Shown in pieces: positions 1-36,765 of a stretch of 36,765 nt of DNA. The DNA is from Acidobacteriota bacterium. Its GTDB lineage: Bacteria > Acidobacteriota > Terriglobia > Acidiferrales > UBA7541. Every line of letters begins with the position of its first letter. Positions within the stretch are counted from its first letter, which is position 1. The translations under genes were made by a program, and so were the position numbers. Location of the stretch: NCBI GenBank assembly GCA_016201215.1, contig JACQDH010000009.1, forward strand, positions 1 through 36,765, in the 5' to 3' direction. The notes beneath the pieces are model-generated. The model was not told where the DNA came from. It worked only from the letters and a program-made list of their open reading frames with translations, and did not search any database.

Positions 1-50
1 TTCCTGCTTGCTGAGCCAGCTCCCCCGCCACGCCTCCATCTCAAACAGAA

Positions 51-83
51 ACGGCCCCGATGCCGAGCACCGGGGCCGTTTTT
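51..83. terminator. Rho-independent terminator, probably bidirectional
   Basis: A perfect 9-bp stem (51-59 with 71-79, arms ACGGCCCCG/CGGGGCCGT) encloses an 11-nt loop. A run of five T follows on the plus strand, and the minus-strand side is followed by TTTCTGTTT. It lies just downstream of the minus-strand HTH gene that ends at 107, so it most likely ends that transcript. It could also stop plus-strand transcription entering from outside the window. Confidence 0.75.
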
Positions 84-106
84 GTGATTTCCGGATAAGA
101 AATCGA

Positions 107-325
107 TTAGTGGTTGCAGCGCGTGTAGAGCACCGTCAGAACCATCAGGTCGGAATTGGTGAACAGCCACCTTTCGGCCTGCTGGCCAGCCGTCTCGGCG
201 GCCCTGCCCAAAAAGCCCAAGTGCTTGCTGCGCGCGACACCGCGCAGGTGCTCCGAGCAAATGCCCGTCAGCCGAGAGACTTCATCTTCGGTGAAAAGCT
301 TCTGGCTCGATTTGATCTTAACCAC
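107..325 (-). CDS. Small helix-turn-helix DNA-binding protein (MerR/excisionase-like)
   Basis: A 72-residue protein starting at a GTG codon, with an AGAGG ribosome-binding site 5 nt upstream. Residues about 9-35 (FTEDEVSRLTGICSEHLRG) have the pattern of a winged-helix/MerR-type recognition motif. After a short basic, Gly-rich wing, a WLFTNSDLMVL segment resembles the end of helix-turn-helix domains of the HTH_17/MerR class. There is no effector or oligomerisation domain, so it is a stand-alone DNA-binding module, perhaps a small regulator. A strong terminator lies just downstream (51-83). The target and function cannot be deduced. The reading is preferred over the overlapping plus-strand frame because of this domain pattern. 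Confidence 0.6.
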   Translation of the reverse strand: MVKIKSSQKLFTEDEVSRLTGICSEHLRGVARSKHLGFLGRAAETAGQQAERWLFTNSDLMVLTVLYTRCNH

Positions 326-544
326 GCCGGCCTCTCAGTGCCCACTCAGTATTCTCTGATGCTCCAGCCATGCTACAGGCTGCTTACATTCCCCAGCAAT
401 AGTCCTTCCGTTCTAGTGGAGAAAACTTTCCGAGTAGTACGCTCGCTGCAACCCGCAAAAGAAAAAAGGCTTAGGCAAGAAAGTTCGCGCTGAGTAGGCA
501 GCAGGGGCTGCGAGATCGCGCGCACCGAATGTGGAAAATCTTGC

Positions 545-1063
545 CTATTGTGGAAAAGACTCTACTATTTCGCGGATCTGCTTCGTGTGACGAACCTCGT
601 GGTGCGCGATCATTTCAAACCACTGATAGAAATTCAGGCTGCCGAAGAACGGATGCGGCCAACGGTAGGCGCGCAGATCGCGGTCGCGGGTCTCCTCGAG
701 CAACGCGAGCGTGCGGCGGCGCAGCTCAGCCAAGGCTGAAAGCATCGCGTCCTTTTCTCCTACGAGTTTTGGGTCGAGCGGGATCGGGGTCCTGGCTTTG
801 ATGGCGCGCCACGCTGCCAGCCAGACCGGCGCGTGAATTCGCTTCCAGACCGGGACGTTGGGCGGGGCGCCTCGTAACAGTATGACGGCGCCACCGGTGA
901 TCGCTCCTTCGACCATGGTGAGGTGGGCGATGACCTCCGCCGCCGACCAACCCTCATGGCGGGGCTTGGTTCGCCAGCGGTCCGGAGGAATTGCATAGGT
1001 GAGGGACTCGAGCCCAGCACGGGCGTGGGCGAGCCGCACAATAATCGGCCCCACATCACGCAT
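545..1063 (-). CDS. DinB-like four-helix metal-binding protein
   Basis: A 172-residue protein of the DinB/YfiT-like superfamily, small four-helix bundles that bind a divalent metal through three histidines. The likely triad is visible: H47 in AEVIAHLTMVE, then H155 and H159 in the C-terminal motif HHEVRH. The N-terminal half has the usual pattern of an early helix, a WSAAEVIAHL segment and a later FYQWFEMIAHHEVRH helix. Members include bacillithiol- and mycothiol-dependent transferases, but most are uncharacterised, so the substrate is unknown. The gene starts 11 bp after the gatA stop codon on the same strand, so it is probably the last gene of a gatC-gatA-dinB transcript. Confidence in the fold is high and in the function low. 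Confidence 0.8.
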   Translation of the reverse strand: MRDVGPIIVRLAHARAGLESLTYAIPPDRWRTKPRHEGWSAAEVIAHLTMVEGAITGGAVILLRGAPPNVPVWKRIHAPVWLAAWRAIKARTPIPLDPKLVGEKDAMLSALAELRRRTLALLEETRDRDLRAYRWPHPFFGSLNFYQWFEMIAHHEVRHTKQIREIVESFPQ

Positions 1064-1074
1064 CCCACAATCGC

Positions 1075-2520
1075 CTAAACGTTGGAACCCCCTGCTTTTT
1101 CAAAGGCATAGGCGAGCTGGAGGACGCGGGCCTCGCCGAAAAGCGGGGCCAGGATCTGCAACCCAACGGGCAGGCCCTCCGGGGTCTTTCCGCACGGAAC
1201 CGAGATGCCCGGCACACCGGCGAGCGAGCCGGTTACCGTATAAATGTCCGCGAGGTACATCTGCAAAGGATCAGCGGTGCGCTCGCCCAGCCGGAAGGCA
1301 GGCACCGGCGAAGTCGGCGTCACAATGGCGTCCACCCGGCTGAAGGCGTCGCGGAAATCGCGCGCGATTAGCGCCCGAACCTTTTGCCCCTTGAGGTAGT
1401 AGGCGTCGTAGTACCCGGCCGAGAGCGCGTAGGTCCCCAGCATGATCCGGCGCTTCACCTCGGGACCAAACCCGCGGCCGCGAGTCTTCCTATACATGTC
1501 GAGCAGCGTCGTGCCAGGAACGCGCAACCCGTAGCGCACGCCGTCATAGCGCGCCAGGTTGGAGCTGGCCTCCGCCGTGGCGATGATGTAGTAGGTGGCG
1601 ATGGCGTAATCGGTGTGCGGCATGCGCAGCTCGACGGGCTGGCACCCCAGGCTTCTTAGCAGGCCGATTCCCGCCTCGACCCGCTTACGCACCGCCGGGT
1701 CCATGCCCTCGGCGAAGTACTCTTGGGGAATGCCGATACGCAGGCCCTTGACCGGCTTTTCGATCTCCGCCTGATAATCGGGCACAGGTGCCCCAGCCGA
1801 AGTGGAGTCGTTGGGGTCGCGTCCGGCGATGGCACGCAGCACGGCAGCAGCGTCGCGCACCGAAGTGGCCAACGGGCCGATGCGGTCGAGCGAGGAAGCA
1901 AACGCAATCAGCCCGTAACGCGAGACCCTACCGTAACTCGGCATCATGGCGGGGATGCCGCAAAGCGCCCCCGGCTGGCGGATGGAGCCGCCCGTGTCGG
2001 TCCCTAGCGCCGCGACCGCAAGCCCCGCCGCCACAGCCGCCGCCGAGCCTCCACTCGAGCCGCCAGGCACCCGCTCCGGGGCCAGCGGATTGCGCACCGG
2101 CCCATAGGCCGAGTTCTCGTTGGAAGAGCCCATGGCGAACTCGTCGCAGTTGGTCTTGCCGAGCAGTACAGCGCCGGCGCGTTCCAGGCGCTCGACCGCG
2201 CTGGCATCGTAGGGCGGAAAATAGTTCTCCAGGATGCGCGAGCCGCAGGTCGTGCGCACTCCCCGAGTGCTGATCACGTCCTTGATGGCCACCGGGACGC
2301 CGGCGAGCGGCGGCAGCGACTCGCCGCGGGAGAGCAAGGCGTCGATGCGGTCCGCCTGCGCATAGGCGCGTTCCGGGCAGAGCGTCAGATAGGCGTTCAG
2401 TTCAGGGTTGCGCTTTTCAATGCGGGCGTAAAAGTCGGCAGTCATCTCGCGGGCGGAGATTTTCCGAGCCTCGAGAGAAGAACGGACGGAAGGGATCGTC
2501 CATGGGGTGGCGCCGGTCAT
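1075..2520 (-). CDS. gatA: Asp-tRNA(Asn)/Glu-tRNA(Gln) amidotransferase subunit A
   Basis: The amidase subunit of GatCAB. It hydrolyses glutamine to give ammonia for converting Glu-tRNA(Gln) or Asp-tRNA(Asn) to the amidated form. The 481 residues match the family's usual 480-490. The Ser-cisSer-Lys catalytic triad is readable: K80 in VPVAIKDV, cis-Ser S155 in PGGSSGGSAAA and nucleophile S179 in GTDTGGSIRQP. The characteristic YGRVSRYGL and EVKRRIMLGTYALSAGYYDAYY segments are present. The start codon overlaps the gatC stop codon as ATGA (2517-2520), implying translational coupling. One oddity is CGIPAMMPSYG at 187-197, where most relatives have CGVVG-L/M-KPTYG, so the near-invariant Lys is Met here. 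gatB is not in the window. Confidence 0.96.
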   Translation of the reverse strand: MTGATPWTIPSVRSSLEARKISAREMTADFYARIEKRNPELNAYLTLCPERAYAQADRIDALLSRGESLPPLAGVPVAIKDVISTRGVRTTCGSRILENYFPPYDASAVERLERAGAVLLGKTNCDEFAMGSSNENSAYGPVRNPLAPERVPGGSSGGSAAAVAAGLAVAALGTDTGGSIRQPGALCGIPAMMPSYGRVSRYGLIAFASSLDRIGPLATSVRDAAAVLRAIAGRDPNDSTSAGAPVPDYQAEIEKPVKGLRIGIPQEYFAEGMDPAVRKRVEAGIGLLRSLGCQPVELRMPHTDYAIATYYIIATAEASSNLARYDGVRYGLRVPGTTLLDMYRKTRGRGFGPEVKRRIMLGTYALSAGYYDAYYLKGQKVRALIARDFRDAFSRVDAIVTPTSPVPAFRLGERTADPLQMYLADIYTVTGSLAGVPGISVPCGKTPEGLPVGLQILAPLFGEARVLQLAYAFEKAGGSNV

Positions 2521-2834
2521 CGGTCAATGACCTTGGGAACCCGGAAGTAGGGCGGGCTGGGGTCTGGCGCGCCGGCCAAGACCTCTCCGGTGAGCGCGCA
2601 CGCAACCGCAACGTCCTCCCGCAAGGCGATCTCCTCGCCAGGCTTGTCCTGAGCAGGCGCATCGAAGAGTACCTGCGCCAGCGGCTCGACCTGCGAGGTC
2701 TCCAGTTCGCCCAGCTTTTCCATATAGGTCAGAATGGAGTCAAGTTCGCGCTGAATGGACTGCACCTCGCCCTCGGACAGTTCGAGGTGGGCCAGCTCGG
2801 CCACGTGCAGCACATCCTCTCGGCTGATTTTCAT
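2517..2834 (-). CDS. gatC: Asp-tRNA(Asn)/Glu-tRNA(Gln) amidotransferase subunit C
   Basis: A 105-residue GatC, the small subunit that wraps around GatA and stabilises the GatA-GatB interface. It shows the family pattern: ISREDVLHVAELAHLELSEGE at the start, a LDSILTYMEKLGELET helix, VEPLAQV and a C-terminal FRVPKVID. The reading frame is open further upstream to about 3242, but the ATG at 2834 is chosen because an AGGGAAG ribosome-binding site lies a few nucleotides upstream and the product then matches the family length. The gene overlaps gatA by four bases. A good extended -10 element lies about 45 bp upstream (2876-2884). Confidence 0.95.
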   Translation of the reverse strand: MKISREDVLHVAELAHLELSEGEVQSIQRELDSILTYMEKLGELETSQVEPLAQVLFDAPAQDKPGEEIALREDVAVACALTGEVLAGAPDPSPPYFRVPKVIDR

Positions 2835-2875
2835 TCTTCTTCCCTGCTGATCTTGGGCATCAGAGTCAGTCCGCG

Positions 2876-2884
2876 ATTCTAGCA
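2876..2884 (-). promoter_or_regulatory. Candidate extended -10 promoter of gatC-gatA
   Basis: Read on the minus strand this is TGCTAGAAT, an extended -10 (TGn plus TAGAAT). No convincing -35 lies 17-18 bp further upstream, which is common for extended -10 promoters. The predicted start would give a leader of about 35 nt before the gatC ATG. Confidence 0.45.
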
Positions 2885-3019
2885 CAGCGTCTGCTGCCAG
2901 CCTCCTCGCCTCTACCACCTCGATCCCCAAGACCCCGACAGCCCAGGCGAGGTTCCGGCGGCCCGCTTCCCTGGCGACGGGGCGCAGGATCACGGAAAGC
3001 CAAAATGCCCCGTTGCTCG

Positions 3020-3607
3020 TTAGCCATTTGTTTTTTGCTGCAGGCCGAGGCGGTCGGCAATGCCGCGCAGGGCCTCGATGCAGAACCCGATGTGCTCTTC
3101 GAGCGGCACGCCGAGTTCCTCGGCGCCCCGGATCACGTCCTGGCGATTGACGCCCCGAGCGAAGGCTTTGTCCTTCAGCTTGCGCTTCACCGAATCGGGT
3201 TCGACCTCGAAGATGCTTTTGCCCGGCTTGACCAGGGCGCAAGCGGTGAGGAAGCCGGCCAGTTCGTCGCAGGCAAACAGGGTGTGCTCGAGCTGGGACT
3301 GGCGCGGCAAACCGCAGTAGTCGGCGTGAGAAAGGATGGCGCGAATCATCTCTTCGGGATAGCCGCGTTCGCGGAGGATCTTGGAGCCTTCGTAGGGATG
3401 TTCCCGGGCGGAGTGGTGAGCGTCATTGGGCCAGCGCTCGTAGTCGAAATCGTGCAGCAGTGCAGTCAGGCCCCAGAACGCCTCGTCGGCGCCGAACTTT
3501 CGGGCATAGGCGCGCAGGCAGGCTTCGACCGCCAGAGCATGCTTGCGGAGATTTTCGTTCTGCGTGTACTCGCAAAGAAGGGCCCAGGCTTCGTCCCGAC
3601 TTGGCAT
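3020..3607 (-). CDS. HD-domain metal-dependent phosphohydrolase
   Basis: A 195-residue HD-superfamily protein. The metal-binding signature is present as H23 (RKHALAVEA), the H52-D53 pair (LLHDFDYE), histidines in the following HSAREHPYEG stretch, and H94 and D96 in ILSHADYCG. This is the pattern of small stand-alone HD hydrolases acting on nucleotides or other phosphoesters; the substrate cannot be read from the sequence. The frame is open upstream to 3790, but the ATG at 3607 has a GGAGG ribosome-binding site and begins a normal domain. It lies 185 bp upstream of gatC on the same strand. The leader upstream of the start carries competing hairpins (3647-3692), so expression may be controlled at the RNA level. 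Confidence 0.8.
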   Translation of the reverse strand: MPSRDEAWALLCEYTQNENLRKHALAVEACLRAYARKFGADEAFWGLTALLHDFDYERWPNDAHHSAREHPYEGSKILRERGYPEEMIRAILSHADYCGLPRQSQLEHTLFACDELAGFLTACALVKPGKSIFEVEPDSVKRKLKDKAFARGVNRQDVIRGAEELGVPLEEHIGFCIEALRGIADRLGLQQKTNG

Positions 3608-3646
3608 CCTCAACCTCCGGAAACCTGCGCGATGAAGTGAGCAGGC

Positions 3647-3692
3647 CACCTGTCCTTTCGTACAGTAAAAGGACAGGTGAGCACGCCTGTCC
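3647..3692 (-). promoter_or_regulatory. Mutually exclusive hairpins in the HD gene leader (attenuator-like or REP-like)
   Basis: Three 7-base elements occur in order. On the minus strand they read GGACAGG (3686-3692), CCTGTCC (3671-3677) and GGACAGG (3649-3655). The first two can pair over an 8-nt loop, and this hairpin is followed by TTTTA, like a weak terminator. The second and third belong to a perfect 12-bp inverted repeat (3647-3658 with 3668-3679, 9-nt loop). The two structures exclude each other. A TATACT-like -10 sits just upstream at 3703-3708 (minus), which would put the element in the 5' leader of the HD gene. A dispersed intergenic repeat is the alternative explanation. Confidence 0.5.
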
Positions 3693-3771
3693 CGCTGCCA
3701 GAAGTATATACAAAGGGCGGCAGTTCCACCGCGTCCGCGTATTTGCAGGAAAGAAAAATCGAAAAAAGCTC

Positions 3772-3800
3772 TTGACACCGGGAGTGTCACTCGGCAGAAT
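3772..3800 (+). promoter_or_regulatory. Candidate sigma-70 promoter with overlapping operator for the XRE gene
   Basis: A perfect -35 TTGACA (3772-3777) and a -10 CAGAAT (3795-3800) are separated by 17 bp. An inverted repeat TGACAC/GTGTCA (3773-3778 and 3784-3789) overlaps the -35 and the spacer, which is a good place for a repressor. Since the downstream gene encodes an HTH regulator, autoregulation is plausible but untested. The leader to the GTG at 3882 would be about 75 nt. Confidence 0.55.
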
Positions 3801-3881
3801 GCCGCTGCGCCAGTTATCTGCCTTCCCCCCGTCGTACGTTCCTCCCTCTCCGCATGCCGGAACAGTTAACGAGGAGCGCCG

Positions 3882-4535
3882 GTGTCGGAAAACAACGGCA
3901 ACAAGAGTCAGATGGACACGGATATGGATCGTGAGGTCGTCCGTTGCAAGGTCTGCGGACTCGTGCAGTACCGCACCCGCACAGGCAATTGCCGTCGCTG
4001 CGTCCGTATGCTCCCGCCCAAGGTGGAATTCCTGATTCCGCCGCCAGCGCCGCAGGAGTTGCCGGGCGATGACCGGCAGCTATTCGAGAAGTGGCCGAAC
4101 CGCGAGACGGTGGAGAACATCGGCCAGCGGATCCGCCAGCTTCGCGAATCGCGCGGCATGACGCAGAGCCAGCTCCAGGCACGCTCGCGCGTCTCGCGCT
4201 CCTACCTGTCGCGGATCGAAAGCGGTCAGATGACGCCGAGTCTCGGCACGCTGGAGAAGATTTCGGAGGCGCTGGGGGTGGGGCTGAATCGCTTCTTCAT
4301 CCCCGAATCCACCGGCGAAGCCCTGCTGGAAGACCCCTTCATCCAGGGTCTGCGGCCGTACCTGCGGCAACTGGACTGGGAGCAGTGGCAGGGCATCCTG
4401 AAGCGCTTGCAGGCCATCAGCGACCACGTCACCAGCAGCAACGGCCCAGTCCGCCCGGCACCCCAGCCGCCGGCGAAGATCCCGCAACTCGGGCCGCGGC
4501 GCACGGGGCACTCCTTGGTGGTGGGACACCGCTAG
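3882..4535 (+). CDS. XRE-family transcriptional regulator with N-terminal zinc ribbon
   Basis: A 217-residue protein. Residues 22-40 hold two CxxC pairs (C22/C25 and C37/C40), a zinc-ribbon-like module. Residues about 80-139 form a typical XRE/Cro HTH domain, with IGQRIRQLRESRGMTQSQLQ, SYLSRIESGQMTPSLGTLEKI and ALGVGLNRFF. The C-terminal part is helical and then Pro-rich and basic, without a recognisable sensor. Start choice: a GTG at 3882 preceded by GAGGAG at 5 nt. It is divergent from the HD gene, and a promoter with an inverted repeat lies upstream. It is likely a DNA-binding regulator whose zinc ribbon may serve structure, dimerisation or sensing. Target genes are unknown. Confidence 0.85.
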   Translation: MSENNGNKSQMDTDMDREVVRCKVCGLVQYRTRTGNCRRCVRMLPPKVEFLIPPPAPQELPGDDRQLFEKWPNRETVENIGQRIRQLRESRGMTQSQLQARSRVSRSYLSRIESGQMTPSLGTLEKISEALGVGLNRFFIPESTGEALLEDPFIQGLRPYLRQLDWEQWQGILKRLQAISDHVTSSNGPVRPAPQPPAKIPQLGPRRTGHSLVVGHR

Positions 4536-4671
4536 ATCACCCGAGGCATCACCCTGGCAGCGCAAGCTCTTGGCCCAGCAGCAGGGCCGCGCCCTCTTCT
4601 GCTTTTATCTCCTGACTTGCGCGGAGAGCCGGCAGCACGGGCCGGCGCGCAGCGAAGGCTTGCGGCGCTTG

Positions 4672-5235
4672 CTATTGCGCTTCCTGCGCGCCGACACGAA
4701 CTAGGGTAATCTGCGTGGCGTCGCCGCGCTTTCCAAGGGCCACGACCCGCGCAAGGTCGTCATGGTCAGCCACAAAAGCGACCTCGTTCTCACTCAGATC
4801 CACACCTTTGGCGGTGACCTTGACGTGCCGCGAGCTGGACTCTTCGCGCTTGAAGTCCGGGCCCAGGCGGGCGCGGTACCACGCCTCCACCTTGTCGAGC
4901 GGATCGGACGAGTGATACTGCACGACGACGAGGCCCACCCGCTGTTCTGCCGGCAGGCTGAGTTCGACGTTCTTGCCGGACTCGGCCCGTGTGGCCCCGG
5001 GATAAATCGGCAGGCCGGCGTCTCGAGCTGCGGTCTCGCCAACCTTCAATTCGCCCACCGGGGTGCTGACCTGCACTTCCTGCCCGGATTTGTGGACGCG
5101 GATATTCTGTAAGACCAGACCCGCCACGAAAGCTCCGCCCACAACGAATAGGACCAACAGGGCGCCTGCAACGCCGAGGATCCACCAGAGTAGGTTGCTT
5201 TTCTTGGCCGGTGTTGGAACCGGAGCCGTTGACAT
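4672..5235 (-). CDS. Membrane-anchored protein of unknown function
   Basis: A 187-residue protein with a short cytoplasmic N-terminus, one hydrophobic segment at about residues 14-42 (LLWWILGVAGALLVLFVVGG and on) and a hydrophilic domain probably outside the membrane. The soluble domain contains LPIYPGATR, followed by a VQYHSSDPLDKVEAWYRARLG stretch. That pattern occurs in many uncharacterised acidobacterial and related proteins. No catalytic motif is visible. The ATG at 5235 has an AGAGGGG ribosome-binding site, while the longer upstream frame has no domain. It lies downstream of glpX on the same strand, with a 235-bp gap in which I see no clear terminator or promoter. Confidence 0.75.
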   Translation of the reverse strand: MSTAPVPTPAKKSNLLWWILGVAGALLVLFVVGGAFVAGLVLQNIRVHKSGQEVQVSTPVGELKVGETAARDAGLPIYPGATRAESGKNVELSLPAEQRVGLVVVQYHSSDPLDKVEAWYRARLGPDFKREESSSRHVKVTAKGVDLSENEVAFVADHDDLARVVALGKRGDATQITLVRVGAQEAQ

Positions 5236-5470
5236 GGCTACACCCCTCTTGCGTCTTTGCTCCCACCAAAGGATACGCTGGAGACCGCCGGGATGTTTCC
5301 TCGTCCTGGTGCTGCCGAGGTAGTGAGCCGCCGGCTCCGACGGGAACAGCCTTGTGGTCGAGTGGAGGTCATGGCGTGCAACCCGAAGCATTTCACCAGA
5401 GAGATTCCTCGCGGAGTTTATCCCGAGCAGAAGCGAGGGGCTCGGAAGGACAGCGCTCGTGCGGCAGCCA

Positions 5471-6457
<987 letters not shown>

Positions 6458-6544
6458 CGTTGCTCCTATGTGAGATGTGCCCGGGTGACCTTCCTGCTCG
6501 ACCCTGGCGCGGCGGGTGCCTGCGACCGGCCGGGGGGACCTCCT

Positions 6545-6574
6545 ATCATATGCAAAGCCGGTTGCGGCAACCAA
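6545..6574 (-). promoter_or_regulatory. Candidate promoter of glpX
   Basis: On the minus strand, TTGGTT (6569-6574) and TATGAT (6545-6550) are separated by 18 bp, in the 123-bp gap between the DUF711 gene and glpX. The -10 match is good and the -35 moderate. It would allow glpX to be expressed independently of the upstream genes. Confidence 0.4.
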
Positions 6575-6580
6575 GAGTCT

Positions 6581-7855
6581 CTACGGCATGGGACGCAGGG
6601 TCGTGTTGACCAAGAACGGGTCGTCGAATGCGCTGCGCTCGCCCGCTTTCTTGCCCGCGACCGGCTGCAGGCGAGCGGAAAGAGGTTTGCGCAGCTTGAA
6701 GGCCAAGCTCGCGACATCGCCGATGATTCGGGCGAGCTGCTCCTCGGTGACATCGCCCGGCAGAGGGATGGTATCGAGACCCGTGCCGCAGACCGCTGAA
6801 TAGGCGAGCAGCGAGTCGAGCGTGAGCGTGCCCTCGCCCCAGCGCTGTGCCAGCACGCTGTCCTCAAGCACCGGCAGCATCAGTCCCGAATAGCCGGCGC
6901 GCTTCACCGGGATCGCGCGCAGCGCAGCAGTGATGACGGCGGCAGCGGTCATGGTTCCGCTCGAGCCGACCTTTGCGCCGGTCAGGTTTTCGATGGCGGC
7001 ACCGATGGAAACGTCTTTGAGCGGAGCGGGAGAGAGGTCAATGCCCACGTAGCTCCATGCGGTCTCCTTCTCGAGCCGCAAGGCGACGGCCTCGATGACC
7101 CGCGCGTGCTGCCCCAAAGCCGACTCCAGCGCTTTGCCGGCCGTGCCCGGCTGCCGGCTGGAGGCAAACGCCTCCGCAACCACATTGGCCGATTGCAGCG
7201 CAATTCCAAATTGCCGTCCCGCGCCGGTGTGGTAGGAGCCCGGATAGAAGGGTGTGTTCACGGGAACCATGGCCGTGGCGGAAAAACTGAAATTGCCCTG
7301 GCTGTGCCGTGTTTTTTTCGAAAGGAACTTCATTAGCTTCGCCGCGGCGAGCACGGCGTTCCAGTGCACACCGTCTTCTCCGGCGACGACCACACTCGCA
7401 TTGAGCGTTGTCGTGTGGCGCAGGATCTCGCCGAGCAACTCGACCTGACGTGGATCGTCGGTATCGCGCAGCATGGCCGGGCCGATGGCGGTGTCGAAGC
7501 CTTCTTTCTTAGCCAGGGCTTCGTACTCGCGGAAGAAGGCCACCACGGCATCGCCCCCAAGGCCGCGCGTGTACTCCGGAAAAGGCTGCGTGCTGATACG
7601 GATGGACTGAACCTCGTAGCCGGCCTGCTCGTAGGCCTCCTTGGCCTTGCGGAGCATGGCCAGCGCCTCTGCGATCTGCTCCTTGTACGGCGCGCGCTCC
7701 AGGCGCACGAAGGCAGTGAGGGCGCGTACCTTGGGCTTTTCCGCAGCACGAGCAGAGGCAGCACAAGAAAGCGCCAAGACAAAAAGCAGGATATGGGCCA
7801 GCCCGCGGAGCACCGCGCGCGAATGCAGCTCGGAGGCTCCATGTCCTCGGGTCAT
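6581..7855 (-). CDS. Exported DUF711 (UPF0210-like) family protein
   Basis: A 424-residue protein. Residues 1-37 form a signal peptide (hydrophobic LAHILLFVLALSCAASA, then ARA-AEK). The rest matches the DUF711 family, with NTPFYPGSYHTG, GSSGTMTAAAVITAALRAIP, SGLMLPVLEDSVLAQR and CGTGLDTIPLPGD as the most telling stretches. DUF711 proteins resemble the pyruvate-formate-lyase-like fold, but their function is not established. Most members I know are cytoplasmic, so a clear export signal is unusual. The start at 7855 has GAGGAGGGT just upstream. The gene follows the acyl-CoA dehydrogenase gene by 54 bp and is probably co-transcribed with it. Confidence 0.85.
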   Translation of the reverse strand: MTRGHGASELHSRAVLRGLAHILLFVLALSCAASARAAEKPKVRALTAFVRLERAPYKEQIAEALAMLRKAKEAYEQAGYEVQSIRISTQPFPEYTRGLGGDAVVAFFREYEALAKKEGFDTAIGPAMLRDTDDPRQVELLGEILRHTTTLNASVVVAGEDGVHWNAVLAAAKLMKFLSKKTRHSQGNFSFSATAMVPVNTPFYPGSYHTGAGRQFGIALQSANVVAEAFASSRQPGTAGKALESALGQHARVIEAVALRLEKETAWSYVGIDLSPAPLKDVSIGAAIENLTGAKVGSSGTMTAAAVITAALRAIPVKRAGYSGLMLPVLEDSVLAQRWGEGTLTLDSLLAYSAVCGTGLDTIPLPGDVTEEQLARIIGDVASLAFKLRKPLSARLQPVAGKKAGERSAFDDPFLVNTTLRPMP

Positions 7856-7909
7856 ACACCCTCCTCGTGTTTTGCGCAGCGGAACGAGTTCGCGCGCCGC
7901 ACTGCGGTC

Positions 7910-9082
7910 CTATTCGTAGGCAGGGATGCCGGTGACGCGCGCGCCGATCACCAGGCGATGGATATCGTGCGTACCCTCGTAGGTGTACACCGATTCGAGG
8001 TTGTTCATGTGCCGCATGATGCAGTAGTCGTCCACAATGCCGTTGGCGCCCAGGATATCCCGCGCCTTGCGCGCCGACTCCAGCGCCATCCAGACATTGT
8101 TCATCTTCAGCATGGAGACATGCGTGTGGTCGGCGCGGCCCTGGTCTTTCAGCCTGCCCACGTGCAGGGCGAGCAGTTGCCCCTTGCTGATCTCCGTGAT
8201 CATCCACACCAGCTTGTCCTGGACCAGTTGGTGCGAGGCGATGGGCCGGTTGGCGAATTGCTTGCGTGTCTTGGCGTATTGCAGCGCGGTGTCGTAGCAA
8301 GCCATGGCCGCGCCGATGGCGCCCCACCCGATGCCGTAGCGCGCCTGGGTGAGGCAGCTCAGCGGGCCCTTCAGGCCCTCCGCCTTGGGTAGCATGTTTT
8401 CCGCAGGGACCTCGCAATCGGTCATGGCCAGCCCGGAAGTCACCGAGGCGCGCAGCGACCATTTGCCGTGAATGTCCCAAGCCTTGAAGCCCTTCGTGCC
8501 CTTTTCGATCAGGAAGCCGCGAATCGTATCGTCTTCGGTCTTGGCCCAGACCACGGACACGTCGGCAATCGAGCCGTTTGTGATCCACATCTTTTCGCCG
8601 TTGAGCACGTAGCAATTCCCGCGGCGCACCGCGCGGGTCAGCATGCCGCCAGGATTGGAGCCGAACTGCGGCTCAGTGAGCCCGAAGCACCCGACGGCTT
8701 GGCCCGACTGGAGCAGCGGCAGCCACCTGTTCTTCTGGGCCTCGCTGCCGTAGCTGTAGATCGGATACATCACCAGGGCGCTCTGCACGGAGACAAAGCT
8801 GCGCAGGCCTGAATCGCCTCGCTCGAGCTCCTGCATCACCAGGCCGTAAGCCAAATTGGACATTTCCGCGCAGCCATATCCGGTGAGGTTGGCCCCGAAG
8901 AACCCCATCTCGGCCACCTGCGGCAACAGGTGCATGGGGAAGGTGGCCTCGCGGTTGTGCTTCTCAATGATGGGGATCACCTGCTCGTCCACGAACTGCC
9001 GGGCCGTGCGCCGCACGAGTTTCTCTTCGTCACTCAACAGGGAGTCGAAGTCGATGAAGTCCACTCCAGGAAAAGCAGGCAT
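7910..9082 (-). CDS. gcdH: Glutaryl-CoA dehydrogenase-type acyl-CoA dehydrogenase
   Basis: A 390-residue FAD flavoenzyme of the acyl-CoA dehydrogenase family. Glutaryl-CoA dehydrogenase oxidatively decarboxylates glutaryl-CoA to crotonyl-CoA in lysine, tryptophan and aromatic-compound degradation. The specificity motif ELERGDSGLRSFVSVQS places Glu and Arg at residues 87 and 94, matching the substrate-carboxylate residues described for the human enzyme. The catalytic base is E369 in YEGTHDIH. FGLTEPQFGSNPGGM and WITNGS mark the FAD/substrate region. The ATG at 9082 has AAAGGAGC upstream; the longer frame adds only low-complexity residues. No electron-transfer flavoprotein or crotonase gene is nearby, so the pathway context is missing and a related specificity cannot be excluded. 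Confidence 0.9.
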   Translation of the reverse strand: MPAFPGVDFIDFDSLLSDEEKLVRRTARQFVDEQVIPIIEKHNREATFPMHLLPQVAEMGFFGANLTGYGCAEMSNLAYGLVMQELERGDSGLRSFVSVQSALVMYPIYSYGSEAQKNRWLPLLQSGQAVGCFGLTEPQFGSNPGGMLTRAVRRGNCYVLNGEKMWITNGSIADVSVVWAKTEDDTIRGFLIEKGTKGFKAWDIHGKWSLRASVTSGLAMTDCEVPAENMLPKAEGLKGPLSCLTQARYGIGWGAIGAAMACYDTALQYAKTRKQFANRPIASHQLVQDKLVWMITEISKGQLLALHVGRLKDQGRADHTHVSMLKMNNVWMALESARKARDILGANGIVDDYCIMRHMNNLESVYTYEGTHDIHRLVIGARVTGIPAYE

Positions 9083-9224
9083 AGGAAGCTCCTTTGGGGG
9101 CGCGTAGTGTGCGACCCCACTGCCAGCGGGGTCCTCCTCTGGTACCGAAGGAGCCGGGCTCGTCGAGCGAGGTGCCAACCCGGCGCTTCCGCGGCCGTTT
9201 GCGCCCGCCCAATATTGAGTTTTG

Positions 9225-9254
9225 ATTCTAACAAGCGGAGTTTCCGGCCAGCAA
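9225..9254 (-). promoter_or_regulatory. Candidate promoter of the acyl-CoA dehydrogenase-DUF711 unit
   Basis: On the minus strand, TTGCTG (9249-9254) and TAGAAT (9225-9230) are separated by 18 bp, about 145 bp upstream of the flavoenzyme start. It lies back to back with the candidate ATP synthase promoter at 9263-9290, so the 314-bp gap at 9083-9396 probably holds two divergent promoters. Confidence 0.5.
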
Positions 9255-9262
9255 GGGAGACG

Positions 9263-9290
9263 TTGACGGGAGCGAGGGCAGTGCTATAAA
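9263..9290 (+). promoter_or_regulatory. Candidate promoter of the ATP synthase operon
   Basis: TTGACG (9263-9268) and TATAAA (9285-9290) with a 16-bp spacer, a close match to the sigma-70 consensus. The predicted transcript starts near 9298, giving a leader of about 100 nt before the first ATP synthase gene. That leader contains a stem-loop at 9315-9347. Confidence 0.55.
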
Positions 9291-9314
9291 TTACTTCATT
9301 TGCTGGTGCCCGGT

Positions 9315-9347
9315 GGAATCCTCAGAGGGCAGGTAACCTCGGATTCC
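9315..9347 (+). promoter_or_regulatory. Stem-loop in the ATP synthase leader
   Basis: The arms GGAATCC (9315-9321) and GGATTCC (9341-9347) are perfectly complementary, and an inner stem GAGG/CCTC (9325-9328 with 9337-9340) extends the helix across a 3-nt bulge. No T-run follows, so it is not a simple terminator. It lies about 50 nt upstream of the first start codon, which has only a weak ribosome-binding site. A role in mRNA stability or translation is possible. Confidence 0.35.
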
Positions 9348-9396
9348 CGAGCACGGGTCTGCGGGCGGGCCTCCTCAATTTTCCCGCAAACGAGCG

Positions 9397-9882
9397 ATGG
9401 AAATTTTTCACCAACTCGGCGAGCTCTTCTTGCAGGCTGTCCCGACGGTCCTGATTGTCTTTCTCTTTTACCTTTTCATGCGCGGCAGTTTCTTTGGCCC
9501 GATGGCCCGCGTGCTGAGCGAACGCCGGGCGCGCACCGAAGGCGCTCGCCGCGCCGCCGAGTCGAGTCACTCTGCCGCGCAGGAGAGGCTCCGCGCCTAC
9601 CAGGACGCCACCCGGAAAGCCCGCGCCGGTATTTATGCCGAGCAGGAAACTGCGCGGCGCGCCATCCTAGAAGAACGCCTGGCGCTGGTCCGCGAGGCGC
9701 ACAGCCGCTCGAGCGAAGAAATCCGCGCGGCCAAAGAAAAGATTTCCGCCGACCTGGCGACCGCCCGCGCGGAACTCGAGACCATCAGCCAGTCGCTGGC
9801 GGGCGAAATTGCACGGGTCATTCTCGAACGGCGCCCGCCGGGCCCGCGCCCGATGCCCCCGGCAGCGAGTGAAGCCCGATGA
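9397..9882 (+). CDS. atpF': F-type ATP synthase b-type subunit (b')
   Basis: A 161-residue peripheral-stalk subunit of F1Fo ATP synthase. It has one N-terminal membrane helix (about residues 11-28, LQAVPTVLIVFLFYLFMRGS) followed by a long, charged, Ala/Arg/Glu-rich helix typical of b-type subunits. As the first of two tandem b-like genes and without a signal peptide, it is best called b'. The two probably form a heterodimer linking the membrane sector to delta and alpha. The stop codon overlaps the next start as ATGA (9879-9882). The Shine-Dalgarno is poor (GAGCG close to the start). The a and c subunit genes normally upstream are absent here. Confidence 0.85.
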   Translation: MEIFHQLGELFLQAVPTVLIVFLFYLFMRGSFFGPMARVLSERRARTEGARRAAESSHSAAQERLRAYQDATRKARAGIYAEQETARRAILEERLALVREAHSRSSEEIRAAKEKISADLATARAELETISQSLAGEIARVILERRPPGPRPMPPAASEAR

Positions 9883-10472
9883 GGTGGCCGCGGCGGTGGT
9901 TTTACCTTGCGCTCTTTGCCCTCCTTCTTTTTGTCACCTGCGTCGCGATCCCCACCGTTGCGGCCGAAGGTGGTGAACCGAATCCGGCCGAGGCGCCCAT
10001 CGGCACGCTGTTTCGCTGGTTGAATTTCTTTCTGCTGTTTGGCGGGCTGGGCTACCTGATTGCCAAGAAGGGTCCCGCCTTTTTCCGCTCCCGCGCTGAG
10101 GCCATCTCCTCTGCCATGACCGAAGCCGCCGCCGCAAGAGCGGAAGCCGAGCGGCAACTCCGCGAAGCCGAAGAGAAGCTGGCGCGGTTCGATCAGGAAG
10201 TGGCTGAACTGCGCGCCGCGGCACAGCGCGAATCCGCCGCCGAAGCAGAGCGCCTGCGCACCGCGACCCGCGAAGAAGTAGGAAAGGTCGGGCGCGCCGC
10301 GCGGGCCGAAATCGAAGCGGCCGAGCGCGGGGCGCGCCTGGAGTTGAAGAGGATTGCGGCGCAGCTGGCCGTGGAGAGCGCCGACGCGTTATTGCGCAAA
10401 CAGATCAACGCCCATACACAGGCCGCGCTGTTCCGGTCGTTCCTGGACGACCTGTCGAGGAGCGCGAATTGA
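9879..10472 (+). CDS. atpF: F-type ATP synthase b subunit with signal-like N-terminus
   Basis: A 197-residue peripheral-stalk subunit. Residues 1-29 look like a cleavable signal peptide (basic RWPRRW, hydrophobic FYLALFALLLFVTC, then an Ala-rich end). They are followed by a second hydrophobic segment, GTLFRWLNFFLLFGGLGYLIAKK (about 42-65), the true Fo membrane helix, and a long amphipathic, Glu/Arg-rich helix to the C-terminus. The double hydrophobic start suggests the N-terminus is processed or placed outside. The protein pairs with the b' product upstream. The start overlaps the previous stop (ATGA) and the end overlaps the delta start (TTGA), indicating coupled translation. Confidence 0.9.
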   Translation: MRWPRRWFYLALFALLLFVTCVAIPTVAAEGGEPNPAEAPIGTLFRWLNFFLLFGGLGYLIAKKGPAFFRSRAEAISSAMTEAAAARAEAERQLREAEEKLARFDQEVAELRAAAQRESAAEAERLRTATREEVGKVGRAARAEIEAAERGARLELKRIAAQLAVESADALLRKQINAHTQAALFRSFLDDLSRSAN

Positions 10473-11005
10473 AAGCCCTGGCGCAGCGGTATGCCTCCGC
10501 CCTGGTGGACCTGGCCCTCGAGCAGGGCACCGCGCCGCAGGTCAAAGCTGAATTGGCCGCGTTCGCCTCGCTGCTCGGCGAATCCACCGACCTGCAGAAT
10601 TTCCTGGCCAGCCCGGCGATTGTGCGGGAAAGCAAGCAGGCCGTGATCGAAAAGCTTGTGGCGCGGCTGGGGGCCAGCCGGACGCTCCGGAATTTTCTGT
10701 TCGTCCTGGTGGAGAACCGGCGGGCGTCGCTGCTGCCGCAAATCCAGGAGGCTTTTGAGGCACTCCTGCATGCGCGGATGGGCGTGGCCGAAGCCCAGGT
10801 GATCTCGGTCGCAGAATTGAGCGCGGAGCAAAGAACCGACCTGAACCGCGTGCTGGAGCGGCTGACCGGCAAACGCGTCGAGGCGAGGTACGGAGTGGAC
10901 CCCGCGCTGATCGGCGGCGCCGTGGTCCGCATCGGCTCGACCATCTACGACGGCTCCGTGCGCGAGCAACTGAACCGCCTGCGCGCCACTCTGACCTCGG
11001 AATAG
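10469..11005 (+). CDS. atpH: F-type ATP synthase delta subunit
   Basis: A 178-residue delta (OSCP-like) subunit that connects the peripheral stalk to the alpha3-beta3 head. Family features are an N-terminal six-helix domain beginning LAQRYASALVDLAL, then NFLASPAIVRESKQ and FLFVLVENRR, and the C-terminal DPALIGGAVVRIGSTIYDGSVREQLNRL motif. The start is a TTG at 10469 overlapping the atpF stop (TTGA), with GAGGAG 6 nt upstream. The length is normal. The order b'-b-delta-alpha-gamma-beta-epsilon is the standard bacterial one. Confidence 0.95.
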   Translation: MKALAQRYASALVDLALEQGTAPQVKAELAAFASLLGESTDLQNFLASPAIVRESKQAVIEKLVARLGASRTLRNFLFVLVENRRASLLPQIQEAFEALLHARMGVAEAQVISVAELSAEQRTDLNRVLERLTGKRVEARYGVDPALIGGAVVRIGSTIYDGSVREQLNRLRATLTSE

Positions 11006-11014
11006 GAGCAAGGC

Positions 11015-12547
<1,533 letters not shown>

Positions 12548-12570
12548 GACGGAGCCTTTGACGGAATCGC

Positions 12571-13494
12571 ATGCCCACCTTGCTTGATTTCCGGCGCCGC
12601 ATTCGCTCGGTGAAGAACACCCAGCAGATCACCCGGGCGATGAAGTTCGTCGCCGCCGCCCGGCTGCGCCGGGCCCAGGATAAGGTCTTCGCGGCGCGGC
12701 CGTACGCGCGGCACATGCTCGCCGTGCTGCGCTCGGCGATGGCGCGCGTCGAAGCCTTCGACCATCCGCTGATGGCACGCCGCCCCGAGCAGCGCGTGCT
12801 CCTGCTGGTGATGAGCGGGGACCGCGGTCTGTGCGGCGCGTTCAATGCCAACGTTATCCGCAAGGCCATGGAGTTTCTCCGTGGGCGACCCGAGCAGACC
12901 CTGGGGTTAATCCCCCTCGGCAAGAAGGGCCGGGACGCGCTGCGCAAACAGAAGTGGAGTCTTGTCGGGGAATACATCAACATCATGGCGCGGGTCGAGT
13001 ACCCCCAGGCCAGAGAGGTCGCGGCGCAGGTGATCGCACGTTATACGGCCGGCGAAATGGACGCGGTGTACATGGTGTACAACGAATTCAAGAGCGTGCT
13101 GGTGCAGAGACTCACCGTCGAAAGGCTGCTGCCGATTGAGCCGGAGTCCTTCCTGGCCGAGGCACCGCAGGCGACATCAGGCGAGGGGCCATCGGGGCCT
13201 GCCGAGACCTCGTCTGCCGGGCGCGCAGAGTCGCCGGTGGACTATATCTACGAGCAAACTGCGGCGGCGATTTTCGGCCACCTGCTGCCCCGCTTCGTGG
13301 AGACTCAGGTGTTCCGGGCCATGCTGGAGTCTTCCGCCGCGGAACACGCCGCGCGCATGACGGCCATGGATTCGGCCACCAACAATGCGGTGGAGCTGAT
13401 CGACCAGCTCACACTGCACATGAACAAGGTCCGCCAGGCCGCCATCACCCGGGAGATCATCGAGGTCGTGAGCGGCGCCGCTTGGACGGCGTGA
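12571..13494 (+). CDS. atpG: F-type ATP synthase gamma subunit
   Basis: The 307-residue central rotor shaft of F1. The conserved N-terminal helix ([27 protein letters not shown]), the [15 protein letters not shown] motif and the C-terminal helix ([38 protein letters not shown], residues in the 260-300 range) are all present. It is slightly longer than many gammas because of a Ser/Gly/Pro/Glu-rich insert at about 197-221, just before DYIYEQT. Such low-complexity inserts are probably surface loops. It sits between alpha and beta in the operon; a 62-bp gap with small hairpins separates it from atpD. Confidence 0.97.
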
Positions 13495-13498
13495 AGAC

Positions 13499-15008
<1,510 letters not shown>

Positions 15009-15041
15009 GGCGGGCGCAGGTTTGCCGCGGTAGAGGACAGG

Positions 15042-15491
15042 ATGCTGCCGGAGTTCCTACAACTCGAAGTCGTCACGCCCGAGCGGCAACTTATTGCCGA
15101 GTCGGTGAACGAAGTCCAGCTTCCCGGCTTGGACGGCTACTTGGGCATCCTGCCCGGCCACGCCGCGCTGATCACGGAGCTAGGCCTGGGTGAACTGAGC
15201 TACCGCAAGGGCAAGGAAACCTTCTATGCAATCGTCTTTCACGGCTTCGCGGAGGTGCTGCCCGACCGCGTCATCGTTCTTGCCGAACGGGCGGAACGCG
15301 CCGAAGAGATCGACATCAATCGTGCCCGCGCCGCCCGCGAGCGGGCCGAGAAGCGTCTGGCTCAGCGCGAAGCCGCGGAGATCGACTGGGACCGCGCCAC
15401 CTTCGCGCTCCAGCGTGCGCTGATCCGCCTCCAGGTTGCCGCCAAGGGCGGGGCCGTCGCCGCCCAAGTTGAGCAACATCCAGCACCGTAG
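15042..15491 (+). CDS. atpC: F-type ATP synthase epsilon subunit
   Basis: A 149-residue epsilon subunit that couples the gamma shaft to the c-ring and can inhibit ATP hydrolysis. The N-terminal beta-sandwich is recognisable (LEVVTPERQL, LPGLDGYLGILPGHAALITELGLGEL), as is the C-terminal two-helix region beginning INRARAARERAEKRL. It has about 10 more C-terminal residues than many relatives (AAKGGAVAAQVEQHPAP), without an identifiable role. The start is preceded by a GAGGACAGG ribosome-binding site. It is the last gene of the ATP synthase operon. Confidence 0.95.
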   Translation: MLPEFLQLEVVTPERQLIAESVNEVQLPGLDGYLGILPGHAALITELGLGELSYRKGKETFYAIVFHGFAEVLPDRVIVLAERAERAEEIDINRARAARERAEKRLAQREAAEIDWDRATFALQRALIRLQVAAKGGAVAAQVEQHPAP

Positions 15492-15608
15492 CCAGCCGGA
15501 ATCGAATCAGCCCGCCGGGCATCTAACAAGTGCCGAGCAAGCGGAGACTTCGGTGATGCGACCGCGGCCGAATCCGCGCGGCCTGCCGCAAGAGGTGAAA
15601 GGACCCAC

Positions 15609-15863
15609 ATGGAGCAGGTCACGATGTACACAACCTCGTGGTGCGGCGACTGCCGGCGCGCCAAGCAATTCCTGCGCGAGCGCGGGGTCACGTTTCGGGA
15701 AGTGAATATTGACGAGGAGCCCGACGCCGAAGAGTTGGTGCTGCGGGTCAACCAAGGCCGCCGCAAAGTGCCCACCTTCGACGTCAACGGCCGCTACTTC
15801 GCCTGCAGCCCTTTCGATCCCTACAAGCTGGCCGAAGAGTTCCACGTCCCGCTGAATCCGTAG
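15609..15863 (+). CDS. Glutaredoxin-family thiol-disulfide oxidoreductase
   Basis: An 84-residue glutaredoxin/NrdH-like thioredoxin-fold protein. The active-site motif is WCGDC (C12, C15), the cis-Pro stretch is RKVPTFDVNG, and the C-terminal CSPFDPYKLAEEF helix fits the fold. The CGDC motif is closer to small uncharacterised glutaredoxins and mycoredoxins than to classical CPYC enzymes, so the electron donor is uncertain. It is encoded on the same strand 117 bp after atpC; an AAGAGGTGAAAGGACC-like region lies upstream. Whether it belongs to the ATP synthase transcript is not clear. Confidence 0.88.
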   Translation: MEQVTMYTTSWCGDCRRAKQFLRERGVTFREVNIDEEPDAEELVLRVNQGRRKVPTFDVNGRYFACSPFDPYKLAEEFHVPLNP

Positions 15864-15877
15864 CTTCCATTCCCGTG

Positions 15878-15926
15878 GCGCTGGCATCTTGCCGGCGCAT
15901 CGGAAAACCGCCGCCAGGAAGGCGGT
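15878..15926. repeat. REP-like paired palindromes
   Basis: Two GC-rich imperfect palindromes lie side by side. GCGCTGGCA-TCT-TGCCGGCGC (15878-15898) has one mismatch, and ACCGCC/GGCGGT (15907-15912 with 15921-15926) encloses an 8-nt loop. They fall in the non-coding 316-bp stretch 15864-16179, just after the glutaredoxin gene. The layout resembles dispersed repetitive extragenic palindromes, but there is no second copy in this window to prove it. Apart from the minus-strand terminator at 16114-16150, I see nothing else in this stretch. Confidence 0.4.
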
Positions 15927-16113
15927 GCTACGTCCCGAGGCCCGCGCCGCGGCGCCCAACGGCGGCAACCTGCTGGTTTCCCACAAAAAGGTCATCGTGA
16001 ATTTCCTCGCGCAGCATCAGCAAACGGTCCGCGTAGATGGTTTTGGTGGCCATGGGACACACGACATCCTGCTTGGATGGAAGAACGAGGCGCCAGACGG
16101 CCTGGCCGGCAGG

Positions 16114-16150
16114 AAAAAGAAAGCGGGCAGGGTCAGAAAACCCCGCCCGC
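16114..16150 (-). terminator. Rho-independent terminator of the small exported protein gene
   Basis: The stem GCGGGCAGGGT/ACCCCGCCCGC (16123-16133 with 16140-16150) has one mismatch and a 6-nt loop. On the minus strand it is followed by TTTCTTTTT (complement of the A-rich 16114-16122). It lies 30 bp beyond the stop codon of the minus-strand gene at 16180-16530. Confidence 0.75.
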
Positions 16151-16179
16151 TCAGTGCCGTTGCGGCTGAAGGAGCCGGT

Positions 16180-16530
16180 TTAGCTCTTGGGTTTCTCTTC
16201 CGGCACCATGGTGATGGACGTGACCTTGATGGTGTCGCCCTCGACCGTGCCCTTCACGGTGACGTGATGACCCGAGTGAGCGGCGGCCTTGTCCTGAGGA
16301 TCCAGGATATAGACTTTCTTGTCGCCAGGGTTATACAGGGCGTACTTCGCGCCGTGCTCCTTGACGCACTTTGCGGCGCAGTCGGCGTGCTTCGCGTTTT
16401 CGCCTTTGGCCCCGCACATCGAGTCGGTGACCCAACCCGTCCAGGACCCCTCCTTGCCCTTATCCGCCGCCACGGTCATTCCGGCAACGATAAGAAGGGC
16501 TATGGCACAGAACAATAGACGCTTGGTCAT
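16180..16530 (-). CDS. Small exported Cys-containing protein of unknown function
   Basis: A 116-residue protein with a signal peptide (MTKRLLFCAIALLIVAGMTVAA) and a mature domain of about 93 residues. The mature part begins SWTGWVTDSMCGAKG and has cysteines in DSMC, ADCAAKC and a following KEHGAKYALY stretch. Later come VYILDPQDKAAAHSGHHVTVKGTVEGDTIKVTSI, which looks like a small beta-barrel (OB-like). Similar secreted proteins are frequent in Acidobacteriota, but their role is unknown. The ATG at 16530 is preferred over the one 24 bp upstream because AGGAGG lies between the two. It ends at a strong terminator. Confidence 0.8.
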   Translation of the reverse strand: MTKRLLFCAIALLIVAGMTVAADKGKEGSWTGWVTDSMCGAKGENAKHADCAAKCVKEHGAKYALYNPGDKKVYILDPQDKAAAHSGHHVTVKGTVEGDTIKVTSITMVPEEKPKS

Positions 16531-16673
16531 AACTGGTTTGCCTCCTGCAGGCATCTCTGTCTCAGATTACCCCCGAGCCAGGAGGTCCTTACTGTGTCAC
16601 ACCACCCCCTGTTCTGTCCACAGATAGTTGCCCTGCTCACTCCGAGGAGACTTCCCGATGCCCAGGGTGGGAC

Positions 16674-16705
16674 AAAAAAACGGAGGGTTTCCTCCGAAAC
16701 CCTCC
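16674..16705 (-). terminator. Rho-independent terminator of the coiled-coil protein gene
   Basis: A perfect 9-bp stem (GGAGGGTTT 16682-16690 with AAACCCTCC 16697-16705) and a 6-nt loop. On the minus strand it is followed by G and seven T residues (complement of 16674-16680). It lies about 65 bp past the stop of the minus-strand gene ending at 16769. The plus-strand side is followed by a weaker CTTTTCGTCTTT. Confidence 0.8.
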
Positions 16706-16768
16706 CTTTTCGTCTTTGCAGGTTACGCGCTCCCAAGGCCTCGAACTGCCGGGGCGCGCTGCGGGGAT

Positions 16769-17590
16769 CTAGCTCCCGGAAGCCGGTGTGGCGGATTTAG
16801 GAACACTCAGGTAGCCGACCACGCGGTTCTTGCCGACCTGGTTGACCACCAGCTCCAGCGCCGCGCGGGTGCCGCGGGCGTAGAAGTAGATCGGCTCGTT
16901 AACCGACCGGTTCCTCTTCTCCAGCCGCATGTCGTCCACGTAGAGCGCCAGGGTGTACTGGTTCCTCTTGGCGTTGGTGCCGCGCAACTCGACCGTCAGG
17001 ATGCCCACCTTCTGGCGGCTGCCCTTGCGGTCCAGTGTGAACTCGTAATAGTCGCGTTGCCCCATGCGGCGGAGCTGCTCGATCTCCTCGTGGTTGCGGG
17101 CGATCAGCGTGCCCAGTTCGCCGCGGGCCATCTGAAGATTGCCCTTGGTGGCTTCGAGATCCGACTTCACGCCGCTCACGTCGCCACTCAGGTTCTTCAC
17201 GTCATCCGCGCTGGCCTTGGTCGCCAGGGAGCTTTCCACCGCAGCCAGGTGCTTGGCGTTCTCATCCTTAATCTGCTTGGCCTGGCGCCTGGCGCTCGAC
17301 AGTTCGCCCTGGGTCAGCTTCAACCGGTCGGTCACCACGTTGAGCTGGCCCTGCACTTGCGCGTTGGTCTCTTCGGCCCGCGCCAGGCGCTGGGCGAGCG
17401 CTTCCGCGTTGTGCTTCTGCGTCTGCGTCTCAGCAGCCAGGGCCTGTTCGGCACCCTTGGCGTGACTCGAGGCATTCCAGGCTATGCCCAGAGCCAGCAG
17501 CGATACGGCGGCCAGCACAACCACAGCGATTCCCATCCACCGCGGCGTGCCCTCGGCCACCGAAGAAATGTCTTCACGTTCCTCTATCAT
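16769..17590 (-). CDS. Single-pass membrane protein with long coiled coil
   Basis: A 273-residue protein. After a short acidic cytoplasmic N-terminus comes one membrane helix (about residues 19-38, MGIAVVVLAAVSLLALGIAW). Residues about 45-185 are a continuous heptad-like coiled coil rich in Ala, Gln, Glu and Lys. The C-terminal roughly 85 residues form a beta-rich domain (DYYEFTLDRKGSRQKVGILTVEL, then KRNQYTLALYVDDMRLEKR). No enzymatic motif is seen; a structural or envelope-tethering role is plausible. Start choice: the ATG at 17590 has AAAGGAG 7 nt upstream, better than the ATG 18 bp earlier. A strong terminator follows at 16674-16705. Confidence 0.78.
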   Translation of the reverse strand: MIEEREDISSVAEGTPRWMGIAVVVLAAVSLLALGIAWNASSHAKGAEQALAAETQTQKHNAEALAQRLARAEETNAQVQGQLNVVTDRLKLTQGELSSARRQAKQIKDENAKHLAAVESSLATKASADDVKNLSGDVSGVKSDLEATKGNLQMARGELGTLIARNHEEIEQLRRMGQRDYYEFTLDRKGSRQKVGILTVELRGTNAKRNQYTLALYVDDMRLEKRNRSVNEPIYFYARGTRAALELVVNQVGKNRVVGYLSVPKSATPASGS

Positions 17591-17898
17591 CAGAATTCTC
17601 CTTTTCATCTTGTTGCCCTTGCACCGAAGGTGAATGCACGCCCCGCACCAAAATGGACGGACTCTGCGTACCTGCATAACATGCGACAAGTAAATGACTT
17701 AAGGTTGGCTGGTCGCGCCAATGGCCGCTCGTGCGGGTCAACAGACCAGGCAATCTTTACGCGCCGCATCTCTTTTCTGGGTATTGACCAATAGGTTGAA
17801 AACAGCAGACGCAAGCCTCGGCCGAGGGAGGCTGAGTTGGGAGTCACAGAGGTGGCTTTGCGACAACCCGACGCGGACAGCCGCGGAGTGCAGAATGA
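17591..17898. other. Intergenic stretch without a recognised gene
   Basis: 308 bp between the minus-strand coiled-coil protein gene and the minus-strand zinc-finger gene. I see no convincing coding frame, terminator or tRNA. It should contain the promoter of the coiled-coil gene, but no hexamer pair stands out on the minus strand; a TTATGC-like -10 near 17680 is the best weak candidate. Confidence 0.4.
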
Positions 17899-18132
17899 CT
17901 AGGCGACTCGGGCCTTGGCCGCGGGAGCGGGCGGGGGGTAGGAATGGAAGTAGGTGGCCAACGTCTTCTGGGCCGCGTCCAGAACCATGCGGCAGTTCTG
18001 GCAGTCGTCCAGATGCATGCGCAGCTCGCTAGCCACGCCCGGGGAGAGCCGGCCGTCTAGATACTCGCAGATCAGCCGAATTGTCTCTTTGCAGGTCAAC
18101 TTCGTAGCCCTGACTGAAGCTGCTGTGCGCAT
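17899..18132 (-). CDS. Zinc-finger (zf-HC2) anti-sigma-factor-like protein
   Basis: A 77-residue protein. Its centre shows the zf-HC2 signature of anti-sigma factors: H40-x3-C44-x2-C47 in MHLDDCQNCRMV, preceded by an ICEYLDGRLSP segment. This matches the cytoplasmic anti-sigma domain that binds ECF sigma factors, with zinc holding the fold. There is no membrane helix, so it would be a soluble version. No sigma-factor gene is adjacent, so the partner must be elsewhere. The start is uncertain: the ATG at 18132 has only a distant AAGGG, and the frame stays open to 18186. Confidence 0.7.
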   Translation of the reverse strand: MRTAASVRATKLTCKETIRLICEYLDGRLSPGVASELRMHLDDCQNCRMVLDAAQKTLATYFHSYPPPAPAAKARVA

Positions 18133-18432
18133 GCTGAGAAGCCCTTGCTCTGCATTCGATGTTCCAGCTACCCTCCCGATATGCAATTATGCTAAGGTAT
18201 TGATACACAAGGGATTAGCAGGGTCTCTGACGCAGATGCGCCGCGGGCACCAAGTACTAGTCCGGGAACTCTTTACGTGGAGCAGTTCATTCTTGGCCTA
18301 CGCCGGTGCCCGTGGAACAGTTCCAGAGCCCGGCCCCCAAAGGCCATTCGGGCGCTCATGGACATCCCAGGGGTTGTGAGTAGAATACAGGCTGCTCAGG
18401 TCAGCCCACGCAGACCGTGGAGGTCTCCCACC
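18133..18432. other. Divergent intergenic region, promoters not resolved
   Basis: 300 bp between two divergent genes. An AT-rich patch at about 18178-18212 could hold the minus-strand promoter of the zinc-finger gene, and TAGAAT at 18381-18386 could be a plus-strand -10 for the M24 gene. Neither has a good -35 at the right distance. The plus-strand frame is open here, but I see no domain or ribosome-binding site that would extend the M24 protein upstream. Confidence 0.35.
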
Positions 18433-19782
18433 ATGTTCTCGCGCCGCCAGTTTGTGCAGTCGCTCGGAATCGCCGCAGGAGCCACTGGGTTGATCCCGGC
18501 GGCAAAGCTCCTCGCCGATATCCGGCCGGGCAAGTTGCCTGCGCTCAAACCTCCGTTCCGGCTGCCGGTGGAGTGGTACCGCGCCACGGTGAAGCGTTTC
18601 CAGGCGCGCCTCGCCCAGCAGAACCTCGCCGGGGCGATTGTGAGCGACACGTTGAACCGCAATTACCTGACCGGGAGTTTTCTTACCGAAACCGAGCGAC
18701 CCAACTATCTGTTCGTTCCCGCCCAGGGCGAGCCCTTTGCGTTTATCCCGGGCCTCGACCGCGACATGGCGGCCAGTTGGTGGGTGAAAGATTTTGAGTG
18801 GTACTTCGATTTTCCCCATGCGGGCGAGTACAACCAGGTCGTCTGGAAGGCCGGCCCCAAAGAGGACCTGTTCGTGTGGATGTTGAAAAGACTCGCCAAG
18901 CGCGGCTTCGGCAGCGCCAAGCTGGGGATGGATCGCGAGCTGGTGCCCTCGCTGGACAAGAAGTTCAAAGAGACCTTGCCCTCCGCCAGCCTCACCGACG
19001 TGTCTAAGGATCTCATGGGCATGCGGCAAATCAAGACACCGGAGGAACTGGAGCTGATCCAAAAGGCCATTGACCTGCACGACGCGATGCTCTCGTTTGC
19101 CCGGGAGTTCATTCTCACAAACGGCACGGCGGTGACGGACTTCGATGTGCGCCGGGCCACCGAGGAGTTTGGCACGCGCACGCTGATGGCGGCGATGGGC
19201 AGCGAAGTGGACGGCCGCGCGCACCATGCCGTGGGGATCAACCTCAGCTTTTCCTGCCGCTCTGGCGTGGCCACAGCCTATCCGCATCCCAATCAGTTTT
19301 TTTACACACGCATCGCCCGCGGCCAGGCAGTGCAAATCTCTTCGGTGATCCGCATCGGCGGCTACGGCGGCGAGGGCTACCGCGCGCTGCACATCGCCCC
19401 GATAGACGGCCGGCAACAAAAGATGTGGGATGTGCACACAGCGATGACGTTAAAACAGGCCGAGCTTTGCAAGACCGGAGCGCGCTGCCAGGATGTCGCC
19501 GAAGCCGTGCTGGCCATTGCGAAAAACTTCGACATGGAGAGATACGTCTATCACCGCCCGGCGCATGGCCAGGGCATGGAAGGCCACCAGTCGCCCTATC
19601 TCGCTCTGGGCGACGACACCGTGCTGGCCGAGAACATGACCTTCTCAAATGAACCAGGGCTTTACAACCTCGAAGGCGGCTATGGCTACAACCACTCGAA
19701 CTGCGTGCTGGTGGGCAAACAGCGCGGCACAATCATGAACAAAACGCCGCTCACCCGCGACTTCTGCTGGCTGAAAACTTAG
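18433..19782 (+). CDS. Tat-exported M24/creatinase-fold protein lacking most metal ligands
   Basis: A 449-residue protein. The start carries a twin-arginine signal (MFSRRQFVQSLGIAAGATG), so export in folded form is likely. Residues about 45-190 resemble the creatinase N-terminal domain, and about 200-440 the pita-bread M24 domain, with EELELIQKAIDLHDAML and the HGQGMEGHQ and SNEPGLY motifs. In M24 aminopeptidases the metal is held by two Asp, one His and two Glu. Here H378 and E407 remain. The expected Asp positions fall in QISSVIRIGGYGGEG (about 301-315) and the last Glu in GYNHSN (about 418-423), and none of these is conserved. It is therefore probably not a classical metallopeptidase and may be a creatinase-like hydrolase. 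The ATG is chosen for GGAGG upstream and the Tat signal. Confidence 0.85.
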   Translation: MFSRRQFVQSLGIAAGATGLIPAAKLLADIRPGKLPALKPPFRLPVEWYRATVKRFQARLAQQNLAGAIVSDTLNRNYLTGSFLTETERPNYLFVPAQGEPFAFIPGLDRDMAASWWVKDFEWYFDFPHAGEYNQVVWKAGPKEDLFVWMLKRLAKRGFGSAKLGMDRELVPSLDKKFKETLPSASLTDVSKDLMGMRQIKTPEELELIQKAIDLHDAMLSFAREFILTNGTAVTDFDVRRATEEFGTRTLMAAMGSEVDGRAHHAVGINLSFSCRSGVATAYPHPNQFFYTRIARGQAVQISSVIRIGGYGGEGYRALHIAPIDGRQQKMWDVHTAMTLKQAELCKTGARCQDVAEAVLAIAKNFDMERYVYHRPAHGQGMEGHQSPYLALGDDTVLAENMTFSNEPGLYNLEGGYGYNHSNCVLVGKQRGTIMNKTPLTRDFCWLKT

Positions 19783-19824
19783 GCGTCCTGGACGCGCGCG
19801 GCCAAAGGCGGCAGCACGAAAGAA

Positions 19825-19859
19825 AAGAAGCCCCGGAGCGAACGGCTCCGGGGCTTCTT
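19825..19859. terminator. Strong bidirectional rho-independent terminator
   Basis: A perfect 15-bp inverted repeat (19825-19839 with 19845-19859) and a 5-nt loop. The outer ends are A/T-rich on both sides, so each strand reads a GC stem followed by TTCTT or similar. It separates the converging M24 gene (plus) and htpX (minus). Confidence 0.85.
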
Positions 19860-19890
19860 GACTGTCTCTGGCGCGAGGGCCGAGCAAGAG

Positions 19891-20748
19891 TTACCGGGTG
19901 ACGACCATGTTGCGCAGGGTGGCGATGCGGTCCTCGAGCGGCGGGTGCGTGCTGAATAGGCCAGTCATCAGCGAGCGGACCGAGAGCGGCGCGACAATGA
20001 ACAGCGAGGAAGTCGCCGGAGAGACGTCCATCGGAATCTTCTTGTTGTAAGCGCCCAGCTTTTCCAGCGCGCTGATCAACCCGAACGGATGGCCCACCAT
20101 GCGCACGCCCGCAGCATCCGCAGCGTACTCGCGCTGGCGCGAAACACCGAGCTGAATCAGCAGCGCGGCCAGCGGCGCCAGAATCAGCATCAGCAGTGCG
20201 GAGAGCCCCCCGCCGCCGCGCTCGTCATCGCGCGAGCTGCCGTAGCCGCCGAAAATCATGGCCCAGCGGCCCATCTCCGCCAGCCAGGTGATGGCGCCGG
20301 CGAGCGTCGCGGCGATCGAAGTGGTGAGGATGTCGTAGTTGCGCACATGGGAAAGCTCATGGGCGATGACGCCTTCGAGCTCTTCATCGCTCATCAGCTC
20401 GAGCAGGCCTGCGGTGACGGCCACCGAAGCGTGGCTGGGATTGCGGCCCGTGGCGAAGGCGTTGGGCGCCGCCTGCGGCATCACGTACAGCTTCGGCATG
20501 GGCAGATTGGCCTTGCCGCAGAGCCGCTCCATCACGGCATATAGCCGAGGCACCTGCTCGCGCGCGACCGGTTGGGCCCCGCTCGATGCCAGGGCGATCT
20601 TGTCCGAGAAAAAGTACGCCGCGCCGTTCATCAGCACGGCCAGACCCAGCGCGAGGGTCATGCCGCTGCGCCCGCCGAGTGCCCGGCCGGCGAAAAGCAG
20701 CAAGAGCGTCAGCGCGGTCAGCAACAGTCCTGTCTTAAGCGTCTTCAT
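19891..20748 (-). CDS. htpX: Membrane zinc metalloprotease HtpX
   Basis: A 285-residue M48 protease of the inner membrane involved in quality control of damaged membrane proteins. The zinc site is HELSH (130-134), and the third ligand is probably E207 in SRQREYAADAAG. Hydrophobic helices lie at about 5-20 and 30-47 and again at about 145-165 and 182-200, as in E. coli HtpX. The C-terminal STHPPLEDRIATLR motif is typical. The ATG at 20748 has AAAGGAC upstream. It follows clpB by 75 bp on the same strand, with no terminator seen between them. Confidence 0.95.
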   Translation of the reverse strand: MKTLKTGLLLTALTLLLLFAGRALGGRSGMTLALGLAVLMNGAAYFFSDKIALASSGAQPVAREQVPRLYAVMERLCGKANLPMPKLYVMPQAAPNAFATGRNPSHASVAVTAGLLELMSDEELEGVIAHELSHVRNYDILTTSIAATLAGAITWLAEMGRWAMIFGGYGSSRDDERGGGGLSALLMLILAPLAALLIQLGVSRQREYAADAAGVRMVGHPFGLISALEKLGAYNKKIPMDVSPATSSLFIVAPLSVRSLMTGLFSTHPPLEDRIATLRNMVVTR

Positions 20749-20823
20749 GGCTTCGTTGTCCTTTGAATACCACCTACAAGTCTAGAAGCCCGCAACCAGC
20801 GCGTCAACTTCCCGCACTCAGGC

Positions 20824-23475
20824 CTACTGCCGGGCTGGTCGGCCCGGGCTATCCTTCGAGGCCTTCGCGGCGCCAACCTTCTCTGCGGCGCGCTCGAACT
20901 TCATCTGGCCGGACCGCCGGTCGGCGTCCACGACCAGGTGGTCGCCGGACAGGACGCTGCCGTCGAGGATCTTCATCGCCAGCGGGTCCTGGACCAGCCG
21001 CTGCACGGTGCGGCGCAACGGGCGCGCGCCGTAAGCCGGGTCGTAACCTTCGCGGAGCAGTAGATCGCGCGCGGCGGCGGTCAGCTCGAGGGTGACGTTC
21101 CGCTCCTGCAACATCTTCGACACGGCGGCCAGTTGCAGGTCCACGATCTTCTCGAGCTGCTCTTTGCCCAGCGGGTTAAACAGCACAATATCGTCAACAC
21201 GATTCAGGAATTCCGGCCGGAAGGTGGCTCGCAGCGCTTCCAGGGCCTGCTGCCGTGCGCGCTCGGGGTCACGCGTGGCCAGTTCAAAGATGGCTGCTGA
21301 GCCGACGTTGCTGGTCATCACCAGCACTGCATTGCGAAAGTCCACGGTGCGGCCTTTGCCATCGGTCAACCGGCCGTCTTCGAGGATCTGCAGCAACACG
21401 TTGAACACATCGGGATGCGCCTTTTCGATTTCATCAAACAGAATCACCGAGTACGGGCGGCGGCGCACCTGCTCGGTCAACTGCCCGCCTTCCTCGTAGC
21501 CGACGTAGCCCGGTGGCGCGCCGATCATGCGCGCGATCGAGTGCTTTTCCATGTACTCGGACATATCCAGGCGGATGAGCGCCTTTTCGTCATCGAACAG
21601 GAATTCGGCCAGCGCCCGTGCCAGTTCGGTCTTACCCACGCCGGTGGGACCGAGGAAGAGGAACGAGCCGATGGGCCGGCGCGGATCGGCCAGGCCAGCG
21701 CGGCTGCGGCGGATGGCGTTCGCCACTCGCGCCAGGGCGTCGTCCTGCCCCACCACCCGCGCGCGCAGACGCTCCTCCATGGCCACCAGCTTCTGCGCTT
21801 CGCCTTCCAGCAGCCGCCCGACGGGGATGCCCGTCCACTTGCTGACGATCGCGGCGATGTCTTCCTCGTCCACCTCTTCCTTCAGCATGCGCCGGTCCTT
21901 CTGCAACTCGGCCAGGCGCTGCTGCGCCTGCTGCAATTCGCGCTCGGCCGTGGCTAGCTTGCCATATCGGATTTCGGCCACCTTGGCCAGTTCGCCAGCA
22001 CGCTCGAAGCGCTGCTCCTCGGCCTTGAGCTGCTCGATGCCTTCCTTGAGCTTGCGAATCTTCGCGATGGCTTCCTTTTCCGCTTGCCAATGCGCCTTGC
22101 GGGCGCTCGATTCCTCGCGCAGTCCGGCGAGTTCCTCCTCGATCTCTTTCAACCGCTCGCGCGAGTGTGCGTCGGTTTCCTTCAGCAGGGCCTGGCGCTC
22201 GATCTCGAGTTGCAGGATGCGGCGCTCGATCTCGTCAATGTCCACGGGCAGCGAGTCAATCTGCATGCGCAGGCTGGCCGCCGCTTCATCGATCAGGTCA
22301 ATGGCCTTGTCCGGGAGAAAGCGGTCGGTGATGTAGCGGTGCGAAAGCGTCGCTGCGGCCAAAATCGCGGCATCCTTGATGCGCACGCCGTGGTGTAGCT
22401 CGTAGCGGTCCTTCAGACCGCGCAGGATGGCAATCGTATCCTCGACCGAGGGCTCACAGATCAGCACGGGCTGGAAGCGCCGCTCGAGCGCGGGGTCCTT
22501 CTCAATGTGCTTGCGGTACTCGTTCAGCGTGGTGGCGCCGATGGCACGCAACTCGCCGCGCGCCAGCGCCGGCTTGAGCATGTTCGAGGCGTCCATGGCA
22601 CCTTCGGCGGCGCCGGCACCCACCAGCGTGTGCAGCTCGTCGATGAACAGGATGATCTGCCCCTCAGCCTCGGTGATTTCCTTCAGGACGGCCTTCAGCC
22701 GGTCTTCAAACTCGCCACGGTATTTCGTGCCTGCAATCAGCGCGGCCAGATCGAGCGCCACAATCCGCTTGGGTTTCAGCACCTCGGGCACGTCGCCCGC
22801 CACAACCCGTTGCGCCAGCCCTTCGACGATGGCGGTCTTTCCCACGCCGGGTTCGCCGATGGGCACCGGGTTGTTCTTGGTGCGCCGCGCCAGAATCTGC
22901 ATCACGCGGCGGATTTCGTCGTCCCGCCCGATGACCGGATCGAGCTTGCCGCGCCGGGCCAGATCGTTCAGGTCGCGCGTGTACTGCTCCAGCGCGCGGT
23001 AGGTGGATTCGGGGGTTGGTGAGGTGACGCGGTGGCTTCCCCGGACGCCCGCCAGAGCCCGCAGAATGGCGTTGCGCGTCGCCCCGTGGCGTTTCAAAAT
23101 CTCAGCCGCGGGGTCGCGCCCCAAACCCGCGATGGCCAGGAACAGATGTTCGGCCGAAACGAATTCGTCCTTGAATCGTTCCGCCTCCTCGAAGGCACGC
23201 TCGAGCACCTGATTCGCCGCTGCGCCCAGATACTGCTGGGAGACGCCGGTAACTTTAGGCAGGCGCTCCAGCCCGGCTTCAATATCGCCCGACAACACTT
23301 CGGTGGGGACACCCAGGCGGCCCAGCAGCGGCGGGACTACGCCGTCGCCCTGCTCGACCAGCGCCGCCAGCAGGTGCAGCGGCTCAATCTGCTGCTGGTC
23401 ATGCCGCGCGCCAATCTCCTGCGCAGCCTGCAAGGCCACCTGGGCCTTCACGGTGAGTTTGTCGATACGAATCAT
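20824..23475 (-). CDS. clpB: ATP-dependent disaggregase ClpB
   Basis: An 883-residue Hsp100 chaperone that, with DnaK, pulls polypeptides out of aggregates. In order it has a Clp N-domain (about 1-150), NBD1 with Walker A GEPGVGKT (207-214), the long coiled-coil middle domain (about 400-530) that distinguishes ClpB from ClpA/ClpC, NBD2 with Walker A GPTGVGKT, and a C-terminal small domain. The last residues are a basic, Pro/Ser-rich tail. One small oddity is Pro in [10 protein letters not shown] just before NBD1 Walker A, where Leu or Cys is usual. The ATG at 23475 has AGAGGAAA upstream. hsp20 lies 72 bp upstream and htpX 75 bp downstream on the same strand. Confidence 0.97.
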
Positions 23476-23547
23476 GGCCGTATTTCCTCTGCCACTCGAG
23501 GCACCAACGGGCCGGTGCGTGGCCGGCCCCGGGATGCTGGCGACGCC

Positions 23548-24006
23548 TTACTTGCCGTTGCCGGAGACACTGACCTTGACCTGTTTGGGCTTGGCCTCTT
23601 CGTGCTTCGGAATGTGCAGAGTCAGCACACCGTTGCGGTACTCGGCCTTGATAGCCTCGGTGTTGACTGTGTTCGCCAGTGAGAAGCTACGGCTGAACGA
23701 ACCATACAACCGCTCGACGCGGAGGTAATTGTCCTCCGAAACGCTCTTCTCAAACTTGCGCTCCCCGCGAATGGTCAGCACGTTGTTCTCGATGCGGACA
23801 TCGAGGTCTTTCTCGTTGAGGTCCGGCAGGTCGGCTTTCACCACCAGCTCATGTTCGGTCTCGTAGATGTCCACGGCCGGTGCCCAGGTGGTGAGAGCAG
23901 ACTCATCTGGGCGTCCGCGGAAGAACGCATCCTCGAACAGGCGGTTCATCTGCTCCTGAAAGGTGGAAAGCCCCCGGAAAGGATCCCAACGGGTGATGGT
24001 GGACAT
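23548..24006 (-). CDS. Small heat-shock protein (Hsp20/alpha-crystallin family)
   Basis: A 152-residue ATP-independent holdase that binds unfolding proteins and passes them to ClpB and DnaK. The N-terminus (ITRWDPFRGLSTFQEQMNRLF) is typical of the bacterial class. The alpha-crystallin domain spans about 42-140, with VKADLPDLNEKDLDVRIEN, YGSFSRSF and the GVLTLHIPK motif near its end. A very good ribosome-binding site (AAGGAGGTC) precedes the ATG at 24006. It is the first gene of a probable hsp20-clpB-htpX transcript from the promoter at 24041-24069. Confidence 0.95.
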   Translation of the reverse strand: MSTITRWDPFRGLSTFQEQMNRLFEDAFFRGRPDESALTTWAPAVDIYETEHELVVKADLPDLNEKDLDVRIENNVLTIRGERKFEKSVSEDNYLRVERLYGSFSRSFSLANTVNTEAIKAEYRNGVLTLHIPKHEEAKPKQVKVSVSGNGK

Positions 24007-24040
24007 TTCTGACCTCCTTGTCTAATCTGACTTCTAAAGC

Positions 24041-24069
24041 AGCATATAATATGCGCGTTATGTTGTCAA
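24041..24069 (-). promoter_or_regulatory. Candidate promoter and operator of the hsp20-clpB-htpX unit
   Basis: On the minus strand, a perfect TTGACA (24064-24069) and TATGCT (24041-24046) are 17 bp apart. The palindrome GCATAT-A-ATATGC (24042-24054) covers the -10, where a repressor could bind. It does not match the CIRCE element of HrcA, and no sigma-32 pattern is evident. Confidence 0.55.
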
Positions 24070-24111
24070 GTATTTCTTATGCCGACTCTGGTTGAAATTC
24101 TCTGGCGTCAA

Positions 24112-24139
24112 TTGCAACGCTATCCGCCAGGGGTACAAT
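24112..24139 (+). promoter_or_regulatory. Candidate promoter of the queA leader
   Basis: TTGCAA (24112-24117) and TACAAT (24134-24139) with a 16-bp spacer. The predicted transcript starts near 24146 and would carry an 11-codon ORF and about 185 nt of leader before queA. A second TACAAT at 24285-24290 lies closer to queA but lacks a clear -35. Confidence 0.45.
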
Positions 24140-24156
24140 GACTTACATAGAGAGGA

Positions 24157-24192
24157 ATGGATCTAGCAGGTACCTTTACCACCATGTTTTAG
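24157..24192 (+). CDS. Possible 11-residue leader peptide upstream of queA
   Basis: An ATG preceded by AGAGAGGA opens a frame encoding MDLAGTFTTMF and ends at TAG. It sits about 10 nt after the predicted transcription start and 140 nt before queA. A hairpin with arms AGATGG/CCATCT (24191-24196 with 24206-24211) begins at its stop codon. No amino-acid run typical of attenuation leaders is present. It could be a regulatory leader ORF or a chance frame; conservation in relatives would decide. Confidence 0.35.
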   Translation: MDLAGTFTTMF

Positions 24193-24331
24193 ATGGGCGT
24201 GCGTGCCATCTGCTCCGTGACGTCTCGCGTGTCGGAGTCGATGTTTCCCCTGTTCAGGCATGGGAATTCAACCCGCCACTCCGATACAATTGATGGCGAG
24301 CTAAAGCTCTTGTGAGGAACGGTCCCAAGCA

Positions 24332-25450
24332 ATGAAGCTGTCGGATCTCGATTACGACCTGCCGGGCGAGCGCATCGCGCAGCACCCCCTGGCTCAGCGG
24401 GATGCTTCGCGCATGCTGGTCCTCGATCGAACGGCACAAACCTGGGCAGACCGAGAATTTCGCGAGCTGCCCGAATTGCTCCGTGGCGACGAGCTGATCG
24501 TAGTGAACAACGCGCGGGTCATCCCCGCACGCCTGTTCGGTCACCGCGCCGGCGTCCACGCAGAACCGCCCGGCCGACACAGCCGCGTGCGGCGCGAGTT
24601 CCTGAAGTCGCCGATCGAAGTTCTCCTCACGCGCCAAGTCGCTCCCGATATTTGGGAAGCACTCGTTCGCCCCGGCCGGAAGATGCGCACGGGCGAGCGC
24701 GTCGTCTTTGACGAAGGTGAGCTGGAAGCTGAGGTGATAGGCCGCGGCGAATTCGGGTTGCGAAAGCTGCGCTTTGGGGGGACCACAGACTTGGCGCCAG
24801 CCATCGGGCGGATCGGCCACGTGCCCCTGCCACCCTACGTGGACCGGCCCGACGAGCCGGCCGATCACGAGCGCTACCAGACCATCTTCGCGCGGGAAGA
24901 CGGCGCGGTGGCCGCACCCACTGCCGGCCTGCATTTCACGCCGGCGGTCCTCGGGCGGCTACGCGCCCGCGGGATCGAACTTTGCGAGATCACCCTAAAG
25001 GTGGGCCTTGGGACCTTTCAGCCCATTCATTGCCAGAACCTGGAGAACCACCGCATGCACAGCGAAGCGTATGAGATTACCGAAGCTGCGGCCGAGAAGA
25101 TCTCCAGCGCGCGGAGCGAGGGTCGCGCCATCCTCGCCGTGGGAACCACCGTGGTCCGCGCTCTGGAGGATGCAGCGCGGAAGCTCAGAACGCGCTGCGA
25201 AGCAGTTGCTGCGCGTAGGCCGAATCTACTGCTCCAACCAGGCCAGGCCGAGGCAGACATCTTTATTTTCCCGGGGCACAAATTTCTGCTGGTCAATCAG
25301 ATGCTGACGAATTTCCATCTGCCGAGGTCGAGCCTGCTGGCGATGGTCGCGGCGTTTGCCAGGCGAGATCTGATCCTGCGCGCCTACTGTCACGCTATCA
25401 AGCAAGACTACCGCTTCTACAGCTACGGCGACTGTATGCTGATCCGCTGA
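24332..25450 (+). CDS. queA: S-adenosylmethionine:tRNA ribosyltransferase-isomerase
   Basis: A 372-residue QueA that transfers the ribosyl moiety of S-adenosylmethionine to preQ1 in tRNA, forming epoxyqueuosine at the wobble position. Family landmarks are all visible: LSDLDYDLPGERIAQHP at the start, DELIVVNNARVIPARLFG, DHERYQTIFAREDGAVAAPTAGLHFT, LKVGLGTFQPI, HSEAYEITE and the terminal LLVNQMLTNFHLPRSSLLAMVAAFA, ending YRFYSYGDCMLIR. It is slightly longer than E. coli QueA because of a basic insert at about 72-88. The ribosome-binding site is weak (GAGGA 13 nt upstream). It ends at a strong terminator. Confidence 0.96.
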   Translation: MKLSDLDYDLPGERIAQHPLAQRDASRMLVLDRTAQTWADREFRELPELLRGDELIVVNNARVIPARLFGHRAGVHAEPPGRHSRVRREFLKSPIEVLLTRQVAPDIWEALVRPGRKMRTGERVVFDEGELEAEVIGRGEFGLRKLRFGGTTDLAPAIGRIGHVPLPPYVDRPDEPADHERYQTIFAREDGAVAAPTAGLHFTPAVLGRLRARGIELCEITLKVGLGTFQPIHCQNLENHRMHSEAYEITEAAAEKISSARSEGRAILAVGTTVVRALEDAARKLRTRCEAVAARRPNLLLQPGQAEADIFIFPGHKFLLVNQMLTNFHLPRSSLLAMVAAFARRDLILRAYCHAIKQDYRFYSYGDCMLIR

Positions 25451-25471
25451 GAGCCGGCCCTAAAAAGACCC

Positions 25472-25511
25472 GGGGAGGCCAGCCTCGACCGAGGCGCCGC
25501 CTCCCCTTTTT
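25472..25511. terminator. Terminator between converging queA and a secreted-protein gene
   Basis: The outer stem GGGGAGGC/GCCTCCCC (25472-25479 with 25499-25506) encloses an inner GCCTC/GAGGC stem (25482-25486 with 25491-25495). It is followed on the plus strand by TTTTTCGTTTT. The minus-strand side continues into CTTTTTA after a few bases, so it may work in both directions. Confidence 0.8.
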
Positions 25512-25541
25512 CGTTTTCCAAGGGACCCGACCTTGGTTGCG

Positions 25542-25877
25542 TTACGGAGTGGATAGAACCAGCACGCGGCTCTCGCCGGCGAAACGCACCTCCTGCAACT
25601 GGCCATCGGGGCCGAGGAGCACCGAGTTGGAGCGGGCTTTCGCATCGCGCTGCTCCCAGCGACCGGTCACTTCGGCCACGACGTCCCGGCCCTTCTGAAT
25701 GGTTACCTTCGTGCCCTCGATGAGCAGGTGGTACTCGCCTGCGGCAAGCTGGGACGCGCCCAGCTTGGCCGGCTGCGAAATGTTGACATTTTTGCTGATC
25801 GGCTTGGCCATGGCGGGCATGGCCAGAGCAACCACCGCCAGCAAGGCGACGAACCGAAGCAAGGACTTGGTACTCAT
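25542..25877 (-). CDS. Small secreted protein of unknown function
   Basis: A 111-residue protein with a clear signal peptide (LLRFVALLAVVALAMPAMA, cleavage before KPIS). The mature part of about 87 residues is beta-rich: ISQPAKLGASQLAAGEYHLLIEG, then TVKVTIQ-like strands and a final GQLQEVRFAGESRVLVL. This is the pattern of a family of short periplasmic proteins that I associate with Acidobacteriota. The function is unknown and no catalytic residue stands out. The ATG at 25877 has AAGGAG upstream. It converges on queA across the shared terminator. Confidence 0.75.
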   Translation of the reverse strand: MSTKSLLRFVALLAVVALAMPAMAKPISKNVNISQPAKLGASQLAAGEYHLLIEGTKVTIQKGRDVVAEVTGRWEQRDAKARSNSVLLGPDGQLQEVRFAGESRVLVLSTP

Positions 25878-26031
25878 GATCTTCGTTTCTCCTTTTCAGT
25901 TTTCCAGGACAACCGTGTCGTATCGCTGCGGGCGAGGGAAAGGGGTTGACAGAGGCGGGAGCAAAAAGTGGGCTCCGCGGCGACACACAGTCCTTCCTGC
26001 GTTCACAGCCGGTGAAGAGTTGCGTGTCACG

Positions 26032-26055
26032 GCCCCGCGGCTGCTACCGCGGGGC
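26032..26055 (+). terminator. Terminator-like hairpin without an obvious upstream gene
   Basis: A perfect 9-bp stem (GCCCCGCGG 26032-26040 with CCGCGGGGC 26047-26055) and a 6-nt loop, followed by TTTACTTT on the plus strand. No plus-strand gene precedes it; only the divergent minus-strand secreted-protein gene lies upstream. A TTGACA at 25946-25951 could be a -35 but has no matching -10. It may end a small RNA. Confidence 0.5.
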
Positions 26056-26100
26056 TTTACTTTCCCCCGAATTCCTTATTTCACAGCACCCACAACGGAA

Positions 26101-26440
26101 AATCTAGGTCTTGGGCTGCTACCCCGGCGTGGAGCGACTCGCCCCGCCAAGCAGCCACACTCTAGAGACGAGGAGACCCCGACAAATGTTTCGCCCGGAG
26201 CAAAGAATCCTTGGGCCACTGCCCGGGCCACAACCCAAGGAAGTTGCCAAGTCCAGCCTGGGAAACGCTCCGCGAAGGCTCGGGACTCCCCCCGTAGCCA
26301 GGCAAAGCGGAACTTCCAGAATCGAAGCGCCCGTCTGGCCACTGCGGCCCACCAACCTGCCGGGGTTCCCCGGTTCATACCTGTTAGACGAGGGGAACGG
26401 GCAAACCGTTAGCCCTTCAAAGAGGCAGATTTCCGGCATG
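26101..26440. other. Structured non-coding region, possible RNA gene
   Basis: Part of the 622-bp gap at 25878-26500. It is rich in stable inverted repeats: GGCTGCT/AGCAGCC (26114-26120 with 26150-26156), TCCTTGGG/CCCAAGGA (26208-26215 with 26234-26241), and AGTCC/GGACT around 26250-26287 with a nested AGCC/GGCT. I looked for the hallmarks of RNase P RNA, tmRNA, 6S RNA and cobalamin riboswitches on both strands and did not find them. No reading frame here looks like a protein. The strand is unknown. It could equally be a decayed repeat. Confidence 0.3.
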
Positions 26441-26442
26441 AG

Positions 26443-26471
26443 GTGCAAGATGGCACGGGTTCGTCTATAAT
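26443..26471 (+). promoter_or_regulatory. Candidate promoter of the phosphoesterase gene
   Basis: A perfect -10 TATAAT (26466-26471) with a weak -35 GTGCAA (26443-26448) 17 bp upstream. The transcript would start near 26478, about 22 nt before the ATG at 26501. Confidence 0.55.
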
Positions 26472-26500
26472 CGTGGACCTGCCAGGGCAGAGATTTTTGA

Positions 26501-27244
26501 ATGCGTTACCTCGTTCTCAGCGATATTCACGCCAACTTCACCGCGCTCGAAGCAGCGCTGGCAGCAGCCCACGGGCGCTGGGAGCGCGCGGCGTGCCTCG
26601 GCGACGTCGTAGGCTACGGTCCCGATCCCAATGAAGTGATTGATCGCGTGCGAACCCTGCAGGCCACCATCATCCGGGGTAATCACGATAAAGCGGCCTG
26701 CGGGCTGGCCGACGCCGAGGATTTCAATCCCGTGGCGCGCGCAGCAGCGCAGTGGACACGCGCACAGTTGCGCGCCGAAAATCTGACCTTTCTCCAGGCA
26801 CTCCCGCACGGGCCGATCGAAGCCGATGGCCTGGCGCTGATCCACGGGGCCTTCCACGACGAGGACGAATACGTCTTCGCTCCGGCGCAAGCTCTCGACG
26901 GGCTGCTGGAATCGCCCTCGGCGGTGACCTTTTTCGGCCACACTCACTTTCAGGGAGGCTTTTCCTTTCGGGATGACAAGCTTGAAGTCATCCAGTTGCG
27001 CCCGGACGGTGGAACGAGTTTTGCCGCCCTGCGCGTGGAACCGGCTACCCGCTACCTGCTCAATCCGGGCTCGATCGGCCAGCCCCGCGACGGTGACCCG
27101 CGCGCCGCGTTTGCCATCGCCGACCTGAACCACGCGGTGATTGAATTCTGGCGTGTGCCCTATGACATCGAGGCCGTGCAGCAGCGCATGAAGCGCGCCG
27201 GGCTCCCCGAACCGCTCATCCTTCGCTTGGCCTTCGGCCGTTGA
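26501..27244 (+). CDS. Calcineurin-like metallophosphoesterase (YfcE-type)
   Basis: A 247-residue phosphoesterase with the full dimetal motif set: D8-x-H10 (LSDIHAN), D35 in CLGDVVGYGPDPN, N61-H62 in IRGNHDKA, a mid-domain His in LALIHGAFHDE and the GHTH motif in FFGHTHFQG. The layout fits small stand-alone enzymes related to YfcE/MJ0936 that hydrolyse phosphodiesters in vitro; the physiological substrate is unknown. The C-terminal LNPGSIGQPRDGDPRAAFAI stretch is also typical. It is followed after 42 bp by a membrane-anchored protein on the same strand, probably in one transcript. Confidence 0.92.
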   Translation: MRYLVLSDIHANFTALEAALAAAHGRWERAACLGDVVGYGPDPNEVIDRVRTLQATIIRGNHDKAACGLADAEDFNPVARAAAQWTRAQLRAENLTFLQALPHGPIEADGLALIHGAFHDEDEYVFAPAQALDGLLESPSAVTFFGHTHFQGGFSFRDDKLEVIQLRPDGGTSFAALRVEPATRYLLNPGSIGQPRDGDPRAAFAIADLNHAVIEFWRVPYDIEAVQQRMKRAGLPEPLILRLAFGR

Positions 27245-27286
27245 GCGGACCTGCCGGCGCGCTCGTGACGGGGAAACCGGAATCCC

Positions 27287-27760
27287 ATGGCAGAAGAAAC
27301 CAAGAGCGGCATGCCGACCGCGTTTCTCGCGGGCCTGGTCGTCGTGGCCCTGCTGCTTGCCGGCGTCTTCCTGCTGACGCGGAGCAGGAGCTCCGGCGAC
27401 CCTGTCGCCGAGAAACCCCTGCCCATGGGCGCAACCGAGCAGGCCTACGCCGTCCAGATCCACTTCTCCGATGTAAAGATGAGCCGCGCCGCCAATTTTC
27501 TGAATCAGGAAGTGACGTTTCTCTTCGGCTCGGTCTGGAATGACGGCCCGCGCGCCCTCCATGAGATTGAAGTGACCATCGAGTTCCACGACTTGTTTAA
27601 TCAAGTGGTGCTACGCGACTCCCGGCGCGCACTCGGGGCGCGATCGGCGCCGCTGGCCGCCGGGCAGCGCCGCGAGTTCCAACTCGGTTTTGAACACGTG
27701 CCGCAGGATTGGAACAAGCAGTTCCCCTCCCTCCGCGTCACTGGCCTGCTCTTCGAGTAG
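27287..27760 (+). CDS. Membrane-anchored protein of unknown function
   Basis: A 157-residue protein with one N-terminal membrane helix (about residues 11-30, AFLAGLVVVALLLAGVFLLT). It is followed by an extracytoplasmic beta-sandwich-like domain: AVQIHFSDVKMSRAANFL, QEVTFLFGSVWNDGPRALHEIEV and LAAGQRREFQLGFEHVPQDWNKQFP. The pattern of a conserved core ending in FEHVP-x-DWN-x-Q-x-P is familiar from uncharacterised acidobacterial proteins and looks like an Ig- or FxLYD-type fold. No function can be assigned. It is probably co-transcribed with the phosphoesterase upstream. Confidence 0.75.
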   Translation: MAEETKSGMPTAFLAGLVVVALLLAGVFLLTRSRSSGDPVAEKPLPMGATEQAYAVQIHFSDVKMSRAANFLNQEVTFLFGSVWNDGPRALHEIEVTIEFHDLFNQVVLRDSRRALGARSAPLAAGQRREFQLGFEHVPQDWNKQFPSLRVTGLLFE

Positions 27761-27789
27761 CCCGCGGCATCTGCTCCTTCGGGAAAACT

Positions 27790-27818
27790 ACCACACCAAG
27801 CCATTACCACTTTATAAT
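27790..27818 (+). promoter_or_regulatory. Promoter for an apparently leaderless mRNA
   Basis: A perfect TATAAT (27813-27818) lies only 8 nt before the ATG at 27827. A weak ACCACA -35 is at 27790-27795 with 17-bp spacing. Transcription would begin at or within 2-3 nt of the start codon. No Shine-Dalgarno is present (CACCCC precedes the ATG), consistent with a leaderless transcript. Confidence 0.5.
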
Positions 27819-27826
27819 TTCACCCC

Positions 27827-29305
27827 ATGGGAGACGCTGCGGAACTCGAAGCGGTGCTGGCCGCGCTGATAGGGTTGGGCCGCGTGGAAATCCACGAGAA
27901 CGGCCAGTGGCTGGCGGCGCTTTCCGGCGGGCAATGCGAGGTGCGCCGCCAGGGCGCCGCCACGCTGCTGCACCTCTGGTCGGAGGAACACAACCTGGTG
28001 CGGCGCGTGTTGCGCGTCGCCGAGCGGTCAGCGGAGCGGGTGGTTCTGGAGGTGCAGCGCTTTGGGCAAACCAGGCCCGGCACATTGGAGATTGTCTGCG
28101 CCGGCGTCGAGCGTCCTGCCCAGCGCCTGACCCGGGAGAAGTTTCGCGCGCGGTTCCGCCAAATGCTCGCCGAACAATTTCCCGATGAACAGATCGATTC
28201 ACTGACCACGGCATCGGACCTCGAACATTCCCTGTCCGGTTGCTTCACCCGCGGCCTGCTGCACCGCGGCCAGCGGGCCTGGGCCATCCTTGGCGCATCG
28301 AGCGGTGAACATGCCGCAACTCTCGACGGCAGCCTGACCTATGGGCTGTTGTGGCTTGACCGGGCGCGAGAACACGCCCGCAGAAAGGTTCTCGCGGGCC
28401 TGCGCCTGTTCCTTCCCGAGGGTGCGATTCGCGTCACCTGCCATCGCCTGAGCGCACTGGAGCCCTCCACGCCTATCGAGCTGTACGAAATCAACGAATC
28501 CCGCTGGCGCGCCCGGCCGATCGATCCCCGCGACATCGGCAACCTGGCCACTTGGCTGACGCCTCGGCGCGAGACGGAGTCCACCCTGGCCGAAGCACGC
28601 CCGGCCATCGAGAAGATCCGCGTGCTGGCGCCCGAGGCGATAAGCGCCGGTGTCTCCCCCGGCACGTGCGAGGTGTCCTTGCGCTTTCGCGGACTCGAAT
28701 TTGCCCGCTGGCACAGCGGTACAGTGGTTTTTGGTTTGGGCGAGGAGCGACACGAACTCACACCGAGGAATGGGAAGAACCTCCAGAAGTTGATCCAGCA
28801 ACTCGCAACCTTCCGCCATCCCCTGGCCACCGACACCGCGCACCCGCTCTATCGCCTGCAGGCCGAGCGGTGGCTGGAGACCGTCGTCCAGGCCGACGCC
28901 ACACAGATCGACGCGCGGTTCGACCCAACGCAACTCTACAGCCAGGTGCCCGCCTTTGCCGCGGGCGACCGGGGAGTCATTGATCTGCTGGGCGTGACGC
29001 GCGACGGGCGCCTGGCGGTGCTGGAGCTGAAGGCGGCGGAGGATCTCCATCTGGCGCTGCAGGCGGTGGACTATTGGTTGCGCGTTCGCTGGCACCATCA
29101 GCAGGACGACTTCCGGCGCTACGGCTATTTTGCGGGGATCGAACTCCAGCCCAAGCCTCCTCTGCTCTACCTGGTTGCGCCCGGTTTCCGGTTTCATCCG
29201 GCCACCGACATCGTCCTGCGCTACCTATCTCGGGAGGTGGAAGTCACGCGCGTCGGCTTGAACGAAAACTGGCGGCGCGGCCTGCGCGTGGTTTTCCGGC
29301 AATAG
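27827..29305 (+). CDS. Putative PD-(D/E)XK nuclease-fold protein with long N-terminal region
   Basis: A 492-residue protein without a family name I recognise. The C-terminal third carries a restriction-endonuclease-fold signature: a helix Glu (E347/E351, AERWLETVV), D386 in GVIDLLGV, E400-L-K402 in LAVLELKAA, then Q412-x3-Y416 in LALQAVDYW. The D-x13-E-x-K spacing plus QxxxY motif resembles RecB-like nucleases. The first roughly 330 residues are mixed alpha/beta, with no motif I can name, and look like one or two extra domains. The start is the ATG at 27827 with no ribosome-binding site but a -10 at the right distance for a leaderless mRNA. Its neighbours give no clue. DNA repair or defence is possible but unproven. 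Confidence 0.7.
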   Translation: MGDAAELEAVLAALIGLGRVEIHENGQWLAALSGGQCEVRRQGAATLLHLWSEEHNLVRRVLRVAERSAERVVLEVQRFGQTRPGTLEIVCAGVERPAQRLTREKFRARFRQMLAEQFPDEQIDSLTTASDLEHSLSGCFTRGLLHRGQRAWAILGASSGEHAATLDGSLTYGLLWLDRAREHARRKVLAGLRLFLPEGAIRVTCHRLSALEPSTPIELYEINESRWRARPIDPRDIGNLATWLTPRRETESTLAEARPAIEKIRVLAPEAISAGVSPGTCEVSLRFRGLEFARWHSGTVVFGLGEERHELTPRNGKNLQKLIQQLATFRHPLATDTAHPLYRLQAERWLETVVQADATQIDARFDPTQLYSQVPAFAAGDRGVIDLLGVTRDGRLAVLELKAAEDLHLALQAVDYWLRVRWHHQQDDFRRYGYFAGIELQPKPPLLYLVAPGFRFHPATDIVLRYLSREVEVTRVGLNENWRRGLRVVFRQ

Positions 29306-29335
29306 GCTCTGGCAAAGCCGACCAACCATCAGCAC

Positions 29336-29375
29336 AAAAAAAGAGAAGCAGCCTTGGCAGAGCCAACGCTGCTTC
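29336..29375 (-). terminator. Rho-independent terminator of the comF-HNH unit
   Basis: A perfect 8-bp outer stem GAAGCAGC/GCTGCTTC (29345-29352 with 29368-29375) with an inner 5-bp stem TTGGC/GCCAA (29354-29358 with 29362-29366) and a 3-nt loop. On the minus strand it is followed by TCTTTTTTT (complement of 29336-29344). It lies about 160 bp past the HNH stop codon. Confidence 0.75.
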
Positions 29376-29535
29376 CCGGGGTGTGTCCTAGAAGTGGTTT
29401 TGTTCCCTTGGATGCGCGGGCGACAAAAAGGATGCCTGACAAATGGGCGGCTCCCATCCCTTTTGATCAGGGCGACTGGCGAGCGCTCCGAGGACGTAAC
29501 AGCAGAAAGAGTGGGCGGGAGCCACCGGACTCGGC

Positions 29536-30162
29536 TCAGTAAAACAGGTACTTGCGCCACTTCTCGTCCTTATGGCCGATCAGGCGCATGAGCTGGCGCG
29601 AAGTGTGCAGCGTGAATGGGCGTGGCCGGCGAGTCAGTTCTAGGCCCGCCTCTTCGGGCGTGCGGTCGCCCTTGCGGTTATTGCACTGGTAGCAGCAGGC
29701 CACCAGGTTTTCCCACGATGAGCGGCCTCCGCGCGAGCGTGGTATGACATGGTCCAGCGTGAGTTCGGAGGCCGGAAAGACGTTCCCGCAAAACTGGCAG
29801 GTGTTGTGGTCGCGCAGGAGGATGTTCTTGCGCGACAACGCCCGGGTCTGCTGCGGAATGTGGCGGTAGGCCAACAGCCGGATGACCGAGGGAACCTTGA
29901 GCGTCTTTGTCGCCGAGTGCACTTCCGCGTGGTTCAACTCCTCCGCCTGGGCTACACCCTTCAGCAGCAGCACCATGGCGCGGCGCACCGCGGTGACATT
30001 AATGGGCTCGAACGTGGCGTTCAGCACGAGCACAGGTTCCTGCATGACCGTAGGCCGGCTGGCCCCGGACAGAACAAGAGGCAGACGGCTCTTGTCAGCC
30101 GCCGAAGCCAGCGGCACCGTTCTCGGCCCCGGATACGATCCGTCCTGCCTGTTCATGCTCAT
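29536..30162 (-). CDS. HNH endonuclease family protein
   Basis: A 208-residue protein with an HNH (beta-beta-alpha-metal) nuclease domain. C122 and C125 (CQFCG) and C157 and C160 (CYQCNNRKG) form the zinc site; D137-H138 in [13 protein letters not shown] gives the catalytic His; N152 in WENLV and the NNRKGD end complete the motif. The N-terminal part ([17 protein letters not shown] onward) is typical of a widespread chromosomal HNH family in Acidobacteria, cyanobacteria and Deinococcus whose role is unknown. The ATG at 30162 is chosen because it overlaps the comF stop codon (ATGA), implying coupled translation. Another possible start is 39 codons later at the MQEP methionine. Confidence 0.88.
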
Positions 30163-30992
30163 GCCGACAGGTCTCCCGGCCCCTCACGTGCTTGCTGTTC
30201 CCGGCTCCAACTCGGTCCCGCCCAATCGGACATTGCCCGGGCAACGGTCAAACCGACGACGCGGGCCGCGCCAGCTTTCCGTAAGGCTCTTGCGCAGGAA
30301 TCCAGCGTCGCTCCTGTGGTCAATACATCATCTACCAGCAAGACCCGCAGGTTGTCAACCCGCGCCCGTTCCCGAATAGCGTATGCGCCACGCACGCTTT
30401 CCCAGCGCTCGTGACGCGTAAGTTTCAGCTTGGCCGGGCGCGGCTTGATGCGCACCATCAGTTCGGAGCGGCACGGCAGGCCCAGCCGGCGGGCCAGCGG
30501 GCGCGCAATGAGTTCCGCCTGGTTGTATCCCCGTTCGCGCAGGCGGGCAGGGTGCAGTGGCACAGGCACGACCACGTCCGCGGCGAGGGATTCGGGCTCG
30601 CCAGCCACCACCTCGGCCAGCCGCGCCGCAAACCAGTCGCCCAGCGGCGTCACCGCGTCGTGCTTCAGCAGGACCACAGCCCGCACCATCGTGGCGCTGT
30701 AGCCGCCGTAGCTGCGCGCGAGATCAAAACCATACACATCCCTGCGACACAGGCCGCAAAGCGGTTGCTTCGCCAGGGCCGCCAGAGCCGAGACAAACGG
30801 CCGGCCGCACTTCTGGCAACCGGGGCCGGGAAAAGGCCGCAGCGAACTCAGGCACTCGCGGCAGATGGGGAGCCGGCTGGCCGTCTCGAGCGTGGCCTCG
30901 CAGATGCGGCACGGCGCCGGGAAGGCCAGCGAGGCAAGTGCATCGCAGACCTCTCGAAGGATACCCCGGGCAGGTAGGCGAAGCGGTGACAC
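30159..30992 (-). CDS. comF: ComF family phosphoribosyltransferase-like protein
   Basis: A 277-residue ComF-family protein linked to natural DNA uptake and, in some bacteria, to replication-fork restart. The N-terminal zinc region holds four cysteine pairs (C28/C31, C44/C47, C59/C62, C79/C82). The C-terminal phosphoribosyltransferase fold has [23 protein letters not shown] and the PRPP loop [14 protein letters not shown] (215-228). The start is uncertain: a GTG at 30992 is annotated, but the strong GAGGAGG lies 13-20 nt upstream, better placed for a CTG 4 codons earlier. The stop overlaps the HNH gene start, an unusual pairing of a competence-type protein with a nuclease. Confidence 0.88.
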
Positions 30993-31112
30993 GAAGAGCA
31001 GGTTACTCCCTCCTCGGAACTATGAAAAGAGGAAGTTATTCAGAGCGCCAATAAGCCTGCCGCAAGGCTCCCGCCGAGATTGGAAACAGAAAGGAAAGAA
31101 TGCCGGGCGAGA

Positions 31113-31466
31113 TCAGAGTTGGCCTTGTTCCTGCTTTTCCTGGCAGGTGATGCAATGGCGGGCCCAGGGTACCGCTTCGAGCCGCTTCTGCTGAACCTCT
31201 TGTTGGCAATGCGTGCACAACCCGAACTCATCCTCTTTGATCCGTTCCAGGGCCCCGTCCACCAACAGCAGGGTGGCGCGGTCGTGGTTGGTCTGGCCGA
31301 ACAGGAATTCTTTCGTATAGGAGTTGGCGGCCTTATCGGCGAGGTCCACGGTCGGATCCTCATCGGCCGTGCGCCCTTCCTCTACGGTGCGCGCGATGAT
31401 CTTCAGCAGCTCCTCGCGCTTGGCCAGCAGCTTCTTCTTGTAGTATTCGAGGCGTTTCTTATCCAT
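31113..31466 (-). CDS. DksA/TraR family zinc-finger protein
   Basis: A 117-residue protein of the DksA/TraR class that binds the secondary channel of RNA polymerase. A coiled coil (about 2-35 and 60-80) precedes a C4 zinc finger, C84-x2-C87 and C105-x2-C108 (FGLCTHC, RHCITC). The coiled-coil tip reads DPTVDLADKAANSY, placing acidic residues near the position of the DxxDxA tip motif of DksA. It is shorter than E. coli DksA. It has its own strong promoter (31514-31542), but the Shine-Dalgarno is weak (TATGGGGCC). Whether it responds to ppGpp cannot be judged. Confidence 0.85.
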   Translation of the reverse strand: MDKKRLEYYKKKLLAKREELLKIIARTVEEGRTADEDPTVDLADKAANSYTKEFLFGQTNHDRATLLLVDGALERIKEDEFGLCTHCQQEVQQKRLEAVPWARHCITCQEKQEQGQL

Positions 31467-31513
31467 CGTTCAGGCCCCATAGTGAGCTGCATTGCGGCTG
31501 CCACAAACGAGTG

Positions 31514-31542
31514 ATTCTAGACTCCGCGCAAGAGACTGTCAA
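31514..31542 (-). promoter_or_regulatory. Near-consensus sigma-70 promoter of the DksA-like gene
   Basis: On the minus strand, a perfect TTGACA (31537-31542) and TAGAAT (31514-31519) are exactly 17 bp apart. This is the best promoter match in the window. The leader to the ATG at 31466 would be about 40 nt. Confidence 0.7.
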
Positions 31543-31663
31543 GGAAACCGGGTGGGCTGTTTTCCGCGCGCGCACGGGGCCCTGCGGCTAACGCAAAACT
31601 CGCCCGCTCCGGCGCCTCGCCTTCGCGCCGAAGGAGCGCAACGGCGGTGGTCGCCAAGCAGGG

Positions 31664-31693
31664 TTGCGGCTTCCCCGGAGCGGCTGCTAGAAT
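31664..31693 (+). promoter_or_regulatory. Candidate promoter of the pyruvate dehydrogenase cluster
   Basis: TTGCGG (31664-31669) and TAGAAT (31688-31693) with an 18-bp spacer, about 110 bp upstream of lpdA. With the DksA-like promoter it makes the 336-bp gap at 31467-31802 a divergent promoter region; no gene or further structure is evident there. Confidence 0.5.
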
Positions 31694-31802
31694 CGAACGT
31701 CTGTTCATTGGGCCGGGGCAGCGATGGTGGGCGGGCGCTTGCCTTTTTGATCCCAAACCCAGTAGTTGTCAAGAGTTGCGCCGCCCAGTGCGGAGGAACC
31801 TC

Positions 31803-33146
31803 TTGTCTAAATATGATCTGGCTATTATCGGCAGCGGGCCGGGGGGCTATGTGACCGCCATCCGCGCCGCCCAGTGGGGTTTGAAGACCGTAGTGATCGA
31901 AAAGGATGGTTTTCTGGGCGGCACCTGCCTGCACGTCGGCTGCATCCCGACCAAGGTCCTGCTGCACCACGCCGAACTCTACGACCACATCAAGAAGGCC
32001 AAGGAATTCGGGATTGAGGTGACCGGCGTCAAGCTCGACTGGCCTGCGGTGCTGGCGCGCAAGGACAAAATCGTCAAGACCGGCTGGGGCCGCTGGGCCG
32101 GGCCCGGCCGCGTGGCCGTGGAAAGAGACGGTAAGACCAGCGAAATCGAGGCCGCCAACGTCCTGCTGGCCACCGGCTCCGAAGCGCGCTCGCTGCCCGG
32201 CGTCGAGCTCGACGGGAAGGCGATCCTCAGCAACCGCACGATCCTGTCGCTGCCGGGGATACCCAAATCGCTCCTCGTGGTGGGCGCCGGCGCCGTGGGG
32301 GTCGAGTTCGCCTCCATCTACAACTCCTTCGGCACGGAGGTCACCCTTCTTGAAATGCTGTCCCGCGTCGTGCCCCTCGAAGACGAAGAGATCTCCGCCG
32401 AGCTGGACAAGGCTTTCCGCAAGAAAGGCATCAAGACCTTCACCGAGGCGAAGGTCGAAGGGGTGAAGAAGGACGCCAAAGGCGCCACGGTCACCTTCCA
32501 GGACAAGGCCGGCAAGGCGCACACGCTTTCGGCGGAGAAGATCCTGATCGCGGTCGGGCGCAAACCGATGACTGAGAATATTAGCCTGGAGAAATCCAAG
32601 GCCAAAGTCGAGCGCGGCTTCGTGCACGTCGGACCATACATGGAGACGGATGAGCCCCGGCTCTATGCCATCGGGGACATTGTCGCCGGGATGCCCCAGC
32701 TCGCGCACGCCGCTTCGATGGAGGGCATCGTCGCGGCCGGCAAGATGGCGGGAAGGCAGGTGCCCCTTCTTGACCGCAACCGCATCCCCAACGCCACCTA
32801 TTGCGACCCGCAGATCGGCTCGATCGGGATGACCGAGCAGCAGGCACGCGACGCGGGACTGAAGATCAAGACCGGGAAATTCCCTTTCGCGGCCAACAGC
32901 AAGGCGTCGATCCTCGGGCAACACGAAGGATTCATCAAGGTGGTTGCGGAAGAAACATACGGCGAGGTGCTCGGTGTGCACATCATCGGCCCGCTGGCGA
33001 CCGAAATCCTTGCCGAGGCGGTGACGGCGCTGCAACTCGAGGCCACGCTCGACGACATGCTGTTCACCGTGCACGCGCATCCCACGGTGTGGGAAGCCAT
33101 GGGCGACGCGTTCGCCTCGGTGCGCGGCCTGGCCATCAACGCCTAG
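31803..33146 (+). CDS. lpdA: Dihydrolipoamide dehydrogenase (E3) with an apparent internal deletion
   Basis: The flavoprotein that reoxidises dihydrolipoamide on E2 and reduces NAD+. The FAD dinucleotide motif is GSGPGG (10-15), the redox disulfide C42-LHVG-C47, the NAD motif GAGAVGVEFA, the second FAD motif AIGDIV, and the dimer-interface catalytic pair H426/E431 in HAHPTVWE. The start is a TTG at 31803 with GGAGGA 5 nt upstream. The 447 residues are shorter than the usual 460-475. At residues 90-100 the sequence runs KIVKTGWGRWAG, where relatives have some 20-25 extra residues (a KG-x-x-x-LFKKNKV-type stretch) between these two parts. The frame is kept. This is either a real deletion or an assembly error. 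Confidence 0.93.
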   Translation: MSKYDLAIIGSGPGGYVTAIRAAQWGLKTVVIEKDGFLGGTCLHVGCIPTKVLLHHAELYDHIKKAKEFGIEVTGVKLDWPAVLARKDKIVKTGWGRWAGPGRVAVERDGKTSEIEAANVLLATGSEARSLPGVELDGKAILSNRTILSLPGIPKSLLVVGAGAVGVEFASIYNSFGTEVTLLEMLSRVVPLEDEEISAELDKAFRKKGIKTFTEAKVEGVKKDAKGATVTFQDKAGKAHTLSAEKILIAVGRKPMTENISLEKSKAKVERGFVHVGPYMETDEPRLYAIGDIVAGMPQLAHAASMEGIVAAGKMAGRQVPLLDRNRIPNATYCDPQIGSIGMTEQQARDAGLKIKTGKFPFAANSKASILGQHEGFIKVVAEETYGEVLGVHIIGPLATEILAEAVTALQLEATLDDMLFTVHAHPTVWEAMGDAFASVRGLAINA

Positions 33147-33148
33147 GA

Positions 33149-33889
33149 ATGACGCGGAACATGAAGCATTGCCTGGTAGCCGAGCTCGGAGTCGTGCCCT
33201 ACCGCGCGGCGTGGGAGCTGCAGCGGCGGCTGGTGGCGGCGCGTAAGGCGGGCGTCCTGCCGGACGTGCTGCTGCTCTGCGAGCACCCGCACGTGATCAC
33301 GCTCGGACGCAACGGCAAGAGCGAGCACTTGCGCGCCTCGGAGCACTTGCTGCGGCAGATGAACGTGGAGTTCATCGCCACCGATCGCGGTGGGGACATC
33401 ACCTATCACGGCCCAGGCCAACTGGTCGGCTACCCGATCCTAAACCTCGGCGAGATTTGCCGCGACGTCGTCTGGTACGTCCGCCAACTCGAAGAGACCA
33501 TGATCCGCGCGGCAGCGGACTTCGGTGTGTGCGCTACGCGTCTGGACAGAAAGACCGGCGTGTGGGTGGACGTCCCCGGTGGGGGCGAGGAGAAGCTCGC
33601 GGCCATCGGCGTGCACATCAGCCGCTGGGTGACTTCGCATGGCTTGGCGTTCAACGTGGCCACCGATCTGCGCTACTTCGATCTGATCGTGCCGTGCGGC
33701 ATCCCGGAGAAGCGGCCCACCTCACTCGAGCGCCTGCTGAGCCGCCCGGTGAGCGTCGCAGAGGTCGCACCGCGGATGGTCGAAAGATTCGGGGAAGTTT
33801 TCGGGCTGCACATGCGGCCGGTCATGTGCGAGGCGCTCGAAGAGCTGCTTCGCGCGCACGAAGAACAGCCGACTACCGCGACGCTATAG
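33149..33889 (+). CDS. lipB: Lipoyl(octanoyl) transferase
   Basis: A 246-residue LipB that moves octanoate from acyl carrier protein to the lipoyl domains of E2 proteins, the first step of lipoate assembly. The RGGDITYHGPGQLVGYP motif (80-96), K149 in EKLAAIGVHISRWVTSHG and the acyl-thioester Cys C183 in LIVPCGIPEKRPTSLE are all present. The gene starts 2 bp after the lpdA stop codon. The ATG at 33149 is annotated; the ATG 12 bp later (MKHCLVAE) is also possible since neither has a good ribosome-binding site. Its place between E3 and E1 alpha fits its role in activating the E2 of the same cluster. Confidence 0.95.
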   Translation: MTRNMKHCLVAELGVVPYRAAWELQRRLVAARKAGVLPDVLLLCEHPHVITLGRNGKSEHLRASEHLLRQMNVEFIATDRGGDITYHGPGQLVGYPILNLGEICRDVVWYVRQLEETMIRAAADFGVCATRLDRKTGVWVDVPGGGEEKLAAIGVHISRWVTSHGLAFNVATDLRYFDLIVPCGIPEKRPTSLERLLSRPVSVAEVAPRMVERFGEVFGLHMRPVMCEALEELLRAHEEQPTTATL

Positions 33890-33917
33890 GGACCGCTCAG
33901 GAGATACGGAGCCACGG

Positions 33918-35126
33918 ATGAAGGTTTCGCTCACGCCCGAACTGCACCTCGAACTCTACTACTACATGAAGCTCAACCGCATGCTCGAGGAGCAGATGGT
34001 GCGGCTGTTCCGTCAGAACAAGATCGTCGGCGGCCTCTATTCCAGCCTGGGGCAGGAAGCGACCTCGGTGGGCACGGCCTACGCCCTCGAAGCGCGCGAC
34101 TGGATGGCCCCGATGATCCGCAACATCGGCGCGTTGCTGGTCAAGGGCTTCCGCCCGCGCGATATTTTCACCCAGCACATGGCGCGCCACACCGCGCCGA
34201 CGCTCGGCAAGGACGGCACCAGTCACTTCGGGGACCTCAAGGTGCGCCACGTCGTTTCCCCCATCTCCATGCTCGGCGACCTGATTCCGGTGATGACCGG
34301 CATCGCCCTGGCCGGGCGCTACCTGGGGCAGAAGATCGTGGCCATGACCTGGATCGGCGACGGCGGCACGTCCACCGGAGCGTTCCATGAAGGCATGAAC
34401 CTCGCCGCGGCGCAGAAGGCGCCGTTTGTCTGCGTCGTCGAGAACAACCAGTGGGCTTACTCCACGCCGGTGCGGTGCCAGGTGCCGCTGCGCAACCTGG
34501 CCGACCGCGCCAAAGCCTATGGCATCCCCAGCTACTCGGTCGATGGCAACGACGTGCTGGCGGTCTACCGCGTGGCGAAAGAGGCGGTCGAGCGGGCCCG
34601 CTCGGGTGAGGGGCCCATCCTCATCGAGTCGAAGACCATGCGCATGCGTGGCCACGCCCAGCACGACCCCGCCGAGTACGTGCCCAAGGAGATGTTTGCG
34701 TACTGGAAGGCGCGCGACCCCATCGAGCGGTACCAGAAGGTTCTCACCGAAAACAGAATGCTGGATGCCAAGGCCAGGGCCGAGATTGACGCGCGCATCG
34801 AGCGCGAACTGAAAGAGGATCTGGAATTTGCCGAAGACTCACCCTTTCCGCCGCCGGAACTTGCCGAGCAGGGCGTTTACTGTGAGGGCTGCCACACGAT
34901 CGAGACCATCTGGGAACGCCCGATTGAGGAAGTTCTGCCGCCCAAGTCGTGCGTCGAGCCGGTCTGGAAAGTGGAAAGTTTCGGCGGGCCCGACGGGGCA
35001 GCCCCGTCCGGCAAACGCGCTGCGGCCGCTGCGGTGCCGGGAGGCGGCAACCACCGCCGGGCACAAAAAACTTCCCGGAAAGCAAAACCGGCCAAGGTGC
35101 CGGCGCCCAGCAAGGTGAGGAGATAG
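33918..35126 (+). CDS. pdhA: Pyruvate (or branched-chain 2-oxoacid) dehydrogenase E1 alpha
   Basis: The 402-residue thiamine-diphosphate-binding alpha subunit of the heterotetrameric E1. The TPP motif begins GDG (147-149, WIGDGGTSTGAFHEGMN) and ends NN (176-177, VVENNQWAYSTP). The phosphorylation-loop-like region MRMRGHAQHDPAEYVP is present. The last roughly 50 residues are a low-complexity, Ala/Pro/Lys/Arg-rich tail not needed for the fold. Pyruvate is the likeliest substrate because of the lpdA/lipB/E2 context, but the family also covers branched-chain and acetoin enzymes. AGGAGATACGGAGCC precedes the ATG. The stop is 2 bp before the pdhB GTG. Confidence 0.9.
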   Translation: MKVSLTPELHLELYYYMKLNRMLEEQMVRLFRQNKIVGGLYSSLGQEATSVGTAYALEARDWMAPMIRNIGALLVKGFRPRDIFTQHMARHTAPTLGKDGTSHFGDLKVRHVVSPISMLGDLIPVMTGIALAGRYLGQKIVAMTWIGDGGTSTGAFHEGMNLAAAQKAPFVCVVENNQWAYSTPVRCQVPLRNLADRAKAYGIPSYSVDGNDVLAVYRVAKEAVERARSGEGPILIESKTMRMRGHAQHDPAEYVPKEMFAYWKARDPIERYQKVLTENRMLDAKARAEIDARIERELKEDLEFAEDSPFPPPELAEQGVYCEGCHTIETIWERPIEEVLPPKSCVEPVWKVESFGGPDGAAPSGKRAAAAAVPGGGNHRRAQKTSRKAKPAKVPAPSKVRR

Positions 35127-35128
35127 GC

Positions 35129-35978
35129 GTGGCCGCAGTCACTTTCCTCGAAGCCATCCGTCAGGCGCTGTTTGAAGAGATGGAGCGCGACCCCACGGTC
35201 GTTCTGCTCGGCGAGGATGTGGGCGTCTATGGCGGCGCGTTCAAGGTTTCCGAGGGGCTGCTCGAGCGCTTCGGCTGGGAGCGCGTGATCGACACGCCGA
35301 TCAGCGAGACGGCCATCGTCGGCGCCGCCGTGGGCATGGGCTACCTGGGCCTGCGGCCGGTCGCGGAGATGCAGTTCATCGATTTCATCGCTTGCTGCTT
35401 CAACCAGCTTACGAACTTTGCGGCCAAGTCGCACTACCGCTGGGGCGCGCCGGTGCCCCTGGTCCTGCGCGGGCCGTCGGGCGGCGGCGTGCACGGCGGG
35501 CCGTTTCATTCGGCCAATCCCGAGATGTACTTCGTGCACACGAGAGATCCCCACTGACGACTACACCGTGCCGCTTGGCAAAGCCGTGGTGCGGCGCGAA
35601 GGGCGCGATTTGACCATCCTCAGCTACGCGGCGATGATGCACACTTCGATCGAAGCCGCCGAACTGCTGGCCAAGGAAGGAATCGAGGCCGAGGTCATCG
35701 ACCTGCGCACGTTGCTGCCGCTCGACCGCGAGATGATTCTGGCCTCGGTGAAGAAGACCAATAAGGTGCTCGTCGTGCACGAGGACACGCGCACCGGGGG
35801 CATCGCCGGGGAAATTGCTGCGCTGGTCTGCGAAGGCGCTTTCGAAGACCTGGACGGCCCGGTGCTGCGCGTGACGTCACTGGATACCCCGGTGCCGTTT
35901 TCGCCGCCGCTCGAGGAGCGGTTTCTACCCAACGTGGCCAGCGTGGCCAACGCCGCGCGCGACCTGGCGAGATATTGA
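35129..35978 (+). pseudogene. pdhB: Pyruvate dehydrogenase E1 beta, frame-disrupted with a missing segment
   Basis: The first 142 codons (GTG at 35129, AGGAGA upstream) encode a normal E1 beta N-terminal half: TFLEAIRQALFEEME, LGEDVGVYGGAF, DTPISE, GGGVHGGPFHS. At about 35540, just after EMYFVHT, the frame runs into TGA at 35555-35557. The rest of the gene continues in another frame as EIPTDDYTVPLGKAVV to a stop at 35976-35978, with the normal VIDLRTLLPLD and DTPVPF motifs. Compared with intact E1 beta proteins (about 325 residues), some 40 residues are missing at the join, including the conserved P-x-P-YDAKGLL and EHK-x-LYR stretches. The loss is not a multiple of three. Without repair, no complete E1 beta can be made here. 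An assembly error is a serious alternative. Confidence 0.88.
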
Positions 35979-36006
35979 AGGCTGGAGAACGAACGAGGAG
36001 ATACGC

Positions 36007-36765
36007 ATGCCAACCGATGTGATTATGCCCCAGATGGGCGAAAGCATCTTTGAAGGCACCATCACCAAATGGCTGAAGAAGCCCGGCGATAAGATCGAGC
36101 GCGACGAGCCGCTGTTTGAAATCTCCACCGACAAGGTGGACGCCGAAATCCCCGCGCCCGCTGCCGGTGTGCTGAAAGAGATCAGGGTCGGCGAAGGGCA
36201 AACCGTGCCCATTCAGACCGTGGTTGCGGTGATTGACACCGCTGGCGTCGCAGCCGCCGCGCCAGCGCCGGCTGCTGCCAAAGCGGAGGCACCGAAGGCT
36301 GCCGCGGTCGAAACCAAGGCTCCCGCGGCCGCCGCACCAGCTCCGGCACTGAAGCCGACCGTGGCCGTGGCTGCGGGCACTCCTGCTGCGCCCCGCCGCG
36401 ACGGCCAGAGGATTCACAGCTCACCGCTCGTCCGCCGCCTCGCGCGAGAGCACAATATCGATCTCACTCTGCTGACCGGGACCGGTGCCGGCGGCCGCAT
36501 CAGAAAGAAAGACATTCTGGCGGCAATTGAGTCAGGCGCTGGGCCGGTCGGTGCTGTTCCCGCCGCTGTTGCTCCAACGCCAGCTCCGGCCGCGCCGGGC
36601 CCGAGCGGGGCCATGGTCCACGCGGTGCTGGAAAATGCTGTGCCGCGCGAGCGAATTTACTTCGGGCGCTACGAAGTGCAGCCCATGAGCGTGATGCGCC
36701 AGCGCATCGCCGAACACATGCTGGTCTCCAAGCGCGTCTCGCCGCATGTCTATTCGCTGGATGAG
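36007..36765 (+). CDS. pdhC: Dihydrolipoamide acyltransferase (E2), cut by the window end
   Basis: The first 253 codons of an E2 core protein. The lipoyl domain (about 2-77) carries the lipoylation Lys K43 in STDKVDAE, a substrate of the upstream LipB pathway. Then follow an Ala/Pro/Lys-rich flexible linker (about 80-131), a peripheral-subunit-binding domain (about 137-172, [16 protein letters not shown] and [11 protein letters not shown]), a second Ala/Pro linker, and the start of the catalytic domain ([23 protein letters not shown]). The frame is open at base 36765, so the active-site His-x3-Asp region lies beyond the window. ACGAGGAGATACGC precedes the ATG. It is spaced 28 bp from pdhB. 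Confidence 0.93.

Follow-up and report, generated by a model that had tools for sequence, protein, structure and literature searches.

What chemistry, if any, can be carried out by a protein that retains the M24 ("pita-bread") fold when several of the residues that hold the two metal ions of canonical members have been replaced? The question is raised by a predicted gene product, here termed P0001, encoded within a stretch of 36,765 nucleotides from an Acidobacteriota bacterium (the window). An initial annotation had described it as a Tat-exported protein of this fold that had lost most metal ligands, and had offered two explanations: an enzyme with a different, creatinase-like chemistry, or a binding protein.

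The open reading frame (ORF) is upheld by its length of 449 residues, a good ribosome-binding site and the presence of both domains listed in the table, with matches to PF00557 and PF01321 that exceed the Pfam cut-offs; NCBIfam yielded sub-threshold matches only. A structure model built with 44 of the 65 family rows described below had a mean pLDDT of 90.3 and a pTM of 0.88, and was poor in the signal region only. Pfam, the model and fold comparison all identify a pita-bread fold preceded by the N-terminal domain of creatinases and prolidases. Decay into a pseudogene was considered and rejected on the basis of the open frame, a start and length that are also those of the relatives L001-L004, and the invariance of residues in the cavity.

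Table. Features of the P0001 gene and protein, with positions in the window; fractions refer to the 65 aligned family rows.
Feature	Position	Strand	Basis or remark
Ribosome-binding site GGAGGT	18419..18424	+	Eight bases between GGAGGT and ATG
CDS, two-domain M24-fold protein P0001, 449 aa	18433..19782	+	ORF reading
Twin Arg R4-R5 of SRRQFV	18442..18447	+	Motif, sub-threshold in Tat models
Creatinase_N domain, residues 53-200, with invariant R89 and D109	18589..19032	+	PF01321, E=2.2e-12
Pita-bread Peptidase_M24 domain, residues 207-428	19051..19716	+	PF00557, E=3.8e-25; fold comparison
H285, creatinase H232 column, His also in canonical rows; 65/65	19285..19287	+	Alignment
S303, first Asp-ligand column; Asn 33/65, Ser 17/65, Ala 15/65, Asp 0/65	19339..19341	+	Alignment
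E314, second Asp-ligand column; Glu 65/65	19372..19374	+	Alignment
C352, creatinase C298 column; 65/65	19486..19488	+	Alignment
H378, His-ligand column; 65/65	19564..19566	+	Alignment
H385-Q386, canonical His-Glu at these columns; 65/65	19585..19590	+	Alignment
E407, first Glu-ligand column and creatinase E358 column; 65/65	19651..19653	+	Alignment
S422, last Glu-ligand column and creatinase H376 column; Ser 65/65	19696..19698	+	Alignment

The columns corresponding to the five metal ligands were fixed by alignment of P0001 to solved prolidases and to L072, L073 and L074, canonical M24 proteins of its own genome. That genome contains seven M24 matches, from which L072-L074 were used as canonical rows and L075 and L076 were left out; another, L078, showed no match to the family profile. 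In place of the canonical D-D-H-E-E set, P0001 presents S303, E314, H378, E407 and S422; two of these columns show complete loss of the ligand, and a third the conservative exchange of Asp for Glu. Judged by these ligands, P0001 is not a canonical M24 metallopeptidase. The retention of H378 and E407 and the loss of the first Asp and the last Glu had been correctly recognized, while the second Asp column is occupied by Glu and the last Glu column by Ser; N420 aligns with a canonical Arg and N423 with the Asp that follows the last Glu, so the earlier assignment of Asn to the last ligand position is discarded. The statement that most ligands had been lost holds for the three of five columns that are non-canonical, and is overstated insofar as E314, H378 and E407 could still form one site.

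A scan of genome contigs returned 71 loci, of which 64 were counted as relatives and, with P0001, provided 65 rows; this count excludes L064, a partial locus, and the distant loci L066-L071, whereas L058, which ends at a contig edge, and L060, which has an odd N-terminus, were retained unchanged. In addition to the columns so marked in the table, R89, D109, Y316, R317 and N420 are identical in 65/65 rows. The first Asp column varies freely among Asn, Ser and Ala while the rest of the site stays fixed, and the 65 rows contain no Asp at the two Asp columns and no Glu at the last ligand column; homologues restoring canonical ligands at the altered columns were thus not encountered among the 64 relatives. 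Record titles assign the relatives to approximately eight phyla (Acidobacteria, Aminicenantes, Gemmatimonadetes, Bacteroidetes, Pseudomonadota, Planctomycetota, Chloroflexi and KSB1), many of the records being metagenome bins. The distribution is patchy: within the phylum of P0001 a member occurs in 12 of 149 genomes (E-values of 1e-60 or better), and within its genus in one of two, namely its own. On sequence comparison, P0001 and its relatives are a well conserved new subfamily that lies close to the creatinase-like M24 branch and is absent from the titles and abstract openings of the literature matches listed.

Inspection of the N-termini indicates that P0001 is probably exported. The twin-arginine signal annotated initially gains its strength from the family: RRx[FL] is found in the 75 residues before R43, ahead of the domain, in 54/64 relatives versus 5/310 control windows drawn from mature parts, but P0001 alone does not reach the thresholds of the curated models (13.5 bits versus 22.7 for Pfam TAT_signal; 13.6 versus 16.7 for TIGR01409). 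The ten relatives that miss the motif comprise L009 and L060, which lack the anchor; L058, which is cut; L034, which has RRNI; L026, L059 and L061, with no such motif; and L041, L042 and L065 (Gemmatimonadales/Gemmatimonadetes), which carry the single-Arg form SRGDF where others have SRRDF. A lipobox-like motif occurs in L012 and L029. Twin-Arg N-termini are also seen in two M24 proteins with canonical ligands, L074 from the same genome and L098 from Granulicella, so that Tat export is not the odd feature of P0001 and the earlier suggestion that it is uncommon for this fold finds no support in these sequences. L074, encoded on contig C115, has the full D-D-H-E-E set and shares the sequence TFSNEPG with P0001.

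Whether the subfamily is closer to creatinases or to prolidases depends on the comparison made. By sequence, prolidases lead: phmmer with P0001 alone gave 1.2e-15 for the best prolidase versus 1.3e-9 for the best creatinase, and a profile search of the PDB retrieved prolidases first (best 5.4e-32), followed by creatinase 1chm (5.6e-26). Alignment of a 44-row family alignment to 1chm by hhalign gave 99.9%, with 24% identity over 389 columns, a result obtained with no prolidase control. By fold, creatinases and prolidases are tied in VIA-align comparisons with the predicted model: creatinases gave Z-scores of 37.5-37.9 (rmsd 2.5-2.6, 376-377 residues) and the best prolidase 38.5 (rmsd 2.9, 364 aligned). 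Among the 50 Foldseek matches listed, prolidases stand at the top and the best creatinase at rank 14, while the highest query-normalised TM-scores are those of creatinases (0.71-0.74, versus up to 0.71 for others). A tree constructed without the six ligand columns joined creatinase, a sister group described below and the P0001 family in one unresolved fork (82/86, not starred). This tree included 16 of the 65 family rows and the first tree 28 of 65; L046b and L102 were present in the first only. Ectoine hydrolase changed position between the two trees, and no placement is claimed for it.

In creatinase, catalysis at the guanidino group is carried out by H232, E262 and E358 with no metal involved, and R64 holds the carboxylate. 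In a MAFFT alignment P0001 has the same residue at the creatinase R64, D83, H232, R263, C298, H324, H331 and E358 columns, and differs at A260 (E314), E262 (Y316) and H376 (S422); the equivalents of H232, H324, E358, C298 and R64 (H285, H378, E407, C352 and R89) are invariant in the family. Of these five equivalents, all except that of C298 are nonetheless common in canonical M24 rows, where H285, H378, H385, E407, R317 and, mostly, R89 are found as well, and the shared columns are thus a sign of a working site rather than of creatinase alone. At the E262 and H376 columns all 65 rows depart from creatinase, with Tyr at the first and Ser at the second, and by these two tests of sequence P0001 is not a creatinase. 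The creatinase pair N249-C250 reappears as N-C in the relative L041. In sum of likenesses, P0001 shares with creatinases (1chm, 1kp0, 7yto) a two-domain M24 fold without the canonical Asp/Asp/last-Glu set, and differs in having Glu where they have Ala at the second Asp column and in its Tat-type N-terminus; with prolidases and aminopeptidase P (M24B) it shares the fold, its best sequence matches, the His and first Glu ligands and the active-site His columns, but it lacks their two Asp and last Glu ligands. As a separate observation, 765 plasmid records matched creatinase, 415 of them at 60-80% identity; of the 765, Klebsiella supplied 266 and Acinetobacter 103, and the near-full-length rows listed for these two were 65-69% identical.

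The sister group (L099, L101 and L103-L110) consists of Deinococcus and haloarchaeal plasmid genes whose records name them "Xaa-Pro peptidase" or "aminopeptidase P" and give no further function. At the five ligand columns its rows show G/A/I, E, H, E and S, and all eleven distinct sister-type rows have Glu at columns 314 and 316 and Ser at column 422; in a SELERT-type motif, the two Glu fall on the former Asp column and on the creatinase E262 column. The group resembles the P0001 family in the change of the second Asp to Glu and of the last Glu to Ser, and differs in having kept the Glu after the second His as well as Glu at the E262 column, and in the absence, by eye, of a Tat-like signal from the printed N-termini. 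In the first tree two sister rows grouped with the P0001 family (96/82). For the tree without ligand columns, a topology uniting family and sister rows gave an AU p of 0.222 and is thus not rejected, while the sister-type row L105_2 was placed apart from its group. By their sequences, the sister genes have the look of a stage between metallopeptidase and creatinase. ABC transporter genes are present in all eight sister loci read, with names indicating peptides or oligopeptides in three (L104, L106 and L110), and other peptidase genes occur in three (L103, L108 and L109). Canonical and non-canonical M24 genes lie near each other, together with ABC transporter genes, in L104 (5986-8388), L105 (5986-10603, a stretch that also contains an amidohydrolase gene) and L107 (1799-8281), as if the paired products acted on one peptide-like nutrient.

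A fully conserved site without the usual two-metal ligands makes cleavage of a different bond the most likely explanation. We therefore favor, with a probability of about 0.5, the reading that P0001 is an exported, active, metal-independent hydrolase of C-N bonds, resembling creatinase. In such an enzyme, delivered to the periplasm via the Tat motif, H285 would act as general base or acid, E314 and E407 would bind or polarise a substrate group that contains nitrogen, and R89 would take the part of creatinase R64 in holding a carboxylate; the bond hydrolyzed, not a canonical Xaa-Pro bond, would lie in a small compound of amide, amidine or peptide-like nature. The initial suggestion of a creatinase-like chemistry is supported by the invariant altered site and by the tree lacking ligand columns, at branch values of only 82/86. 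Two observations lead us to prefer catalysis without metal: neither creatinase nor the sister rows possess the full ligand set, and the residue at the first Asp column is free to vary. Support for it is lowered by the presence of most shared columns in canonical proteins and by the precedence of prolidases in sequence searches.

The most durable competing explanation, which we regard as rather unlikely, is a hydrolase in which E314, H378 and E407 would hold one divalent ion, the second site having disappeared, and a metal-bound water would attack an amide or peptide bond. All three residues are invariant. However, the H324 and E358 columns are also retained in creatinase, which works without metal, and all 65 rows have Ser in place of the last Glu, the ligand that bridges the two ions. 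In Pyrococcus horikoshii prolidase, as outlined in a section of PMC2814137, the ligands of the His-side ion are the second Asp, the His and the two Glu residues, and those of the other ion both Asp and the last Glu; relative to that enzyme P0001 would lack two of three ligands of the second site and only the bridging Glu of the His-side site, three of whose four ligand columns therefore keep a possible ligand. The same paper records maximal stimulation of Escherichia coli methionine aminopeptidase by one equivalent of Co or Fe, and a single Zn has been proposed, in an excerpt of PMC10377022, for Caenorhabditis elegans PID-5, which has fewer candidate ligands. Against a reduced site stands the inactivity of E. 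coli aminopeptidase P after mutation of Asp260 and Asp271, mentioned in the same excerpt.

The other initial proposal, an exported non-catalytic binding protein built on the M24 fold in the manner of the pseudoenzyme EBP1, appears improbable. It would accommodate the non-canonical residues at both Asp columns and the last Glu column, and chains of Spt16, a protein not known to be active, are among the fold matches listed. The existence of EBP1 as an M24 pseudoenzyme is noted in a portion of PMC11266112. The invariance of H285, H385, C352, R89 and E407 in all 65 rows disfavors this proposal, and the H243 column, which is Ala in the probably inactive PID-5 (excerpt of PMC10377022), is His in P0001. 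That P0001 is an ordinary metal-dependent Xaa-Pro peptidase whose ligands were merely mis-aligned is very improbable: PF00557 and PF01321 do pass their cut-offs and prolidases are first by sequence and by Foldseek, but phmmer, hmmsearch and MAFFT aligned the ligand motifs alike, and Asp, Asp and Glu at the three columns, present in L072, L073 and L074, occur in 0/65 family rows.

Two further M24-fold systems were compared. Ectoine hydrolase (DoeA/EutD; 6twk), described in a passage of PMC5924519 as a hydrolase of a ring C-N bond and no peptidase, resembles P0001 in fold (VIA-align Z 35.4) and in missing the canonical ligand set; it differs at the first Asp, His and first Glu columns, which are occupied by Glu, Tyr and Met, respectively (L095, L096). 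Where the DoeA active site has E, P, Y, M and T, P0001 has S, E, H, E and S, and TIGR02993 scored 32.8 bits on P0001 against a cut-off of 613. The DMSP lyase DddP has an M24-related fold (4s01, Z 28.3) and is no peptidase; its binuclear metal site of six residues, invariant in DddP according to a passage of PMC4108388, is a ligand set that P0001 lacks.

If the preferred metal-independent hydrolase reading of P0001 is correct, an exported branch would be added to the metal-independent M24 enzymes, which to our knowledge are few. We would extend it, tentatively and with the odds leaning against us, to a widespread unnamed family of exported metal-free M24 hydrolases in which, together with the sister group, a peptidase site may have been converted stepwise to a creatinase-type site acting on an extracellular C-N substrate. 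The steps would be replacement of the second Asp by Glu, replacement of the last Glu by Ser, and gain or loss of the E262 equivalent. Such a series would capture the transition from metallopeptidase to creatinase chemistry at intermediate stages, and since the sister rows combine a Glu in the former Asp position with the creatinase-type Glu, the order of changes is testable by mutation. Like the sister genes, members of the P0001 family would probably be labelled Xaa-Pro peptidase or aminopeptidase P, an activity against which the active site argues.

Genes surrounding P0001 were called with a home-made codon-usage caller, and their coordinates are therefore approximate. The window neighbours look like housekeeping genes, a synteny that provides no functional hint. 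A divergent gene at 16769-17608 (-), encoding approximately 279 residues, has no Pfam match at 1e-4; this gene and an htpX-like gene recur with the family gene in L001-L004, accompanied by a clpB-like gene in L002 and L004 and an hsp20-like gene in L001, L002 and L004 (names assigned by eye). Pfam scans revealed no constant partner among 29 neighbours, and a role in defence was dismissed in that PADLOC gave no match. Amidohydrolases (PF01979/PF07969) were encoded by 11/126 adjacent genes versus 6/344 further genes (Fisher p 0.001), with queries picked after inspection and the 11 cases derived from about three lineages. An amidohydrolase as common operon partner was rejected on that narrow representation and on the weak matches in the genome of P0001 (best 9e-8, one query). 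In Sphingobium sp. SYK-6 (L034), the family gene is followed by a TonB receptor gene and then by an amidohydrolase gene. Directly downstream of the family member in L046 lies a second, very divergent M24-fold gene (7440-8768, +), encoding 442 residues with a match to PF00557 at E=1.1e-9.

Follow-up and report, generated by a model that had tools for sequence, protein, structure and literature searches.

Our analysis suggests that the gene at 27827..29305 (+, stop codon included) encodes a half-dead tandem PD-(D/E)XK DNA endonuclease that would serve chromosome maintenance in the Acidobacteriota; this is the best explanation we can offer for the gene and, taken as a whole, we rate its chances as about even. 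The gene lies in a stretch of 36,765 nucleotides of acidobacterial DNA (the window), and its 492-residue product is predicted to hold two nuclease folds in one chain, an N-terminal one whose active site is lost and a C-terminal one that would be active, with a beta domain before each. The family to which it belongs is phylum-wide and unnamed, displays a new domain order and is related to NucS without being a member of it. Chains in which one PD-(D/E)XK domain is intact and another inactivated have been proposed before (COG1395 and COG4127; PMC1189080), and we therefore rate the present family as a variant of an already proposed architecture.

The open reading frame is a genuine gene. Translation of the forward strand gave 492 residues and a stop codon, homologues were found, and a comparison of the window gene with that of a genus-mate revealed differences at 0.20, 0.13 and 0.46 of the first, second and third codon positions, respectively, a pattern that indicates selection on the gene as a protein. 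A conserved antisense gene at 28199-29197 was considered and rejected, as the longest antisense frames ranged from 109 to 500 amino acids among homologues. A TATAAT -10 element was found at 27813..27818 (+), 8 bases before the ATG, and no Shine-Dalgarno sequence was found ahead of this start codon. As TATAAT recurred at -12 to -15 from the start codon in 21/70 homologues from several families, transcription probably starts from a promoter of the gene's own and yields a leaderless message. Apart from the window, the loci with TATAAT placed 12-15 bases before the start and no Shine-Dalgarno sequence were L003, L004, L006, L007, L008, L010, L012, L024, L028, L029, L047, L048, L055-L057, L062, L063, L065, L066 and L070; repeated in several families, this arrangement has the appearance of a conserved leaderless promoter architecture.

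An initial annotation of this DNA had read E347/E351, D386, E400-x-K402 and Q412-x3-Y416 as a RecB-like PD-(D/E)XK plus QxxxY signature. Translation confirmed each residue in its place, and E347, D386, E400, K402, Q412 and Y416 were identical in 166/166 distinct homologues, 14 of them from other classes of Acidobacteriota, so that the conservation of D386, E400 and K402 on which the annotation had staked its reading was complete. The same six residues were invariant in an alignment of 70 homologues (70/70), in which E351 was present in 66. Judged from these alignments, the conservation is far more than would be expected of a chance motif. The putative catalytic domain (NucS_C/DUF91-like, residues 340-492, 28844..29302, +) was delimited by conservation, AlphaFold2 (AF2), Foldseek and profile comparisons. 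On the forward strand it comprises the motif I glutamate E347 in the first core helix (28865..28867), D386 of motif II (28982..28984), E400-L401-K402 as the E-x-K of motif III (29024..29032) and the QxxxY motif Q412-A-V-D-Y416-W417 (29060..29077), in which W417 was found in 165/166 and D415 in 69/70 homologues.

The full-length AF2 model, built on an alignment of 58 homologues, had a mean pLDDT of 90.9 and a pTM of 0.82. It placed a helix at residues 346-356, strands at 365-372, 386-391 and 396-401, a helix at 409-425 and a strand at 446-452, which is the alpha-beta-beta-beta-alpha-beta core that had been set beforehand as a test of the assignment; residues 346-491 run as helix, three strands, helix, strand, helix, strand and strand. 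D386 starts the second strand, E400 and K402 end the third, and Q412 and Y416 lie on the helix that follows. This core, together with the conserved acidic residue, D and (D/E)-x-K, assigns the domain to the PD-(D/E)XK superfamily, and QxxxY after motif III, the counterpart of which is QALDY in NucS_C proteins, assigns it to the RecB-like subgroup. Ahead of the nuclease domain, AF2 predicted a five-stranded beta domain plus helix (residues 272-329, 28640..28813, +) and, on the strength of a Foldseek match to EndoMS (5gkj_B), these residues may occupy the place of the N-terminal DNA-binding domain of EndoMS/NucS.

The approximately 330 N-terminal residues had been described as lacking any nameable motif, which is true of the catalytic residues, but not of the fold, as the region was predicted to hold a second PD-(D/E)XK-fold domain (residues 98-232, 28118..28522, +), recognized from the order of its elements in AF2, from Foldseek and from the substitutions at its site. 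AF2 placed a helix at 98-117, strands at 122-127, 141-147 and 150-156, a helix at 169-182, a strand at 188-197, a helix at 202-208 and strands at 217-223 and 228-232; the resulting order (alpha-beta-beta-beta-alpha-beta-alpha-beta-beta) matches that of residues 346-491, and the pLDDT of both nuclease-fold domains was about 90 or better. A separate fold comparison of the N-terminal part, which the initial annotation had proposed, was made by folding residues 1-264 alone (mean pLDDT 90.1) and searching the PDB with Foldseek. This yielded XisH 2inb (probability 1.00, TM 0.61 on the target) and XisH 2okf (probability 0.99, TM 0.54), with a weaker match to the nicking endonuclease Nt.BspD6I (probability 0.66). 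XisH has an accepted place in the PD-(D/E)XK superfamily, and an earlier survey used it as a seed (PMC1189080). No sequence match was found between the N-terminal half and XisH.

With the site placed by element order, the D position of the N-terminal domain is R142 in 160/166 homologues, and hydrophobic residues, Gly, Ala or other small side chains take the E-x-K positions across the 166; R142, R207 and P197 were less constant in more distant classes. Residues 98-232 are thus predicted to have the nuclease fold but not its catalytic site, the catalytic positions being replaced across the family. The domain is preceded in the AF2 model by a seven-stranded beta domain (residues 20-91, 27884..28099, +) that Foldseek related weakly to PTB, PH and lipocalin folds and that may represent a PH/PTB- or lipocalin-like module for binding DNA or a partner, and a long helix (residues 247-265, 28565..28621, +) joins the two halves. 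Internal duplication at the sequence level was dropped as an explanation, as hhalign detected no similarity between the N- and C-terminal halves at several cuts and settings (probability <1 % each). The shared fold is retained as a structural claim that rests on the predicted structure, and common ancestry of the two halves is not demonstrated by sequence profiles.

NucS_C/DUF91 nucleases and, by fold, EndoMS/NucS and Card1 are supported as the closest relatives of the C-terminal domain by both profile and model comparisons. Weak matches within the phylum proved to be NucS_C (DUF91)-domain proteins, and hhalign matched the C-terminal half to an alignment of seven such Acidobacteriota proteins at 97.4 % (E 1e-11), with D...ExK...QALDY in common. 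In profile searches of the PDB, NucS (2vld) and Card1 were the best matches, although weak ones (Card1, E 0.003). EndoMS 5gkj_B was the best Foldseek match of the full model (probability 1.00, E 3e-4), extending over 242 columns for a 229-residue target, but with an rmsd of 22 Å and a TM of 0.30, so that the relative placement of the subdomains is not reproduced. Given the length of this match and the absence of EndoMS from the 50 best matches of the N-terminal half, it most likely sits on residues 265-492 of the model, beta domain included. Card1 (6wxw) was matched by the full model at a lower probability (0.63), and XisH was also among its matches.

No curated family model recognizes the protein, which bears out its description as a member of an uncharacterized nuclease family. 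Pfam returned no match at E≤10 and the protein hence falls below the gathering cutoff of NucS_C/DUF91 (PF01939), a model that was matched by 8/58 family members with a best E of only 0.013. The NCBIfam NucS equivalog (NF003270) scored 14.2 bits against a cutoff of 216, which rules out a canonical NucS identity. No PHROGs family was matched, a Foldseek search of a viral structure library gave nothing below E 0.001, and the match to PADLOC PDC-S11 was weak, being confined to an active-site stretch of 33-78 residues (at most 78/492; best E 1.8e-5).

The spread of the family and its neighbours, which had been put forward as checks, were both examined. Homologues were found in 86/101 related genomes, mostly as one copy each, and in an even draw of 297 Acidobacteriota genomes 100 had a match at E≤0.001, of which 14 had short NucS_C-type matches only and the rest the family proper. 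The best 80 of 573 relatives from the profile search were all from Acidobacteriota or its subgroups, the closest being Acidobacteriota metagenome-assembled genomes, many of them Terriglobia or Candidatus Acidiferrales; a single-sequence scan of genome contigs beyond Acidobacteriota found nothing. The gene tree (76 rows) required 13 family-label changes against a minimum possible of 12, and this agreement with taxonomy indicates vertical inheritance. Four genomes that are 93-100 % complete and belong to one genus (g23) of the same class lack the gene (G072, G080, G094 and G100), which is a lineage-specific loss. The single departure from taxonomy in the tree concerns an Acidiferrales-family genome (G030, contig C11) with a second copy, L062, that nests within family f6 and may reflect horizontal transfer or bin contamination. 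A plasmid, phage or viral origin was considered and rejected: no homologue was found in plasmid or phage records, and the sole viral candidate was a doubtful 38 %-identical homologue on an IMG/VR contig classed as viral (IMGVR_UViG_3300031670_000658, locus L180), which may be a mis-sorted piece of acidobacterial chromosome.

In its own order, the gene is preceded by genes for a metallophosphoesterase and a 157-aa protein and faced by genes for an HNH nuclease (29536-30162, -) and a ComF-like protein (30159-30992, -), which lie just downstream on the opposite strand. These were also the candidates for an operon or functional partner, and they were rejected because, across about 190 loci, they were constant in the own order only; in other orders and classes all four were absent or elsewhere, and the 157-aa gene was even reversed in some loci. 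In loci of these other orders and classes the neighbours were ordinary genes, among them those for a thiolase and a peptidyl-prolyl isomerase as well as for TldD, a DinB-superfamily protein and a beta-lactamase-fold protein. The neighbours are thus metabolic or housekeeping genes that change between orders, with no constant partner, and no defence island surrounded the homologous loci. The HNH_5-type gene showed 70-91 % identity within the order, overlaps the ComF-like gene by 4 bases and recurs with it in nearly all loci of the order. The 157-aa protein (27287-27760) carries a hydrophobic segment at its N-terminus and belongs to no Pfam family, and in other orders its gene stays near the nuclease gene, approximately 4-6 kb away on the opposite strand.

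Under the explanation that we favour, the protein would be a metal-dependent DNA endonuclease of the NucS_C/DUF91 branch of the PD-(D/E)XK superfamily. Each chain would have one active site, in which D386, E400 and K402 (with E347 and Q412/Y416) would carry out phosphodiester hydrolysis. The dead domain may grip DNA together with both beta domains, much as the second subunit of the homodimeric EndoMS does, so a single strand would be cut per binding event and the likely product would be a nick. We infer that, as a stand-alone, vertically inherited enzyme with structure- or lesion-selective cutting, it would act on the chromosome to repair or process DNA of abnormal structure. A further elaboration, in which the chain is a covalently fused, EndoMS-like pseudo-homodimer with one half switched off that grips a DNA lesion or mismatch in the manner of EndoMS but nicks one strand only, alongside MutS, is, to our judgement, unlikely.

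Of the two roles that the initial annotation had left side by side, repair and defence, the distribution argues for the former: presence in 86/101 genomes, mostly in single copy, vertical inheritance, metabolic neighbours and no plasmid or phage homologues together indicate chromosome upkeep, which is probably the role of this family, rather than virus defence. An anti-phage or anti-plasmid nuclease might have been expected from the weak PDC-S11 match and from the resemblance in fold to Card1, an ancillary nuclease of CRISPR systems; a near-universal and mostly single-copy gene outside any defence island, encoding a protein without a CARF-like domain, makes such a role improbable. EndoMS tops the fold matches of the full model and NucS is among the two best PDB profile matches, which could instead indicate an enzyme that, as a functional counterpart of EndoMS/NucS, cuts DNA specifically at mismatches. 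This has a slightly better prospect than defence, but is still unlikely: MutS was matched in 61/61 genomes searched (above the family cut-off in 54), whereas NucS is mostly found where MutS-MutL is absent (PMC5290159), the equivalog score is far below its cutoff, and the C-terminus shows no conserved clamp-binding-like motif. The MutS matches also make it unlikely that the family replaces MutS mismatch repair.

The presence of HNH and ComF-like genes just downstream in many Acidiferrales-family loci raised the idea that the nuclease acts with them upon incoming DNA during natural transformation or upon recombination intermediates; we consider this about as improbable as defence, since both genes are read from the other strand and do not stay with the nuclease gene in other orders. 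Some PD-(D/E)XK proteins have RNA as their substrate and, within its own family, the nuclease gene has queA nearby, so an RNA- or structure-specific nuclease that targets RNA instead of DNA (e.g. to process or degrade tRNA) was also weighed and is judged highly improbable. Its nearest relatives by sequence belong to NucS_C/DUF91, a group whose studied members cut DNA (PMC5290159), and queA is not a constant neighbour. A chromosome-maintenance endonuclease acting on DNA stays our preferred reading.

Compared to known systems, the family shares with EndoMS/NucS (archaea, Actinobacteria and some Deinococcus-Thermus) a NucS_C/DUF91-type C-terminal domain with D, E-x-K and QxxxY and, going by the predicted structure, may also share a beta domain ahead of the nuclease domain. 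However, EndoMS is a homodimer of subunits of about 230-250 residues, whereas here one 492-residue chain would carry a dead and a live fold, in a family that coexists with MutS and falls far below the NucS equivalog cutoff. COG1395 (the P. abyssi PAB2104 family) and COG4127 (STM4490) likewise pair an intact with an inactivated PD-(D/E)XK domain in one chain (PMC1189080); compared by description, the live domain leads in COG1395 and a helix-turn-helix separates the two, whereas here the dead domain comes first with a beta domain before each, and COG4127, also compared by description, carries an Mrr-type live domain. Card1 (6wxw) has a PD-(D/E)XK domain with a similar motif I-II-III region, but couples it to a CARF domain that senses cyclic oligoadenylate; the N-terminal half here was modelled by AF2 and Foldseek as a beta-barrel and a dead PD-(D/E)XK-like domain and not as a CARF (Rossmann) domain. 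XisH (2inb, 2okf) has the same fold as the N-terminal degenerate domain, but XisH proteins are small, single-domain members of the fdxN-element excision system, unlike this chain.

That curated models leave unnamed a gene found almost throughout a dominant soil class marks a gap among bacterial genome-maintenance enzymes. Its dead-plus-live arrangement predicts single-strand nicking, and its relation to NucS_C ties the family to the mismatch endonuclease EndoMS. In a survey of NucS, no bacteria other than Actinobacteria and Deinococcus-Thermus were reported to have NucS or a NucS-like protein (PMC5290159), a picture that would be extended by a distant NucS relative kept through the Acidobacteriota beside MutS. 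If the pseudo-homodimer reading were true, the Acidobacteriota would gain an extra strand-nicking repair pathway alongside MutS.

NucS_C domains as such were sporadic, being present in 11/61 genomes. The acidobacterial proteins with a NucS_C (DUF91) domain (L181-L184, L186, L204 and L205) are 250-390 amino acids in length and sporadic in the phylum, and most carry this domain at the N-terminus, followed by a long unassigned C-terminal part.
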